Source: Aminobacterium sp. MB27-C1 (GTDB lineage: Bacteria; Synergistota; Synergistia; Synergistales; Aminobacteriaceae). Taken from it: a DNA stretch of 64,000 nucleotides. The translations under genes and the position numbers were made by a program. Below the pieces are notes generated by a model that did no database searches, had not been told where the DNA came from, and saw nothing but the letters and a program-made list of their open reading frames with translations. Below are positions 1 through 64,000 of this stretch, piece by piece. Location of the stretch: positions 992,001 to 1,056,000 of the forward strand of contig NZ_CP133089.1 in the NCBI RefSeq assembly GCF_030908405.1, in the 5' to 3' direction. The first letter of the stretch is position 1. Every line of letters starts with the position of its first letter.

Positions 1-1093
1 AAGAAGGAATATATCCTCTGGTAATAATGGGTAACGTTGTTTTGCTACGCATCTCTTTTAGCAATTTTTTCCCGCGGGAAGAAAAACCGAGAACACGTAT
101 ATATTGAGGTCCCAGCCGTTGAAAGGCTCTGTTTTCCCAATGTTTGATGCCTAAAAGCCAATCAATGGCGAAGCGTTGAATTGTCCCCTTTGTGTAACGC
201 TTAGATGTTGCTTGTGATACGAAATCATCCCAGGAAAGAGAGGTTCCGGCCAATTTATAAAATAGGTTTTCGAGACCTTCTTTCATCTCTGCTGTTTTTG
301 CAATTTCTTGAGGTGTGCTTCGTAAAAGACTTGTTTGGAGAAAGGGCCATAATTTTTGGGCAGAGTATGCAATCCGACCACTCTTGCAGGCTTCTTCTAT
401 GAGAGATCGGGAAAAGGATGGAAGAGCATCAAGTATGTTTTCCTGTTTTCCTCCTCTATATGCTTTTCGTATCGCTGAGGCACTTGCCCATGTTCCTTGA
501 AAAGTTTCGTCGTGGTAGCCAGCTCCCTTTCTCTCTATAGGAACACAATGTAATGGGTATTTGTTTTTTTCGATGTGAAGAAGATACGCCAATGCAAGGG
601 AGTTATTAGGTTGAGAGAGTATTGAACCTGAATCTGGAATTAATGCTTCCAGAGCCGAAGCACGCGCTTTCACATATGAAAAGCCTTTTTCAAGATATCT
701 TCTGAGTTCTCTCTTGAAAGGTTCAGGTTCGTGAATTAGAATGTCAAGGATTGTGGATAAATCGCAATTATGGTTTTCCATACCAAAAGAAAGATGGGTT
801 ACACTGTGACATGCTGCCAGAATATCTACCGCTCCTGCGGCAAAAACTCCGGCATTATGGCATGAAAAAAATACAGGTAGTTCTAATACTACGTCTGCGC
901 CGGCTTCTAAGGCGAGAGCTGTGCGTTGCCATTTATCTAAAAAAGCAGGTTCTCCTCTTTGTGTAAAATGGGAAGAAAGAACGACGACGATTTCTGAAGC
1001 ATCTGTTTTCCGTGTTGCTTCATTTAACTGAAAAACATGCCCGTTATGTAAAGGGTTATACTCAGCGATGATGCCAACAACATTTTTTGACAT
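1..1093 (-). CDS. tmcAL: tRNA(Met) cytidine acetate ligase TmcAL, 3' end outside window
   Basis: The family (also called YlbM or DUF795) uses acetate and ATP to make N4-acetylcytidine at the wobble base of elongator tRNA-Met. The reading frame starts at the ATG complementary to 1091-1093 and stays open through the left edge, giving 364 residues of a family about 400 long. The N-terminus reads GIIAEYNPLHNGH, which carries the HxGH-type nucleotidyltransferase signature expected for adenylate transfer. It is divergent from ackA; the neighbourhood tmcAL/ackA/DUF177/rpmF resembles the ylbM-ylbN-rpmF order of Bacillus. The ribosome-binding site before the ATG is weak. The identification is firm; only the C-terminus is unseen. 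Confidence 0.9.
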   Translation of the reverse strand, partial: MSKNVVGIIAEYNPLHNGHVFQLNEATRKTDASEIVVVLSSHFTQRGEPAFLDKWQRTALALEAGADVVLELPVFFSCHNAGVFAAGAVDILAACHSVTHLSFGMENHNCDLSTILDILIHEPEPFKRELRRYLEKGFSYVKARASALEALIPDSGSILSQPNNSLALAYLLHIEKNKYPLHCVPIERKGAGYHDETFQGTWASASAIRKAYRGGKQENILDALPSFSRSLIEEACKSGRIAYSAQKLWPFLQTSLLRSTPQEIAKTAEMKEGLENLFYKLAGTSLSWDDFVSQATSKRYTKGTIQRFAIDWLLGIKHWENRAFQRLGPQYIRVLGFSSRGKKLLKEMRSKTTLPIITRGYIPS

Positions 1094-1115
1094 AGGTAAT
1101 CACGCTTTCTATAAA
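1087..1115 (+). promoter_or_regulatory. Sigma-70-type promoter for ackA
   Basis: TTGACA at 1087-1092 and TATAAA at 1110-1115 are separated by exactly 17 bases. This near-consensus promoter points at ackA, whose ATG is about 78 bases after the -10 box. The -35 box overlaps the first codons of the divergent tmcAL gene, so the two genes share a compact control region. A second AT-rich TATAAT at 1118-1123 lacks a -35 box at the right distance. Confidence 0.75.
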
Positions 1116-1192
1116 TATATAATAATACAGATACTCTTAAAGATACCCTGTAGAATTCTATCAGGTCAAGGAGAGGGAGGAATCCAAAAGCA

Positions 1193-2389
1193 ATGAAAGT
1201 ATTGGTTATTAACTGTGGAAGTTCATCTTTGAAGTATCAGCTTTTCGACATGGAGACAGAAGCTGTTCTCGCTAAGGGATTGGTTGAGCGTATTGGTATT
1301 GAAGGTTCTCGAATTAAGCACACGAAGGTTGGAATGGATGCTGTCATTCGTAATACAGAAATTTCTAACCATAAAGTGGCTATTAAATATGTTCTTGAGG
1401 CCCTTCTTGATCCTCAGCATGGGGTACTTAAGAGTCTTGATGAGCTCAATGCCGTAGGGCACAGAGTCGTTCACGGTGGAGAGAAATTTGCACGTTCAGT
1501 TATGATCGATAAAGATGTTATCGAAGCTCTTCAGGAGTGCGTGCCTCTTGCACCTCTTCATAACCCAGCAAACCTTATGGGCATTGAAGCTATGCAGGAA
1601 GTTCTTCCCAATGTTCCTCAGGTTGGAGTTTTTGACACAGCTTTCCACCAGACAATGCCTGGACAGGCTTATATGTACGGTGTTCCTTATCACTATTATG
1701 AAAAGTACAGAGTTCGCCGTTATGGCTTCCACGGAACAAGCCATTTCTATGTTTCTCATAGAGCAGCTGACTTCCTTGGTAAAAAAGTTGAAGATCTTAA
1801 GATTGTCACATGCCATTTAGGAAACGGAAGCTCCATAACAGCTGTTGATGGCGGAAAATCTGTTGATACTAGCATGGGATTCAGCCCCCTCCCCGGAGTT
1901 ATCATGGGAACACGTGCTGGTGATGTTGACCCTCAGCTTCTTACATTCCTTGCTGAGCAAGAAGATCTTGATCCCAAAGCCATGAGTCACATTTTGAATA
2001 AAGAAAGTGGACTCCTTGGTATCTCTGGTGTAAGCAGCGACCTTCGCGATGTAGAGGAAGAGGCAGAAAAGGGTAACAAACGCGCAGAATTGGCAGAGTC
2101 TATGCTTTATTACGGTATTAAAAAGTATATTGGTGCTTATGCTGCTGCTATGGGTGGCATAGACGTGCTTGTTTTTACTGCTGGTATCGGAGAAAATAGT
2201 GCTAAAGCTAGAGAAAAAGTATGTAGCGGTCTTGAGTTCCTTGGTGTTAAACTTGATGCAGAGAAAAACAACATCCGAGGAAAAGAAGCTGTTATCAGCA
2301 CAGACGATTCTAAAGTAACGGTACTTGTAATCCCGACAAACGAAGAACTTGTAATTGCTCGAGATACTAGAGATATCGTCTCAAAGTAA
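1193..2389 (+). CDS. ackA: Acetate kinase
   Basis: Acetate kinase interconverts acetyl phosphate plus ADP with acetate plus ATP, the substrate-level phosphorylation step of fermentation, in the cytoplasm. The 398-residue length matches the family (about 400). Visible signatures are the N-terminal [16 protein letters not shown], the central [12 protein letters not shown] and [19 protein letters not shown] blocks, and the C-terminal FTAGIGENS nucleotide-binding segment. An AGGGAGGAA ribosome site lies about 10 bases before the ATG, behind a near-consensus promoter. No pta gene is adjacent, so phosphotransacetylase must be elsewhere or replaced. The DUF177 gene follows after 23 bases, probably in the same transcript. 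Confidence 0.97.
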
Positions 2390-2412
2390 GACAGAAAGAA
2401 GGAGGAAATCTC

Positions 2413-2982
2413 ATGGCAATTACTGATCTGCCGTCTGACTGGTCATTTTGGGTGCATTTGCCAGACAGGGAGGAAGGGCCGGATGTGGTAGATGCTTCTT
2501 GGCAAATAGAGATGAAACAATCTATTGTTTTTGCCCAAGAAGAATTTTCTTTTCTTTCTCCGTTGCAGGTTGTCGCTCATGTAAGTTGGGCTGATCAGTC
2601 TGTCATGGTCCAGATTGAACTGGAAACTACACTTTCAGTTCCCTGTGTTCGTTGTCTTGAACTAACAGATATTGCATTACAGACACATTTCATGTATCTT
2701 TACTCTTTGCGGGATTCTGTTACATCTGAGCGAGAACAAGAATCAGATGAGCATCTAGTTTTGGTAGACGCTTTGGAGAATAAATTAAATATTACTCCGC
2801 AGGTATGGGAAAGTCTCATATTGAGCCTTCCCACCAACCCTCTTTGTAGAGAGGATTGCAAAGGACTTTGTCCTGTTTGTGGCGCTTCTCTCAACGATGG
2901 TGATTGTGGCTGCAACCGTGAGACTAGAGACCCCAGACTCGCAGATTTGCTAAAAATCAAGAAAGAAGATTTGGAAGCTTAA
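2413..2982 (+). CDS. DUF177 (YceD/YlbN) family protein
   Basis: The product has 189 residues and belongs to the DUF177 family, which is linked to accumulation of 23S rRNA and is almost always encoded just upstream of rpmF, as here. It has a central VPCVRCLE CxxC pair and a C-terminal cysteine cluster (CREDCKGLCPVCG, then CGC), which suggests a bound metal. An AAGGAGG site precedes the ATG by about 8 bases. The biochemical activity of the family is unsettled; the assignment rests on the cysteine pattern, the size and the fixed neighbour. Confidence 0.88.
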   Translation: MAITDLPSDWSFWVHLPDREEGPDVVDASWQIEMKQSIVFAQEEFSFLSPLQVVAHVSWADQSVMVQIELETTLSVPCVRCLELTDIALQTHFMYLYSLRDSVTSEREQESDEHLVLVDALENKLNITPQVWESLILSLPTNPLCREDCKGLCPVCGASLNDGDCGCNRETRDPRLADLLKIKKEDLEA

Positions 2983-3002
2983 GGAAAAGGAGGGGAACGA
3001 GT

Positions 3003-3209
3003 ATGGCAACACCTAAAAGTAGAGTTTCTCATGCACGTACTCATAAAAGAAAAGCAAATTGGCTTGGATCTGCTACTGCACCTGGACTTACAACTTGTCC
3101 GCACTGCGGAGAGATAATTATGAATTATCGTGCTTGCCCTGAGTGTGGATACTACAGAGGCCGTAAAGTTGTAAAAACGGGAGAAGAAGTAGTAGCCGAG
3201 GAAGCATAA
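3003..3209 (+). CDS. rpmF: 50S ribosomal protein bL32
   Basis: bL32 is a small protein of the large ribosomal subunit. The 68-residue product opens with MATPKSRVSHARTHKRKA, typical of the family. It carries two CxxC pairs, CPHCGE and CPECGYY, so this is the zinc-binding (C+) form rather than the cysteine-free paralogue. An AAGGAGG site precedes the ATG. It is the last gene before a strong terminator at 3263-3298, which separates it from the fap/fab operon, although in several Firmicutes rpmF and the plsX-fab genes are cotranscribed. Confidence 0.97.
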   Translation: MATPKSRVSHARTHKRKANWLGSATAPGLTTCPHCGEIIMNYRACPECGYYRGRKVVKTGEEVVAEEA

Positions 3210-3262
3210 GATTTAAGATTAAAATGAGGCGTGAGCTGCATCGAATTGATTTGGCTCACATA

Positions 3263-3298
3263 AAATAGCGGAGGGCATGTGTCCTCCGCTATTTTTTT
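3263..3298 (+). terminator. Rho-independent terminator after rpmF
   Basis: A perfect 12-base-pair stem (3263-3274 with 3283-3294) closes an 8-base loop and runs into a T tract ending at 3298. It ends the ackA-DUF177-rpmF transcript just before the fapR promoter. Confidence 0.92.
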
Positions 3299-3299
3299 C

Positions 3300-3328
3300 T
3301 TGACCAGAAAGCTGAAAAATATTATACT
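3300..3328 (+). promoter_or_regulatory. Promoter of the fapR-plsX-fab operon
   Basis: TTGACC at 3300-3305 and TATACT at 3323-3328 are spaced by 17 bases, each one mismatch from consensus. Transcription should start near 3335, placing the FapR operator at about +15 to +33. The -35 box directly abuts the T tract of the rpmF terminator. Confidence 0.78.
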
Positions 3329-3349
3329 GACCCAGTCATCAGATCAGAT

Positions 3350-3368
3350 ATTAGTACCAGGTCTTAAA
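3350..3368 (+). promoter_or_regulatory. FapR operator
   Basis: The site TTAGTACCAGGTCTTAA (3351-3367) closely matches the FapR box known from Bacillus, whose core pattern is TTAGTACCTxxTCTTAA. It sits between the predicted transcription start and the fapR ribosome site (GGAGG at 3373). A bound repressor would therefore block the start of the transcript, and fapR would regulate itself together with the downstream lipid genes. In the family, malonyl-CoA releases FapR from this site. Confidence 0.85.
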
Positions 3369-3379
3369 AACTGGAGGTT

Positions 3380-3958
3380 GTGACGATTCGTTCGAAACGG
3401 AAAAAGCAAAGACAGGAAAAGCTATTAAAGTTTTTAGAACAGAATCCGCTTTATACAGACAAAGAATTAGCTGATGCTTTAGACGTTAGCGTCAGTACCG
3501 TCCGTCTTGATCGTGCGTTACTGGGAGTGCCAGAGCTAAGAGAACGTACTAAAAATATGGCCCAAAGGGCTACAAGCAAACTGCGTTCATTGAAACAAAG
3601 CGAAGTTGTAGGAGACCTTCTTGAACTCGAGCCCAATAAATGGGCGCTGTCAGTCCTTCAAACAAAAAAAGATATGGCATTCCGCCATACAGATTATGTG
3701 TGTGATCATTATATATATTCCCAGGCTAGTTCAATTGCAATAGCGGTAGTTGAGGCCGATATGGTCATAATCGATTCAATGAGAGGCGAGTATAAGAGCC
3801 ATGCTAAGGTTGGGGATGTTTTGATCGCTCGTGCAAAAGTTGGTGTGCATAAGGATAATAAATATATCGTTAGTGTGCGAACTCGGGTTGGAGATCATGA
3901 AATTTTTGTAGGCCGTTTTATAGCCGTGGTCATAAACTCCCTCGAGACGAGAGATTAA
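3380..3958 (+). CDS. fapR: Fatty acid and phospholipid biosynthesis repressor FapR
   Basis: FapR represses lipid-synthesis genes and is released by malonyl-CoA. The product has 192 residues. Residues 10-55 form a DeoR-type helix-turn-helix (ELADALDVSVSTVRLDR), followed by the linker LGVPELRERTKNMA, which closely resembles Bacillus FapR. The rest is a hotdog thioesterase-like ligand domain (residues about 85-190). The GTG start at 3380 is only two bases after GGAGG, closer than usual, but no better start exists upstream. The gene is first in the operon and preceded by its own operator. A plain thioesterase is excluded by the DNA-binding domain. Confidence 0.93.
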   Translation: MTIRSKRKKQRQEKLLKFLEQNPLYTDKELADALDVSVSTVRLDRALLGVPELRERTKNMAQRATSKLRSLKQSEVVGDLLELEPNKWALSVLQTKKDMAFRHTDYVCDHYIYSQASSIAIAVVEADMVIIDSMRGEYKSHAKVGDVLIARAKVGVHKDNKYIVSVRTRVGDHEIFVGRFIAVVINSLETRD

Positions 3959-3978
3959 GAGGGGAGGCAAACGTAACA

Positions 3979-4977
3979 ATGTTATTGGCTGTTGATGCCA
4001 TGGGAGGCGATAATGCTCCCCACGAACCTTGTAAAGGTGCGATATTGGCGTGTAGAAAATTTAGAGATCTGGAGATCGTCCTTGTAGGGGACCGTTCTCA
4101 AATAGAACCAATTATAGATCAGGCAGAGATTGATGTTCGAAAGAGACTCTCAATAGTCCATACAGAAGAGTTCATTTCTATGGATGAGCATCCAAGTCAA
4201 AGTATTCGTAAGAAGAGACACTCCAGCTTACGTCTTGCTATGGAAATGACGAGAAATGGGGAAGCTCAAGGTTGTGTCTCTGCAGGGAATACTGGTGCTA
4301 TTGTTGCTGGTGGAGTCTTGGTTGTTGGAAGAATATCAGGAATAGACCGTCCTGCACTGGGAGTTGCTCTTCCTACGTTGAACAAGTATACCTTTCTTTT
4401 AGATGTGGGCGCTACAGTTCGAGCCAAACCAATAAACCTTTATCAATTTGCACTGATGGGAAATATTTATTCAAAGTGTATTTTGGGAGTGCCGTCCCCT
4501 GAGGTAGCGCTTCTTTCTAATGGCTCGGAAGACATAAAGGGCGATGAAGTTATTGCGAGTGCACGAGAGATGTTGAAAGCTAGCTCATTGAAATTTACTG
4601 GATATGTAGAAGGCGACGAAGTCCCCTTTAGTAAGGCAGATGTTGTCGTTTGCGATGGTTTTTCAGGAAATGTAGTCTTAAAATTCGCCGAAGGTGTTAT
4701 ACAAGCCGTCTATTCAATTGCAAAAGAGGAATTTGGACGGAGAGTATTGCCTAAAATAGGAATTCTTTTTATGGCCCCAATGCTTAAAGATTTGTGGGGG
4801 CGTTTTAATTACGAAAAACATGGAGGGACTCCTCTTCTCGGTGTAAATGGCGTGGTTATAAAAGCTCATGGACGATCTAAAGCTCCCGCTGTAGAAAGTG
4901 CAATACGAGTAGCGAGAAACTTTGTTTTACAGAAGGGTGTCGATCTCATTTCTGATGAGCTTGGCAAGGAGGTATAG
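3979..4977 (+). CDS. plsX: Phosphate acyltransferase PlsX
   Basis: PlsX converts acyl-ACP and phosphate to acyl phosphate, the donor used by PlsY in the first step of phospholipid synthesis, at the inner face of the membrane. The 332-residue length and the start LLAVDAMGGDNAPHEPCKGA are typical. CVSAGNTGAIVAGG and the C-terminal YEKHGGTPLLGVNGVVIKAHG blocks are also characteristic. A GGGGAGG site precedes the ATG. It lies 20 bases after fapR and two bases before fabH, consistent with one transcript. Confidence 0.97.
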   Translation: MLLAVDAMGGDNAPHEPCKGAILACRKFRDLEIVLVGDRSQIEPIIDQAEIDVRKRLSIVHTEEFISMDEHPSQSIRKKRHSSLRLAMEMTRNGEAQGCVSAGNTGAIVAGGVLVVGRISGIDRPALGVALPTLNKYTFLLDVGATVRAKPINLYQFALMGNIYSKCILGVPSPEVALLSNGSEDIKGDEVIASAREMLKASSLKFTGYVEGDEVPFSKADVVVCDGFSGNVVLKFAEGVIQAVYSIAKEEFGRRVLPKIGILFMAPMLKDLWGRFNYEKHGGTPLLGVNGVVIKAHGRSKAPAVESAIRVARNFVLQKGVDLISDELGKEV

Positions 4978-4979
4978 TA

Positions 4980-5978
4980 ATGGGTCAGTTAAATGGTCGT
5001 GATGTTGCGATTCTTGGGACTGGAATGTATGTTCCTAAAAGAATAATGACCAATAATGATTTGTCTGAAATGGTTGAAACAAATGACGAATGGATTCGGG
5101 AACGAACAGGGATTCGTGAAAGACGAATTGCAGCTGAAGGTGAGTTGACAAGTGATCTTGCCTATAAAGCGTCTTTAGCCGCATTGAAAAAGAGTGGAGT
5201 TTCTGCATCAGAGCTTGACATGGTTATAGTTGCAACCAATACTCCAGACACCCTTTTCCCTGGAGTGGCTCCTAAATTGCAAGGGAAACTTAAGGCTTCT
5301 CATGCTGGAGCTTTCGACGTACAGTCGGGATGTACAGGATGTATTTATGCTCTTACTGTTGCGATGACAGGCGTTAGCTGCGGACTTTGGAACAAGGTGC
5401 TCGTTGTCGGTGCTGAAGTATTGTCTCACGTTATTAACTGGGAAGATCGCAATACATGTGTTCTTTTTGGAGACGGTGCAGGAGCTGCTGTTCTTGGCCC
5501 TTCCGTTGAAGGCACAGGACGTTTCATATCTGCGGAGCTTCGTGCTGATGGCACAAAATCTGACTTTATAACCCTCCCTGGTGGACTTATTGAGAACCCC
5601 GCTTCGGAGAAAACGATTGCAGAAGGACTTCATTATGTTCACATGAAGGGAAATGATGTTTTTAAATTTGTAAATCGTGTTCTACCTTCTTTTCTCAAAA
5701 AGTTTGTTTCGGCATCTGACGTTGATCCTTCTGAAATTGATTGGTGGTTATTCCATCAAGCTAATCTCCGTATTATAGACGGAGTTATGAAACGTCTTGG
5801 AGCTGATCCTGAAAAGACATGGGTAAATCTTGATCGTTATGGAAATACGTCTGCTGCGTCTGTTTTCCTTGTTCTTGCAGAGTTGTTTGAGAGCGGAAAA
5901 TTAGAAAAGGGGCAGAAGATGGTCCTCTCTAGTTTCGGAGCCGGGATGACATACGGTTCAATTCTGTATGAGATGTGA
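4980..5978 (+). CDS. fabH: 3-oxoacyl-ACP synthase III (KAS III)
   Basis: FabH condenses a short acyl-CoA with malonyl-ACP to start fatty-acid synthesis. The 332-residue protein has the catalytic triad Cys118 (QSGCTGCIYAL), His259 (FHQANLRI) and Asn289 (GNTSAAS), and the late GAGMTYGS glycine loop. The ribosome site AAGGAGG lies in the end of plsX. Its substrate choice (acetyl- or branched-chain acyl-CoA) cannot be read from these motifs; the korDABC complex elsewhere in the window could supply branched acyl-CoA primers. Confidence 0.97.
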   Translation: MGQLNGRDVAILGTGMYVPKRIMTNNDLSEMVETNDEWIRERTGIRERRIAAEGELTSDLAYKASLAALKKSGVSASELDMVIVATNTPDTLFPGVAPKLQGKLKASHAGAFDVQSGCTGCIYALTVAMTGVSCGLWNKVLVVGAEVLSHVINWEDRNTCVLFGDGAGAAVLGPSVEGTGRFISAELRADGTKSDFITLPGGLIENPASEKTIAEGLHYVHMKGNDVFKFVNRVLPSFLKKFVSASDVDPSEIDWWLFHQANLRIIDGVMKRLGADPEKTWVNLDRYGNTSAASVFLVLAELFESGKLEKGQKMVLSSFGAGMTYGSILYEM

Positions 5979-5988
5979 GGTGAATATT

Positions 5989-6936
5989 TTGGTTTGGAAA
6001 AACAGAGTAACGCAGCTCCTTGGTGTGCAATATCCACTCATACAGGGGGGTATGGCTTGGGTCGCTAACGCAACTTTAGCAGCAGCGGTAAGTAATGGGG
6101 GCGGTATTGGCCTCATAGGAGCCGCTAACATGCCGCCTGAGATTTTAGAGCAAGAGCTGATTCGTGCCAGAGAATTGACGGATAAACCCTTTGGACTGAA
6201 TATTATGCTTATGTCCTCAACTGCTGATGCTGCTATGGAATTAGCAGCTAAGCACCGTGTTCCTATAGTGACAACAGGAGCTGGAAGCCCAGGAAAAGTT
6301 ATTGAACGATTAAAACCCTTGGGAACAGTCGTTATTCCTGTAATTGCTTCGGTTGCTCAGGCTAAGCGCGTAGAGAAACAGGGTGCTGATGCTGTAGTTG
6401 CTGAGGGTACTGAAGCGGGAGGGCACATAGGTGATTTGACGACGATGGTTCTTGTTCCACAAATTGTTGATTCTGTGAATATTCCTGTTATTGCTGCAGG
6501 AGGCGTAGCCGATGGCCGTGGAATCGCCGCAGCCTTCAGCCTTGGCGCAGAGGGAGTTCAGATTGGAACTCGAATGGTTTGTTGCTCAGAATGCACCGTT
6601 CATCAAAACTACAAAGAAGCAATTTTAAAAGCCAGAGATAGAAGTAATGTAGTAACAGGTCGGCCAACTGGTCATCCTGTACGTTGTTTGAAAAATAAAT
6701 TATCAGCACGGTTTGAAGAACTTGAAAATGCGGGAGCTTCAATAGATGACATAGAAAAATTAGGAACAGGGCGTTTGAGAGCGGCTGTTGTAGATGGAGA
6801 CATTGAATGGGGCTCTGTTATGGCTGGCCAAAGCGCCGGAATGATAAACGATATAAAACCAGCGGCTGAGATAATTCAAACTATGTTTAATGAGGCTGCT
6901 GATGTTATATCCAGACTTCCACATTTTGAATTTTAA
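5989..6936 (+). CDS. fabK: FMN-dependent enoyl-ACP reductase FabK
   Basis: FabK reduces the enoyl-ACP double bond using FMN and NAD(P)H, the last step of each elongation cycle. The product (315 residues) aligns by eye with Streptococcus FabK: YPLIQGGMAWVA near the start, KPFGLNIML, VVAEGTEAGGHIG, and AAGGVADGRGIAAAF with GAEGVQIGTR forming the FMN phosphate site. I chose the TTG at 5989 because GAGGTG at 5977-5982 sits six bases before it and the protein then begins MVWKNRVTQLL, as in relatives. An in-frame ATG at 5968 lies inside fabH and has no such site. FabK is insensitive to triclosan, unlike FabI. A nitronate monooxygenase reading is less likely in this operon. Confidence 0.93.
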   Translation: MVWKNRVTQLLGVQYPLIQGGMAWVANATLAAAVSNGGGIGLIGAANMPPEILEQELIRARELTDKPFGLNIMLMSSTADAAMELAAKHRVPIVTTGAGSPGKVIERLKPLGTVVIPVIASVAQAKRVEKQGADAVVAEGTEAGGHIGDLTTMVLVPQIVDSVNIPVIAAGGVADGRGIAAAFSLGAEGVQIGTRMVCCSECTVHQNYKEAILKARDRSNVVTGRPTGHPVRCLKNKLSARFEELENAGASIDDIEKLGTGRLRAAVVDGDIEWGSVMAGQSAGMINDIKPAAEIIQTMFNEAADVISRLPHFEF

Positions 6937-6954
6937 AGAATCGAGGTGTCACAA

Positions 6955-7908
6955 ATGAAATATGCAGTAGTTTTTCCTGGTCAGGGAGCTCAAGAAGTAG
7001 GAATGGGAAAAAGTTTATATGACACCTTTGATGTAGCTAGGGATGTATTTGAAAGAGCAGATAAAGCACTAGGTTTTAAACTGAGTGACATTATTTTTAA
7101 TGGTCCAGACGAGAAACTTACTCTTACTGCTTTTACGCAGCCAGCTATTTTAACGGCGAGTATCGCCGCATATTCAGTATTGACAGAAGCTTTCGGAGTT
7201 TCAATAGATGCAGATTATTTCGCTGGCCATAGCCTTGGCGAATATACTGCTTTGGTTGCCACGGGTGCTCTTTCGTTAGAAGATGGCGTTCGTTTGGTTC
7301 ATCTTCGTGGCTCTCTTATGCAAGAGGCGGTTCCTGAAGGAGTCGGTGCAATGGCAGCTCTTATTGGACTTGATTCCGATGTGGTTTGTGATATATGTGC
7401 TGAGTTAGCACCGAATCAAGAATGCCAGCCTGCAAATTTTAATTCGCCTGGGCAAATTGTTATCTCGGGTAAGACTTCCTTTGTTGAAAAAGCAGCAGAA
7501 GAGGCTAAAAAAAGAGGAGCTCGTAAGGCAGTAATGCTGAAAGTAAGCGCTCCATTCCATAGCTCCTTAATGAGGCCAGTTGCCGATCAGCTTCAGAAGG
7601 CTTTTGAGGAATGCGAGTGGCATGTTCCCTCGCGACCGGTTATAGCCAATGTTTCGGCAAAACCAGTTTCCACTGTAGAAGATATACAGAGTGCGCTATA
7701 CCATCAGACATATAGTCCTGTTTTATGGACAGATTCTGTTATGTATATGGTTTCGCAGAATATAGATTCGTATTTGGAATTAGGGCCAGGAACTGTCTTG
7801 GCTGGTTTAATTAAGCGTTGCCAGAAGGGGCTTAAGACGTATTCTGCGATGAATGAAGAAGAGTTACGGGCTATAGCTGCCCTTTTCCAGGAGGAAGGAG
7901 CGGAATAG
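6955..7908 (+). CDS. fabD: Malonyl-CoA:ACP transacylase
   Basis: FabD moves malonate from CoA to acyl carrier protein to supply all condensation steps. The 317-residue product starts KYAVVFPGQGAQEVGMGKS and has the nucleophile Ser93 in GHSLGEY. The catalytic His lies in the later VSAPFHSSLM segment. The ATG at 6955 is preferred over an in-frame GTG at 6946, because that GTG lies inside the GAGGTG ribosome site that serves the ATG. It lies between fabK and fabG. Confidence 0.96.
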   Translation: MKYAVVFPGQGAQEVGMGKSLYDTFDVARDVFERADKALGFKLSDIIFNGPDEKLTLTAFTQPAILTASIAAYSVLTEAFGVSIDADYFAGHSLGEYTALVATGALSLEDGVRLVHLRGSLMQEAVPEGVGAMAALIGLDSDVVCDICAELAPNQECQPANFNSPGQIVISGKTSFVEKAAEEAKKRGARKAVMLKVSAPFHSSLMRPVADQLQKAFEECEWHVPSRPVIANVSAKPVSTVEDIQSALYHQTYSPVLWTDSVMYMVSQNIDSYLELGPGTVLAGLIKRCQKGLKTYSAMNEEELRAIAALFQEEGAE

Positions 7909-7910
7909 AT

Positions 7911-8651
7911 ATGCCAGAGAAGATAGCACTTGTTACAGGCGGAGGTAGAGGGATAGGAAAAGCTATTGCTTTGGAACTCGCTTCACGTGGACACAATGTG
8001 GCCATAAGTTACAACAGAAGCGAAAGCGAAGCAATGAACGTCTGTAAGGAAATAGAAGCTATGGGTGTTAAAAGCTTAGCTGTGAAATGTGATGTTACCG
8101 ACGCTGAGCAAGTAGAGGCTCTTTTTTCAACAATAGAAGATTCATGGGGTATTGTGGAGATTCTTGTAAACAACGCAGGAATAACAAAGGATAATCTTCT
8201 GATGCGAATGAAAGATGATGACTGGGATAAAGTAATTGCAGCTAACCTTACCTCAGTATATCGTTGTTCAAAACGAGCCTTGAAGAAGATGGTAAAAGCA
8301 CGATGGGGGCGTATTATTAATATCTCTTCTGTTGTCGCTTTGATTGGAAATCCAGGCCAGTCGAATTATTGCGCATCAAAAGCTGGAATTGTCGGATTTA
8401 CCAAAGCTGTTGCGAGGGAATATGGGGCCCGCGGAATTACTTCAAATGCTATTGCTCCAGGTTTCATTGAAACTGATATGACATCCATCTTGAAAGATGA
8501 GATTAAACAGTCTATGCTGTCTCAGATTCCTTTAGGTAGAGCTGGAGTTCCTGAAGATATTGCAAAGGTTGCAGCTTTCCTTGCTTCAGATGATTCTGCA
8601 TATATAACAGGTCAGGTTATTGCCGTCGATGGCGGAATGACTATGTGTTAA
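7911..8651 (+). CDS. fabG: 3-oxoacyl-ACP reductase
   Basis: FabG reduces 3-oxoacyl-ACP to 3-hydroxyacyl-ACP with NADPH. The 246-residue short-chain dehydrogenase has the cofactor loop TGGGRGIGKA, the NNAG motif, a catalytic serine in INISSVV, and Tyr153/Lys157 in YCASKAG. GFIETDMT and the C-terminal ITGQVIAVDGGM are classic for FabG. It starts two bases after the fabD stop, with GGAGG inside fabD. Its position in the fab operon makes the specific function secure among many similar dehydrogenases. Confidence 0.96.
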   Translation: MPEKIALVTGGGRGIGKAIALELASRGHNVAISYNRSESEAMNVCKEIEAMGVKSLAVKCDVTDAEQVEALFSTIEDSWGIVEILVNNAGITKDNLLMRMKDDDWDKVIAANLTSVYRCSKRALKKMVKARWGRIINISSVVALIGNPGQSNYCASKAGIVGFTKAVAREYGARGITSNAIAPGFIETDMTSILKDEIKQSMLSQIPLGRAGVPEDIAKVAAFLASDDSAYITGQVIAVDGGMTMC

Positions 8652-8687
8652 ATTTATATTATGATGTGAGGAAGGGGGTGAAGGAGA

Positions 8688-8939
8688 ATGAAAAAAGAAG
8701 AAGTGTTAGCACGCCTGAAAGAAATTATCATCGATAGATTGGATGTTGAAGAAAGCCAGATCGTTCCGGAGGCTTCTTTTGTTGAAGATCTTGGAGCTGA
8801 CTCTCTTGATATTGTTGAGCTCATCATGGGTATTGAGGAAGAGTTCGACATTGAAATTCCTGACGAGGATGCGGAAAAGCTCACTTCCGTAGGGGAAGCA
8901 ATGAAATATACCTTCGACAAGCTTGGAGTAGAAGAGTAA
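8688..8939 (+). CDS. acpP: Acyl carrier protein
   Basis: The 83-residue acidic product is the carrier of growing acyl chains. Ser39 in [10 protein letters not shown] is the expected site of the 4'-phosphopantetheine arm, added by a holo-ACP synthase not found in this window. The N-terminus ([19 protein letters not shown]) and the high Asp/Glu content are typical. A strong AAGGAG site precedes the ATG. A stable hairpin follows at 8962-8996, before fabF. Confidence 0.97.
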
Positions 8940-8961
8940 GTCAACAAATAAATGCATTTAC

Positions 8962-8996
8962 AAGGCCGGAGGACACAGGTGTACACCTCCGGCCTT
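8962..8996 (+). other. Stable hairpin between acpP and fabF
   Basis: An 11-base-pair GC-rich stem (8962-8972 with 8986-8996) encloses a 13-base loop that contains part of a self-complementary AGGTGTACACCT. No T run follows, so it is unlikely to be a full terminator. It could protect the acpP end of a processed transcript or cause partial termination, giving more acpP than fabF message. Confidence 0.55.
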
Positions 8997-9045
8997 CTCA
9001 AAACTGAGAAATGCCCTATCCTTGAACGGTGAGGAGTGACGTATT

Positions 9046-10284
9046 TTGAGAAGGGTAGTTATCACGGGGTTAGGAGTAGTAAGCCCAATCGCGAATGGTA
9101 GGGAAAATTTTTGGCAGGCTCTTAAAGAAGGAAAAAACGGAGTCTTCCCTTTTTCAACATTTGATGCCAGTGATCTTCCTGTGACATTTGGTGCTGAGAT
9201 TAAAGATTTTGACCCTACGCTTTGGCTTGACAAAAAAGAGGCAAAAAGATCTGATCGGGTTATTCATTTTGCTGTAGCAGCAGCTGATATGGCAGTCGAA
9301 GATGCCCATCTTGATATTAGTAGCCTGGATTCGAATAGATTTGGTGTTTATATTGGAACAGGACAGGGTGGCATAGAAACCACTTTTAACAATTTTAAAA
9401 CTCTGATGGAAAAAGGACCGAGGCGTGTAAGCCCCTTCTTTATTCCTATGATGATCAGCAACATGTCTACTGCATATGTTGCTATTCGCTATGGAGCTAA
9501 AGGGCCTAATATGTGTGTTGTTACAGCATGTGCCACAGGAACAAATAGTATAGGTGAAGCCTACTACTCAATAATGAGGGATGACGCAGATATCATTCTT
9601 GCTGGAGGAACGGAAGCAGCTCTTCGTTCTATCAGTATTGCAGGTTTTGCTGCTATGAAGGCTCTTTCCACTAGAAATGACGAACCACAACGGGCATCTC
9701 GTCCTTTTGACAAGGATCGCGATGGTTTTGTAATGGGGGAAGGGGCAGGTGTTCTCGTTCTTGAGGACTTAGAGCATGCTTTAAAACGCGGTGCTACTAT
9801 ATATGGAGAAATTGTAGGATATGGTTCTACATGCGATGCGAGCCATATTACTGCACCTGATCCTCAAGGGGATGGAGCGGTCAGAGCCATGCGACAGGCC
9901 ATGCGACAGGCAAAATGGCTTCCTGAAGATGTTGATTATATTAATGCTCACGGAACCTCTACAGAGCTTAATGATAAAATGGAAAGCATGGCAATTCGCA
10001 CATTGTTTGGTGAGTATACCCCCAATGTTCTTGTCAATTCAACAAAATCAATGATCGGACATTGTCTTGGAGCTGCCGGAGCATTAGAAACAATAGCAGC
10101 GTTACAGTCCATAGTGGAAGGTGTCGTTCATCCTACGATCAACTACGAAACACCTGATCCTGATTGTGGAGTCAATGTTGTAGGCCAGGAGGCTGTACAT
10201 AAATCTGTGTCCCGTCTTTTAGTTAATAGCTTCGGATTTGGTGGACATAATGCAGTTATAGCAGTACAGAAATACGAGGAGTAA
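9046..10284 (+). CDS. fabF: 3-oxoacyl-ACP synthase II (KAS II)
   Basis: FabF carries out the elongating condensations. The 412-residue product has the nucleophile Cys162 in VTACATG, the two catalytic histidines in NAHGTST and KSMIGHCLGAAG, and a final NSFGFGGHNA loop. The start is TTG at 9046, giving MRRVVITGLGVVSPIA, with GAGGAG nine bases upstream. A tandem 12-base repeat at 9886-9911 encodes a repeated AMRQ but does not lengthen the protein compared with relatives. FabF usually works with FabZ, which is missing here. Confidence 0.97.
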   Translation: MRRVVITGLGVVSPIANGRENFWQALKEGKNGVFPFSTFDASDLPVTFGAEIKDFDPTLWLDKKEAKRSDRVIHFAVAAADMAVEDAHLDISSLDSNRFGVYIGTGQGGIETTFNNFKTLMEKGPRRVSPFFIPMMISNMSTAYVAIRYGAKGPNMCVVTACATGTNSIGEAYYSIMRDDADIILAGGTEAALRSISIAGFAAMKALSTRNDEPQRASRPFDKDRDGFVMGEGAGVLVLEDLEHALKRGATIYGEIVGYGSTCDASHITAPDPQGDGAVRAMRQAMRQAKWLPEDVDYINAHGTSTELNDKMESMAIRTLFGEYTPNVLVNSTKSMIGHCLGAAGALETIAALQSIVEGVVHPTINYETPDPDCGVNVVGQEAVHKSVSRLLVNSFGFGGHNAVIAVQKYEE

Positions 10285-10292
10285 GATAAAAA

Positions 10293-11027
10293 GTGAACGT
10301 ATCTGAGAAGGAGCAATGGTGGCGACTTGCGCTTGCCTCCTTTCAGGAACGACTAGGATATTCTTTTGTTAATATAGCGACGTTAGAGGAGGCCCTAACC
10401 CATGCTTCCTTTGCTCATGAGGCGGGCCTTCCTTTTTTTAACGAGCGCTTAGAGTTCTTGGGCGATGCTGTTCTGGAACTAGTCGTTTCTGCTGGTTTAT
10501 TTAATGAATACACTCATGAAGATGAAGGAGTCTTGACGCGATATCGTGCAAACCTTGTTTGTAAGGATGCATTGTCTGCGTGGGGGACTTCTATGGAGAT
10601 TCCGCGCCTTGTTCGTTTAGGCAAGGGATTGGTCCATCAGGGGGCAAATGCATCTATTATTGCAGATGCTTCTGAGGCTGTTTTTGGGGCGGTGTTTTTT
10701 GACGGCGGATATGAAGCCGCATCGCAGGTTATACTAAGATATCTCTTTTTTCAGTCTAAAAGTAATGCGTATGATGAAAAACAAGATCCAAAGTCTCTTC
10801 TACAAGAAGAAACCCAAAAAAGAGGATTGGGGCAACCTCAATACAAAGTTGTATCATCAGAAGGTCCTTCTCATATGCCCCTTTTTACGGTGCAATTGAG
10901 TATAGGAGATCATTTTAAAGCTGTTGGGCGTGGACATTCGATAAAAATGGCTGAAAGTAAGGTTGCGCAACAGGTACTGACTCAAACGGAACTCTGGTGT
11001 AAAAATGATATTGATGGAGGGCCTTAG
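10293..11027 (+). CDS. rnc: Ribonuclease III
   Basis: RNase III cuts double-stranded RNA in rRNA and mRNA processing. The 244-residue product has the signature [14 protein letters not shown] at about residues 50-63, with the acidic metal ligands, a second acidic site in [17 protein letters not shown], and a C-terminal double-stranded RNA-binding domain (about 165-235, ending in [12 protein letters not shown]). The start is GTG at 10293. An rnc gene next to the fab operon is common in bacteria. Confidence 0.96.
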
Positions 11028-11029
11028 GA

Positions 11030-11575
11030 ATGCTTGTAGAAAAAACGACGATTATGAATGAAGAGGATATAGAACGAGTTCTTAAAAGAATTGCCAATGA
11101 AATTATCGAGAGAAACAGGGGAACAGAGAATGTTGCTTTAGTTGGCATTCAAAGACGTGGCGTTTTTTTGGCCAAACGGCTTCAACAATCACTTAAAAAA
11201 CAAGAGAAAGTCAAAATTCCTGCAGGTGAATTAGATATAACTCTTTATAGAGATGACCTCACTCTTCTTCACGAACAGCCAGTGGTACATAGCACATCTA
11301 TTCCCTTTGATGTAAATGGAATGAAGGTCGTTTTAGTTGATGACGTCATTTATACGGGCAGAACAGTACGGGCTGCTCTTGATGCTCTTATGGATTTAGG
11401 ACGCCCCTCTGTAGTTCAACTTGCAGTTTTAATAGATAGAGGCCATCGTGAATTGCCTATACAACCCGATTATTGCGGGAAAAATGTACCTACATCTTCT
11501 GATGAAATAGTGGAAGTTCGTGTAGAGGAATTGGATGGCGCCAATAATGTTGTTATCTGCGAAAGAAAAAGTTAG
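11030..11575 (+). CDS. pyrR: PyrR: pyr operon regulator / uracil phosphoribosyltransferase
   Basis: PyrR binds pyr mRNA in response to UMP and also has uracil phosphoribosyltransferase activity. The 181-residue product contains the PRPP loop [18 protein letters not shown] (near residues 98-115), the early VGIQRRG segment and [12 protein letters not shown]. These distinguish it from plain phosphoribosyltransferases. It starts three bases after rnc and is not beside any pyrimidine-synthesis gene, so its targets must lie elsewhere. The last 41 bases overlap the next frame. Confidence 0.93.
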
Positions 11576-12386
11576 ATTTTTACTTGTCATTTTACTGTTG
11601 GTTATTTGCCCCATTAAAGTTTTTGCAATGGACTTATGGGTCACATCTCCATGGCTTTCAGTTATAGCTCACTTTATGGGTGGGGTCTTTATAAACGTAA
11701 AACCCATAGGCCAATGGACAGAAGATGGCATTGAAAAAAAGGTATCTGTCAAAAAACTGCCCAAAGACGGTCCTTTTTTAGCACTGGATTATAAAAATGC
11801 GCAAAAGTATGGGCTTTCCTCACCAAATTTTAAAAACATTCATGTGTTATATTCTCAATTACCCTTTCCGCGGGAAGAAATAGATAGGTATTTTACAGAC
11901 CCTTCCGTTCTTCCTTTTATAGCGCAAAGAATTCTCAATGTTTTTTCTAGCCTTGATTCAGAACATTACTCTTTTTACCAACGACGGTTAGCTGAATTTC
12001 AGGGACGTTTGGAAAGTACTGTTTATTTAGGAAGGCAACTTTTACAAGGAAAAGAAGTATATAGCCTTTCAGAAGACTACCTTGAACTGCTGAAAGCAGC
12101 GCAATGTCGCATTATTCAACCTGAAGAAACATTGCGAAAAGCGTGGGAAAAAGGAGAGTCTTTAGATCAACTCAAAGAGAAAATCAAAGAGTGTTCTCAA
12201 TTGAATATTCCTGTTTTATATGATCATAAAACGCCAGCTCCAGTGAAAAAAGTTTTATTGGAGAGTAAGTCTACGGCAGTTATTCAATTAAAATATCCAA
12301 CAATAGGGCAAGATCTGATCATAGCTCTCTACGACCAGTACTTAGCAATATGGAATATAGCTACTCCAGGAGATACAAAATCTTAG
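11535..12386 (+). CDS. Secreted TroA/ZnuA-like protein of unknown function
   Basis: The 283-residue product has an N-terminal signal sequence (hydrophobic core [17 protein letters not shown], then a likely cut before MDLWV). The rest resembles the fold of metal-binding ABC transporter proteins: [15 protein letters not shown] at the start, a central helix with [16 protein letters not shown], and a late [17 protein letters not shown] segment like the second lobe of ZnuA. The His ligands and His-rich loop of true ZnuA are not evident, and no permease or ATPase gene is adjacent. The ATG at 11535 has GAGGA five bases upstream and overlaps pyrR; an ATG at 11547 is possible. The stop overlaps that of the convergent MFS gene. 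Confidence 0.6.
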
Positions 12387-13579
12387 CTTTCCGATGTAGC
12401 TGATTGGTTGTTTTTATTCTTTACAAAGAAAAGAAATGGGATTGTTGCTGAAAAAATAAAGAAGCTCAGCACATGAAATGGACTCAATGGAAAGTTTGAT
12501 TCAACGATAAAACCATCTAGAACTGGCCCCGTCATCATCCCCAGACTAAAGAAAATATTGAATACGCTCATTGTTCGCCCGCTACCAAATTGAAAACTGT
12601 TTTCGGCAGCTATAGCTGCGAGAGATGGAGCAGAGAGTGCGTGCCCCACGCCAAAAATAACACTCGCTATGACGAGACCTGTAAAAGATTCAAAGAAAGG
12701 TACGATGATAAAAACACACCCTGAGAAAATACCACCAACAATTATCAGGTGATGACGTGAAATTTTGTCAGAAAGTTGCCCAAAATATCGTTGTAAAACT
12801 CCCGTTGTAACGGAGTTAAGGGAGAGGATTATGCCTATTTGTGAAAAAGAAAGAGAGTAACCAGAAGCAAGAAGAGGAATCATCATAAGCATTGTTCCTC
12901 GACACATTGCAAAACAAAATTGGTAATAAAAACAGGTTCGAAGAGCGGCATTTTTTATCATGCCTCTAATTGCGGGAAGCATTTTCCCATTAGACTTAGA
13001 GCGACTTGGAATCCCGATGGGAAGCTTTTTAATAACCATGAGAAGGGCAATAGTAGTGAGTGTCGTCATAAAATAAAAAGGCACGTGCCATCCTATATGA
13101 TCAGTAAGAACTCCACTGATAAGAGGTCCAAAACCTACGCCTAAAAAGAGAGCACCCTGAAGTGTACCGAAAAATATGCCTTCTTCGCCTTTTTTTGCTA
13201 TATCAGCGCCTATTGCCATCGTTATAGGTACAACAAAGGCGGAACCCAGTCCATGGAAGAAACGTATAGTAATAAGAGAAAGTGTAGTATCAGCGTGTAC
13301 ATAAGCGAGGGAAGCTAATGAATAAATTAAAAGACCAAGCGTTAAGAGGCGTTTTCTGTCAAAACGTTCAGCTAACTCTCCACTGAGAATCATTCCGCCT
13401 GTTCGCGCGAATGAGAAGGTGCCGAAAACCAGACCAAGAAGAATGCCACTAGCACCAAGCTTTGATGCATAGACAGGAAGAATGGGACTAATAACACCAA
13501 CGCCAAGCATGGCGCAGAATAAAGACAGAGAGAGCGTAAGTAAAATATAGTCTACGTGGGAGGAATGAGTTTTATTCAT
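12383..13579 (-). CDS. Major facilitator superfamily transporter
   Basis: The product is a polytopic membrane protein of 398 residues with about 12 hydrophobic segments. The MFS loop motif appears as GELAERFDRKRLL between helices 2 and 3, and a weaker repeat, FGQLSDKISRHHL, in the second half. The overall look is that of a proton-driven drug or sugar efflux carrier; the substrate cannot be predicted. I chose the ATG complementary to 13577-13579 with AAAGGGG upstream. A longer in-frame start at 13633 would run through the selD terminator and is rejected. Its stop overlaps that of the TroA-like gene. Confidence 0.85.
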   Translation of the reverse strand: MNKTHSSHVDYILLTLSLSLFCAMLGVGVISPILPVYASKLGASGILLGLVFGTFSFARTGGMILSGELAERFDRKRLLTLGLLIYSLASLAYVHADTTLSLITIRFFHGLGSAFVVPITMAIGADIAKKGEEGIFFGTLQGALFLGVGFGPLISGVLTDHIGWHVPFYFMTTLTTIALLMVIKKLPIGIPSRSKSNGKMLPAIRGMIKNAALRTCFYYQFCFAMCRGTMLMMIPLLASGYSLSFSQIGIILSLNSVTTGVLQRYFGQLSDKISRHHLIIVGGIFSGCVFIIVPFFESFTGLVIASVIFGVGHALSAPSLAAIAAENSFQFGSGRTMSVFNIFFSLGMMTGPVLDGFIVESNFPLSPFHVLSFFIFSATIPFLFFVKNKNNQSATSES

Positions 13580-13591
13580 AAAATGCCCCTT

Positions 13592-13624
13592 TAAAAACTC
13601 CCTCATGTTTTCACATGAGGGAGT
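13592..13624 (-). terminator. Terminator between selD and the MFS gene
   Basis: On the minus strand a perfect 12-base-pair stem (13624-13613 with 13608-13597) with a GAAA tetraloop is followed by a run of T. It ends the selD transcript just before the MFS ribosome site, so the MFS gene must depend on read-through or a very short promoter region. Confidence 0.88.
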
Positions 13625-13651
13625 AAAAATCACAACTTATTGTTTATTGTA

Positions 13652-14698
13652 CTAAAGATTATGAACAATTTCAATCTTACCTTGCCCTTCAGAAAAATAA
13701 CCAATACACGTGCTTCTTTCAAACCCTGCTTCTTTCAATGCGTTCAGCATTGCCGGGGCATGCTCTTGATTCAGAGCTAACAATAAGCCGCCTGACGTTT
13801 GGGCATCATACATCATGTCTACACGTTCAGCGGGGAATTCTTCTTTTTCTGTGACGTGATCTTCATATTGAATTCTATTATTATATGTGCCTGCCGGAAT
13901 CAACCCGCTCTCTGCAAGTTCAATGACACCTGGAAATAACGGGACGTCATGGAGACCCAGCGTGACATTCAACGTTTTTGCTGAAAGCATATCTAGAGTA
14001 TGTCCAATAAGCCCAAAACCGGTTACGTCTGTACAGGCATGAACATGATCAAGTAATTCTTGAGGAATGACGAGTGGAATATTATTAAGAGTAGACATCC
14101 ATCGCATGGCCTCTTCTGGTCCTTTGGGATCCACAATCATGTCCGCTTTTATTCCTGTTGCAATGACACCACTTCCTATAGGTTTTGTTAAAAGTAGTGC
14201 GTCGCCTGGTTTTGCTCCGACTACTTGCCATGGATTCGATCTTGCAACTTCTCCGTATACAGCAAGTCCATATTTAGGTTCGTCATCTTCTACACTATGA
14301 CCTCCTACTAGAAACGCTCCTGCTTCTCTAACTTTTGCATAGCCTCCCTCAAGCACTTCCCGTAATATCTCAATATCTAACTTTTTTACGGGGAATCCTA
14401 CTATATTCAGGGCAACAATAGGGCGTCCGCCCATTGCAAAGACGTCGCTAATAGAATTACACGCTGCTATTTCTCCCCATTTTCTTGGGTCATCTACAAT
14501 GGGAGTAATGAAATCAAGGGTAAGAACTCCAAGGCGTCTGTCATCAATAATCCAGAGTGCTGCGTCTTCTCCAGATGCCCATGTTGAAATAATACGGTCG
14601 TCTCGTACCGAAGGTATGTCTCGAAGTATTTTTTCAAGGTCCGCCGGACCTATTTTGGCGGCTCACCCACTTGTTTTAGAAAGTTCAGTTAATCGCAT
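13652..14698 (-). CDS. selD: Selenide, water dikinase SelD, selenocysteine-containing
   Basis: SelD makes selenophosphate from selenide and ATP, the selenium donor for selenocysteine tRNA. The frame opens at the ATG complementary to 14696-14698 (GAAGGGAGG upstream) and runs 348 residues if the UGA at codon 12 (complement of 14663-14665) is read as selenocysteine. The context is KTSG-Sec-AAKIGPADLEKI, which aligns with the family's catalytic Cys/Sec followed three residues later by the essential Lys (Lys15). No other stop interrupts the gene. Later motifs include DVFAMGGRP and TDVTGFGLIGH. A SECIS-like hairpin directly follows the UGA. Starting only at the downstream ATG (14434) would lose the active site. 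selA, selB and the Sec tRNA gene are not in this window. Confidence 0.93.
14638..14665 (-). promoter_or_regulatory. Selenocysteine UGA codon and SECIS-like hairpin in selD
   Basis: After the UGA (14665-14663) the minus-strand RNA pairs CCGCC (14661-14657) with GGCGG (14645-14641). An outer GGU/ACC pairing is possible across the UGA. The 11-base apical loop AAAAUAGGUCC contains the GGUC bases typical of the SelB-binding loop in the E. coli fdhF SECIS. Position and loop fit a bacterial SECIS element; this is inferred by eye without energy calculation. Confidence 0.72.
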
Positions 14699-14736
14699 AG
14701 ATAGAGGCCCTCCCTTCTTTTATAATAACAATAAGA

Positions 14737-14745
14737 ATTATAACA
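14737..14745 (-). promoter_or_regulatory. Extended -10 promoter for selD
   Basis: The minus strand reads TGTTATAAT (14745-14737), an extended -10 element with a perfect TATAAT, about 40 bases before the selD ATG. No good -35 box lies 17 bases upstream, which is common with extended -10 promoters. Confidence 0.5.
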
Positions 14746-14828
14746 AACTGACATGATTTTTATTCATGGGATTCATTCATAAATAGCTGATATTTTGCTT
14801 TTATGAAAGGAAATACCAGGAGTCAGAA

Positions 14829-14837
14829 TGATATAAT
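14829..14837 (+). promoter_or_regulatory. Extended -10 promoter for prfB
   Basis: TGATATAAT at 14829-14837 is an extended -10 element, 52 bases before the prfB ATG. The -35 region is poor. It mirrors the extended -10 element of the divergent selD gene, with about 90 bases between the two. Confidence 0.5.
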
Positions 14838-14889
14838 GAAAAGCTCGAAGAGAATTATACAGCATTTAGAAAAGGAGTGATTTGGAATA

Positions 14890-16000
14890 ATGGCAACGAT
14901 TCCAAACTCTACAGTATTGGAGGAACTGCGTTCCTTAAAAGAAGAACTGCAGGAAAGTCTTTGACCTCGTTAGGTTGGAGGGAAATAAAAATGAACTTGA
15001 AAGTAAAACCCTTGCTCCAGATTTTTGGGGAAGTGACGAGGCTAAAAAGGTAACGAAAGATTTGGCGCGATGTCAAGATAGACTTGATTCCTGGAGAAAA
15101 ATAGTATCTGAGTTTCAAGAATTGGAAACTATCGTGGAAATTTTACATGAAGAAGACGACACAGATCTTCAACGAGAATTTGACCAGCGTGCGTTGGCTT
15201 TTAAAAGAGAAATAGAACATCTGCAACTCATAGAACTTCTCAGTGAAGATTTTGACCAGGGGAATGCTATTGTTACTGTTCATGCAGGTTCAGGTGGATT
15301 AGATTCTCAGGATTGGGCAGAAATGCTTTATAGGATGTACGTTCGGTGGTTGGAACAGAACAAATTCCGCTTCAAAATTCTAGATCTGCTACGTGATGCC
15401 GAAGGTGGAATCAGTAGTGTGACCTTGTTTGTAGAAGGGGATTATGCTTATGGATATTTAAAATCTGAGAAGGGGGTTCATCGGCTTGTACGAATATCAC
15501 CTTTTGATTCGGCAGGTAGACGACATACAAGCTTTGCCTCTGTAGATATAACGCCTGACCTTCCAGAGAATGAAGATATAGAAATACGCCCGGAAGACAT
15601 TAGAATCGATACGTATCGTTCCAGTGGTGCAGGTGGTCAGCATGTTAATATGACAGATTCGGCAGTACGCATTACCCACTATTCATCGGGGATTGTCGTT
15701 AGCTGTCAAAACGAACGGTCACAGCATATGAACAAAATGGTTGCTATGCAAATTTTAAAAAGCAGGCTCTATGAAAGAGCCCTTCAGGAACGTCGGGATG
15801 AGATGGATGCCATTCAAGGTGAAAAGAAGGAAATAAGTTGGGGCAATCAGATTCGCTCATATGTTCTCCATCCTTATACTCTTGTAAAAGATCACAGAAC
15901 AGGGTATGAAACAGGTAACATTCAAGCGGTTCTTGATGGAGACCTTGATGATTTCATAATGGCTTATTTGCGATGGAATAAATTGTCTGGCAATAACTAA
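14890..16000 (+). CDS. prfB: Peptide chain release factor 2 with programmed +1 frameshift
   Basis: RF2 releases proteins at UAA and UGA. The ATG at 14890 (AAGGAGTG upstream) opens 24 codons ending in CTT, then UGA at 14962-14964. Skipping one base and reading GAC onward gives a continuous 369-residue protein. The shifted frame gives VRLEGNKNELESKTLAPDFW, a normal RF2 N-terminal region. Later motifs are the GGQ catalytic loop in RSSGAGGQHVNMTDSAV and the SQNERSQHMN-type segment (here SCQNERSQHMNK). Low RF2 stalls at its own UGA and favours the shift, so the gene regulates itself. It is not a pseudogene. Confidence 0.95.
14951..14965 (+). promoter_or_regulatory. RF2 programmed frameshift site
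   Basis: The slippery sequence CTT-TGA-C (14959-14965) matches the conserved RF2 recoding site. It is preceded by an internal Shine-Dalgarno-like AGGA at 14951-14954. The zero frame ends at the UGA; the +1 frame continues with GAC CTC GTT. Confidence 0.93.
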
Positions 16001-16026
16001 GTTTTTCGTAGAGGAGGAGGATTTTT

Positions 16027-17889
16027 TTGTATAAGCGGCCGCTTTCGCATATTTTTTTTGTTTGTCTGATACTTACGCTTTTAGTGACGACTCATGTGAG
16101 TTGGGCTTCTCAATCGTCATTTAAACCAACAGTTCCTGTTCTTCCTCTGGAAGATTTGAAACCAGGAATGAAAGGATACGCTTTAACGGTTATACAGGGT
16201 CAGAAAGTCGTCTCCTTTCCCGTGGAAATAATAAGCATTGTTCCGCAATTGGAGAGTCGTCCCCGTCATCTTATTATGATTCGCGTGAGCGGTGATGTTA
16301 TTGATAAAACTGGTGGAATAGCTGCAGGAATGAGTGGTAGCCCTGTCTATATTGGTCAGAAGCTTATTGGGGCTATAGGCTATGGTTTTAATTTTAGTGA
16401 ACATAATATTGGCTATGTTACTCCAATAGAGGACATGGCTACTGTTTGGAATTGGCCGGAAGTGAAAAAATCCTTGCCAAAATTTACATTACCTCTTGAA
16501 AAAGAAGACGAAAAGGAATCTCATAAAGAAGAAACTCAACCCGAAGAAGATAAGGGTGAAAACGAAGAAATTGGTACAAACGATACAACCTCTCCAGAAT
16601 CTCCTTCAGACCAAATGACACCGAAAGCCTTACCGTTACAGATTAGTGGTGTCAGTCAAAGGACAGTAAACAAACTTGAAAACGTGTTAGGTGAGAAAGC
16701 TGTTCTTGCTGGAGGTATAAGTAGTGATGAACACATAGTTGATTATAAAGCGGCATTTTCCCCGGGAGATGGGGTAGGTGTTCTTCTTGCATGGGGTGAT
16801 GTTACAGTAGGAGCAATTGGAACAGTAACATCGGTTGATAAGGACGGACGTTTCTTAGCTTTTGGACATCCTTTTTTAGAAAGGGGCGCTGTGGCTTTTC
16901 CTGCTGCCAAGGTTAACATTCACAATGTTATTCCTAACTTAGCCAGCCCTTTTAAAATAGGCAGTTTCTCTCAGATTGTAGGAACAATAACCCAAGATCG
17001 AGCCGAAGCCATAGGTGGACAGGTCGGTTATTTTACTCCATCTATTGATGCCTCTCTCCGTTTCAAGGATGTTGATAGAAACGTACGAGCTTTAAAAAGA
17101 TTTCATGTTGTTCCTGATCCTTTTATGAGCTCAGAAATGACATCTATTCTTTATACAGGATTAATAGATCGGTTATGGGGCAGAATAGGCGAGGGAACGG
17201 CGAGAGTCTCTCTTCAAATTGAAGGCTATGGGCTTCCCAAGGGCTGGACTCGGAGCAATATGTTCTTTTCTGAATCAAATATTGGAGGAGATTCTCTTCG
17301 TGAGATTCAAGAAATAATAAAGGCGATAACGCTCAATCCGTATAAGGACATTTACCCCTTAGGAATACACCTTTCTGTGGAAATGACTCAAAAACCTAAT
17401 CTTATTTTCATTGAAGGTCTCAAAGTTGAAGGGGAGACCTTCCGTCCTGGAGATAAAATTCCGGTGGAAATAACATTACGTCCTTATAGAGGTGAACAGA
17501 GTAAAAAGAAATTCGAACTTATTGTCCCTCAAAATGCAGCTGGTCCAGTTGAAATTGCTGTAAGAGGTGGCGGTATTATGCCTTTAGAAGAAGATGCTAT
17601 TATTCAAGGATGGAAGACTATAGAAAATTTTGATCAAATGCTCAAGGAAATTAGTGCCTTGGAAACCAATAATGAGGTTATTCTTGAGCTTAATTATGCT
17701 AAAGTTCCTGATGAAACGTCTCAACCTGGCCCTACGAAAGAAGATCTTGAACTATTAAGTCAAATTAAAGAGAGAAGACTAAATGAAGGAAGCATGCGTA
17801 TTTTCAGAACAGATTATGTAGTTGAAGGACTCCTTCGTAAAATTGTACAGATTGTGCCAGAAACCAATAACAGACAAGAAAGGGAATAA
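16027..17889 (+). CDS. Secreted SpoIVB/S55-peptidase-like protein
   Basis: The 620-residue product has a signal peptide (hydrophobic residues 9-25, likely cut after SWA). Residues 40-145 hold a half-domain with the S55 nucleophile motif GMSGSPVYIG (Ser103). Residues 150-200 form a Glu/Lys/Pro-rich linker. Residues 205-400 hold a second half with LAFGHPFLERG (His281). In SpoIVB the His part comes before the Ser part, so this protein seems permuted. Residues 440-620 are a further beta-rich region without a recognised motif. The start is TTG at 16027 with GAGGAGGAGG upstream. Related proteins occur in many non-sporulating bacteria with unknown roles; protease activity is unproven here. Confidence 0.68.
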   Translation: MYKRPLSHIFFVCLILTLLVTTHVSWASQSSFKPTVPVLPLEDLKPGMKGYALTVIQGQKVVSFPVEIISIVPQLESRPRHLIMIRVSGDVIDKTGGIAAGMSGSPVYIGQKLIGAIGYGFNFSEHNIGYVTPIEDMATVWNWPEVKKSLPKFTLPLEKEDEKESHKEETQPEEDKGENEEIGTNDTTSPESPSDQMTPKALPLQISGVSQRTVNKLENVLGEKAVLAGGISSDEHIVDYKAAFSPGDGVGVLLAWGDVTVGAIGTVTSVDKDGRFLAFGHPFLERGAVAFPAAKVNIHNVIPNLASPFKIGSFSQIVGTITQDRAEAIGGQVGYFTPSIDASLRFKDVDRNVRALKRFHVVPDPFMSSEMTSILYTGLIDRLWGRIGEGTARVSLQIEGYGLPKGWTRSNMFFSESNIGGDSLREIQEIIKAITLNPYKDIYPLGIHLSVEMTQKPNLIFIEGLKVEGETFRPGDKIPVEITLRPYRGEQSKKKFELIVPQNAAGPVEIAVRGGGIMPLEEDAIIQGWKTIENFDQMLKEISALETNNEVILELNYAKVPDETSQPGPTKEDLELLSQIKERRLNEGSMRIFRTDYVVEGLLRKIVQIVPETNNRQERE

Positions 17890-17891
17890 TA

Positions 17892-18521
17892 ATGTTCATA
17901 ACTCTTGAAGGGATCGATGGATGTGGTAAAAGTACTCAAGCGGCCCTTTTAAAAGATAAACTGCAAAAAGAGAAACATGCTTCTGTAGTGTGGACCAGAG
18001 AACCTGGAGGCTGGAGCCATGGAGATCTTGTACGTACACTTCTTTTGGACAAGGATCTTCACCATGAGTTAAGTGAATTGCTGCTTTTTGTATTTGATCG
18101 CTGTGAACACGTTTCTCAAGTTGTCGCTCCTGCCCTTGAAAAGAAGCAGATTGTTCTCTGTGAACGATATACTGATTCAACACGTGCCTATCAAATATGG
18201 GGAAGAGGTTTAGAAGAAAGAAAGGTAGAAGATCTTTTTTCATGGTGTCACTTCCCAGATCCAGATTTGACCTTGTGGATCGATACCCCTTTATCTTTGG
18301 CAATGGATAGAATTAAAAGATCTAGAGGGCACTTGGATCGTATAGAGTCAGAAACGCAAAAATTTTTATCAAATGTTTGTTCTGGTTATAAGGAGCTATC
18401 AGCACGATATCCAGAACGTATAATTCGTATTGATGGGGCGCAACCGATAGAAGACGTTTCACTCCAGATTTGGAAGGCTGTGGAGGTGTACTTTCTCGGT
18501 GAAAGTAAAAAAGAGTTCTGA
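17892..18521 (+). CDS. tmk: Thymidylate kinase
   Basis: Thymidylate kinase phosphorylates dTMP to dTDP. The 209-residue product has the P-loop GIDGCGKSTQ (residues 7-16), TREPGG, and ERYTDSTRAYQ in the substrate-binding region, plus a lid segment IKRSRGHLDRIE. It starts two bases after the S55-like gene and overlaps the DUF327 gene by 23 bases. The order tmk-DUF327-holB-ricT is the same as tmk-yaaR-holB-yaaT in Bacillus. Confidence 0.96.
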   Translation: MFITLEGIDGCGKSTQAALLKDKLQKEKHASVVWTREPGGWSHGDLVRTLLLDKDLHHELSELLLFVFDRCEHVSQVVAPALEKKQIVLCERYTDSTRAYQIWGRGLEERKVEDLFSWCHFPDPDLTLWIDTPLSLAMDRIKRSRGHLDRIESETQKFLSNVCSGYKELSARYPERIIRIDGAQPIEDVSLQIWKAVEVYFLGESKKEF

Positions 18522-18933
18522 TAGAAAATTAGGTACTGATTTTGGAACCTTTTCTTCATCACGTCATCGAGTATCTCAAAGAGAAGACGTTAATTATCCT
18601 AAGTTCGACGATTCTTTGGAAGCGGCAGAAATACACGAGCTTCTGAACCGTCTCGATTCTCTTGGCGATAAATTATCACGTTTCCCTTCAGAAACCATAT
18701 TGCGAGATTATCGCAATGTTGTTGGAGAACTTCTTAAAAGGGCGACTGGTCGTTTACGTTTAAAAAAAGATCTTCGTTGGAGACGGTATGATAAAAATAT
18801 ATTTGTACTTATGGAAAAAACAGAGTTTGCCCTTCAAGAATTATCTGTTGTTTTTTTAAGGGAAGGAGAACGAACACGTTCTCTCCGATTAATGGAGGAA
18901 ATTAAGGGATGCCTGCTCTCCCTACTTTTATAA
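18499..18933 (+). CDS. DUF327 (YaaR) family protein
   Basis: The 144-residue product fits the YaaR family by size, by its helical, charged composition (SKFPSETILRDYRNVVGELLKRAT-like region, here with RLRLKKDLRWRRYDK) and by its fixed position between tmk and holB. The start is GTG at 18499, inside the end of tmk, with GGAGGTG upstream. The function of the family is unknown. The last 25 bases overlap holB, pointing to coupled translation. Confidence 0.82.
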   Translation: MKVKKSSDRKLGTDFGTFSSSRHRVSQREDVNYPKFDDSLEAAEIHELLNRLDSLGDKLSRFPSETILRDYRNVVGELLKRATGRLRLKKDLRWRRYDKNIFVLMEKTEFALQELSVVFLREGERTRSLRLMEEIKGCLLSLLL

Positions 18934-19676
18934 CATCAAGCCTGATGTGGCTTGAACTGAAAAAAGCTTTAGAAAAAGATAGCTTTCCTCAAAGTTTATC
19001 TTTGATGGCGCCTAAACAGTACCAAAATGATATTGTTTTGGCAGTCGCTCGTTATATTTTGTGCGAAAATAAGAATGCATGCGGCGAATGTCTATCATGC
19101 CGATCTTGGCATGAAGAATTGCATCCTGATCTCATACAACTTGGCTCACTGGAGAAAGCGCCTGGTATAGAAGAATGTAGAGAGGGTGTAATGGAACTTT
19201 CCTTATCGCCAGTTGTGTCTTCTCGACGACTTATCGTTATTTACTCAGCGCATGCGCTCTCTCTTCCTGCAGCGAATAGTCTGTTGAAGATCGTTGAGGA
19301 GCCGCCAGAACGCGGAGCAATCATTTTTATGCGAGAGGCCGAAAACTTTTTGCCAACATTAAAAAGCCGATGCTGGAATCTTTCTGTTGTTGAGGAAGAA
19401 AGTGTAAAACAGGAAAAAATCCCAACTTCAGAAAATGAGTGGAAGAAATGGTTCGAACGGACATCTTCTATGTCTGCGGAGGAAATGGATAAGCAGCTTT
19501 TATCTTGGGAGGCCTGGGCTTTTGAAGCAAAAGAATTTACTTTGGCCTCGCATATTGATAAATTACGTCTTATAAGTGAAAGCCGAAAGTTATCGGCAGG
19601 AATGATGATTGATTTAATTTTATTAGCACTCAAGGAGGGTTTTTCTTTTGAGTATGTATTTGACAATCTTTGGTAA
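18909..19676 (+). CDS. holB: DNA polymerase III delta' subunit-like protein
   Basis: Delta' is the stator of the clamp loader that places the sliding clamp on DNA. The 255-residue product has a cysteine set CGECLSCRSWHEELHPD like the zinc module of the family, then SSRRLIVIYSAHAL, AANSLLKIVEEPPERG and the SRCW segment. The Walker A loop is missing: the region reads SLMAPKQYQND, as in E. coli delta', which does not bind ATP. It is shorter than the usual 310-335 residues, so the C-terminal oligomerisation domain is reduced. Confidence 0.88.
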   Translation: MPALPTFITSSLMWLELKKALEKDSFPQSLSLMAPKQYQNDIVLAVARYILCENKNACGECLSCRSWHEELHPDLIQLGSLEKAPGIEECREGVMELSLSPVVSSRRLIVIYSAHALSLPAANSLLKIVEEPPERGAIIFMREAENFLPTLKSRCWNLSVVEEESVKQEKIPTSENEWKKWFERTSSMSAEEMDKQLLSWEAWAFEAKEFTLASHIDKLRLISESRKLSAGMMIDLILLALKEGFSFEYVFDNLW

Positions 19677-20901
19677 ACCGCGATATCTGGGTTTGGTCAA
19701 TATAGATGGAGAAACTGTACACCCTGAAAAAGGAGAAATCATTGTTGCAGAGACAATGAGAGGACTTGAACTCGTTGTCGCCGGAGGAACTATTTCTGGA
19801 GAGCAAGAGGATCGCTATAGAAATACATGCTGCGAAGATCTCTCAGATGGGCAACCTAAGGGTGGGGAACCCATGCTTCAGAATATCTCTTTTATTCGAA
19901 TTGCAACACCTGAAGATATGTTAGCGGCCCAGACCCAGCGAAATGAAGAAGAATCCGTTCTTGTTAAAGCTAGAGAGTTACTTACGCAACATGACCTTCC
20001 CATGAAGTTGGTAGATGTAGAGTATTTGCTTGACCGTAAAAAACTTTTCTTTTACTTTACTTCAGATCAAAGAGTTGATTTTAGGGCGTATGTCAGAGAT
20101 CTTGCTCGTGAATTTAAAACTCGCATTGAGTTGCGCCAGATTGGAGTGCGAGATGAAGCCAAGACCGTAAGAGGATTAGGCCCTTGTGGAAGAGAATGTT
20201 GCTGTGGATATTGGCTTCATAAATTTGATCCAATTTGCATAAAAATGGTGAAAGAACAAAATTTAGCATTGAATCCTACTAAAATTTCAGGTGTTTGCGG
20301 ACGACTTATGTGCTGCATGGCTTACGAACATAAAATGTATGAAACTCTTTGGAAAGACCTTCCAAATCCCGGTTCAAAAATAAAGGCTCCACACGGTTCC
20401 TTTGTTATTGTAGGTGTTGACCTTGCCCATGAAGCTTTTCGAGCAAGAACTCCAGAGGGAGCAGAAATACTTGTTCCCGTAAGGGAGTTCGAAAACTTTA
20501 AAGAAACGGTACTAAGAGGCGACACATGGGATGCATCGATTTGTGAAACTCCCCCTCTTTTGTTAGATGAAGAGGAAGTTGACGAAGTTGATGAGGGAGG
20601 AACAGAAGAGTATATCCTTGAAGATGAAACATGTGTCCTTGCAAGTGTTGTCACTGATTCTGAGAGCTATGAGCAGTCTTCAGATATTTCAGAAAACAAT
20701 GAAGATAAAAAGGAACACATTAAGAAAGAAAGAAATGAAGCAAGTTCGCGCAATAAAAAACGGAAAAAACGGAAAAAGAGACCGCCACAACAACAAAGCA
20801 CGGAGAATAAACCACGTGTTGGTGACGATCGTGCACGACCTCGAAGGCATTATCCTCGAAAAAAACAGCGTGACGATGTTCATAAAACCAAAGAAGAATA
20901 A
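19648..20901 (+). CDS. ricT: RicT/YaaT family protein with PSP1 domain
   Basis: In Bacillus, RicT acts with RicA and RicF in an iron-sulfur complex that helps RNase Y process mRNA. The 417-residue product has the PSP1 C-terminal core with the conserved cysteines GPCGRECCCGYWL and GVCGRLMCCMAYEH. Residues about 300-345 are acidic, and the last 75 residues are very Lys/Arg-rich (KKRKKRKKRPPQQQ), which suggests RNA binding beyond the usual family. The start is TTG at 19648, eight bases after AAGGAGGG; an ATG six bases later is too far from that site. It overlaps holB by 29 bases. Confidence 0.88.
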   Translation: MSMYLTIFGKPRYLGLVNIDGETVHPEKGEIIVAETMRGLELVVAGGTISGEQEDRYRNTCCEDLSDGQPKGGEPMLQNISFIRIATPEDMLAAQTQRNEEESVLVKARELLTQHDLPMKLVDVEYLLDRKKLFFYFTSDQRVDFRAYVRDLAREFKTRIELRQIGVRDEAKTVRGLGPCGRECCCGYWLHKFDPICIKMVKEQNLALNPTKISGVCGRLMCCMAYEHKMYETLWKDLPNPGSKIKAPHGSFVIVGVDLAHEAFRARTPEGAEILVPVREFENFKETVLRGDTWDASICETPPLLLDEEEVDEVDEGGTEEYILEDETCVLASVVTDSESYEQSSDISENNEDKKEHIKKERNEASSRNKKRKKRKKRPPQQQSTENKPRVGDDRARPRRHYPRKKQRDDVHKTKEE

Positions 20902-20924
20902 GAAAAAGTGTGAGGTGTAGCTAG

Positions 20925-21857
20925 ATGTCTCTGTGGAATAAGTTAAAAGATAGCCTGAAAGAAGTAAAAAATCGTTGGAGTGGAGGATTGGTTTCTCTTT
21001 TTTCAGGATCGACAATAGACGAAGAGTTTTGGGAGAGTTTTGAAGAACTTCTCATTTCTGGTGATGTTGGCATCGACTTGACAGAAGAAATAACAGCTGA
21101 TCTTCAGAAGACAGTGAAACGCGAAGGTTTAAAAACACCAGATCAGCTTACAGAATATTTCATTGCTAATATAACGGAACGCCTTGAAGCAATTGAGGGA
21201 ATGGGCAAGGAGATAGAAATAAATTCTTCACCGAAGATTATCGTTCTTGTAGGTGTTAATGGTAGTGGTAAGACTACAACAGCAGCTAAACTTGCAGAAC
21301 AATTTCATAGGCAAGGGAAAAAAGTTGTTTTGGGAGCAGCTGATACATTTAGGGCTGGAGCTATAGAACAGCTGAAAGTGTGGGGAGATAGAACTGGAAG
21401 TCGCGTTGTAGCACAACAACAGGGTAGTGACTCTGCCGCAGTTGCCTACGATGCCCTTCAATCTGCCAAGGCATCCAATGCCGATGTTGTAATCATTGAT
21501 ACAGCGGGCCGTCTTCATTCAAAACATAATCTCATGGAAGAACTCATTAAAGTTGTACGAGTTCTTGAAAGAGAAGTCGGTCGGGATTCTATTGAAAACC
21601 TTCTTGTTTTAGATGCAGTTATGGGACAAAATGGCTTTGCTCAGGCTGAGACTTTTAATAAAGCATTAACTTTAGATGGCGTTGTATTGTCAAAATATGA
21701 TAATACAGCGAAGGGCGGAGTCATTCTTGCGATTGCTCATAAATTGGGACTTCCCATTCGATATATTGGTCTAGGAGAGGGTGTCGACGATTTACGGTTG
21801 TTTGAACCGCGAGAATTCGTACAGGCGCTATTGGAGAAAAATGGCGATGAAGCCTGA
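20925..21857 (+). CDS. ftsY: Signal recognition particle receptor FtsY
   Basis: FtsY is the membrane-associated GTPase that receives signal-recognition-particle complexes for membrane protein insertion. The 310-residue product contains the N domain (about 1-95) and G domain with GVNGSGKTTTAAKLA, ADTFRAGA, DTAGRLH, SKYDNTAKGG and the closing GLGEGVDDLRLF. It lacks the long acidic A domain of E. coli FtsY, as in most Gram-positive-type FtsY proteins. The last 17 bases overlap the next gene. Confidence 0.96.
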   Translation: MSLWNKLKDSLKEVKNRWSGGLVSLFSGSTIDEEFWESFEELLISGDVGIDLTEEITADLQKTVKREGLKTPDQLTEYFIANITERLEAIEGMGKEIEINSSPKIIVLVGVNGSGKTTTAAKLAEQFHRQGKKVVLGAADTFRAGAIEQLKVWGDRTGSRVVAQQQGSDSAAVAYDALQSAKASNADVVIIDTAGRLHSKHNLMEELIKVVRVLEREVGRDSIENLLVLDAVMGQNGFAQAETFNKALTLDGVVLSKYDNTAKGGVILAIAHKLGLPIRYIGLGEGVDDLRLFEPREFVQALLEKNGDEA

Positions 21858-22644
21858 TAGTGACGAACTCTTAGGCAAACTGACATTCTCTTCTCCGATT
21901 TCAGAGTTAATGCGAGTTCTCTTTTTTTACTCGCTGCAATATGTAGTTTTGGAAAAGAAGAAGAAATATCATATTTTTCGCCAAGAAGATATTGTTGCTT
22001 TTTTGCATAAAAGTGAAAAAGATACTTCTATTTCAAAACTTTTCCTCTTTGCAGAAAAAGGTGCTAATACAAGAACTAACCTTCCTTCCAGAATGAAGAA
22101 TTCGGAGAGAATGCTTTGTATCACAGCTGAAAAAGAAACATATATTACCACCTTTGAAGAAGTTAAATACAGATGTGGTGAGGACGAGGATTTCCCACTT
22201 TGGTGGAATATCCCTCTGCCTCTTTTGACTATGAAAGATCATAAGGTGATATTGAATGCTAAAGCTCAGGAAAGTTTTTCCTTGGAAGATTTTTCATTGA
22301 AACGCGTCTCAGATGCCTTGCAGCGAGAGGATAGACTTCTTGAAATTAACGCGGACGAAAATGAGAAGCGGGTTTTTTATTTCGAACCTCTTCTTGCTGA
22401 TATATATTTAATTGATGAAGTTACCAGTGATTTGTCTGCAGCAGAAGATATGGTTTGGTGGGCTGCTGTAGGAAAAGCCTGGGCACAAAAGATGCGCAGA
22501 GATGGCTATGAAATTCACCAGGTAGATGGCATTCAACCGTCTCCTATTGATCTTTTAGGTGCAGATGATTATCTGACATGTGTCTGGGATGAAAAAATTT
22601 TAGGGTATCTTTGTTTTAAAAAAATGAAGGAGGCCTCAAAATGA
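21841..22644 (+). CDS. Hypothetical protein between ftsY and a DUF4416 gene
   Basis: I do not recognise this 267-residue protein. It has no signal peptide and no clear membrane helix. It is rich in charged residues and shows no obvious catalytic motif; aromatic patches stand out (FPLWWNIPLPLL and DMVWWAAVGKAW). The chosen ATG at 21841 has GGAGAAA upstream and overlaps ftsY; a longer GTG start at 21781 lies deep inside ftsY and is rejected. The stop overlaps the next ATG by four bases, so it is translated as part of the ftsY-purB chain. It may be lineage-specific. Confidence 0.75.
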   Translation: MAMKPDSDELLGKLTFSSPISELMRVLFFYSLQYVVLEKKKKYHIFRQEDIVAFLHKSEKDTSISKLFLFAEKGANTRTNLPSRMKNSERMLCITAEKETYITTFEEVKYRCGEDEDFPLWWNIPLPLLTMKDHKVILNAKAQESFSLEDFSLKRVSDALQREDRLLEINADENEKRVFYFEPLLADIYLIDEVTSDLSAAEDMVWWAAVGKAWAQKMRRDGYEIHQVDGIQPSPIDLLGADDYLTCVWDEKILGYLCFKKMKEASK

Positions 22645-23174
22645 CCTATCCGGTCAAATTGATAACGGGCGTTCTTTATCCTGATGAGTATTGGCGATTA
22701 TGGGTAATAGAAAAGGTTTCAGAAATGTGGGGAGAACCTGAATGTATAAGTGAACCTCATCTATTTGACATAACCAATTATTATCATGACATTGCGCCCA
22801 CTCTGTATAGGCAGTTTATTTCATTTAAAGGACTTCGTGATGGGGGTGACTTGGTTCGCTGGAAGAAAGAAAGTTGCCACATCGAAGAAGGAAGTTACAG
22901 GGTAGAGAACGGTGTAAATGTTCGCTCAGTAAATATTGATCCTGGATATATTAATGGAGCTCGCCTCGTCTTGGCTTCAACGAAAGATCATGCTCATCGT
23001 ATTTATATATCTGATGGAATTTTTGCAGAAGTGACAATGAGGTACCGCTTTAAAAAGTGGGTATCATTCGATTATACTTTCCCTGATTTTGCCAGTGGTC
23101 GTTATGATACATTTTTATCAGCGGTCAAAAACTCATGGGGAAAAGAAATGGCTGAGAGGAGACAGAACTCATGA
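22641..23174 (+). CDS. DUF4416 family protein
   Basis: The 177-residue product matches my recollection of the DUF4416 family by length and by the features ITGVLYPDEYW near the start, FDITNYYHDIAP, then VNIDPGYINGARLVLAST and a final YTFPDFASGRY. The family is found in anaerobes and is uncharacterised. The gene overlaps both neighbours by four bases (ATGA junctions), which suggests coupled translation with the unknown protein and purB. Confidence 0.75.
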   Translation: MTYPVKLITGVLYPDEYWRLWVIEKVSEMWGEPECISEPHLFDITNYYHDIAPTLYRQFISFKGLRDGGDLVRWKKESCHIEEGSYRVENGVNVRSVNIDPGYINGARLVLASTKDHAHRIYISDGIFAEVTMRYRFKKWVSFDYTFPDFASGRYDTFLSAVKNSWGKEMAERRQNS

Positions 23175-24472
23175 TAGAGAGATACGAAACGCCTTCTATG
23201 AAAAAAATATGGTCAGACCAAAACAAGTATGAAACATGGCTCAAGGTCGAACTCGCCGTGTGTAAAGCTTGGACCGAAGATGGGCTTATTTCAGAAGAAG
23301 CTTTAAAGGATATTGAAGCCAAAGCTGACTTTGATATTGAAAGAATTTATGAGATAGAAAATCAAGTTCATCACGACATGATTGCTTTTGTTTCAGCTGT
23401 AGCTGAAAAGGTTGGTCCCAGCGGTCGTTTCATCCATTTGGGCTTAACAAGTAGTGATGTTCTTGATACCGCATCGTCGCTTCTTTTAAAAGAATCTTTA
23501 GACGTTGTCTTGACAGAACTAGACACACTTTCATCTCTTATATTAAAGCAAGCGGATGCCCATAAATATACACCTTGCGTAGGGCGTACTCATGGGATTC
23601 ATGCTGAACCAATGACTTTTGGTCTGAAACTTTTAAATTGGTACTATGAACTTCTTAGAGATCGGGAGAGAATTGAAGAAGCAAAGAGACAAATAAGCTA
23701 TGGCAAAATTTCTGGAGCTGTAGGTACCTACGCTCACTGTCCTACACGCATAGAGAAACGGGTTTGTTCGTTGCTTGGTCTTGAACCAGCTGCTATTTCC
23801 ACTCAGATTCTTCAGAGAGATCGCCATGCTCATGTTATGAATGCCATTGCCCTTCTTGGTGCGGGAATAGAGAGAATGTCCGTTGAAATTCGTCATCTTC
23901 AGAGAACTGAGGTACTTGAAGCCCTTGAACCTTTTGGGAAGAAACAAAAAGGATCTTCAGCCATGCCTCACAAGAGAAACCCGATTCTTTGCGAACGTTT
24001 GGCAGGAATGGCTCGTTTGCTACGAGGATATGCTTCAACAGCTATGGAAAACATTGCTTTATGGCATGAACGAGATATTAGTCACTCTTCTGTAGAAAGA
24101 ATTATTTGGCCAGACGCATTCCATCTTATTACATATATGCTTCAGAAAATGTCAAAGATCGTAGAAGGCTTGGACATTCAGCCTGAAAATATGTTGGCCA
24201 ATCTACATAAAACTAAAGGACTAGTTTTTAGCCAGAGAGTTTTGCTTGAACTTGTAGAGAAATTTGGTTTGAGCCGAGAAGATGCTTACGCTGTCGTCCA
24301 GGAGAATGCTATGAAATGTTGGCATGGAGAAGGAAGCTTTGCCGAACTTCTTTGGAATGATGAGCGGGTAAATAAATATCTTTCTAAGGAAGAACTCGAC
24401 AGCCTCTTTAATTTGGATTACTATTTTAGCGCTGTGGATGAAATCTTTTTAAGATTTCATCAGATGTCTTAG
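23171..24472 (+). CDS. purB: Adenylosuccinate lyase
   Basis: PurB removes fumarate from adenylosuccinate and from SAICAR in purine synthesis. The 433-residue product has the fumarase/aspartase signature GSSAMPHKRNPI, with the mobile serine loop, plus the early TSSDVLDTA and GRTHGIHAEPMTFG segments that carry the active-site Thr-Ser and His. No other purine-synthesis gene is beside it. Confidence 0.97.
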   Translation: MIERYETPSMKKIWSDQNKYETWLKVELAVCKAWTEDGLISEEALKDIEAKADFDIERIYEIENQVHHDMIAFVSAVAEKVGPSGRFIHLGLTSSDVLDTASSLLLKESLDVVLTELDTLSSLILKQADAHKYTPCVGRTHGIHAEPMTFGLKLLNWYYELLRDRERIEEAKRQISYGKISGAVGTYAHCPTRIEKRVCSLLGLEPAAISTQILQRDRHAHVMNAIALLGAGIERMSVEIRHLQRTEVLEALEPFGKKQKGSSAMPHKRNPILCERLAGMARLLRGYASTAMENIALWHERDISHSSVERIIWPDAFHLITYMLQKMSKIVEGLDIQPENMLANLHKTKGLVFSQRVLLELVEKFGLSREDAYAVVQENAMKCWHGEGSFAELLWNDERVNKYLSKEELDSLFNLDYYFSAVDEIFLRFHQMS

Positions 24473-24511
24473 ATTTTAGATTCAGAATAGAAATTAATAG
24501 GAGGATAAACA

Positions 24512-25510
24512 ATGTCAGTTCCAGAACGTAATCTGGCTCTTGAACTTGTTCGCGGAACAGAGGCAGCGGCAATGGCTGCTGGCCGTTGGATGGGGCGGGG
24601 CGATAAAAACGCTGCTGACGGAGCGGCTGTTACTGCGATGCGTTATATGCTTAACACTATTGCTATGGATGGCGTAGTTGTCATAGGCGAGGGAGAAAAA
24701 GACGAGGCTCCCATGCTTTTTAATGGGGAACGTTTGGGAACAGGGGTCTCCCCTGAGGTCGATATAGCTGTAGATCCAATTGACGGCACACGCTTAACGG
24801 CAATGGGACTTCCTGGTGCAATCAGCGTAGTGGCTCTTTCTGAAAAGGGGACAATGTATAATCCCAAAAATATCTTTTATATGAACAAGCTTGCTACGGG
24901 GCCTGATGCAGCCGACGTTATTGATATAGAAGCACCTATAGAAGATAATATTAAGAGAGTGGCTGAAAAGAAATCCAAATCTGTCGGTGATGTTACTGTC
25001 GTTGTGCTAGACCGTCCACGACATGATGAAGTTAAAACTCGAATTCGTCAAATAGGGGCACGCATAAAGATGATTCCTGATGGAGATGTAGCAGGCGCTC
25101 TCCTTACATGCAAGGAGCAAGGTGGAGCCGATCTTCTTGTGGGAATAGGTGGATCTCCTGAAGCAGTCATTACTGCCTGTGCCATCAAATGTCTTGGTGG
25201 AAATATGCAATGTAAACTTTGGACGAGAGATGAAAAGGAAGCAGAAGAGAGCAGAGCTTTAGGACTTGATCTCGACGCTGTACTTACTCTTGATGATCTT
25301 GTTAAGGGTGACAATGTCTTTTTCGCTGCTACCGGCGTAACAGATGGAGATTTTCTTAAAGGTGTTCGTTATGAAGGCCGGCGTATTCGTACTTTTTCAA
25401 TGGTTATGCGTTCGAAAAGCGGAACGGTACGCTATATAGAGGCTGTACATCATCCTAAAAAATTATGTACGATCAGTGGTATCGATTACGCTCCTGAATG
25501 TGAAGCATAA
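24512..25510 (+). CDS. glpX: Fructose-1,6-bisphosphatase, class II
   Basis: GlpX removes the 1-phosphate of fructose 1,6-bisphosphate in gluconeogenesis, which suits an organism growing on amino acids. The 332-residue product has the metal and substrate motifs GEGEKDEAPML, DPIDGTRL and GDVAGAL, and LLVGIGGSPEAV. An AGGAGG site precedes the ATG. A strong terminator follows the stop, shared with hypF. Confidence 0.95.
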   Translation: MSVPERNLALELVRGTEAAAMAAGRWMGRGDKNAADGAAVTAMRYMLNTIAMDGVVVIGEGEKDEAPMLFNGERLGTGVSPEVDIAVDPIDGTRLTAMGLPGAISVVALSEKGTMYNPKNIFYMNKLATGPDAADVIDIEAPIEDNIKRVAEKKSKSVGDVTVVVLDRPRHDEVKTRIRQIGARIKMIPDGDVAGALLTCKEQGGADLLVGIGGSPEAVITACAIKCLGGNMQCKLWTRDEKEAEESRALGLDLDAVLTLDDLVKGDNVFFAATGVTDGDFLKGVRYEGRRIRTFSMVMRSKSGTVRYIEAVHHPKKLCTISGIDYAPECEA

Positions 25511-25518
25511 AATTAAGA

Positions 25519-25557
25519 AAGAGAGGTCGCTTTTTGAAAGCGACCTCTCTTATTTTT
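25519..25557. terminator. Bidirectional terminator between glpX and hypF
   Basis: A 15-base-pair perfect stem (25519-25533 with 25537-25551) with a three-base loop is followed by a T run on the plus strand. The stem overlaps the hypF stop codon on the minus strand, and A-rich sequence at 25511-25520 provides weaker T residues there. Confidence 0.9.
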
Positions 25558-27826
25558 CTCCCCATCGGGCCAAACCTAAAGCTGCCTGTCCGACAGAAAT
25601 ATTTTCATCATTAGGAGAGAGTAAATGGTGGGTAAGTGGTTTTAGACCTCTTTGCTTAAGATATGAGACAGTTAAGGCAAGAAGCCTTTTGTTTTGCCAT
25701 ACTCCTCCAGAAAGAGCTACATGTTTAATTCCAGTCTTTTGGGATAATAATTGGCACATTTCAGCTGTCCAATAGGCTATGCCTCCATGGAAAGCAGCGG
25801 CAAGAACTTTTTTTGAATGTAACGAACGATTGCTCATCATCCATTTAACCATTGGACGCCAATCCAGATAAAGGAATCCTTCTTTTTCGAAAATTTTAAA
25901 AGGAGCACTCCCGCTCCCGTATGATTGAGATTCAAGCTCCATAGCTGCTTGCCCGTCGTATGTAATTTCCGTGCAAAATCCGAGAAGGGCCGATATCCCA
26001 TCGAAAAACCGTCCACATGAAGTTGTGACTGGTGATTCGTCCATAATAATTAACTGACTCTGCAAGCGATTCTTCATTTCTGGCCAAATAGAAGAACCTA
26101 ACGATAGAGCCTCTTCTTTTCCTATCGTATGTGCCAAGAGCGCCAATCCGTATCGCCACGGTTCCAAAACGGCTTTTTCTCCTCCAGGAAGGTTACAAGG
26201 AAGGAGTGAACCTTTTCTTTGATAGTGCATGAGATCACCGATAAGAAACTCGCCACCCCAGATTGTTCCATCTTCACCGTAGCCTGTTCCATCGAAAATG
26301 GCCCCTATTGCAGGTTCTTCAAAACGATTTTCGAGAAGGCAAGCAGCCATATGGGCATAATGATGTTGAACTCCCAAAGTTTCTTTAAATGTTTCTTTAA
26401 CTATATCTTTGGCCAAGTAACCAGAAAGATACTGAGGATGAAGATCATAAACGAGATATTGCGGGTGTAAATTGTAAAGCTTAAGGAAATGGCGTAACGC
26501 TCGTTTGTAATATTCGACTGTTCCTATTTGTTTCAAATCACCTAGATATTGCCCTGGAAATATAGTTCGATCCTGGGTCAAAGTAAAGGTTGACTTCATT
26601 TCTGCTCCAGCTGCTAATATGACAGGTCCTTTATTAAGGGCAGTGAGAGGAATGGGAACAAATCCCCTCGCTCTGCGTATGAGAATGTAATCTCGCCCTT
26701 GCGATGCGATTACAGAATCGTCTATGGCCATATGAATATCTCTGTTATGCATGAGAAATATGTCTGCGAGGCCAGATAATGATGAAAGTGCATCATCATT
26801 TTTTGAAATAATAGGAGCATCGCTCATATTGGCACTTGTCATAATAAGAGCATCAAATTTTTCGAACAACAAGTGGTGAAGAGGTGTGTATGGAAGCATG
26901 ATACCCAATGTGTTTTGTTGTGGAGCGACGAGGGGAGAGAGCCGCGTGTTTTTTCTTATAGGGCAAAGTACGATAGGTCTTTTTGATGATGTGAGAATTT
27001 TTTCAGCGGTGTTCGTAAGATGAACCAATTGCTTGGCTACTCGTACATTAGCGACCATAAGAGCAAAAGGCTTATCCTTTCTGTTTTTTCGCTCTCTCAT
27101 TCGCCTCACAGCCTCATCATTGAAAGGGTCGCAGGCGAGATGGAAGCCGCCTAATCCCTTGATAGCAGCTGTCTTGCCTTCTTTCAAAAATGAGCAGCAT
27201 TTTAAAAGAGCTTCTTCACCTTGTGCAAGAGTGGTGTTTATATGGTCTGTAAGCCATAGCGATGGACCACAGTCGAAGCATGCGTTGGGTTGGGCGTGAT
27301 AACGGCGATTTGAAGATGTTGTATATTCCCCCGTGCACGTATCACACATTGTAAAGTGACTCATCGTTGTTAACGGCCTGTCATAAGGTAAATCTTGTAT
27401 AATTGTGTATCGGGGGCCACAGTTCGTACAGTTTATAAATGGATGTCTATATCTTCGATTTTCAGGGTCTCTCATTTCACGAAGACAATCGTCACATGTG
27501 GCGATATCTGGCGGAATAAGCACCCGCTGGTGTTCTAGCCGAAGACTTTTCTCTATGATAAAACTTTCCGTTGTTTCCGCTGTGCTTGTTTCTTGAGAAA
27601 TATATTCTATTGATGAGATATGCGAGGCGTCTGGTTTCTCTTCTTGTAGTCGAGAGATATACTTCTGTATTTGCTCGATAGATCCCTTAAGCTTTATAAC
27701 GACACCGTCAGAAGTATTTTTAACAGAACCACCTAGTCCCATTTCTTCTGCAAGTCGAGCACAAAAAGGGCGGAATCCTACTCCTTGAACTATTCCTGTT
27801 ACAAGAAAGGTCGCGATATTGAGCAT
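25550..27826 (-). CDS. hypF: Carbamoyltransferase HypF, NiFe-hydrogenase maturation
   Basis: HypF activates carbamoyl phosphate and passes the carbamoyl group to HypE, making the cyanide ligands of NiFe hydrogenase. The 758-residue product has, in order: an acylphosphatase domain (GIVQGVGFRPF), zinc fingers (CDDCLREM, CTNCGPRYT, CDTCTGEY, CFDCGPSL), a YrdC-like domain (IKGLGGFHLACD), and a C-terminal Kae1-like domain (HHYAHMAACL, FDGTGYGEDGTIWGGEFL, ALSGGVWQNK). The ATG complementary to 27824-27826 has GGAGG seven bases upstream; a longer frame to 27913 would add 29 unsupported residues. Other hyp and hydrogenase genes are absent here but should exist in the genome. Confidence 0.96.
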   Translation of the reverse strand: MLNIATFLVTGIVQGVGFRPFCARLAEEMGLGGSVKNTSDGVVIKLKGSIEQIQKYISRLQEEKPDASHISSIEYISQETSTAETTESFIIEKSLRLEHQRVLIPPDIATCDDCLREMRDPENRRYRHPFINCTNCGPRYTIIQDLPYDRPLTTMSHFTMCDTCTGEYTTSSNRRYHAQPNACFDCGPSLWLTDHINTTLAQGEEALLKCCSFLKEGKTAAIKGLGGFHLACDPFNDEAVRRMRERKNRKDKPFALMVANVRVAKQLVHLTNTAEKILTSSKRPIVLCPIRKNTRLSPLVAPQQNTLGIMLPYTPLHHLLFEKFDALIMTSANMSDAPIISKNDDALSSLSGLADIFLMHNRDIHMAIDDSVIASQGRDYILIRRARGFVPIPLTALNKGPVILAAGAEMKSTFTLTQDRTIFPGQYLGDLKQIGTVEYYKRALRHFLKLYNLHPQYLVYDLHPQYLSGYLAKDIVKETFKETLGVQHHYAHMAACLLENRFEEPAIGAIFDGTGYGEDGTIWGGEFLIGDLMHYQRKGSLLPCNLPGGEKAVLEPWRYGLALLAHTIGKEEALSLGSSIWPEMKNRLQSQLIIMDESPVTTSCGRFFDGISALLGFCTEITYDGQAAMELESQSYGSGSAPFKIFEKEGFLYLDWRPMVKWMMSNRSLHSKKVLAAAFHGGIAYWTAEMCQLLSQKTGIKHVALSGGVWQNKRLLALTVSYLKQRGLKPLTHHLLSPNDENISVGQAALGLARWGEK

Positions 27827-27863
27827 TGACAAACCTCCGTTCACAAGGCATTTTAAAACATAG

Positions 27864-27885
27864 TAAGCTCTACTACAAGAGCTTA
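27864..27885. repeat. Inverted repeat between hypF and cobO
   Basis: TAAGCTCT (27864-27871) and AGAGCTTA (27878-27885) form a perfect 8-base inverted repeat with a six-base spacer in the 85-base divergent region. A weak hypF promoter on the minus strand (TTGTAG, 17 bases, TAAAAT) overlaps it, so an operator is possible. A chance hairpin in the cobO leader is the alternative. Confidence 0.35.
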
Positions 27886-27911
27886 TAAGAGATAAAGGAG
27901 ACGAGTACTCC

Positions 27912-28448
27912 ATGAATGAAAATAATGAAAAATTACGGTTGGTCCATATTTATATGGGAAACGGAAAAGGCAAAACCACAGCAGCTTTAGGTTTGGCTAT
28001 TCGAGCTGTTGGGTGGAAGATGAAGGTCGGAATTATTCAGTTCATGAAAGGGTGGCCTCAATATGGAGAGCTCACCAGTTTATCCCGTTTTCCTGAAATA
28101 AAGCTTATTCAGACGGGACGTCCCGATTTTGTCGATAAAAAAGCTCCTCTACAGATCGATATTGACGAAGCGCATCGTGGTCTTGTAATTGCAAGAGAAT
28201 GGGTAGAAAAAGGACTTTTTGATCTTGTGATTCTTGACGAAATTAACGTTGCGCTTGATTATGAGCTTATTGAATTGAAAGATGTTATCTCGCTTCTACA
28301 GAAACGTTCATCACATGTAGAATTAGTTCTTACCGGGCGAAATCCTCCTAAAGATTTGCTTCCCTATGCTGATTTGATTACAGAGATGAAAGAAATTCGT
28401 CATCCATACACAAAAGGAATACTTGGTCGAAAAGGTTTTGATTACTGA
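27912..28448 (+). CDS. cobO: Cob(I)yrinic acid a,c-diamide adenosyltransferase
   Basis: CobO/BtuR-type enzymes attach the adenosyl group to reduced corrinoids, giving coenzyme B12. The 178-residue product has the P-loop GNGKGKTTAALG near the start (residues 16-27), IIQFMKGW, and a late VILDEINVALDYELI and LTGRNPP, all characteristic. It lies divergent from hypF and overlaps the P-ATPase gene by one base. No other cobalamin genes and no riboswitch are seen here. Confidence 0.94.
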   Translation: MNENNEKLRLVHIYMGNGKGKTTAALGLAIRAVGWKMKVGIIQFMKGWPQYGELTSLSRFPEIKLIQTGRPDFVDKKAPLQIDIDEAHRGLVIAREWVEKGLFDLVILDEINVALDYELIELKDVISLLQKRSSHVELVLTGRNPPKDLLPYADLITEMKEIRHPYTKGILGRKGFDY

Positions 28449-30979
28449 TGAAAATTCTTCCATATGCCGTACCTATTGAGGAAATGGAAAAAGAATTTGG
28501 AGCTCGTCTTCAAGAAGGATTTTCAACGGAAGAGGCTACTGCGGCCTTAGAAAAATATGGAAGAAATATTTTAGAAGAGACAGAGGTTATTCCTTGGTGG
28601 AAAATATTCTTCCGCCAATTTACAACTCCTATGGTTTATTTGCTGTCAGTAGCGGCTATTATAAGCTTCTTGATGAGAGAGAATCTAGATGGAAGTGCCA
28701 TTATAGCTGTTATAACAATAAATGGAATTATAGGATTTCTGACTGAGTATAGAGCAGAAAGGGCTTTGCAAGCCTTGAAATCCATGACATCCCCTCATTG
28801 TCGCGTCTTGAGAAATGGAGTTGTTGCTCAAATTTCCTCTATGGATGTAGTTCCAGGAGATATTTTGTTACTTGAGGCAGGAGATGTGGTTCCTGCAGAT
28901 GGACGCCTTTTTAAAATTTCAAATTTTATGGTGAACGAAGCGACCCTTACTGGAGAGTCTCTGCCTGTTGAAAAAGATACAAACCCTTTACCAGCAAAGA
29001 CGCTTCTTGCTGACCGCAAAAATTCTGTCTATGCTGGAACAAGCGTTGTGAAAGGAACAGCACAGGCGGTTGTCGCCCATACAGGAATGGAGACGGAAAT
29101 AGGGCGCATCGGGAAAATGCTTCAACATGTCAATGTACAATCTACTCCTTTAGAAGAACGTTTGGCTGCTTTCAGTCAATTTCTTATCTGGGTGACTTTA
29201 GGTGTTGCTTTTCTTGTTATTGGAATAGGCATGATACAAGGCAGAGATTTTATTAGAATGCTTGAAACGGGCATAGCTCTGGCCGTAGCCGCTGTGCCTG
29301 AAGGTTTGCCCTTTGTTGCTACCATGACATTAGCCCTTGGTGTGCATAGAATGGCTAAAGTAAACGCACTTGTTCGTAATTTGGCTTCAGTCGAGACACT
29401 GGGATCGACAACTGTTATTTGTACAGATAAAACGGGAACACTTACCATGAATAATATGACTGTTCGGGAAATTGCTCTGTCTCATCCTAGTGCCCGATCC
29501 ATTTTTTTACAGACGGCAGTTCTTTGTAATGATGCAGTGCTTTCTGATGATAAAGGCATAGGAGATCCCATGGAAGTGGCTCTTTTGCGCTATGCAGGTG
29601 AAGAGGCACTTTCGTTGCGAAAAATTTTGCCTCGTATTAAAGAAGAACCTTTCGATTCAGAGACAATGAGAATGGTTACGTGGCACAAAACGGGAGTTGC
29701 CGTTAAAGGAGCTCCGGAGCGCATCCTTGAAGATGTTAAGCAAATCTTTACAGAGAAAGGGATACAATCTATCTCTGGTGAGATGCGCGAAAAATGGAAT
29801 AGAGAAATTTACGGACTTGCTTCTCGAGGCATGAGGACGATTGCATTTGCTTGGGGCAAATCTCTCGATGACCTTATCTTTTTAGGAGTTGCTGGAATAG
29901 ATGATCCACCTCGGGAGGAAGTTCCTGAAGCTGTTGCTCTTTGCCATCAAGCGGGAATACACGTTATTATGATTACGGGAGACCATCTTTCCACTGCACA
30001 GGCTATTGCACGTGAGATCGGAATTTCAAAAGATGAAAGATCTTCTGCTCTTGTGGGAAGTGAACTTGAACAAATATCAGAGGAAGAACTAGCAGCTAGG
30101 TCCCGAAAAATATCTGTTGTGGCCAGGGTTGCACCAGAACACAAACTTAAAATTGTCAGAGGGCTTCAAAAAGCGGGAGAAGTTGTTGCTATGACGGGAG
30201 ACGGAGTCAATGATGCAGTGGCCTTAAAACAAGCTGATGTCGGTGTAGCAATGGGGATACAGGGAACCGAAGTAAGCAAAGAAGCATCTGATATTATTTT
30301 GCAAGATGATCGATTTAATACTATAGTAGAGGCCGTTAAAGAAGGCCGGCGTATTTTTGATAACATTAGGAAGGCCATCCTTTTCTTGCTTTGTTGCAAT
30401 TTGAGTGAGGTTTTAACTGTTTTTTTAGGTATTTTGTTGAAGTTGCCAGCTCTCCTTATCCCTCTTCAGATTTTATGGATTAATTTGGTAACAGATGTTG
30501 TGCCAGCGTTGGCTTTATCTCTTGATAGTGCCGAGCCGGATATAATGTATCGAAAGCCAAAAAGCAGAAGCGAGGATATTATTACCCGACAACATAAAAA
30601 AGAAATAATTTTTTATGGACTTCTTATTACAATGGGTGTTTTTGCAGCGTATTACTGGTCTCTTTGGTATCATAAAGAAGACTTTGTGCGAGCAACAGAG
30701 ATGAGTTTTCATACTTTAGTGTTAGCTCAGCTGTTTTTCGTTTTAAGTGTAAGAAAACATAGTTTTGTGCAGTATCCGTCTCAACTTTGGCAAAATAAAT
30801 GGCTTTTGGCAGGAATTTGTTTTTCAGGCGCGTTACAGTGTGTAATTACCTATATACCTCTTTTCCAAGAGGTTCTGCGTATAGTTCCTCTTAATATAGA
30901 GGAGTGGGGGATTGTGATTTGTGCAGCTCTTATCCCTACTATGATTGCTCAAATTCGCAAGTTAGTCGTTAAATTCTAG
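28448..30979 (+). CDS. Calcium-type (P2A) cation-transporting P-ATPase
   Basis: P-type ATPases pump cations using a phosphorylated aspartate. The 843-residue product has TGES in the actuator domain, the phosphorylation motif ICTDKTGTLT (Asp327), and the hinge TGDGVNDAVALKQADVG. Calcium-site residues of SERCA pumps are preserved by eye: Glu in PEGLP (helix 4), Asn and Glu in CNLSEVL (helix 5), and Asn, Thr and Asp in NLVTDVVPALAL (helix 6). The end has four hydrophobic segments. Calcium, or manganese, export is likely; no regulator is adjacent. It may be transcribed with cobO and mnmA. Confidence 0.9.
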   Translation: MKILPYAVPIEEMEKEFGARLQEGFSTEEATAALEKYGRNILEETEVIPWWKIFFRQFTTPMVYLLSVAAIISFLMRENLDGSAIIAVITINGIIGFLTEYRAERALQALKSMTSPHCRVLRNGVVAQISSMDVVPGDILLLEAGDVVPADGRLFKISNFMVNEATLTGESLPVEKDTNPLPAKTLLADRKNSVYAGTSVVKGTAQAVVAHTGMETEIGRIGKMLQHVNVQSTPLEERLAAFSQFLIWVTLGVAFLVIGIGMIQGRDFIRMLETGIALAVAAVPEGLPFVATMTLALGVHRMAKVNALVRNLASVETLGSTTVICTDKTGTLTMNNMTVREIALSHPSARSIFLQTAVLCNDAVLSDDKGIGDPMEVALLRYAGEEALSLRKILPRIKEEPFDSETMRMVTWHKTGVAVKGAPERILEDVKQIFTEKGIQSISGEMREKWNREIYGLASRGMRTIAFAWGKSLDDLIFLGVAGIDDPPREEVPEAVALCHQAGIHVIMITGDHLSTAQAIAREIGISKDERSSALVGSELEQISEEELAARSRKISVVARVAPEHKLKIVRGLQKAGEVVAMTGDGVNDAVALKQADVGVAMGIQGTEVSKEASDIILQDDRFNTIVEAVKEGRRIFDNIRKAILFLLCCNLSEVLTVFLGILLKLPALLIPLQILWINLVTDVVPALALSLDSAEPDIMYRKPKSRSEDIITRQHKKEIIFYGLLITMGVFAAYYWSLWYHKEDFVRATEMSFHTLVLAQLFFVLSVRKHSFVQYPSQLWQNKWLLAGICFSGALQCVITYIPLFQEVLRIVPLNIEEWGIVICAALIPTMIAQIRKLVVKF

Positions 30980-30987
30980 GTGATATT

Positions 30988-32049
30988 ATGGTGAAAAAGG
31001 TACTTGTAGGCATGAGTGGCGGTATTGATAGTGCCGTTACATCCTTACTTCTCAAAAAAGAAGGATACGATATAACCGGCCTCTTTTTAACTCTTTCGGG
31101 GCCAGATGATTCTAGTGCGCAACAACAAGCGAAAGAGCTTGCTCAGAAGCTGAACATTGATTTTGAGATTTTTGATGGAAGGAATTTTTTTTCAAACAAT
31201 GTCATAACTGAGATCCTTTCTGAATATCAGGAAGGGCGAACTCCCAATCCCTGCGTATTATGTAATCCTTCTGTAAAGTTCAAACTTCTTTTCTCTGTTG
31301 CAAAAGAGAGAGGGATTCCGTATGTAGCAACGGGTCATTATGCGCAAATAGTGAAGAATGGCGATAAATATTGCATCTCGCGCGGAGTTGATGAGAGAAA
31401 AGATCAAAGTTATATGTTATATCGTCTTCCTCAAGAATGGTTGCCTTTTATTATCTTCCCATTAGGGTCTTTGCGAAAGACGGATGTTCGAGAATTAGCG
31501 AAACAAAGTTTTCCTTCGTGGATTGTTCAGAAACAAGAAAGTCAGGACGTGTGTTTTGCTCCCCAAGGGTTGGCTGATTTTTTAATGGGTCGTTTAGACC
31601 GTCGAACATGCAGATCTGGTTCTATAGTTGATGAAAAGGGAAGAACAATTGGCGAACATCAAGGTCTTTGGCGTTATACTATAGGGCAACGTAAAGGGTT
31701 GGGATTGCCTAACGGACCTTGGTTTGTTATAGCTAAAGATATGAAGAAAAATGTTTTACATGTTTCCCGTAACAACGATATATCTTTATTGCGAATACGT
31801 TGCCAAAATCCTGTTTTCCATTGCACAATGAATAATGAAACAGTTTATATGGCGGAGCACAGATATCGAACTCATCCATTCCCTGTAGTTTTAGAAAGGC
31901 AGACTGAAGAGTTTTTCGAAGTTCGATCTTTAGAAAAGGGAGGACCAGTTGTGGCTCCAGGACAATCTTTAGTTTTGTATAATAAAAATATTGTATGTGG
32001 TGGTGGAATTATTATTTCATCAGAGGAGGTGCCCCATGTCAGTGAATAA
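30988..32049 (+). CDS. mnmA: tRNA-specific 2-thiouridylase MnmA
   Basis: MnmA adds sulfur to uridine 34 of tRNAs for Lys, Glu and Gln. The 353-residue product has the PP-loop GMSGGIDSAV, the first catalytic cysteine in NPCVLCN, the second in ESQDVCFAP, and GLWRYTIGQRKGLG. The last 14 bases overlap the Lon-like gene, whose ribosome site lies inside mnmA. Confidence 0.96.
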   Translation: MVKKVLVGMSGGIDSAVTSLLLKKEGYDITGLFLTLSGPDDSSAQQQAKELAQKLNIDFEIFDGRNFFSNNVITEILSEYQEGRTPNPCVLCNPSVKFKLLFSVAKERGIPYVATGHYAQIVKNGDKYCISRGVDERKDQSYMLYRLPQEWLPFIIFPLGSLRKTDVRELAKQSFPSWIVQKQESQDVCFAPQGLADFLMGRLDRRTCRSGSIVDEKGRTIGEHQGLWRYTIGQRKGLGLPNGPWFVIAKDMKKNVLHVSRNNDISLLRIRCQNPVFHCTMNNETVYMAEHRYRTHPFPVVLERQTEEFFEVRSLEKGGPVVAPGQSLVLYNKNIVCGGGIIISSEEVPHVSE

Positions 32050-34477
32050 TATGTACAAATTGCCTCTAGAAAAGTTGAGAAAAAGAACTGATATTAGCGC
32101 TCTTTCCTTTAAGACAACGGAAGAGATAGAGTGTCTTGAAAAGTTTATTGGACAAGAACGGGCAGTACGAGCAATTTCCTTTGGCTTAGCTGTTGATAGC
32201 AAAGGATACAATATATTTGTTTTGGGAAATCCTGGAAGCGGTAGAACCACCTATTCTCTTGAACGTCTTCGCGAATCTGCCAAAGAAAAAGCAGCACCTG
32301 ATGACTGGATTTATGTCTATAACTTTGATGATCCGAGTCGTCCTCTTGCGATCAATTTACCTGCAGGAAAAGGCAAAGAGATGGGCGCAGCCTTTAACGA
32401 GTTATTGGGAGAGCTCAAAGTAGCCATAAGCAAGGCTTTTGAAAAAAGCCAGTATGAAGATGCCAAAGCACAACTTGTTAAAAACTTTCAAGAGCAGGTT
32501 AATACGCTTATGGAAGATGTTCGGGCCTGGGCGACGGAGAAAGACTTTTCATTAAAAAGAACGCCACAGGGTTTTGTTAATATTCCTCTTATTGAGGAGA
32601 CAAGCGAAGAAGGCGAAACGACGAAAAGAGAGTTGCAGCAAGAGGAATTTGAGGCGCTTTCTGAGGAAAAGCAGAAAGCGCTGCAAGAAAAATCTGAAGA
32701 AATATCTCAGAGAACACTTGATACTTTGAGAAAGATTCGAGATCTTGAAAAAGCTCTTAAGGAAGAGATAGGAAAGCTCGAAGAAGAAATTTGCCGAACA
32801 GCTATTACTCCATATCTTCAAGATATTAAAGAAAAATATGGAACAACAGAAGTGCTTTGCAAATGGATAGATTCGTTAGCAGAAGATATTATTAGTAACT
32901 TTAATATATTTGTAGCTGCGGCTAAGGATGATTCTGCCGATATCGATTTTAATCGATATACTATCAATGTCTTTGTTGCAAACGATCCAGAAGATGGAGC
33001 TCCTGTCATTTGGGAAACAAACCCCACTTATTACAATTTGACAGGAAAAGTGGAATATGAAAGTAGACAAGGATATCTTTATACAGATTTTCATAAGATA
33101 GTAAGCGGTGCTTTCCAAAAAGCTAATGGGGGGTACCTCATTCTTGATGCAGAAAAAGTGCTTTTAAACTTCATGTCATGGGAGGCTCTAAAACGGGCAT
33201 TAAGAACGGGAGAGGCAACAATAGAAAATTTAGGTGAACAGTACGGAGCTATTCCGGTTTCTTCTCTCAGGCCCCAACCTATTCCTATCAATGTGAAGGT
33301 TGTTATGGTTGGAACACCCCTTCTATATGCTTTGTTGCAGTACTATGATCCAGAATTTCTTAAAATGTTCAAAATCAAGGCTGATTTTGACAGAGATATG
33401 CCTCGTACTCCTGAAGCGGAGCAACAGATGGCACAGTTTATTTGTGGTTTTGTTCGAAGAGAAGGGAAAATTCCGTTTTCTGTGGAGGCTGTAGCTGAAG
33501 TTATAGAGTGGGCAAGCCGTCTAGCCGAACATCAGAATCGAATAACTACGGAGTTTAATAAAATTATAGAAATTATTGTTGAGGCCACTGCGTGGGCCAA
33601 ATCGGAAAATGTCAGTCTTATAGAAGCTCGCCATGTCTATAAAGCAATCGAAGAAAAAAGGTTCCGTACTAATCTTATTCAGGAGCGCATTCAGCGAGCA
33701 TACGAAGAAGGAGTCATTACTATCCAGACAGAAGGAGCAGTGGTTGGACAGATCAACGCTCTTTCGGTCATAGATTTGCGAGACTATATGTTTGGTCACC
33801 CTTCCCGTATAACATCTAATGTCTATATGGGGCAAGAAGGAGTCGTCAACATAGAACGAGAAGTCAAGTTGACAGGCCCTATTCATAATAAGGGGCTTCT
33901 TATCCTTTCTAGTTATCTTGGAAGAAAGTATGCTCAGGATATGCCCCTTTCGCTTTCAGCACGAATTGCTTTTGAGCAAACGTATGGTGAAATTGATGGA
34001 GACAGTGCTTCTTCAACGGAACTTTATTGTTTACTATCTGCTCTTTCAGGCATTCCATTGCGCCAGGATATAGCTGTGACAGGGTCAGTAGATCAATTTG
34101 GTAATGTTCAGGCTATTGGCGGTGCTAACGAAAAGATTGAAGGATTTTTCCGCTATTGTAAGTTCCGAGGCCTGACAGGAACTCAAGGTGTTATGATCCC
34201 TGCACAAAATATTATTCATCTCATGCTTAATCAGGAAGTGCTGGATGCGGTGGAAGAAGGACAGTTCCATATTTGGGCAGTAAGTAGCATTGATCAGGGA
34301 ATTGAAATTCTAACGGGGAAACAAGCTGGAATTCCAGATGAAAATGGTGTGTATCCCGAAGATAGCATTCATTTCCTTGTAAAAAAACAGCTTGAATCTT
34401 GGATGGAAAAAGCTGCAAAACTTAAGAAAAAATATGGTGTGTCTTCTGAAAATGAGCAAAATGCAAAAAAAGAATAA
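32036..34477 (+). CDS. Lon-like ATP-dependent protease (AAA_32 type, YcbZ/LonH-like)
   Basis: The 813-residue product joins an unusual AAA module to a Lon protease domain. The P-loop is GNPGSGRTTYSL (residues about 55-65, Arg in place of Lys). Residues 110-270 include a long coiled-coil insert rich in Glu/Lys. The Lon active site has Ser657 in DGDSASS and Lys700 in NEKIEG, the same 43-residue spacing as in E. coli Lon. The ATG at 32036 follows GAGGAGGTG; an upstream ATG at 31991 lies in mnmA and is rejected. Such proteins, related to E. coli YcbZ, lack the Lon N domain; their substrates are unknown. The last 26 bases overlap the endonuclease gene. Confidence 0.88.
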   Translation: MSVNNMYKLPLEKLRKRTDISALSFKTTEEIECLEKFIGQERAVRAISFGLAVDSKGYNIFVLGNPGSGRTTYSLERLRESAKEKAAPDDWIYVYNFDDPSRPLAINLPAGKGKEMGAAFNELLGELKVAISKAFEKSQYEDAKAQLVKNFQEQVNTLMEDVRAWATEKDFSLKRTPQGFVNIPLIEETSEEGETTKRELQQEEFEALSEEKQKALQEKSEEISQRTLDTLRKIRDLEKALKEEIGKLEEEICRTAITPYLQDIKEKYGTTEVLCKWIDSLAEDIISNFNIFVAAAKDDSADIDFNRYTINVFVANDPEDGAPVIWETNPTYYNLTGKVEYESRQGYLYTDFHKIVSGAFQKANGGYLILDAEKVLLNFMSWEALKRALRTGEATIENLGEQYGAIPVSSLRPQPIPINVKVVMVGTPLLYALLQYYDPEFLKMFKIKADFDRDMPRTPEAEQQMAQFICGFVRREGKIPFSVEAVAEVIEWASRLAEHQNRITTEFNKIIEIIVEATAWAKSENVSLIEARHVYKAIEEKRFRTNLIQERIQRAYEEGVITIQTEGAVVGQINALSVIDLRDYMFGHPSRITSNVYMGQEGVVNIEREVKLTGPIHNKGLLILSSYLGRKYAQDMPLSLSARIAFEQTYGEIDGDSASSTELYCLLSALSGIPLRQDIAVTGSVDQFGNVQAIGGANEKIEGFFRYCKFRGLTGTQGVMIPAQNIIHLMLNQEVLDAVEEGQFHIWAVSSIDQGIEILTGKQAGIPDENGVYPEDSIHFLVKKQLESWMEKAAKLKKKYGVSSENEQNAKKE

Positions 34478-35186
34478 CGTTGAAACTTTGTCGAGAAAAG
34501 ACATCTGTGACTCTCTTCCAAACGCATCACATGTTGCGGAGGTACTAGATCGTCTTGAAGAGTGTTGGAATATGGAGAAGGACCCTCCAAACCTTTGGCA
34601 TGAGGAACCTCTTGACGGGTTGATCCTTACTCTTTTATCGCAGAATACAAATGATAAGAACAGAGATCGGGCGTATAACAATCTGAAAAGGATTTACCCT
34701 ACATGGGAGGGTGTTGCTCAGGCAGCAACAGAGGATATAAAAGAATCCATTCGTGTAGCGGGATTATCTGACATCAAATCTAAACGAATGAAAGACATTC
34801 TTGAGGCTGTAAAGGCTTCTTTTGGCTCATATTCAATAAAGGCATTACGAGATAAAAGCTCTGAGGAGGCCAGATATTTTCTTTCTAGACTGCCTGGAGT
34901 GGGAGCTAAAACAATTGCATGTGTCTTACTCTTTGATTTGAGTTTTCCCGCTTTTCCTGTTGATACGCACATACAGCGCTTTTCAAAAAGAATTGGCTGG
35001 GCCCATGAACGATGTAAGCCAGAAGAAATTGAGACAATGCTTGAAAAAGTAGTTCCAGAAAGCCGGTTTTTAGGTGGGCATGTCAACATTATTACTCATG
35101 GCCGAAATATATGTCTTGCGAGACAACCTCAATGTTCTCATTGTGCTGTTCGTGATTTGTGCATGTTTGCTAAAAATATGGAATGA
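34452..35186 (+). CDS. nth: Endonuclease III family DNA glycosylase
   Basis: The enzyme removes oxidised pyrimidines and nicks the strand. The 244-residue product has the helix-hairpin-helix LPGVGAKTIACVLL with the catalytic Lys, the catalytic Asp in FPVDTHIQR, and a C-terminal iron-sulfur cluster with spacing C-x6-C-x2-C-x5-C (CLARQPQCSHCAVRDLC). The start is uncertain: ATG at 34452 and at 34461 both lie within the end of the Lon-like gene and neither has a good ribosome site. A strong terminator follows. Confidence 0.9.
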   Translation: MSKMQKKNNVETLSRKDICDSLPNASHVAEVLDRLEECWNMEKDPPNLWHEEPLDGLILTLLSQNTNDKNRDRAYNNLKRIYPTWEGVAQAATEDIKESIRVAGLSDIKSKRMKDILEAVKASFGSYSIKALRDKSSEEARYFLSRLPGVGAKTIACVLLFDLSFPAFPVDTHIQRFSKRIGWAHERCKPEEIETMLEKVVPESRFLGGHVNIITHGRNICLARQPQCSHCAVRDLCMFAKNME

Positions 35187-35187
35187 A

Positions 35188-35228
35188 GAAAAAGGAGGCA
35201 GCTTCTAAAGGCTGCCTCCTTCGTTTTT
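35188..35228. terminator. Bidirectional terminator after nth
   Basis: An 11-base-pair stem (35192-35202 with 35211-35221) has a T run after it on the plus strand (35224-35228) and an A run before it (35189-35193) that serves as the T run for the convergent YerC-type gene. Confidence 0.92.
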
Positions 35229-35251
35229 AGTATCAAAATTTATTGCAAAAA

Positions 35252-35566
35252 TTAATCTTCCTGTGCTTTGTCGTCTTCTAATTTCTTGAGGTTGGCTAAA
35301 ACGATTCTATACCCGTCAGCACCGTATTCAAGGAATTTCTTAACCCTGCTTATTGTTGCAGTACTAGCACCTGTTTGTTGCGCAATCTGAGGATATGTGT
35401 ACCCTCCATCAAGCAATCTTGCAACTTCTAGGCGCTGTGCCAGAGCTCGTATTTCCCCAATAGTCGCTACGTCTTCAAGAAAACCGTACATTTCTTCCAC
35501 TGAATTCAACGACAATAAAGCTTTGCAAAGCTGATCAGTTAATTGATCCTTCCATTTTTCTACCAT
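35252..35566 (-). CDS. YerC/TrpR-like helix-turn-helix protein
   Basis: The product (104 residues) belongs to the YerC/YecD family related to TrpR: IGEIRALAQRLEVARLLDGGYTYPQIA followed by the recognition segment GASTATISRVKKFLEYG. It is probably a small DNA-binding regulator; in Bacillus the function is unclear. I chose the ATG at 35566, ten bases after AGGAGG, over the ATG at 35575, which is only one base from it. It lies 18 bases after hisC on the same strand, so it may be cotranscribed and could regulate amino-acid metabolism. Confidence 0.85.
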   Translation of the reverse strand: MVEKWKDQLTDQLCKALLSLNSVEEMYGFLEDVATIGEIRALAQRLEVARLLDGGYTYPQIAQQTGASTATISRVKKFLEYGADGYRIVLANLKKLEDDKAQED

Positions 35567-35584
35567 AAACGCCATACCTCCTCG

Positions 35585-36625
35585 TTATTCGAAACGTTTT
35601 GATAGTTGAGAAAGGCAACTATAAACCTTGTCCATCTCACCTGAGAGACCAATTGAAACTCTGATCCAACTGCCTCCCATATCCGGTATTTTAAAAAATT
35701 TGATTGCAATGTCATTTTCTTCAAATAATGATTGAATAATTTTTTTCTCTTCATGAATATGTACTAATACAAAATTTGCATCACTTGAATACGCATGTAT
35801 TGAGGGGAGCATATTACATTGGCGTATAAATGATTCACGATTGTCTTGAATTGATTTCTTACGTTCTTGAATCAAACCTGGGTATTTCAATACTATATTA
35901 ACTATAGCTGCTGTAAGCTGATTGATATTAAAGGGACTTTTTATTGTATTGAGAGTATGTGCTACATCAGAGTTACAAATCCCATATCCAAAACGAATTC
36001 CTGCTAGTCCCCACGCTTTAGAAAGTGTTTTGAGGATAACTGTGCGGGCAGGAATATTATTTGCTTGAAGAGATTCTAAGAACGTCTCATTAGCAAACTC
36101 TCCATAGGCTTCATCTATAACTGTAATCCCTATGTTTTGTTCGATAACCTCTTGTAAGAACAAGCAAGGCAATGTCTGTCCAGTAGGGTTGTTGGGCGTG
36201 TCTATAAGAACTAAAACAGGTTTTTCTCTTCTTAAAGTATCTAGAAAGAGTTCTGTGTTGAAAAAACAATCCTTTTCAGTAAATGTTATGGGCACAGTAA
36301 TGTGTTCAGCTCCATAAACACGGCATAAATGGGCGTATTCCGAAAAAGATGGCGAGAAAGTGAGTACTTTTGCCCCTGGTTTAACATATGCAGCAAAAAG
36401 CAACCATAAAACTTCATCTCCTCCGTTACCTAAAATGTAACTCTTTGTAGGGAAACCGGTAAAGTAGCTGAGTTGTTTTTTAATGTCACTATACCCTGGG
36501 TCTGGATATCTATTCAACTCCACATCTGTAAGAACAGAAAAAATTTCTTCTTTCAGAGATTGAGGAAGCTGAAAGGGATTTTCATTTTTATCAAGGCGTA
36601 TTTTGGGGTTAATGTGTGTTAACAT
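35585..36625 (-). CDS. hisC: Histidinol-phosphate aminotransferase
   Basis: HisC is a PLP enzyme that makes histidinol phosphate; some relatives act on aromatic or other amino acids. The 346-residue product starts LDKNENPFQLP, has GNGGDEVLW, TPNNPTG, VIDEAYGEF and the PLP lysine in TLSKAWGLAGIRFGY. GAGG lies eight bases before the ATG. No other his genes are near, so a broad-specificity aminotransferase role is possible. A YerC-type gene follows on the same strand. Confidence 0.86.
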   Translation of the reverse strand: MLTHINPKIRLDKNENPFQLPQSLKEEIFSVLTDVELNRYPDPGYSDIKKQLSYFTGFPTKSYILGNGGDEVLWLLFAAYVKPGAKVLTFSPSFSEYAHLCRVYGAEHITVPITFTEKDCFFNTELFLDTLRREKPVLVLIDTPNNPTGQTLPCLFLQEVIEQNIGITVIDEAYGEFANETFLESLQANNIPARTVILKTLSKAWGLAGIRFGYGICNSDVAHTLNTIKSPFNINQLTAAIVNIVLKYPGLIQERKKSIQDNRESFIRQCNMLPSIHAYSSDANFVLVHIHEEKKIIQSLFEENDIAIKFFKIPDMGGSWIRVSIGLSGEMDKVYSCLSQLSKRFE

Positions 36626-36689
36626 TTGTATGCCTCACTTCTTCTTAACTTCAACTAATTAGAGTGTAAAACTTATCGATTTATAATGC

Positions 36690-36718
36690 AGTCTAACATG
36701 GCTAGAAATACCTGTCAA
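36690..36718 (-). promoter_or_regulatory. Promoter for hisC
   Basis: On the minus strand TTGACA (36718-36713), a 17-base spacer and TAGACT (36695-36690) form a good sigma-70 promoter about 65 bases before the hisC ATG. The 164-base region up to the divergent HD gene holds no other clear feature. Confidence 0.65.
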
Positions 36719-36789
36719 CAGATAGGATTTAGTGTAATATATAAGAAAGTGAATAATTATTAAAGAAGAGAAAAGGATAATGGGGGCCT

Positions 36790-37962
36790 ATGAAGAAAAT
36801 AAGAAAAGTACCCATATCAGAACTTAAAGATACAGAAGGAATTATTATAGAAGATGTTTTGGCGAAAGACATGGTTCTTGTTTCTAAAGGAACGGAGTTA
36901 AAGCGTCTTTTTGAGTTGAAGCCTGGAATAGAAGAAGATTTAAAACGTCATGGAATTGAATGGGTCAGAGTAAAGAGTATTACGCCCTCACTGGAGTCTT
37001 TTTCTCATGTACTTCCTGAACTTTTGCCTCCAATTCGTATTATCAATTCTCGTTTTGCCGAAGTTGTCTTTTACCAATTCGCTGCTTTTGCACAAAACAT
37101 AAAGAATAAACGTCTTAGAAAAGAAGGAATTACAACATTTATTAATATGGGGGCCTCTCTTGTTGAAGAAATATATGAAACATCATCTATAACGTTATCT
37201 TTGACAGAAACTGATCACGAGGAAAAACAGCTTTTTTCTCACTTACTCAATGTAGCATTGTTAAGTGGTTATATTGCCAAGCAAATTTTCCCATATTGGA
37301 GAGAAACGGCGGAAAATGCAGTTATTACAGGTTTATTTCACGATATTGGGAAGATCCTCTATAAAGATTGCGAATCTGAGGAATGTAAAATGAATCACCC
37401 TATTCTCGGAGAAAGTATGCTTCGAGAAGCTGGAGTGGAGAATGAGAATATTCTTTATGGAGTTCGGGCCCATCATGAAAAATGGGATGGTTCGGGGCAT
37501 CCTGATAGAATAAAGAATGAAAAAATTCCGTTGCTCGCTCGGATTGTGGCTGTAGCCAATAGTTTTTGTTCTTTGGAAGAAGAAAGCAACACATACTCGC
37601 AACGATTATCGAAGGTAGTGATGCATGTTAGTTCTTCTTATGATCCCTTCATTGTAAGAGGAATTGTTTCTTCTTTAGGACTCTACCCGCCAGGAAGCTT
37701 TGTTGAGCTTTCAAATAACAAGAAAGCAATCGTTCTTTCGACAGGAATAAATAATATTTTTCAACCTCGTATTTGTCTTATTGAAAATGAAGAAATTCAA
37801 GACGGAATAATTGATTTAAATGGAAACCCGTCTCTTTATATACGTCAGGTGTGGGATAATATAGATAAGAAGCCAGTAGCGGAACTTTCAAAAAAGGATA
37901 TAAAAATAGAAAGCGCAACGGCATCACATGCCGGATATATATATAAAAAATACAAAGGTTAA
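36790..37962 (+). CDS. HD-GYP-like phosphohydrolase domain protein
   Basis: The 390-residue product has an N-terminal region like that found before many HD-GYP domains (residues 1-70) and an HD domain at about 140-290. The metal site includes GLFHDIGK (His184, Asp185), a further MNHPILG histidine and VRAHHEKWDGSGHPDRI. The GYP triplet of cyclic-di-GMP phosphodiesterases is replaced by GHP. The remaining C-terminal part (300-390) is beta-rich. Activity on cyclic di-GMP is plausible but unproven. No partner GGDEF gene is adjacent. Confidence 0.8.
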   Translation: MKKIRKVPISELKDTEGIIIEDVLAKDMVLVSKGTELKRLFELKPGIEEDLKRHGIEWVRVKSITPSLESFSHVLPELLPPIRIINSRFAEVVFYQFAAFAQNIKNKRLRKEGITTFINMGASLVEEIYETSSITLSLTETDHEEKQLFSHLLNVALLSGYIAKQIFPYWRETAENAVITGLFHDIGKILYKDCESEECKMNHPILGESMLREAGVENENILYGVRAHHEKWDGSGHPDRIKNEKIPLLARIVAVANSFCSLEEESNTYSQRLSKVVMHVSSSYDPFIVRGIVSSLGLYPPGSFVELSNNKKAIVLSTGINNIFQPRICLIENEEIQDGIIDLNGNPSLYIRQVWDNIDKKPVAELSKKDIKIESATASHAGYIYKKYKG

Positions 37963-38005
37963 ATGGAGGTGTTTTTACCTCTCACTCTTTGCATCTAGAG
38001 CAATT

Positions 38006-38025
38006 ATGCTGTATTCTTACAGCAT
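38006..38025 (+). other. Hairpin upstream of efp
   Basis: ATGCTGTA (38006-38013) pairs with TACAGCAT (38018-38025) around a four-base loop, followed by a short T-rich stretch. It may be a weak terminator for the HD gene or part of the efp leader. Confidence 0.35.
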
Positions 38026-38066
38026 GTATTTTAGAAGCGCTAATTTTAGTAGGAGGTAAGAAATGT

Positions 38067-38639
38067 ATGAGTCAAGTTATTGACACCACTGATTTTTATT
38101 CCGGTATAAAAATGAAGTGGCAGGAGGGTATTTGGGAAGTAGTAGAATACCAACACCACAAAATGGGGCGTGGTGGCGCAGTAATTCGTACGAAGCTGAA
38201 GAATATAGAGAATGGATCTATTGTAGAAACAACTTTCCGTTCTGGCGAAAAATTTGAGCGAGTAATTTTCGATGATAAAGCTGCGCAGTTCCTTTATCAG
38301 GAGGGTGACAGTTACGTTTTTATGGATATGGAAAGCTACGACCAGCTCTATATTCATAAAGATGTTTTAGGTGATGTTGTTAACTACCTGACCGATAATT
38401 TAGAAGTTCAACTTGAATATTATGAAGGGCGCGTGATGGGGGTAGAACTTCCCAAGAGCGTAGAATTAAAAGTTATAGATACCCCTCCCGGTTATAAGGG
38501 GGACACTGTTTCCAGTAGTGGAAAACCAGCAACGTTAGAGACAGGCATTACTATTACCGTACCTATTTTTGTAAACGTAGGAGATACTGTAGTAGTTGAT
38601 ACTCGTTCGGGGGAATATCTCGAACGGGCTAAAAAATAA
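38067..38639 (+). CDS. efp: Translation elongation factor P
   Basis: EF-P rescues ribosomes stalled at proline runs. The 190-residue product has three domains and the closing region GDTVVVDTRSGEYLERAKK. The tip of domain I reads HHKMGRGGAVIRTKL, with Arg35 at the position normally carrying a modified Lys, as also in Thermus EF-P. The ATG at 38067 is ten bases after AGGAGG. Another ATG at 38063, six bases after it and out of frame, would encode only six residues. A frame starting at 37989 is rejected because it lacks a ribosome site. Confidence 0.95.
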   Translation: MSQVIDTTDFYSGIKMKWQEGIWEVVEYQHHKMGRGGAVIRTKLKNIENGSIVETTFRSGEKFERVIFDDKAAQFLYQEGDSYVFMDMESYDQLYIHKDVLGDVVNYLTDNLEVQLEYYEGRVMGVELPKSVELKVIDTPPGYKGDTVSSSGKPATLETGITITVPIFVNVGDTVVVDTRSGEYLERAKK

Positions 38640-38660
38640 GGAATCCAGGAGGGTCGAACT

Positions 38661-39083
38661 ATGAGCGCAAAAGAAAAAATAGCATACCTGAAAGGCTTAT
38701 TGGCAGGGCTTGACATTCAGGATGAAACGACAGCTAAAGCGTTTAAGTCTGTTACTGAAGCTTTAGAGGCTCTTGCAGAAGAAGTAGAGGAACAGGCTGA
38801 TATCATAGAAGAGCAGCAGGACCTTTATGAGGAGCTTGCTGATGATTTTTCCCTTCTAGACGAAGATCTCGATTCTCTCGAGAGATCCTTTGCTGAATAT
38901 GTAGGCGAAGATTTTGACGAAACAGACGAGGATGAAGAAGCTGATTTTGATGAAACATACGAGTCAGTTGCTTGCCCAAAATGCGGACACATTTTTTATT
39001 ATCAGCCAGAAGTATACGGTGAAGACGAATCTCTTCAGTGTCCCGATTGTGGGGAAACCTTCGCTCAACCTACAGAAGAGTAA
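38661..39083 (+). CDS. Small zinc-ribbon protein of the CD1247-N type
   Basis: The 140-residue product starts AKEKIAYLKGLLAGLDI, resembling the N-terminal domain named after Clostridioides CD1247. It continues as a strongly acidic coiled-coil region (about 30-100) and ends in a zinc ribbon with CPKCGHIF and CPDCGETF. The function is unknown; an AGGAGG site precedes the ATG. The order efp / this gene / Asp23 protein / nusB is similar to Gram-positive genomes, where efp, Asp23-family genes and nusB cluster. Confidence 0.75.
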   Translation: MSAKEKIAYLKGLLAGLDIQDETTAKAFKSVTEALEALAEEVEEQADIIEEQQDLYEELADDFSLLDEDLDSLERSFAEYVGEDFDETDEDEEADFDETYESVACPKCGHIFYYQPEVYGEDESLQCPDCGETFAQPTEE

Positions 39084-39103
39084 TTAGAAAAGGAGGTCTA
39101 GTG

Positions 39104-39652
39104 ATGGATGACGTTCGTGAAGACCTGAACCTTGAATCTCAAGATCAGGATTTTGAGATGGGGGAGCCTGTGAGGGACGAACAGGAAGTAACAGAAGAGC
39201 GTTCTGTTCAGGGGAATGTTCACATAGCAGAAGATGTCATCACAGAGCTGGCCCGAAAAACATTGACTCTTGTCCCAGGAGTACAGCCGGCAAGTCCGGG
39301 ACTTGTTTCTAAGTTAGGGTTGGTAGGCCGTAAGGCTATTGATGGGATCAAAGTTTCTGTAGAAGAAAATATTAATCCACCTCAAATTACTGTTGATGTT
39401 TTCGTTTTAGTGAAATATGGTTTGCGTATTCCAGATATAGCTTGGGATCTTCAAGAAGCTGTGAAGAATAATCTTGAGCAATATACCGGATATACAGTTA
39501 AAGCAGTAAATGTTAATGTGCAAGGAGTATTTTTTCATGAACGTTCTGTGCAGTCAGTAAACGCTGATACAGATAAGAATGTTGTGAAAGAACAGGTTGT
39601 GAGTGTAACTGAAACAGGATCTGAAACTGAAGCCGACGCAGAGTCTAAATAG
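39104..39652 (+). CDS. Asp23/Gls24 family envelope-stress protein
   Basis: The 182-residue product has an acidic N-terminal tail (1-45) and the DUF322 domain (about 48-150) with VHIAEDVITELARKT, then VDVFVLVKYGLRIPDIAWDLQ and VKAVNVNVQGVFF. The C-terminus is again acidic. In Staphylococcus Asp23 lies under the membrane, held by AmaP; a two-helix membrane protein is encoded next door here. AAGGAGG precedes the start at 39104; a GTG three bases upstream is equally usable. Confidence 0.9.
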   Translation: MDDVREDLNLESQDQDFEMGEPVRDEQEVTEERSVQGNVHIAEDVITELARKTLTLVPGVQPASPGLVSKLGLVGRKAIDGIKVSVEENINPPQITVDVFVLVKYGLRIPDIAWDLQEAVKNNLEQYTGYTVKAVNVNVQGVFFHERSVQSVNADTDKNVVKEQVVSVTETGSETEADAESK

Positions 39653-39678
39653 CGTTTGGTTATATTGTGTGATAGGGA

Positions 39679-39703
39679 AGGCCGGCCTCATTTGTGCCGG
39701 CCT
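39679..39703 (+). other. GC-rich hairpin after the Asp23 gene
   Basis: AGGCCGGC (39679-39686) pairs with GCCGGCCT (39696-39703) across a nine-base loop. No T run follows, so it is at most a weak or factor-dependent terminator or an RNA processing signal inside the efp-nusB cluster. Confidence 0.45.
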
Positions 39704-39728
39704 GTCTTAATCCCGGGGGTGGTTTGCG

Positions 39729-40217
39729 ATGTATCTGTTTTGGAAAAATACAACCCTTGGCAGTATTCGTTTATCTCGGGAAGGGTTGACAGAATTTATT
39801 GATTCATTGCTTTTGCCTTCATATTCTTGCAAAGAAGTTGCCCTTTCCAGAATGGAAAATTCGTTGTATATTGTTTTATCTCTGCCTCAACCCCATAATG
39901 CTCTTGAAGTGAAGATGGTTGAGGAAAAACTCCAATCGTCCTTTGCTGATTTGGGATTAGGCGTTCATATTTCTTGGACAGAAGAGAAAATTACAAAAGA
40001 TAAGAAGAAGATTCCAGAAATACTGCAAAATCCTTTATCTTGGGTGGCTTGTACCGCAGGAATAACCGCCTTGATTCATATGCGAATTAAAGGAATTCTC
40101 TGGACAGTTGCAGTAGGCGCTTTGACTTTTGTTGTTGCGCAATTTTTGCTGTCAGAACACGGGCAAAAATTGATAGATCGTTGTATAGATTACATAAGAA
40201 AAATCATCAGGAGGTAA
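39729..40217 (+). CDS. Hypothetical membrane protein between Asp23 gene and nusB
   Basis: I do not recognise this 162-residue protein. The N-terminal 95 residues look soluble. Two hydrophobic segments follow at about 101-117 (WVACTAGITALIHM) and 121-140 (GILWTVAVGALTFVVAQFLL), ending in a basic tail (IDYIRKIIRR) that would favour the cytoplasm. Placement beside an Asp23 protein suggests a membrane anchor role like AmaP, although sequence similarity is not evident. nusB begins directly after the stop. Confidence 0.72.
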   Translation: MYLFWKNTTLGSIRLSREGLTEFIDSLLLPSYSCKEVALSRMENSLYIVLSLPQPHNALEVKMVEEKLQSSFADLGLGVHISWTEEKITKDKKKIPEILQNPLSWVACTAGITALIHMRIKGILWTVAVGALTFVVAQFLLSEHGQKLIDRCIDYIRKIIRR

Positions 40218-40697
40218 ATGTTGAATAAGAACATCCTTCCTCAAAAAAGACGTAGATCGAGGGAAATCGCTTTACAGGTTTTATACGCGTTAGATATACG
40301 TAATTGCGAAACAGTAGATCAGATTCTTGATTTTTATCCGGAGGTTGATGAAGATCCGGATGTGGCTTCTTATGCTACAGCTCTGGTCAATGGTGTGTGG
40401 AACTCTCGTTTTGAGATTGACACCCTTATTCGTGAGTATGTTGTAGGATGGAGACCGGAACGAATGGTTGCTGTAGACAGAGCAGCTCTCCGTCTTGCAA
40501 TTTATGAAGGGATAATTAATCAAATGATTCCCATTCCTGTTGCTATTTCGGAAGCCGTTGAGCTTGCTAAAGCCTTTGGAACGGAAGAGTCAGGTCGTTT
40601 TGTTAATGGTGTACTTGGTAGAATCGTTCGAGCTCTTTCACCATCGGTAAAGGATGAAGAAGATGCAGGGAACAACTCTCCCCAGACTCACAGTTGA
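40218..40697 (+). CDS. nusB: Transcription antitermination protein NusB
   Basis: NusB works with NusE on boxA RNA in rRNA antitermination. The 159-residue product starts RRRSREIALQVLYALD and has DTLIREYVVGWRPERMVAVDRAAL and the closing KAFGTEESGRFVNGVLGRI. AGGAGG precedes the ATG by three bases. The last 35 bases overlap xseA. Confidence 0.95.
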   Translation: MLNKNILPQKRRRSREIALQVLYALDIRNCETVDQILDFYPEVDEDPDVASYATALVNGVWNSRFEIDTLIREYVVGWRPERMVAVDRAALRLAIYEGIINQMIPIPVAISEAVELAKAFGTEESGRFVNGVLGRIVRALSPSVKDEEDAGNNSPQTHS

Positions 40698-41886
40698 TGA
40701 GGTTACAAACCGTATTCAAGGATTACTTTTTTCAGATCCGGTACTTCAAAATCTTGTAGTTGTTGGTGAGATAGTCGAAATAAAGAGACATACAAGTGGG
40801 CATGTTTATTTTACTTTAACAGGCGATGAGGGACGTTTAGCCTGTGTCCTTTTCAAATCTGATGCTATGCGAGTTCCTCTGTGGCCTCGTAAAGGAGATG
40901 AAGTACTCGCCGAAGGGCGAGTTGGACTTTACCCTCCGCGAGGTTCATATCAGCTTTATGTTCGACGGTTGACGCCTTTAGGTGTTGGTGCAGCCGCACG
41001 AGCACGAGAGGAACTACGAATCAGACTTGAAAAAGAAGGACTGTTTGATCCCCGGTTAAAAAGAAAACTTCCACCTTTCCCTCAGAAAGTAGCAGTGATA
41101 ACGTCAGCAACAGGGGCGGCTATAAGAGACGTTGTAAAGGTTTCCCGTAACAGGTTTCCTCAGTGTTCTCTTATAATTGTGCCTTGTTTAGTGCAAGGGT
41201 ATGACGCCCCGGAGGAAATTTTTGCAGCTTTTTCGCAAATCCGTACATATGGTGATATTGATGCTGTAATGCTTGTTCGCGGAGGGGGAAGTCGCGATGA
41301 TCTCACTCCTTTCGATGATGAGCGAGTCGTGAGAGCCATTCGTATGTGTCCCTTCCCGGTTGTAACTGGTGTAGGTCACGAAATTGATGTTACGCTAAGC
41401 GATTATGCAGCAGATGTTTCTGCTTCAACGCCCTCTGCTGCAGCAGAACGTCTCTTTCCTGATTATCGTGATTTATCTAGGCAAGTTAACCACTATTCGC
41501 AATCTATTATAAAAGCTTGTTTTCAAAGCATAGACAAAAAAAATGAACATTTGATCCAAATTGAACAACTTCTTAAAACGTTCTCTTTTAAAAATATAGA
41601 AATAACCGCCAAAAGTCTGACCGAAAGAAGACGACATATGAATCTTTTGATGAAGTCAAGATTTGAAGAAAAGAAAAGTGCTCTTTCCTCTGTCGCAGGA
41701 GCACTTAATGCACTTTCCCCTCTCTCAATTCTCTCTCGAGGATTTATTAGCTGTACCAAAGAAGGTGGGGAAGTAGTCACTTCTGTTGACCAACTAGAGT
41801 TAAATGAAAGGCTTACACTCTCTTTCATAGACGGACAGTCAAAAGTACGTGTTGAAAAAATTACAAAAACAGGGGAAAGTGAGTGA
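40663..41886 (+). CDS. xseA: Exodeoxyribonuclease VII large subunit
   Basis: ExoVII degrades single-stranded DNA. The 407-residue product has an N-terminal OB fold (VGEIVEIKRHTSGHVYFTL), the central catalytic domain (AVITSATGAAIRDV, VRGGGSRDDLTPFDDE, TGVGHEIDVTLSDYAADV, STPSAAAE) and a helical C-terminal region. The ATG at 40663 is preferred to one at 40654, because AAAGGA at 40649 fits it better. The usual partner xseB does not follow; mtnA does. Confidence 0.94.
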   Translation: MQGTTLPRLTVDEVTNRIQGLLFSDPVLQNLVVVGEIVEIKRHTSGHVYFTLTGDEGRLACVLFKSDAMRVPLWPRKGDEVLAEGRVGLYPPRGSYQLYVRRLTPLGVGAAARAREELRIRLEKEGLFDPRLKRKLPPFPQKVAVITSATGAAIRDVVKVSRNRFPQCSLIIVPCLVQGYDAPEEIFAAFSQIRTYGDIDAVMLVRGGGSRDDLTPFDDERVVRAIRMCPFPVVTGVGHEIDVTLSDYAADVSASTPSAAAERLFPDYRDLSRQVNHYSQSIIKACFQSIDKKNEHLIQIEQLLKTFSFKNIEITAKSLTERRRHMNLLMKSRFEEKKSALSSVAGALNALSPLSILSRGFISCTKEGGEVVTSVDQLELNERLTLSFIDGQSKVRVEKITKTGESE

Positions 41887-42896
41887 AATCAATGTTGCCT
41901 AATCCAGTAAGTTGGGATGAAGAGAAAAAGAAAGTTCGCATTTTAGACCAAAGATGTCTTCCTTGGGATGTAACTTTTGTCTCCTGTTCTACTTTTGAGG
42001 ATGTTGCTAAAGCTATAGAGAGTATGGTTGTTCGTGGAGCTCCGGCTATCGGAGTAGCTGCTGCTTTTGGTGTAGCTCTAGCGTCTAAAAATGGCAAGCA
42101 AGAAGCTGATAAGGCTATTAGGCGGTTGGCCCAAACAAGGCCTACTGCTGTAAATCTTTTTTGGGCACTTAAGCGTATGGAAAATATAGTAAATCTATCG
42201 GAAGGCCAATCTCTTTATTCTGAAATGATAAAAGAGGCCTATTCTATTCTTGAAGAAGATATTGAAATAAATCGTCATATAGGGCATTGGGGACAAAGTT
42301 TACTTCCTGAGAATTCTATAGTTTTGACCCATTGTAATGCTGGAGCGTTGGCTACAGCAGGATATGGAACAGCTCTCGGTGTTGTTCGTGCGGCAAGAGA
42401 AGAAGGTAAAAATATTAAAATTTATGCGGATGAAACACGCCCTGTTTTTCAAGGAGCGCGTCTTACTGCATGGGAACTTATTGAAGATGGTTTTGATGTA
42501 ACTGTCATATGTGACAATATGGCAGGAGCTCTCATGAAAAAAGAACATATCTCTGCCGTTTTGGTCGGAGCGGATAGAATAGCTCTTAATGGTGATACTG
42601 CCAATAAGATTGGAACCTATTCTCTTGCGGTTTTAGCGAAGTTTCATTTAGTGCCCTTTTATGTGGTGGCCCCAATATCTACGATAGATAAAGAAGCTAA
42701 AGATGGTTCTTATATTGAGATAGAGCAGCGAAATGGCAAAGAGGTCAGAGAACCTACTGGTCATCCTTTGATTCCTGAATCCTTTCCGGTATGGAACCCT
42801 GCCTTTGACGTTACTCCGCACTCATTAATAACGGCAATAATAACGGAAAAGGGAGTGCTTTACCCACCTTTTCTTAAAAAAATAAAGACTATCTAG
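41883..42896 (+). CDS. mtnA: Methylthioribose-1-phosphate isomerase MtnA
   Basis: MtnA converts methylthioribose 1-phosphate to methylthioribulose 1-phosphate in methionine salvage. The 337-residue product has VVRGAPAIGVAAAFG, the catalytic-cysteine region THCNAGALATAGYGTALG, DETRPVFQGARLTAWEL and the catalytic Asp in VGADRIALNGDTANKIGTY. The start is GTG at 41883, with GGGGA upstream, overlapping xseA by four bases; an ATG at 41892 is possible. It leads the mtnA-ahcY-mtaD group. Confidence 0.93.
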   Translation: MKSMLPNPVSWDEEKKKVRILDQRCLPWDVTFVSCSTFEDVAKAIESMVVRGAPAIGVAAAFGVALASKNGKQEADKAIRRLAQTRPTAVNLFWALKRMENIVNLSEGQSLYSEMIKEAYSILEEDIEINRHIGHWGQSLLPENSIVLTHCNAGALATAGYGTALGVVRAAREEGKNIKIYADETRPVFQGARLTAWELIEDGFDVTVICDNMAGALMKKEHISAVLVGADRIALNGDTANKIGTYSLAVLAKFHLVPFYVVAPISTIDKEAKDGSYIEIEQRNGKEVREPTGHPLIPESFPVWNPAFDVTPHSLITAIITEKGVLYPPFLKKIKTI

Positions 42897-42918
42897 ATAT
42901 GTAAAGGGAGGAATTTTC

Positions 42919-44160
42919 GTGGAAAATCGAATTGCTGATATACATCTTTCCTCGGAAGGAATGAAAAAAATTACATGGGCGTGGCAATTTATGCCAGTTC
43001 TTCGAAGTTTGTCTGAGGAATATACGTCTAAAGCTCCGTTGAAAGGATTAAAACTTGCTGCATGCCTTCATCTCGAGGCAAAAACGGCTTGTCTTCTCAT
43101 TACACTCCATAAACTTGGAGCTGAAGTTTGGGCAGCAGGAAGCAATCCTCTTTCCACGCAAGATGATATTTGTGCAGCACTGGTTGATAATGGAGTTCAC
43201 GTCTACAGTCATCACGGTATGACAACAGAAGAATACCATGAAAATCTACGTTTTGTTCTAAGCATTGCTCCCGATGTCATTGTTGATGATGGAGCAGATC
43301 TTATTGCTACTTTACATACCGAATTTCCTCAACTGATACCAAATGTACGAGGTGGATCTGAAGAAACCACAACAGGAATTAAGCGTCTCAAAGCTATGGA
43401 AGCAGATGGAACGTTACAATTCCCTATGATTGCTGTAAACGATGCGTATAGTAAATACCTTTTTGATAATCGTTATGGTACCGGACAGTCAGTTATGGAC
43501 GGTCTTATGCGAACGACAAATATGCTTATAGCGGGTAAGAAAGTTGTTGTAGTCGGATACGGATGGTGTGGCCGTGGAGTAGCTATGCGTGCTAAAAGCC
43601 TTGGTGCATCTGTTATCGTTGTAGAAGTAGATCCTCACAGAGCGTTTGAGGCCTTGATGGATGGACATGAAGTAATGAACATGACAGAAGCTGCTTCTGT
43701 CGGCGATATTTTCTTAACACTGACAGGGAATACAAAAGTTATCAGAAAAGAACATTTCGAAAAGATGAAAAGTGGCGTACTCCTTGCTAATGCAGGACAC
43801 TTTGATGTTGAGATATGTAAGAAAGATCTCTCCCAAATGGCTTCATCTGTAGAGTCAACACGGGAAAATATAGAAACATATACGTTGACAGACGGAAGAC
43901 GTCTTCATCTCTTAGGGGAAGGACGCCTTGTTAATTTAGCTTGTGCTGATGGACATCCTATAGAAATTATGGATTTAAGTTTTGCTCTTCAGCTTGAATC
44001 AGCTCTTCACGTTGCTCATAATAAATTGCAATCAGGAGTACACCCGGTTCCTTCCGCAATAGATAGACGAGTAATGGAGGTTAAATTAGAATCTCTTGGT
44101 ATTTCTCTAGAGAAACTTACCGACGAACAAGAGCTTTATATGAAAAGTTGGGAGGAATAA
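42919..44160 (+). CDS. ahcY: Adenosylhomocysteinase (AhcY family)
   Basis: The family splits S-adenosylhomocysteine reversibly into homocysteine and adenosine with bound NAD. The 413-residue product is the short form lacking the roughly 40-residue insert of E. coli-era beta-proteobacterial enzymes. Visible are VWAAGSNPLSTQDD, the NAD loop VVVGYGWCGRGVAMRAK, the catalytic K/D region FPMIAVNDAYSKYLFDN, and NAGHFDVEI. The start is GTG at 42919 after GGGAGG. Because the next gene is a deaminase acting on S-adenosylhomocysteine, the real substrate may be S-inosylhomocysteine. Confidence 0.93.
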   Translation: MENRIADIHLSSEGMKKITWAWQFMPVLRSLSEEYTSKAPLKGLKLAACLHLEAKTACLLITLHKLGAEVWAAGSNPLSTQDDICAALVDNGVHVYSHHGMTTEEYHENLRFVLSIAPDVIVDDGADLIATLHTEFPQLIPNVRGGSEETTTGIKRLKAMEADGTLQFPMIAVNDAYSKYLFDNRYGTGQSVMDGLMRTTNMLIAGKKVVVVGYGWCGRGVAMRAKSLGASVIVVEVDPHRAFEALMDGHEVMNMTEAASVGDIFLTLTGNTKVIRKEHFEKMKSGVLLANAGHFDVEICKKDLSQMASSVESTRENIETYTLTDGRRLHLLGEGRLVNLACADGHPIEIMDLSFALQLESALHVAHNKLQSGVHPVPSAIDRRVMEVKLESLGISLEKLTDEQELYMKSWEE

Positions 44161-44165
44161 ATACG

Positions 44166-45446
44166 ATGCGTTGCCTCTTTCAAAATACATATATTTATGA
44201 CAGTCAGATGGAACGAAGCCGGTTATGTGACGTGCTTGTTGAAGACGGTTTGATAACAAAAATAGAAGCTCCAGAAAGTCTTCCTGAAGAGAATGTCTCA
44301 CTTATTGATTGTGATGGTAAGAAACTTCTTTTGCCGGGTTTCGTTAACAGTCATACCCACGCAGCCATGTCTTTATTAAGAGGACTTGGTGAAGAAACCC
44401 CTCTTATGACATGGTTAAAAGAGCAGATATGGCCTGTGGAAGCTCGTCTGACTCCTGAATATATCTATTGGGGAACTGCTTTGGCACTTTTGGAAATGGC
44501 TTCTTGTGGCGTAACTTGTTTTGCTGATATGTATTTTGAAATGGATAAAGTTGCTGAGGCTTCCCAAGTAATGGGAATGAAGTGTGCACTTTCCAGAGGG
44601 CTTATCGGAGATGACAGGAAAAGAATTAATGAAAATATTAAATTAATTGAAGATTGGCACGGAAAAGACGGGTTCTTTACAGTTCAACTTGGGCCTCATT
44701 CCCCCTATACGGTTCCTATGAACAGTATGAAAGAAATTTGTGAAATTGCTACCGAAAAGGGCGTGCGTGTCCACACCCATTTCCTTGAAACGAAGTGGGA
44801 ACGAGATTATCTTCATGATGAGCTTGGATTAGAACCAATGAAATATTTGGAACAGGCAGGGCTTTTAGATACTCTCGGGACAATTCTTGCCCACGGTGTA
44901 TGGTTCTCTTCTGAAGAGATAAAGCAGTTAAAAGAGAAACCTGTTACAGTAGTTCATAATCCTAATAGCAATTTAAAATTAGGAAGTGGTGTCATGCGCC
45001 TTCTCGATATGATGGAAGCTGGAATATGTGTATCCCTTGGAACAGATGGTGCTGCAAGTAACAATCGACTGGATATTTGGGAGGAAATGAGACATGCCGC
45101 TCTTCTTCATAAAGGGATTCATCATGACCCCACAATAATAAAAGCAAAAGAGATACTTGCTATGGCGACAATTAACGGAGCGCGAAGCCTGGGCTTTGAA
45201 AAAACTGGCCTTATAAAAGAAGGATGGGATGCAGATCTTGTGTTAGTTGATCTTGATAAACCTCATTATTTAGGCTTTGACGTAGAAAATCTTCCCGTAT
45301 ATATTGTGTATGCGGGATCTTCAGCCGATGTTGAAGCCACGATGGTAAAAGGAGAATGGATTTATTTCAACGGTGAATTCCCTCGCGTGGATCGGGGAGA
45401 AATTTTAGAACAGGCAGCGTTGGCGCGCAAAGCCTTGACTTTGTAA
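44166..45446 (+). CDS. mtaD: 5-methylthioadenosine/S-adenosylhomocysteine deaminase
   Basis: The enzyme deaminates methylthioadenosine and S-adenosylhomocysteine to their inosine forms. The 426-residue amidohydrolase has the metal motif NSHTHAAMSLLRG, then GPHSPYTV, HTHFLET and AHGVWF, and the catalytic LGTDGAASNNRLD. The ATG at 44166 is nine bases after GGGAGGAA; an upstream ATG at 44148 lies inside ahcY. It ends the mtnA-ahcY-mtaD group. Confidence 0.92.
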   Translation: MRCLFQNTYIYDSQMERSRLCDVLVEDGLITKIEAPESLPEENVSLIDCDGKKLLLPGFVNSHTHAAMSLLRGLGEETPLMTWLKEQIWPVEARLTPEYIYWGTALALLEMASCGVTCFADMYFEMDKVAEASQVMGMKCALSRGLIGDDRKRINENIKLIEDWHGKDGFFTVQLGPHSPYTVPMNSMKEICEIATEKGVRVHTHFLETKWERDYLHDELGLEPMKYLEQAGLLDTLGTILAHGVWFSSEEIKQLKEKPVTVVHNPNSNLKLGSGVMRLLDMMEAGICVSLGTDGAASNNRLDIWEEMRHAALLHKGIHHDPTIIKAKEILAMATINGARSLGFEKTGLIKEGWDADLVLVDLDKPHYLGFDVENLPVYIVYAGSSADVEATMVKGEWIYFNGEFPRVDRGEILEQAALARKALTL

Positions 45447-45471
45447 TTGCTGCGAAAGAAGGGGTAAACAA

Positions 45472-48117
45472 ATGCAATGGAGAACAGGAAAAGAAATACG
45501 ATCTCTTTTCATTGATTTCTGGGTATCGAAAGGGAGCAAACACTATCCTAGTTTTTCTTTGATTCCTAACGATCCTTCCTTGCTTTTTACTATAGCAGGC
45601 ATGGTTCCTTTTAAACCATATTATTTAGGCATACAGCAGCCCGAGTTTACAAGAGCTGTAACGTCACAAAAATGTGTACGAACTAATGATATAGAAAATG
45701 TTGGCCGAACAGCACGTCATCATACCTTCTTCGAAATGCTGGGCAATTTTAGCTGGGGAGATTATTTTAAGAAGGAGGCCATAACATGGGGTTGGGAGTT
45801 TTTAACAGAAGTTATTGGTCTTGAACCTGATCGCTTATACGCTACGATTTATAAAGATGACGAAGAAGCTTATTCTGTATGGAAAAATCAAGTAGGACTT
45901 TCTGACGATAAAATCTATCGTTTCGATAAAGATGAAAACTTCTGGTTTATGGGAAATATGGGACCTTGTGGCCCTTGTTCAGAAATTATATACGATCAGG
46001 GACCAGATTTTTCCTGTGGAAAACCTACGTGTGGAGTTGGCTGTAATTGCGATCGTTATTTGGAAATATGGAATTTAGTTTTTACTCAATTCGACCTTCA
46101 GGAAGATGGATCGCTTATCCCCTTGCCGAAGAAAAATATAGACACAGGCATGGGATTAGAACGCTTAACATCCATTGCACAGCGAGTTCGCACTGATTTT
46201 GAAACGGATCTTTTCAGGCCACTTATAGATCATGTTTGTCAGATGGCTGGAATATCGTACGGCTCTTCTGCAGCAAATACTTTAGCGGTTCGTGTCATTG
46301 CTGACCATATTCGTTCAGTGGCGTTTATGATCGCTGACGGCATCTTACCTGCAAACGACGGTCGAGGATATGTCTTGCGTCGTCTTATCAGGCGAGCTGC
46401 TCGTTATGGAAAACTTCTAGGGTTTGACCAGCCATTCCTTTTGGAACTTTTCCCTGATGTTCTTGAACTTATGGCAGATCCTTATAGAGAATTGATCGAT
46501 AACAGACCAATGATTGAGCAAATTGTAAGTATGGAAGAAAAACGTTTTGGTAAAACTCTTCAGCAGGGAACAGAATTAATCGATCAGGAAATAGCAACTT
46601 TGAAAAAACGTCAGGAAAAAACAGTTTCTGGCGCAGTAGCCTTCGAATTATATGATACTTTTGGCTTTCCACTTGAGCTAACAACTGAAATCTGCGCAGA
46701 AAACGATATAGAGGTTGACGAGGCTGGCTTTAAAGTTGAAATGGAAAAACAAAGAGAACGCGCACGGGCGTCCAGTAAACAGTTGAGTAGTGAGATGAAA
46801 GGTGATGTCTATTCTGATATTGCTTCAGAAGTAGGGAAAACCTCTTTCGAAGGATATGCATTGCCGGAACTGGATACTGAAATAGTTGCACTTATACAAG
46901 AAGGCGAGCGTATAGACTCTTTGTCTGCTGGTGAAAAAGGTGAAATCGTACTCAATAAAACCCCTTTCTATGCTGAACGTGGCGGACAAATTGGGGATCA
47001 TGGTTTTCTCATGGCTCCAGGAGTAAAGGTTCACGTATGCGATACAAAAGCCCAAACCGCAGATTTGATTGTACATGTTGTAACCGTTCTTGAAGGCACT
47101 GTATCAAAAGGACTTTCTGTTCATGCTTCCGTTGATGTGGACAAGAGGAATGCCATACGAAGGAACCATACAGCAACTCATTTGCTTCATGAAGCCTTAG
47201 GTAGAGTTCTTGGAAATCATGTTCGCCAAGCTGGGTCTCTTGTAAATGAGAAACTGCTTCGATTTGATTTCACTCATTTTGAGCCCCTTACACGAGAGCA
47301 AATACATAGCGTTGAAGAAATTGTTAATACACAGATTCTTGAGAATATCCCTCTCGAAATAATCGAAAGTGACCTTGAACAGGCGCGAGCAATGGGGGCA
47401 AAGGCTCTTTTTGATGAAAAGTATGGTGATATAGTTCGCGTTGTGCGTATAGAAGATTTTTCTACTGAGCTATGCGGCGGACTCCATGTCGATGCAACAG
47501 GAGATATCGGAGCTTTTAAAATTATCAAAGAAGAAGGCATCGGCTCTGGAACTCGAAGGATTACAGCTCTGACGGGAATGAATGCATATGAATCATATCA
47601 ACGTTCATTTAAAATAGTGGAAGAGCTATCAAATCTTTTAGCTACAGATTCCGAAGAACTCATTTCTCATGTAGAAGATATGCAAGCTGAGATACGGCAG
47701 CTATCTAGAAAAATAGAAGAGCTTAAATTAAATAATTTAGCGGCTAATCTCGATGAATCTGTTACAAAAGAAGAATTGCCTGACGGGTTTGCACTTTTCT
47801 TGGGCCAATTCAAGGGCGTAAATGCAGATATGCTAAGAGAACTTGGTGATCGCATAAAAGCTAAAAATGAAAAGGCAGTCATTATATTGGCTAGTCAAAC
47901 TTCCGAGAGTAACGTCTTACTCATTGCTATGGCCAGTGATGACGCTGTTAAAGCAGGTATCCATGCAGGGAAAATAGTACGTGAAGCTGCCTCTGTTTTA
48001 GGCGGCGGCGGCGGCGGAAAACCTTCCATGGCTCAAGCCGGCGGAAAGAATCCTGAAAAAATGGAGGATGCATTTACCTCTGTTCGTAAAATTGTTAAGC
48101 AACAATTAGGGGAGTGA
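45472..48117 (+). CDS. alaS: Alanyl-tRNA synthetase
   Basis: AlaRS charges tRNA-Ala and edits mischarged Ser and Gly. The 881-residue product has the aminoacylation core (FTIAGMVPFKPYYLG, GRTARHHTFFEMLGNFSWGDYF), the editing domain with HTATHLLHEAL and CGGLHVDATGD zinc ligands, and a C-terminal domain with a GGGGGGKP loop encoded by a short GGC run near 48001. No T-box leader is visible in the short gap before it. Confidence 0.97.
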   Translation: MQWRTGKEIRSLFIDFWVSKGSKHYPSFSLIPNDPSLLFTIAGMVPFKPYYLGIQQPEFTRAVTSQKCVRTNDIENVGRTARHHTFFEMLGNFSWGDYFKKEAITWGWEFLTEVIGLEPDRLYATIYKDDEEAYSVWKNQVGLSDDKIYRFDKDENFWFMGNMGPCGPCSEIIYDQGPDFSCGKPTCGVGCNCDRYLEIWNLVFTQFDLQEDGSLIPLPKKNIDTGMGLERLTSIAQRVRTDFETDLFRPLIDHVCQMAGISYGSSAANTLAVRVIADHIRSVAFMIADGILPANDGRGYVLRRLIRRAARYGKLLGFDQPFLLELFPDVLELMADPYRELIDNRPMIEQIVSMEEKRFGKTLQQGTELIDQEIATLKKRQEKTVSGAVAFELYDTFGFPLELTTEICAENDIEVDEAGFKVEMEKQRERARASSKQLSSEMKGDVYSDIASEVGKTSFEGYALPELDTEIVALIQEGERIDSLSAGEKGEIVLNKTPFYAERGGQIGDHGFLMAPGVKVHVCDTKAQTADLIVHVVTVLEGTVSKGLSVHASVDVDKRNAIRRNHTATHLLHEALGRVLGNHVRQAGSLVNEKLLRFDFTHFEPLTREQIHSVEEIVNTQILENIPLEIIESDLEQARAMGAKALFDEKYGDIVRVVRIEDFSTELCGGLHVDATGDIGAFKIIKEEGIGSGTRRITALTGMNAYESYQRSFKIVEELSNLLATDSEELISHVEDMQAEIRQLSRKIEELKLNNLAANLDESVTKEELPDGFALFLGQFKGVNADMLRELGDRIKAKNEKAVIILASQTSESNVLLIAMASDDAVKAGIHAGKIVREAASVLGGGGGGKPSMAQAGGKNPEKMEDAFTSVRKIVKQQLGE

Positions 48118-48118
48118 C

Positions 48119-48535
48119 ATGTCTCGGATTCTTGCTCTTGATATTGGTTCAAAAAGGATAGGAGTAGCTGTTTCCGATCCCTTGGGATGTTTTGCCCAGG
48201 GGATCGGTTTCATCCCAATGAATAAAAGTTGGTTTAATAAACTTGATGAGTATGTAGCCTCTTTAAACATTACAATGTTGTTAGTAGGCTACCCCTTACG
48301 TACGAACGGATCGCCGGGACCTGAAGCCGAAAAAATAAAAGGTATAGCTCAAGAATTAAAAGAAAGGTATCCTCATCTTTCACTTGAATTATGGGATGAG
48401 CGATTTACAACAGCTATAGCTCAGCAAGTGCTTTTAGAAGGAAATGTATCAAGAAAAAAGAGAAAGAATAAGGTAGATCAGTTAGCAGCGGCACTTATTC
48501 TTCAAAATTATTTAGATCATACGAGAGGTGTTTAG
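48119..48535 (+). CDS. ruvX: RuvX/YqgF family putative Holliday junction resolvase
   Basis: The 138-residue RNase H-fold protein has ILALDIGSKRIGVAVSDPLG at the start, VGYPLRTNG in the middle, and LWDERFTTAIA with the final KNKVDQLAAALILQNYL, carrying the conserved acidic residues. Members act in 16S rRNA end processing or as resolvases. It starts two bases after alaS, a common order in bacteria. Confidence 0.93.
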   Translation: MSRILALDIGSKRIGVAVSDPLGCFAQGIGFIPMNKSWFNKLDEYVASLNITMLLVGYPLRTNGSPGPEAEKIKGIAQELKERYPHLSLELWDERFTTAIAQQVLLEGNVSRKKRKNKVDQLAAALILQNYLDHTRGV

Positions 48536-48538
48536 TTT

Positions 48539-51115
48539 TTGAAGCTTCCTTCCAATGTGAAAATGACACCCATGCTCTCTCAATATGTAAAATGGAAAGA
48601 GAAGTACCCTGATTGTTTGCTTTTCTTTCGTATGGGTGATTTCTATGAAATGTTTTTTGAAGATGCACAACAGGCGTCAGAGATTCTAGATATAGCGCTT
48701 ACGAGCAGAGACCCGTCTAAAAGTATCCCTATGGCGGGAGTCCCATTTCATGCCGTTAATAATTATCTTGGCAAACTTGTAAAGGCTGGGCATAAAGTTG
48801 CTATATGCGAACAGGTGAGTGAGCCCGATGGGAAAACACTAGTTGATCGTAGGGTTATACGTATAGTCACCCCTGGAACCTATGTTCCTGAGGATTCTGG
48901 AGAGGAAGGGAGATTAGCTGCTCTAAAACCTCTGGATGATGAATCCATTGCGCTGGCGTTGCTTTCGGTTGATACTGGTCATTTAGAAGCTGGCGTGTTG
49001 AATAAGGATGAAGCTCTTGCCCTTTTAACTGGATTTAACCCAGGAGAAGTTCTAATCCCTGATACCTTTAAAAGGGAAAATCTTCCTGTTGAGCTACTTG
49101 ATTTTTTTATTCTTCAAAGAACGAAGGAACAGTTTGAACCTCAATCTGCAACGGAATGGTTGACGAGAGTTTTTAACGTTCCTGTTATGACTGTCTTCGG
49201 TTTAGAAGATAACACGTCAGAAATCGGAGTGGCTGCAGCCGTTCTTCACTATCTTGAAGAAACTCAATTTGGTGCAATTCAACACATTACGCGAATTTAT
49301 CCCTTGCGAGAAAAGTCTTTTTTACACTTAGATATGGCATCACAGTACAATCTTGAACTTATTCATGGAGATGGGCCTACTCTTTATTCAGTTTTGAATA
49401 AGTGTAAAAACCCTATGGGAAGACGTCTGTTAAAAGAATGGATACTCCGTCCATTGCTCCAGGTAGAGGAAATATCGAAAAGACAAAATGCCGTAGAATA
49501 TCTTATCAACGACCCAGTTATACGACAAAAATTACAGAATTTGCTCGCACAATGCAAAGATATAGAGAGAGCATCTTCACGATTAAGTCTGGGAACGGGC
49601 AACCCCAGGGATTTAGCTGCAATACGCGATACTTTATTATTGCTTCCCGACTTACTTGTGTATTGTAAAGATAATCCTCTTTTCCAGTTTGTCTCGCAGG
49701 AAGAGACTTTAGACTCTTTTGCAAGACTCTTGGCGTCGGCTCTTTGCGATGAGGTTCCTCGAAATCTTCATAGTGGTGATGTTATTCGTTCTGGATATAG
49801 TCAAGAACTCGATTCTTGGAGAGATTTGCGAGAACATGGCGATCAATGGTTAGATCAGTATCTTGAGAAAGAAAAAGAAAAAACCGGCATTTCTAAGCTT
49901 AAAGTGGGAAGTAATAAAGTTTTTGGTTACTATTTAGAGATAAGCAAGGGGAATTTGGATAAAGTTCCTGAAAATTATATTCGCAAACAGACATTGGTTT
50001 CAGCAGAACGCTTTATAACGCCAGAGCTTAAGGAATTTGAGGAAAAAATGTCAGTTTCTGAACAGGAGATTACAAAATTAGAATCGAAATATTATGCAGA
50101 TCTCGTTAGCAAAACATTAGAAAATATTCGTGGGATTCAAGACGCCGCAATCATGTTGAGTTGTATTGACGTCATTGCTGGATTAGCCCAGGTCGCGTGG
50201 GAAAGAGGCTATATTCGACCACAGTTAAATGATGGACTAAGTCTTTTTATCGAAGGTGGACGTCATCCTGTTATAGAAGCTACCTTTTTGGACCAACCTT
50301 TTGTCCCTAATGATATTACGCTTGATAACGACGATAAAAGAATAGCACTGATAACTGGTCCTAACATGGCCGGAAAATCTACCTACCTTCGGATGGCAGC
50401 ATTACTTGTTATTATGGCGCAAATGGGTTCTTTTATTCCTGCATCTCAGGCCTCAATGGGAATTATGGACCGTGTTTTCACTCGTATTGGAGCAAGAGAC
50501 GAGCTTGCACGTGGTAATAGCACTTTTATGGTAGAAATGATAGAAACAGCTAACATTCTGCATAATGTTACAGATAGAAGTATTGTTATACTTGACGAGG
50601 TTGGACGCGGAACATCGACCTATGATGGCATGAGCATTGCATGGGCAGTACTAGAATATCTGGATAGTGGTTGCGGAACAAAACCAAAGGTACTTTTCGC
50701 AACGCATTACCATGAACTTGTGGCATTAGAAGAGCACCTTACAAGTCTTAAAAATTTAAGTATGGCTGTACATGAAGGAACTGATGGCATAGCTTTTTTA
50801 CATAAAGTGGTAGATGGTCCTGCGGATCGTTCGTATGGAATAGAAGTGGCACGTTTGGCAGGAATTCCTCCGGTGGTTCTAAAAAGAGCTTTTCAATTGC
50901 TTGAAACCTTTGAGCGAACAGAGGGAATAGAACCAGCACGAGTTGCTTCGCAAACAACTCAACAAATTCAGCTTTTCCCTGTCTCCAGCCAAGCTATAAT
51001 AGAAGAATTGGCGTCTCTTGAGCCTAATAAAATAACGCCTTTTAGAGCATTGGAGCTTTTGTATAAAGTATCAGAAAAATGTAGAGAGGAGCTTCAGAAT
51101 AATGGCAATTCATAA
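48539..51115 (+). CDS. mutS: DNA mismatch repair protein MutS
   Basis: MutS recognises mismatches. The 858-residue product has the mismatch-reading Phe-x-Glu motif in MGDFYEMF, a clamp and lever region, and the ATPase with GPNMAGKSTYLR, DEVGRGTSTYDG and ATHYHEL. The start is TTG at 48539, eight bases after GAGAGGTG. It overlaps mutL by 14 bases. Confidence 0.97.
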   Translation: MKLPSNVKMTPMLSQYVKWKEKYPDCLLFFRMGDFYEMFFEDAQQASEILDIALTSRDPSKSIPMAGVPFHAVNNYLGKLVKAGHKVAICEQVSEPDGKTLVDRRVIRIVTPGTYVPEDSGEEGRLAALKPLDDESIALALLSVDTGHLEAGVLNKDEALALLTGFNPGEVLIPDTFKRENLPVELLDFFILQRTKEQFEPQSATEWLTRVFNVPVMTVFGLEDNTSEIGVAAAVLHYLEETQFGAIQHITRIYPLREKSFLHLDMASQYNLELIHGDGPTLYSVLNKCKNPMGRRLLKEWILRPLLQVEEISKRQNAVEYLINDPVIRQKLQNLLAQCKDIERASSRLSLGTGNPRDLAAIRDTLLLLPDLLVYCKDNPLFQFVSQEETLDSFARLLASALCDEVPRNLHSGDVIRSGYSQELDSWRDLREHGDQWLDQYLEKEKEKTGISKLKVGSNKVFGYYLEISKGNLDKVPENYIRKQTLVSAERFITPELKEFEEKMSVSEQEITKLESKYYADLVSKTLENIRGIQDAAIMLSCIDVIAGLAQVAWERGYIRPQLNDGLSLFIEGGRHPVIEATFLDQPFVPNDITLDNDDKRIALITGPNMAGKSTYLRMAALLVIMAQMGSFIPASQASMGIMDRVFTRIGARDELARGNSTFMVEMIETANILHNVTDRSIVILDEVGRGTSTYDGMSIAWAVLEYLDSGCGTKPKVLFATHYHELVALEEHLTSLKNLSMAVHEGTDGIAFLHKVVDGPADRSYGIEVARLAGIPPVVLKRAFQLLETFERTEGIEPARVASQTTQQIQLFPVSSQAIIEELASLEPNKITPFRALELLYKVSEKCREELQNNGNS

Positions 51116-52844
51116 ACTTCCCCAAGAAGTGGCGCTTAAAATTGCAGCAGGAGAAGTTGTAGAACGACCTGTTTCTGTAGTTAAAGAAGCTCTTGAAAAT
51201 TCATTAGACGCAAACTCGAAGCGAGTGCAAGTAACATTAAAAGATGGGGGCAAAACTTCTATTGTCATAGAAGATAATGGTTCAGGTATTGTTTGGGATG
51301 AAATGCCTCTTGTTGTTACTCGTTATGCTACTAGTAAAATCAGCACCATTGAAGATTTAAATAAAATTAAGACTTTAGGATATCGTGGAGAAGCGATTGC
51401 AAGCATTGCAGCTGTGAGTAGAGTTGACCTTAGAAGTAAAATCTCTGGGGCTACAGAAGGAGGATTGCTGAAAGCGGAGGCTGGAGAGATTACCTGCCAC
51501 GAAAAAATCCCTTGGAAGGAAGGCACACGTTTGCAGGTTGACGACCTTTTTTTCAATTTTCCAGCTCGTAAAAAATTTTTGAGAAGCAATCTTTCTGAGC
51601 TTAGGAAAATTTCATCTGTTGTTAGAGATTATGCAGTTGCTTATCCTGAAGTAGCTTTTTCACTTTATCATAATGGAAATAAAAATTTTGAAACAGATGG
51701 ACGAGGAGAGCGTCATTATATTCTCTCTTTGCTTTGGGGTGTTTCTCCAGAAATTCGCTCAACTGTTGTTTCGTGCGGTTCCATAGAATTAGAATGTTGG
51801 TGGCAACCTACTCCAGGGCGTCAAAAAAATTCTATTACCTCTTTTGTTAATGGACGAAATGTCTCGGACCCTCTCATTCGTGGAGCTGCATCAGCTGCAT
51901 GTAAAGATCTGTCTGGAAACTGGATGTTTTTCTTTAGCCTTTCGCCAGAGCTTGTAGATGTCAATATACATCCGGCTAAAGCAGAAATTCGATTTAGGTA
52001 TCCTTCGGAAGTTTTTGAAGTTGTAAAAGTTGCAAGCTTGGATCTACAAAACAGACCTACAAAACTCACATTGCCGTCTTTTCCCGTATCATCTCATTTA
52101 CAACAACAGTATGAAACGATAAAAGAACGAGAAGCTGAAAACCTTTTTTCGAGAGTTTCTTCGCCACTAATACAAGAAGAAACGTCACTTCATGATGACG
52201 TAGAAGAAATGAAAAACATTCTTGAAGAAAAAAGTAATTTTATTCAAAATGAAGATAGTAATGAAAATGAAACGTCTTACTTTTTTATAGCACAAATGCG
52301 TTCAGGATATCTTCTTTTCGAAAAAGAGGGGAATCTCATTCTAGTAGATCCCCACGCTGCCCATGAGCGTATTAATTATGAAAAAATTTTATCTCGGATT
52401 AAAGTCGGGGATGTTGCTTCTCAAAAAATGACAACACCTCTTGCTATTCCTCCAACATTGGCTACTGAAGTAGAAGAATATAAGGATGCCTTAATTAGCG
52501 CAGGCTTTATTTTTGAAGAAGAAGAGGGTCAGCTTTATCTTTCGGCATTTCCAGCCCTTCCGATTCAAGAGAGAGAAGGACCTTTATTCCTTGTTAGAAC
52601 AACAATCCTGACGTGGAAAAGCACGGGGTCTCGAGATATTGATGACGTCTTGTGGCGAAAATGGGCTACTATAGCTTGTAAACAATCCATAAAACTTACA
52701 ACGCATTGCGACGCATCTGAAGCGCTTCATTTGTTATCTGCATTGCACTATTGTGAGAATCCATCAGTGTGTCCCCATGGCCGACCAACCACACTAATTC
52801 TTGATAACCATCAGATTGAACAATATTTCGGGAGGGAGAAATAA
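51102..52844 (+). CDS. mutL: DNA mismatch repair protein MutL, endonuclease type
   Basis: MutL couples mismatch recognition to strand cutting. The 580-residue product has the GHKL ATPase motifs KIAAGEVVERPVSVVKEALEN, DNGSGI and TLGYRGEAIASI. A variable acidic linker (about 335-395) follows. The C-terminal domain holds DPHAAHERINYE, the metal-binding endonuclease motif, and CPHGRP near the end. This type nicks DNA itself and does not need MutH, which is not seen here. The gene overlaps mutS and touches miaA. Confidence 0.96.
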   Translation: MAIHKLPQEVALKIAAGEVVERPVSVVKEALENSLDANSKRVQVTLKDGGKTSIVIEDNGSGIVWDEMPLVVTRYATSKISTIEDLNKIKTLGYRGEAIASIAAVSRVDLRSKISGATEGGLLKAEAGEITCHEKIPWKEGTRLQVDDLFFNFPARKKFLRSNLSELRKISSVVRDYAVAYPEVAFSLYHNGNKNFETDGRGERHYILSLLWGVSPEIRSTVVSCGSIELECWWQPTPGRQKNSITSFVNGRNVSDPLIRGAASAACKDLSGNWMFFFSLSPELVDVNIHPAKAEIRFRYPSEVFEVVKVASLDLQNRPTKLTLPSFPVSSHLQQQYETIKEREAENLFSRVSSPLIQEETSLHDDVEEMKNILEEKSNFIQNEDSNENETSYFFIAQMRSGYLLFEKEGNLILVDPHAAHERINYEKILSRIKVGDVASQKMTTPLAIPPTLATEVEEYKDALISAGFIFEEEEGQLYLSAFPALPIQEREGPLFLVRTTILTWKSTGSRDIDDVLWRKWATIACKQSIKLTTHCDASEALHLLSALHYCENPSVCPHGRPTTLILDNHQIEQYFGREK

Positions 52845-53800
52845 TGAGTGAAAATATCCCAGTTTTGGCCATTATAGGTCCAACAGCCGTAGGAAAAACC
52901 CAGCTGAGTTTGCATGTAGCCGAGGCGCTACATGCCGAGGTTATATCTGTTGATTCAAGGCAGGTTTACCGTTATATGGATGTTGGCACTGATAAAGTCT
53001 CACACCAAATTCGACAAAAAATCTTACACCATATGCTCGACGTGGTAGATCCAGACGAAATTTTTTCTGTCGCTGATTTTGTAGATAAAAGTGTGGCGGC
53101 TATAGAGCGAATTATTACTCGAGGTAAAATTCCTCTTTTTGTTGGAGGAACGCCATTTTATTATCATGCTTTGTTTGAGGAATCTTTAACACAAGATCTT
53201 CCGCGGGATAGAAATTTAACTGATGAATTAGAAGAGTATGCTTTAGTAAACGGAAATGAAGCTTTGCACACCCTTTTGGCTGAAGTTGATCCTGATAGAG
53301 CATCTCAACTACATATTAATGATGTACGTCGCGTGAGTAGAGCTTTAGAAATTTATCGATTAACTGGTCATACTGCTACATGGTGGTATGCTTCCGAAGA
53401 AGGAAAAACGAAGCGCTATGATGTTCTCTACATAGGTTTAAATCGACCGAGATCACTCCTTTTCGAAGGAATTACAAAGCGAGTCCACCAGCAATTTTCT
53501 GGTGGTTTTATAGAAGAAGTGGAGTGGTTGCTTCATCATGGCTTTGATGAACGATATCCTTCAATGCAGGGTTTTGGGTATAAAGAAATAGCTCTTTACC
53601 TTAGAGGCAAGATGACCAAGGAAGAAGCATTAGAGGGAGATATAAGTGCTACAAAAAAATTTTGTCGAAGACAAATGACGTGGTTTAAGAAGTTTTCACC
53701 TACTCTGTGGTATGATATTTCTACTTATGAAGAAAAAGATTTAGAACGTAATGTTTTAGACGTGTGCTTTAAGCATCTTGAAAGGGGCAACATAATCTGA
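52844..53800 (+). CDS. miaA: tRNA dimethylallyltransferase MiaA
   Basis: MiaA adds a dimethylallyl group to A37 of tRNAs reading UNN codons. The 318-residue product has the P-loop GPTAVGKTQLS, VDSRQVYRYMDVGTDK, HHMLDVVDPDE, VGGTPFYYHAL and a late MQGFGYKEIALYL. It uses dimethylallyl diphosphate, whose formation needs IspH, encoded next. The stop shares bases with the proposed CTG start of ispH. Confidence 0.96.
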   Translation: MSENIPVLAIIGPTAVGKTQLSLHVAEALHAEVISVDSRQVYRYMDVGTDKVSHQIRQKILHHMLDVVDPDEIFSVADFVDKSVAAIERIITRGKIPLFVGGTPFYYHALFEESLTQDLPRDRNLTDELEEYALVNGNEALHTLLAEVDPDRASQLHINDVRRVSRALEIYRLTGHTATWWYASEEGKTKRYDVLYIGLNRPRSLLFEGITKRVHQQFSGGFIEEVEWLLHHGFDERYPSMQGFGYKEIALYLRGKMTKEEALEGDISATKKFCRRQMTWFKKFSPTLWYDISTYEEKDLERNVLDVCFKHLERGNII

Positions 53801-54633
53801 AAGAAATAATAGTTGCAGATCCTACGGGTTTTTGCTTTGGCGTACGTAGGGCTATTGAAACGCTAGAAAAAATATTAAAAGAAGAAGGCCCCGTGTATTC
53901 TCTTGGGATGCCGATACACAATCCACAAGAAGTAGAGAGACTTACGAAGAAGGGCCTTGTTGTTGTAGACTCTCCTGACTTAATCCCTCTTGCATCACGT
54001 ACATTTGTTCGAGCTCATGGGGTATCACCTGAATTGTTAAAATCTCTTCATGAACGTTGCACACAGGTAACTGATGGAACATGTCCTTTCGTAAAAATTG
54101 CACAAGAACGGGCCAAAGTTTTAGCTCAAGAAGGTTTTGAAGTTTGTATTGTTGGAAATGGTAACCATCCGGAAGTTAAGGCTCTTAAGGGAATCGCTGG
54201 AGATAAATCTTTTATCATAGATAGTAAAGAGTGTGTTATAAATGTTGGTAAAATCTCCAAAATAGGGGTAATATCTCAAACGACACAAGATAGCAGAGAT
54301 TTTGCTGCAATTGTTTCAGAGCTCGCGCTCAAATCAGAGGAAATGCGCGTCTACAACACAATCTGCAATGCAACTCGTGAACGTCAGGATGCGACACGCA
54401 AATTAGCTCAACGGGTAGAAGGCATTATCGTAGTAGGTGGTAGAAACAGTGCCAATACCGGGAAGTTATACGAAATTGCTCGCTCTACCGGAGTTGATGT
54501 TGTGTGGATAGAACACGCTGAAGAATTAGACAGGAGGTGGTTACTGGATAAGGCGCGAGTAGGAATTACAGCCGGAGCTAGCACTCCGGATTGGCTGATT
54601 AATCAGCTAAAAAAAATTATGGTCATCACGTAG
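53797..54633 (+). CDS. ispH: 4-hydroxy-3-methylbut-2-enyl diphosphate reductase IspH, CUG start
   Basis: IspH makes isopentenyl and dimethylallyl diphosphate with a [4Fe-4S] cluster. From CTG at 53797 the product has 278 residues starting (M)[20 protein letters not shown]. The cluster ligands are Cys13, Cys96 (DGTCPFV) and Cys190 (NTICNAT). The frame has a stop at 53779-53781, and no ATG, GTG or TTG lies before Cys13. AAAGGGG ends nine bases before the CTG, and the protein start then matches relatives exactly. The first ATG, at 53893, would drop the first cluster cysteine and is rejected. CTGA overlaps the miaA stop, suggesting coupling. Confidence 0.9.
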
Positions 54634-54656
54634 GTAGCCAAGGGGGATGGAAGGTT

Positions 54657-56171
54657 ATGATGGAAGAAGAAAAGATGAACAATGAGCTTGAAGCAAATGA
54701 AAACCTTGAGAGCATGGAGTCAATGCTCAAAAATTACGAGGTAGAAGAAATTCACAAAGGTAAAGTTGTCACAGGAACAATCGTCGGAGCTAATGATGAT
54801 GGTTGGTTGGTTGACGTAGGATATAAATGTGAAGGTTTTCTTCCTCGAAGAGAATGGACTCATAAGATATTGGTTGAAGAGGACGAAGAGCCTTCAATTA
54901 ACGATGAAATCCAAGTGCAGGTCATCAACGTACGACATGGCGAAGATGCTCAACTTTTAGTGAGCCGCTGGCGTTCTGAATTCGACAGACGATGGGCAGA
55001 GTTAGAGTCATATTTGTCTTCTCATGAACTTATATCTGTTCGGGGTCTTCGTAAGGTTAAAGGCGGATTGATGGTGAACTGCTTTAATCTCGAAGGGTTT
55101 ATTCCCATCTCTCACTTAGCTGAGGAAGGACGAGGAGTTAACCCGGGTAAATTTGTTGGAGAAGTTTTTGATGTTAAGCTCTTAGAAAAAGATCGTCGCA
55201 AGAGACGTCTTGTTCTTTCAAGAAGATTGCTTGTTGAAGAGGCTGTTGAAGAATTGCGAGATAAATTCTATGCAACCGTTTCCGAAGGTGACATTCTTGA
55301 AGGTAAAGTAAGTAGCATTACTTCTTTTGGCGTCTTCATTAATCTTGGACCTATCGATGGTCTTGTTCATATCAGCGAGCTTTCTTGGAAACGCAATGTG
55401 AAACCCAAAGAAGTTGTTAAAAAGGGCGAAACTGTCAAAGTAAAGGTCATTGGCATTGACAAAGATGAGAATAGAATTTCTCTAAGTATTAAGCAGACAC
55501 AGCCCGATCCATGGAGCATCGTGGAAGAAAATTGGAAAGCCGGAGATCGTGGTACAGGCATAGTTACCAACGTAACCGATTTTGGCGTGTTTGTTGAAGT
55601 TGAACCTGGCGTTGAGGGCCTTATCCATATTGGCGATTTGAGCTGGGCTCGTATAAAACATCCAAGAGATGTTCTCAGAAAGGGTCAGGAAGTTGAAGTT
55701 ATGGTGCTTGAAGTCGATGCTGAGAAGAAACGTATGAGCCTCGGCTATAAGCAGCTTCATGATCCCTGGTCTGGAATTGAAGATCGTTATTCCAAAGGAC
55801 AGGACATTACAGTAAAAGTGGTAAGACTTGCTGATTTTGGTGCTTTCGTAGAGATAGAGGAAGGTGTTGAAGGACTCATTCACATCTCTCAACTTAGCAC
55901 AAAACGTGTAGATAAACCTGAAGATGTTTTATCTGAGGGCGAAGAAGTTTTGGCGCGAGTTATTGAAATTAATCCGGCAGAGCGGAGAATGAGACTTAGT
56001 ATTAGCGCCCTTTACGAAGAGGAAATAAGAAAGAATCGTGAAGAAGAGAAGAAAAAACGTCTCGCTCAGAAAGCTTCTGACGAAAATAGAAACAAACAGC
56101 AGCCAGCGTTCCACGAAGAGGAACCTTCCGTTACCATCGGAGATGTTTTAAAAGATTTTCTTAATCGTTAA
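54657..56171 (+). CDS. rpsA: S1 RNA-binding domain protein, 30S protein bS1-like
   Basis: The 504-residue product has five S1 repeats: two divergent ones (about 37-105 and 120-190), then three canonical ones starting near [40 protein letters not shown] and [20 protein letters not shown]. The basic/acidic tail holds KKKRLAQKA. bS1 helps mRNA bind to the ribosome. In many Clostridia IspH and S1 are fused in one protein; here they are separate but adjacent (23-base gap). A strong terminator follows. Confidence 0.92.
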
Positions 56172-56176
56172 AATAT

Positions 56177-56208
56177 AAAAGGGGCTGCTGGTTTCAGCAG
56201 CCCCTTTT
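56177..56208 (+). terminator. Terminator after rpsA
   Basis: A perfect 14-base-pair stem (56177-56190 with 56195-56208) with a GTTT loop ends in TTTT. It closes the long transcript that ends with rpsA. Confidence 0.88.
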
Positions 56209-56253
56209 ACTGAATATAATTTTGAAAAGTTGCAATTTGAAGGAGCGAGTTTT

Positions 56254-56754
56254 TTGAAAAACTTACAAATAAGAACGTATCCAGATCCTATACTTAGAAA
56301 AGAGACGGAACCTGTCGAAATATTTGACTCTGAACTTATGGATTTAATTGAGGAAATGAAAGTTATTATGCTGGAGTCGGATGGAGTTGGGCTTGCTGCT
56401 CCACAGGTTGGTTTGTCAAAAAAACTTGCCGTAGTTTTCTATGATGATACTCTTTATGTTCTTATCAACCCGGTTTTACTATCCAGCGAAGGAGAGCAAG
56501 TTGGAGAAGAAGGTTGTCTAAGCTTCCCTGGTATCTTTGGAAATGTAAAACGTTCTCGAAATGTCGTTATAGAAGCATATAACGAACATGGAGAAAAAAG
56601 GAAGATTGAAGCCGAAGGATTTCTTGCCCGAGCTTTTCTTCATGAAATGGATCATTTAGAGGGAAAACTACTTATAGATCATTTTTCGCCACTAAAAAAG
56701 AACATCATTCGTAAAAAAATGAGACAATACGAAAAGGAAGAACGTAAACGATGA
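56254..56754 (+). CDS. def: Peptide deformylase
   Basis: The enzyme removes the formyl group from new proteins. The 166-residue product has all three motifs: GVGLAAPQVG, EGCLSFP (metal Cys) and HEMDHLEG (metal His and catalytic Glu). The start is TTG at 56254, eight bases after AAGGAG; an upstream in-frame TTG at 56230 lies before that site. It overlaps fmt by four bases, the usual def-fmt pair. Confidence 0.96.
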   Translation: MKNLQIRTYPDPILRKETEPVEIFDSELMDLIEEMKVIMLESDGVGLAAPQVGLSKKLAVVFYDDTLYVLINPVLLSSEGEQVGEEGCLSFPGIFGNVKRSRNVVIEAYNEHGEKRKIEAEGFLARAFLHEMDHLEGKLLIDHFSPLKKNIIRKKMRQYEKEERKR

Positions 56755-57680
56755 CAATGTGGTTTATTGGAGCAGGACCATTCGCTGCTTTATGCCTTGA
56801 GAATCTTACATCTGAAAATGTGCGTTTTGATCGGATTATTACAAGTATGCCTACTCGCGCTGGCAGGGGTATGAAAGAAACGATCTCTTGTGTAGAGGAG
56901 ACAGCCCTGAAACTCGATTTAACGGTTTCCAGAACGAACAAACTTTCTCAGGATGAGATTATTACAAATGCACTCTTAACGTCTCCTCCTGATGGTATTG
57001 TTGTCGTTGACTTTGGGCAAAAAGTAAAAGAACCCTTCTTAAGTACTCCTAAAATGGGATGTTTGAATATCCATCCTTCATTATTACCTCAGTATCGTGG
57101 AGCAGCTCCCATACAGAGAGCAGTGATGGATGGTCAAGAGAAAACAGGGGTAACTGTGTTCAGATTGGTAGAGGAAATGGATGCCGGTCCAATCTGGGGG
57201 CAGACCAAAATTGTGATTGATCCGAACGAAACATCGGGAGATTTATTTAAGAGATTAGCTAAAGAGGGTAGCAATTTACTGAAAGTAGTTGTAAAATCTT
57301 ATAATGATGGAACTAATAAGACTACGCTACAAAATTCTGAACTTGTCTCTTATGCTTTAAAAATAGAAAAAAGTGAAACTCAGCTTGATTGGAATACCAA
57401 TGCATGGTATTTTCATAATAAAGTGAGAGCTTTAAATCCTCAGCCAGGTGCCTTTATTCACTACAAAAAACGTCGACTAAAAATTTGGAAAACAACTGTT
57501 CATGAAGAAGCTGGAACTCCTGGCGAAGTTCTAGATTTCATAAATGGATTTCCTCTTATAGCCTTAGGGAAACAAGCTGTTCTTCTTCTTGAAGTTCAAC
57601 CTGAAGGACGGCGAGTTCAATCAGGGGCAGATTGGAGCAGGGGCATTCATTTGAAGAAAGGAGACAATCTACGTGAATAA
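56751..57680 (+). CDS. fmt: Methionyl-tRNA formyltransferase
   Basis: Fmt formylates initiator Met-tRNA. The 309-residue product has the folate-site NIHPSLLPQYRGAAPI with catalytic Asn and His, the Asp in EMDAGPIWGQ, and a C-terminal tRNA-binding domain with VRALNPQPGAF. It shares an ATGA junction with def and overlaps the following ATPase gene by eight bases. Confidence 0.96.
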   Translation: MTMWFIGAGPFAALCLENLTSENVRFDRIITSMPTRAGRGMKETISCVEETALKLDLTVSRTNKLSQDEIITNALLTSPPDGIVVVDFGQKVKEPFLSTPKMGCLNIHPSLLPQYRGAAPIQRAVMDGQEKTGVTVFRLVEEMDAGPIWGQTKIVIDPNETSGDLFKRLAKEGSNLLKVVVKSYNDGTNKTTLQNSELVSYALKIEKSETQLDWNTNAWYFHNKVRALNPQPGAFIHYKKRRLKIWKTTVHEEAGTPGEVLDFINGFPLIALGKQAVLLLEVQPEGRRVQSGADWSRGIHLKKGDNLRE

Positions 57681-58425
57681 GGTTCACTCCCACCTTGCAA
57701 ACTTGATTCGTCGTTACCAATGGCCCAAGGCAATAGCCGTAACGGGTGCTCTCGGTTCTGGAAAGACAGAATGGGTTTTAAATATGGCGCAAGGACTTCA
57801 GGCTAATGGAGATAAAGTAACGATAGCTGATATTGATATTATCAACCCCTATTTTTGCATTCGCCAAGTAAGTGAGACTTTAGAAAAACAAGGATTATCT
57901 GTAATTACCATGCCAGAACAGGCTAAATGGCTTGATATGGCTCTTGTTACGCCCAAAGTAGATTGGGCCCTTCATGATGAAAGCTCCCGCCTTCTTATGG
58001 ATATTGGTGGGGATGCGGAGGGAGCCTTGGCTCTTAAACAGTTCGAGCCTATTATCAAAAAAGTTGGTTATAGGCTTATTCTTGTCGTTAATGCTTTTCG
58101 CCCTCAAACTTCAACAGTTTCCAGAATTAAAAAAATGATGACTAAAATGGAAAGTATTTGTGGCCTTGAAATAAACGCACTCATTTGTAACTCCCATCTT
58201 ATGCACGAAACAACCGCCCAAGACGCTGCAGAAGGAATTGAAACTGTTTATCAAGCAGGCCAATCTCTTGACCTGCCAGTTCTCTATGCTGGAGTCAATC
58301 CATCCCTTGTTTCTGATGTGAGTAAAATCTTGGGAGAAGGCTATCCTGTTCCCATATGGCCCCTGTCAAGATTTATGCTTCTTCCTTGGGAAGAAGGTTT
58401 TATGTGGTCTCGTCAATCGAATTAA
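57673..58425 (+). CDS. P-loop ATPase linked to 2-oxoacid oxidoreductase genes
   Basis: The 250-residue product has a Walker A GALGSGKTEWVL (about residues 25-36), a DIDIINPYFCIRQVSE segment and DIGGDAEGALAL where a Walker B/switch region would fall, suggesting a SIMIBI-type ATPase of the CobB/MinD/Mrp kind. No metal-binding cysteine pair typical of Mrp is seen. The start is GTG at 57673, inside fmt, and 23 bases separate it from korD. The tight linkage suggests a role in assembling or loading the iron-sulfur oxidoreductase; this is inference. I cannot name it. Confidence 0.72.
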   Translation: MNKVHSHLANLIRRYQWPKAIAVTGALGSGKTEWVLNMAQGLQANGDKVTIADIDIINPYFCIRQVSETLEKQGLSVITMPEQAKWLDMALVTPKVDWALHDESSRLLMDIGGDAEGALALKQFEPIIKKVGYRLILVVNAFRPQTSTVSRIKKMMTKMESICGLEINALICNSHLMHETTAQDAAEGIETVYQAGQSLDLPVLYAGVNPSLVSDVSKILGEGYPVPIWPLSRFMLLPWEEGFMWSRQSN

Positions 58426-58448
58426 AAGTGGAAGGGGTGTGTCTCGTA

Positions 58449-58667
58449 ATGGCAAAAGGACGTATTAACGTTCTTGAGGAGTATTGTAAGAGCTGTGGTC
58501 TCTGCGTGGCTGCCTGCCCTGTAAAGGTGCTTAGGATATCAGAGAAGATCAATAGCAGAGGGCACAGACCGGTTGAGCAGTTTAAAGATGGGTGTATTGG
58601 TTGCTCTATGTGTGCAACTAGTTGCCCTGATGCAGCGATCGAAGTTTATAAGATCGTTGAAGGCTAA
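58449..58667 (+). CDS. korD: 2-oxoacid:ferredoxin oxidoreductase delta subunit
   Basis: The 72-residue ferredoxin-like subunit has two [4Fe-4S] motifs, CKSCGLCVAACP and CIGCSMCATSCP. It passes electrons from the TPP site to external ferredoxin. The ATG at 58449 follows GGAAGGGG; a longer frame from 58356 overlaps the ATPase gene and is rejected. It opens a korD-A-B-C set in the order seen in methanogens and other anaerobes. Confidence 0.92.
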   Translation: MAKGRINVLEEYCKSCGLCVAACPVKVLRISEKINSRGHRPVEQFKDGCIGCSMCATSCPDAAIEVYKIVEG

Positions 58668-58690
58668 CGTTTTCTGGAGGTGGAAATCTA

Positions 58691-59755
58691 ATGGGACGCG
58701 TACTTATGAAAGGAACTGAAGCCATTGCAGAAGCCGCTATTCAGGCCGGCTGCAAGTTCTTCTTTGGATATCCCATCACGCCGCAAAATGAAATTCCTGA
58801 ATACATGTCAGCCCATCTGCCAGAGGTTGGGGGAACCTTTGTTCAAGCAGAAAGTGAAGTGGCTGCAAGTTATATGATCATGGGAGGCGGTGCAACTGGG
58901 CATAAGGTAATGACAACGTCTTCCAGCCCTGGAATTTCTCTTATGTCAGAAGGTATCAGCTATATGGCTGGTGCTGAAATTCCTGTAGTTATTGTCAATG
59001 TTATGCGTGGTGGCCCAGGTCTTGGTGGTATCCTTCCTTCTCAGGCTGATTATCTTCAGGCTACAAAGGGTGGAGGAAATGGCGATTATAATTTGATAGT
59101 TTTGGCTCCTAGCACGTTGCAGGAAGCAGTTGATTTGACGCAACAGGCTTTCGAGCTTTCTCAACGTTACCGTAACCCTGTCATTATTCTTGCTGATGGC
59201 TTTATGGGTCAGATGATGGAAGCTGTTGAGATAAAAACTTATACAGATAAGAATGTTCCAGACAATACCACATGGGCTTTAGGGTATATGGGAGAAAGAA
59301 GAGGAAAACGAAGTTCTTTAAAGAGCTTATACCTCTCTCCGGAAGCCCTTGAGGATCATAATAGAGATCTTCAGGCAAAATACGCGAAAATTAAGGAGAA
59401 TGAAGTTCGTTGTGAAACGTACATGACTGATGATGCTGAGTTGGTTATAGCTTCATATGGAACTACCGCACGAATTTCACGCTCCGTTATAAACTCTTTG
59501 AGAGAAGAGGGACATAAAGTGGGACTTATTCGCCCTATTACTTTATGGCCTTATCCCTACGATGAATTTGCCAAATTACCAGGATCGGTAAAACATATTC
59601 TTGTAACTGAAATGAACTGCGGTCAAATGGTGGACGATGTCAAGGTCGCGACTGGATGCAACATTCCTATTAGTTTTTATGGTCGCTCTGGCGGTATGTC
59701 GCCCTCAGTAAAAGATATAGAGATGCAGTGCAGAAAATTGCTCGGCCTGGAGTAG
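58691..59755 (+). CDS. korA: 2-oxoacid:ferredoxin oxidoreductase alpha subunit (KorA/VorB type)
   Basis: The 354-residue alpha subunit binds the 2-oxoacid and the pyrimidine end of TPP. It starts [18 protein letters not shown], then has [43 protein letters not shown] and RGGPGLGG. The form resembles subunits annotated VorB, acting on branched-chain 2-oxoacids, but 2-oxoglutarate specificity is possible; the substrate cannot be settled from sequence alone. It lies between korD and korB. Confidence 0.92.
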
Positions 59756-59769
59756 GGAGGGATATTACA

Positions 59770-60516
59770 ATGAAAGAAGTTAAAGTGTATGAACGTCCCA
59801 AAACATGGATGCCTAAAGTCCATACCCACTATTGTCCAGGATGTGGACATGGTATCGCTCATCGCTTGATTTGTGAAGTTATAGATGAGCTGGGGATTCA
59901 GAATAATACAATAGGTGTAGCTCCTGTTGGATGTGCTGCTATGATGTATGACTATGTTGATACAGATTTCTGCGAAGCAGCCCATGGACGCGCTCCGGCA
60001 GTGGCAACCGGTTTGAAACGTGTTCGCCCAGATAAAGTAGTATTTACATATCAGGGTGATGGAGACCTTGCTTCCATCGGAACAGCAGAAATAATTCATG
60101 CTGCGAATAGAAGCGAAAATATTACGGTTGTGTTCATCAACAATGCAATTTATGGTATGACTGGCGGTCAGATGGCTCCAACGACGCTTATCGGACAAAA
60201 AGCAACAACATGTCCTCTTGGTAGAGATCCAAAGGTTAACGGATATCCAATCCGGGTGTGTGAGTTACTTAATGCCTTGGCAGCTCCTGCATATATTGAG
60301 CGCGTTTCCGTAGCGCAGCCCAAATATATAATTAAAGCAAAACAGGCTTTAAAAAAGGCTTTCCAATATCAACTTGATGGGAAAGGCTTTTCTTTTGTAG
60401 AGATTCTGTCCTCCTGCCCAACAAACTGGGGAATGAGACCTGTGGAAGCTTTTGAATGGACAGTAAATACAATGATGCCTTACTATCCACTCGGGTTGTT
60501 TAAAGATTACGAGTAG
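59770..60516 (+). CDS. korB: 2-oxoacid:ferredoxin oxidoreductase beta subunit (TPP-binding)
   Basis: The 248-residue beta subunit has the TPP/Mg motif [19 protein letters not shown] with [16 protein letters not shown], and an early [12 protein letters not shown]. This form has no extra ferredoxin domain. The ATG at 59770 follows GGGAGGG; an upstream frame start at 59728 lies in korA. It works as a heterotetramer with the other Kor subunits. Confidence 0.93.
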
Positions 60517-60528
60517 GAGGCAGACACG

Positions 60529-61092
60529 ATGACTGAAAAAATGAATAAAAGCCTCATTGCAGCAGGATTTGGCGGACAGGGCGTTATGGTTCTGGGCCAG
60601 CTTGTGGCTTATACAGGAATAGCACAGGGGTTACACGTAACGTGGATTCCTTCATATGGGCCTGAAATGCGCGGTGGTACTGCTAACTGTGGAGTAGTTC
60701 TTAGTAGCGAAGAAATAGCGTCACCAGTTGTAGCAGAAGCTGATGCTGCTGTTATTATGAACCAGCCTTCTTTGACTAAATTTGAGAATTCAGTTAAAAA
60801 GGGTGGAGTTCTTATTTACAACAGTGATCTCGTTACCTATGAAAATCCACGAACAGATATACATGTGATAGCTGTACCTGCAAACTCTCTTGCAGTAGAA
60901 CTTGGAAGTGACAAAGTTGCCAATATAGTAGCTTTGGGAACACTTGTTGAGGCTACTGGTATTGTTGAGAGTGATACGTGTATCGAAACAATTAAAGAAA
61001 AACTGGGGAAAAGAAAACCCAAGTTTTTACCTATGAACCTTGAAGCCTTTGAAAAAGGGAAGGAATTAGCCAGAAAGGTACTTGAAAAATAA
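60529..61092 (+). CDS. korC: 2-oxoacid:ferredoxin oxidoreductase gamma subunit
   Basis: The 187-residue gamma subunit starts KSLIAAGFGGQGVMVLGQLV and has SYGPEMRGGTANCGV, the CoA-side motifs of the family. It completes the four-subunit enzyme that oxidises a 2-oxoacid to acyl-CoA, CO2 and reduced ferredoxin. The Nudix gene begins directly after its stop. Confidence 0.93.
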   Translation: MTEKMNKSLIAAGFGGQGVMVLGQLVAYTGIAQGLHVTWIPSYGPEMRGGTANCGVVLSSEEIASPVVAEADAAVIMNQPSLTKFENSVKKGGVLIYNSDLVTYENPRTDIHVIAVPANSLAVELGSDKVANIVALGTLVEATGIVESDTCIETIKEKLGKRKPKFLPMNLEAFEKGKELARKVLEK

Positions 61093-61632
61093 ATGAAAGA
61101 TATCGGAAAAGTTCTATCACGAAATCTTATATATAGAGGAAAGATTTTAGACCTCAGAGTCGATAATATACGTCTTGCTTCTGGTCGTAAAACAATGAGA
61201 GAAGTGGTAGAACATGAGCCAGCTGTTGCCATAATTCCTTTAACAGAGGCAAATGAAGTGCTGCTGGTGAAACAGTACAGATATCCATTGGATCAAGAAA
61301 TACTTGAGATTCCGGCTGGAATTGTTGAAGAGGGCGAAACTTTTAAAGATACGGCAATACGTGAACTTCAAGAGGAAATAGGTTATTATCCTGGTAAGCT
61401 TGAAGAGGTAGGGCGTTTTTATACTTCTCCAGGTTTCAGTGATGAAGTTATAGCGCTTTTCTTAGCCCAAAACCTTTCTCCTTCCTCTCTTGAACAAGAT
61501 GAAGATGAGGATATTGAAGTGAAAGCTGTTCCTGTAAAAAAAATATCAGCCCTCTTAAAAGATGGATCAATTCGGGATTGTAAAACCTTTGGAGCTTTAG
61601 CCTGGCTTTTAAACTACCTAAACAATAACTAA
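61093..61632 (+). CDS. Nudix hydrolase, ADP-ribose pyrophosphatase type
   Basis: The 179-residue product has a complete Nudix box GIVEEGETFKDTAIRELQEEIGY, split here as GIVEEGETFKDTAI and RELQEEIGY, and the ADP-ribose-type FYTSPGFSDEVIALF downstream. It would split ADP-ribose into AMP and ribose 5-phosphate. It follows korC with no gap, so it is probably cotranscribed with it. A terminator lies just after. Confidence 0.92.
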   Translation: MKDIGKVLSRNLIYRGKILDLRVDNIRLASGRKTMREVVEHEPAVAIIPLTEANEVLLVKQYRYPLDQEILEIPAGIVEEGETFKDTAIRELQEEIGYYPGKLEEVGRFYTSPGFSDEVIALFLAQNLSPSSLEQDEDEDIEVKAVPVKKISALLKDGSIRDCKTFGALAWLLNYLNNN

Positions 61633-61649
61633 AAAATAGCACAGGGAGG

Positions 61650-61676
61650 AGGGGCTGGTAAATCCAGCCCCTTTTT
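61650..61676 (+). terminator. Terminator between the Nudix gene and xerD
   Basis: A nine-base-pair GC-rich stem (61650-61658 with 61664-61672) with a five-base loop runs into a T run to 61676. The xerD ATG lies only eight bases further on, so xerD transcription must read through or begin within this region. Confidence 0.85.
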
Positions 61677-61683
61677 AATAATC

Positions 61684-62571
61684 ATGTCGAAGTTAGATGA
61701 AGAACTATTACTTGATGATTTTCTTGATTACCTCTTTTTAGAAAGAGGATGTAGTGAAAATACTATTCAAGCTTACAATCGGGATATTAAGGCGTGGATA
61801 GATTTTTGTAACAAAAACAACAAACCTGCATACCCCCCTAATTCAACGATTTTAGAAAGATATCAACGTTACCTACATAATGAAGGGAAAAAACGGTCCT
61901 CGCAGCAACGTGCCATTGCTGCCCTTCGGTCATGGTTACGTTATCTTGATACGGAAAACATTGTTGATGAAGAGATTTCTTTGCCAACACTCCCTTATAA
62001 AGGAACGGATTTGCCTCGTATCTTAAGTGAAGGTGAAGTAGAGCGGATTTTAGAAGCGTGTGCTGGGAATTCTTTTTTTGACATCCGCGATAGAGCTCTT
62101 CTTGAAACTGCATATAGCTGTGGCTTGAGAGCCAGCGAACTTTGTGCAATATGTATAAGGGATATAGATTTTTCAGGTCGCACATTACGCATCTTGGGTA
62201 AGGGCGAAAAGGAGAGAAGCATACCCTTTTTAGGTGAAGTTAGTCGTCGCGTGCGTTTTTACATCGAAACGGCACGACCACAAAATTCTCGTTCCCAAGA
62301 AGTGTTTCTTTCTAAAACATCAAAACCATTACGGCGTGAAGATATATGGAGAATTATAAAAAAGAGAGGGAAGATCGCTGGAATAGCTACTTCACGTTTG
62401 TTCCCTCATATAATGAGGCATTCCTTCGCTACTCATTTACTAAGGCGAGGGATGGATCTTCGTACGTTACAAGAGCTATTAGGACATGCCTCTATTGCCA
62501 CTACGGAAAAATATGTACATTTTGACCTGGAACTAAGAGACATATATGATAGGGCTCATCCACGAGCATAA
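61684..62571 (+). CDS. xerD: Tyrosine recombinase XerD-like
   Basis: Xer recombinases resolve chromosome dimers at dif. The 295-residue product has an N-terminal SAM-like domain (LLDDFLDYLFLERGCSENTI) and the catalytic residues Arg149 (GLRASEL), His242 and Arg245 (HIMRHSFATHLL), His268 (LGHASIATTEKY) and Tyr277. Length and motifs fit a chromosomal XerC/D protein rather than a phage integrase. The ATG has no Shine-Dalgarno site at normal distance. XerD versus XerC cannot be fully separated by eye. Purine nucleoside phosphorylase follows, as in several Gram-positive genomes. Confidence 0.9.
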   Translation: MSKLDEELLLDDFLDYLFLERGCSENTIQAYNRDIKAWIDFCNKNNKPAYPPNSTILERYQRYLHNEGKKRSSQQRAIAALRSWLRYLDTENIVDEEISLPTLPYKGTDLPRILSEGEVERILEACAGNSFFDIRDRALLETAYSCGLRASELCAICIRDIDFSGRTLRILGKGEKERSIPFLGEVSRRVRFYIETARPQNSRSQEVFLSKTSKPLRREDIWRIIKKRGKIAGIATSRLFPHIMRHSFATHLLRRGMDLRTLQELLGHASIATTEKYVHFDLELRDIYDRAHPRA

Positions 62572-62588
62572 ATTCGGAGGTGTTCCAT

Positions 62589-63422
62589 ATGAGCTATAAC
62601 GAAAATATTCTTGAAGCTCTCTCTTACATTCAAAAAAAAGTTTCTTGTCTTCCAGAGGCAGTTCTTGTCTTAGGTTCTGGACTTGGTGGTTTAGCAGATT
62701 CTATTGAGGATCCTATTATAGTTCCTTATAAGGAGATTCCTCATTGGCCACTTTCTACAGCCCCAGGTCATGCAGGGCGTTTAGTTTTTGGACTTTTGGA
62801 TAATACGTATGTAGCTGTTATGCAGGGACGCATTCATTTTTATGAAGGCTATTCCATGAAAGATGTTACCTTCCCTGTGCGTGTTTTTGGAGAATGGGGT
62901 GTCCCCTATTATTTAGCAAGCAATGCCTCTGGTGGAATTAATCTCTCTTATCTCCCCGGTGATATGGTTATGCTATACGATCATATCAATTTTATGGGAA
63001 CTAATCCGCTTGTCGGGCCTGTTATTTCTGCTAAAGAAGAAAGATTTCCCGATATGTCATATACCTACGATAGAGACATTCTTCGATTGGCAGATGAAGT
63101 TGCAAAAGAAAACAACTTGCTAGTTCATCGAGGAGTATATATAGCCTTTTCTGGCCCTTCGTATGAAACTCCTGCTGAAATTCGTATGGCTCGTGTTATG
63201 GGAGCCGATGTGGTAGGTATGTCTACCGTTCCTGAAACAATTGTCGCTCACGCCATGGGAATGAAAGTCTTTGCTGTTTCGTGCGTTGCTAATTATGCTG
63301 CAGGAGTAACGTCTCAAAAACTCTCTGAAGAAGAAGTGATAAGAGAGATGGGCAAAGCAACGGGAAAGCTGACAACATTATTGCGAGGACTTTTGCAAAA
63401 AATTGGTGATCTAAATGTTTGA
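62589..63422 (+). CDS. punA: Purine-nucleoside phosphorylase, trimeric type
   Basis: The enzyme splits guanosine and inosine with phosphate. The 277-residue product has VLVLGSGLGGLAD (phosphate site), GHAGRLVFG, MQGRIHFYEGYSM, NASGGIN, GPSYETPAEIR and VGMSTVPETIVA, as in trimeric class enzymes. The ATG at 62589 is eight bases after GGAGG; the GTG at 62580 falls within that site. The last eight bases overlap the next phosphorylase gene. Confidence 0.95.
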   Translation: MSYNENILEALSYIQKKVSCLPEAVLVLGSGLGGLADSIEDPIIVPYKEIPHWPLSTAPGHAGRLVFGLLDNTYVAVMQGRIHFYEGYSMKDVTFPVRVFGEWGVPYYLASNASGGINLSYLPGDMVMLYDHINFMGTNPLVGPVISAKEERFPDMSYTYDRDILRLADEVAKENNLLVHRGVYIAFSGPSYETPAEIRMARVMGADVVGMSTVPETIVAHAMGMKVFAVSCVANYAAGVTSQKLSEEEVIREMGKATGKLTTLLRGLLQKIGDLNV

Positions 63423-64000
63423 TATTCTCTCTTTTCTTGAAGAGAAAAGAGAAGGTATCTCTCATAAATCTGAGGACATAGAGTTCTTTGTTAACGAATT
63501 TCACAAAGGTAAAATCCCTGATTATCAGGTTAGCGCGTGGTTGACATCTGTTTTTCACAAAGGAATGAGTCAGCAAGAGATAAAAAGTTTTACTCTGGCT
63601 CTTGCTCACTCTGGGGACATTGTACCTTTTCCTCGCGGTTTTAATGCTGTAGATAAGCATAGTACTGGAGGTGTAGGAGACAAAACGACACTTATAGTTG
63701 TGCCTCTTGTCGCTGCGTCAGGTCTTCCTGTAGCTAAGTTGTCTGGTCGCGGACTGGGATTTACGGGAGGAACAGTAGATAAACTTGAGTCTATTCCTAA
63801 TATGAATGTGCACCTTTCTACAGAAACTTTTTTAAAACAAGTAGAAAGAATCGGATGTGCAATATCTGGTCATTCCATGGAGTTGGCTCCAGCAGAGGGG
63901 AAATTTTACGCTCTACGCGATGTGACAGCTACAGTTCCTTCTCTTCCTCTTATCTGCAGTAGTATTGTAAGCAAAAAAATGGCGGGAGGAGCATCTAAGT
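63415..64000 (+). CDS. Pyrimidine-nucleoside (thymidine) phosphorylase, cut by window edge
   Basis: The frame opens at ATG 63415 and is still open at the right edge, giving 195 residues of a family about 435 long. It has FHKGMSQQEIKSFTLALAHSGD, then the signature KHSTGGVGDKTTLIVVPL, SGRGLGFTGGTVDKLESIP and APAEGKFYALRDVTATVPS. It overlaps punA by eight bases, forming a nucleoside-salvage pair. Whether it is DeoA-like or Pdp-like cannot be decided from this part. Confidence 0.93.
   Translation, partial: MFDILSFLEEKREGISHKSEDIEFFVNEFHKGKIPDYQVSAWLTSVFHKGMSQQEIKSFTLALAHSGDIVPFPRGFNAVDKHSTGGVGDKTTLIVVPLVAASGLPVAKLSGRGLGFTGGTVDKLESIPNMNVHLSTETFLKQVERIGCAISGHSMELAPAEGKFYALRDVTATVPSLPLICSSIVSKKMAGGASK

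Follow-up and report, generated by a model that had tools for sequence, protein, structure and literature searches.

A selenocysteine-containing selenophosphate synthetase in Aminobacterium and the bacterial SECIS element predicted to decode its UGA codon

Selenide, water dikinases (SelD, selenophosphate synthetases) that themselves contain selenocysteine (Sec) are a textbook family. The described members (TIGR00476, with the motif UxxK; Aquifex, 2yye/2zod; Clostridia and Deltaproteobacteria) share with the protein analyzed here a match over the full length, the AIRS and AIRS_C domains, a UGA codon followed by a SECIS element, and the UxxK motif itself, which is located in the N-terminal selenium-binding loop. 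The constraints given for bacterial SECIS elements (bSECIS) are a loop of 3-9 nt with a G in the first two positions, a stem of 4-16 bp, a distance of 16-37 nt from the UGA and a minimum free energy of at most -7.5 kcal/mol (PMC13188914). A 2016 study described Synergistetes as a phylum rich in selenoproteins (PMC5029168), and for Aminobacterium sp. MB27-C1 (GCA_030908405.1; 2,427,830 nt), the main text of the 2025 deep-Sep paper gives a count of 13 selenoprotein genes (PMC12013277); SelD is almost certainly one of them. Enzymes like the Sec-SelD discussed below are thus known, and this very one has almost certainly been recorded before, the correction of its hairpin aside.

In Aminobacterium sp. 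MB27-C1, selD occupies positions 13652..14698 on the (-) strand of the window, i.e., the whole 64,000-nucleotide stretch of DNA that was analyzed. Read with TGA as a residue, the gene encodes 348 amino acids, with a single in-frame UGA at codon 12 (14663..14665, (-) strand) and Lys at codon 15; the predicted N-terminus is MRLTELSKTSGUAAKIGPADLEKIL... The protein matches the curated selD model TIGR00476 (E 8.7e-101, 337 bits at a cut-off of 125) and, over nearly the full length, the solved chains of E. coli SelD (3u0o, E 2.9e-60) and Aquifex SelD (2yye, E 2.9e-57), and contains both PF00586 and PF02769. The UAAK stretch (residues 12-15) aligns with GCGCK of E. coli SelD and GCAAK of Aquifex SelD, so that the UGA is opposite the catalytic Cys/Sec of the known enzymes, with Lys three residues on; together with the full-length matches, this arrangement assigns the protein to SelD.

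The SelD protein was searched against the genome of MB27-C1 and those of 60 relatives (61 genomes of a single order, several of them drafts). SelD was found in most of these genomes, and the matches that extend to the N-terminus contain TGA. The site was extracted from 50 loci (the MB27-C1 gene and 49 relatives), 49 of which, including MB27-C1, could be read automatically; all 49 have TGA at the homologous codon, and the UGA of selD is therefore not a chance occurrence. The 50th locus (L069), with a more divergent SelD, likewise reads ...CAGUMAKL..., and no Cys version of SelD was detected among the 50 loci. A single SelD match, and no second SelD, was found in the protein search of the MB27-C1 genome. 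The preliminary description of this DNA, which gave no strand for selD, had placed the UGA at the active-site Cys/Sec position of the family and the essential Lys at codon 15, and had considered SelD itself to be a selenoprotein; the alignment and the 348-codon translation agree with the former two claims, and the conservation of the UGA at a known Sec/Cys site in the order supports the third.

A few genomes depart from the common pattern. In three genomes (G009, G025, and G039), selD, tRNA-Sec and SelB are all absent together, as expected for a lost trait. In five others, namely G042 and G051 (one genus, 91-94% complete), G019, G003, and G058, tRNA-Sec and SelB are present without a convincing SelD match; these cases are probably gaps in draft genomes, yet the two small genomes of the same genus agree with each other. 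The draft genome G010 encodes Sec-SelD and SelB but tRNA-Sec was not found in it, an observation that counts against the explanation favored here.

Genes for the Sec machinery are all encoded in the MB27-C1 genome. The tRNA-Sec gene (C1:1059518-1059612; 73.2 bits, anticodon TCA) is located about 3.5 kb past the right end of the window, whereas selA and selB (571 and 361.9 bits, respectively) lie together at 963894-967174, about 25 kb to the left of the window. Divergent from the selA-selB pair is yedF, a sulfurtransferase-like gene of selenium metabolism (L049 6095-6703 = C1:963095-963703, (-) strand; 188 bits). Across the 61 genomes, tRNA-Sec was detected in 54 and SelB in 55. In-frame UGA codons are present in seven further selenoprotein genes of MB27-C1, two for GrdA and five for GrdB. 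The GrdB frames remain open beyond the UGA and reach about 430-470 codons, and these genes have hairpins 17-18 nt from the UGA with GG in the loop (e.g., CGUUGC[GGU]GCAACG); for the two GrdA genes, only weak hairpins were found. The scan of the window for other genes with a recoded UGA left selD as the only convincing one, and the genome search for PrdB retrieved only the GrdB genes, below the cut-off. The search for FdhA yielded one formate dehydrogenase-like gene, also below the cut-off and without an in-frame stop in the matched stretch; this gene (C1:397790-399076; L157, L158) has an open frame of 680 codons, with no UGA in the stretch concerned. The selA, selB, and Sec tRNA genes that the preliminary description had proposed to look for are accordingly in place, so that its refuting case of a genome lacking Sec tRNA or SelB does not apply, and its expectations of a complete Sec-insertion system and of additional selenoproteins, including amino-acid reductases, both hold.

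Two hairpins compete for the role of the SECIS element downstream of the selD UGA. One is AGGUCC[GGC]GGACCU (14637..14651, (-) strand), with a stem of 6 bp and a triloop that starts 17 nt after the UGA; this loop is shorter than that of the familiar E. coli GGUC type. The other, put forward in the preliminary description, consists of a CCGCC/GGCGG stem with an 11-nt loop (AAAAUAGGUCC) and begins one base past the UGA (14641..14661, (-) strand); its apical loop contains GGUC. The two structures are mutually exclusive because they share bases, and in the MB27-C1 sequence, they are nearly isoenergetic. The CCGCC/GGCGG hairpin can be folded on paper as claimed and has the lowest energy of all folds of the short stretch, about -8.6 kcal/mol, a value hardly out of the ordinary when compared with shuffles (z about -1 to -2); the GGC-triloop hairpin, AUAGGUCC[GGC]GGACCU, reaches -8.8 kcal/mol with the terminal U-U forced and -7.9 kcal/mol as an isolated 6-bp stem. 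Single-sequence folding is misleading here: in short stretches, it prefers the CCGCC/GGCGG hairpin. Comparison among relatives separates the two. In 48 distinct sequences, 93.8% of the pairs of the GGC-triloop hairpin are kept, versus 17-57% when the structure is slid by 1-3 columns, whereas the CCGCC/GGCGG hairpin is paired in 78.3% of the cells versus 77.8% in shuffles. Every pair is intact in 29 of the 49 SelD genes for the GGC-triloop hairpin (7-bp version) and in only 10 of the 49 for the five pairs of its competitor. With its GGC loop, 6 bp, 17-nt spacing and -7.9 kcal/mol, the GGC-triloop hairpin satisfies all bSECIS constraints; the CCGCC/GGCGG hairpin falls outside them in loop length (11 nt), in spacing (6 nt from the UGA), and in the position of the first G, which is the seventh of the loop (PMC13188914). 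In the conserved structure, GGUC is not in the apical loop but forms part of the 5' arm of the stem. The CCGCC/GGCGG hairpin is thus broken in most relatives, and its role as the SECIS element is largely refuted by the comparison; that it nevertheless serves as such in MB27-C1 appears very improbable. Judged by conservation, the SECIS element of selD is the GGC-triloop hairpin.

Additional evidence comes from the codons that overlap the stem and loop. No match in Rfam was obtained anywhere in the window at gathering thresholds, and the choice of the SECIS element was thus not settled by a curated RNA model. For the GGC-triloop hairpin, no pair swaps were counted as the letters of the stem hardly vary, and for the CCGCC/GGCGG hairpin, the covariation count was at the level of chance. 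Because an invariant stem gives no pair swaps, constraint was assessed at the codon level. The codons GGT, CCG, and GCG (Gly-Pro-Ala over the stem and loop) are used in 46 of 49, 46 of 49, and 44 of 44 SelD genes, respectively, and are the top three of the 74 conserved four-fold codons of selD (0.94-1.00, with the next at 0.66 and a median of 0.43); although the relatives are not independent, the same relatedness applies at all 74 sites. Elsewhere in selD, GGT accounts for only 12% of the Gly codons. By contrast, the Ala codons that make up the CCGCC arm (the 5' arm of the competing hairpin) vary freely at their third positions, which counts against that hairpin as the SECIS element. In four loci (L058, L059, L060, and L068), the letters of the stem do change, and there the hairpin is found again precisely one codon away, its GGA loop lying 20 nt from the UGA (in L068, the shifted hairpin was read by eye and has one mismatch), and in three of the four, the shift is accompanied by a change from Asp to Glu. 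These loci represent, on alignment, a natural case of a SECIS element changing register. The synonymous freezing and the shifted registers together support the assignment of the GGC-triloop hairpin as the SECIS element. The selD locus is a clean worked case: single-sequence folding favors a hairpin that is plausible but incorrect, and a comparison of 49 SelD genes singles out the one that is likely to be the actual SECIS.

The UGA itself could be read in other ways. Standard ORF calling yields only a 260-aa ORF (13652-14434) downstream of the UGA, as though the codon were a true stop or a sequencing error and selD were a pseudogene or restarted at the ATG of this ORF. The product of such a restart would lack both the catalytic residue and Lys15, the codons past the UGA are under strong constraint at the RNA level, and the identical UGA in all 49 readable SelD genes, with the protein conserved on either side, refutes the reading as a stop or an error, leaving it hardly any probability. 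The in-frame UGA codons of the GrdA and GrdB genes would also be compatible with a genome-wide reassignment of UGA to an ordinary amino acid, e.g., Trp or Gly. However, UGA terminates 11 of the 53 long ORFs of the window and is otherwise an ordinary stop; the recoded genes belong to known selenoprotein families; tRNA-Sec with the TCA anticodon, SelA and SelB are present; and release factor 2 (RF2), the release factor for UGA, is encoded beside selD with a regulatory UGA of its own. Reassignment is, accordingly, just as far-fetched.

The best explanation, which we hold with near certainty, is that selD encodes a selenophosphate synthetase with Sec as the catalytic residue 12, the UGA being decoded by means of the GGC-triloop SECIS. 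What can be read from the genomes is the open frame with its conserved UGA, the presence of genes for the machinery, and a hairpin whose codons are constrained; the steps that follow are predicted on this basis. SelB, together with Sec-tRNA-Sec and GTP, would bind the hairpin shortly downstream, so that the UGA at codon 12 is read as Sec. The resulting SelD would convert selenide and ATP to selenophosphate, which SelA is expected to use for the formation of Sec-tRNA-Sec, and the latter would be needed for the synthesis of both more SelD and the selenoproteins of the glycine reductase type. Given that no second SelD was found, these steps would form a self-dependent loop, on which nearly the whole order appears to depend. 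Apart from the missing tRNA-Sec in G010, the points noted against this explanation are the modest stability of the GGC-triloop hairpin in MB27-C1, its near equality in energy with the competing fold, and the lack of pair swaps in its stem.

Compared with Sec-SelD of other phyla, nothing substantial differs. Among the matches listed outside the order, there are at least 62 readable Sec-SelD, most of which allow hairpins that have a loop starting with G and occupy various registers, 16-21 nt or about 33 nt from the UGA, and at least 11 Cys-SelD with no consistent hairpin; the scan pattern included the Cys/Sec motif, and the ratio of the two forms is thus not an estimate of their frequencies. In Synergistales, the triloop is mostly GGC at 17 nt. 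The hairpin resembles other bSECIS in its stem, the 3-nt loop starting with GG, the 17-nt distance from the UGA and an energy of about -8 kcal/mol, and differs from them in that its sequence hardly varies within the order. As far as the gene comparison goes, the Sec-SelD of MB27-C1 is real but ordinary, all related bacteria with a readable site being alike. At the level of annotation, the consequence is that standard ORF calling shortens selD to 260 aa.

Finally, the neighborhood of selD deserves mention. The divergent neighbor is prfB, the gene for RF2 (14890..16000, (+) strand), in which the sequence CTT TGA C (14959-14965, (+) strand) is the site of programmed +1 frameshifting; prfB is outside the selD mechanism itself, and the two UGA-recoding genes adjoin one shared intergenic region. 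The same adjacency is seen in three members of the genus and in L042 and L044; in several other loci, a birA-like gene is inserted between selD and prfB, and prfB is at the edge of the locus. A more far-reaching interpretation would hold that Synergistales have a single SelD, which is in every case a selenoprotein with no Cys fallback and makes selenium activation dependent on its own product, that this self-dependent loop acts as a selenium-dependent on/off switch, and that the recurrent neighborhood of prfB, whose product competes for UGA, ties termination to Sec decoding; this interpretation seems unlikely. Immediately after selD, in the same orientation, comes a gene for an MFS transporter (12383..13633, (-) strand), which is considered a neighbor only; such a gene is also found downstream of selD in two relatives from the genus and, by translated frames, in L024, L027, and L040.
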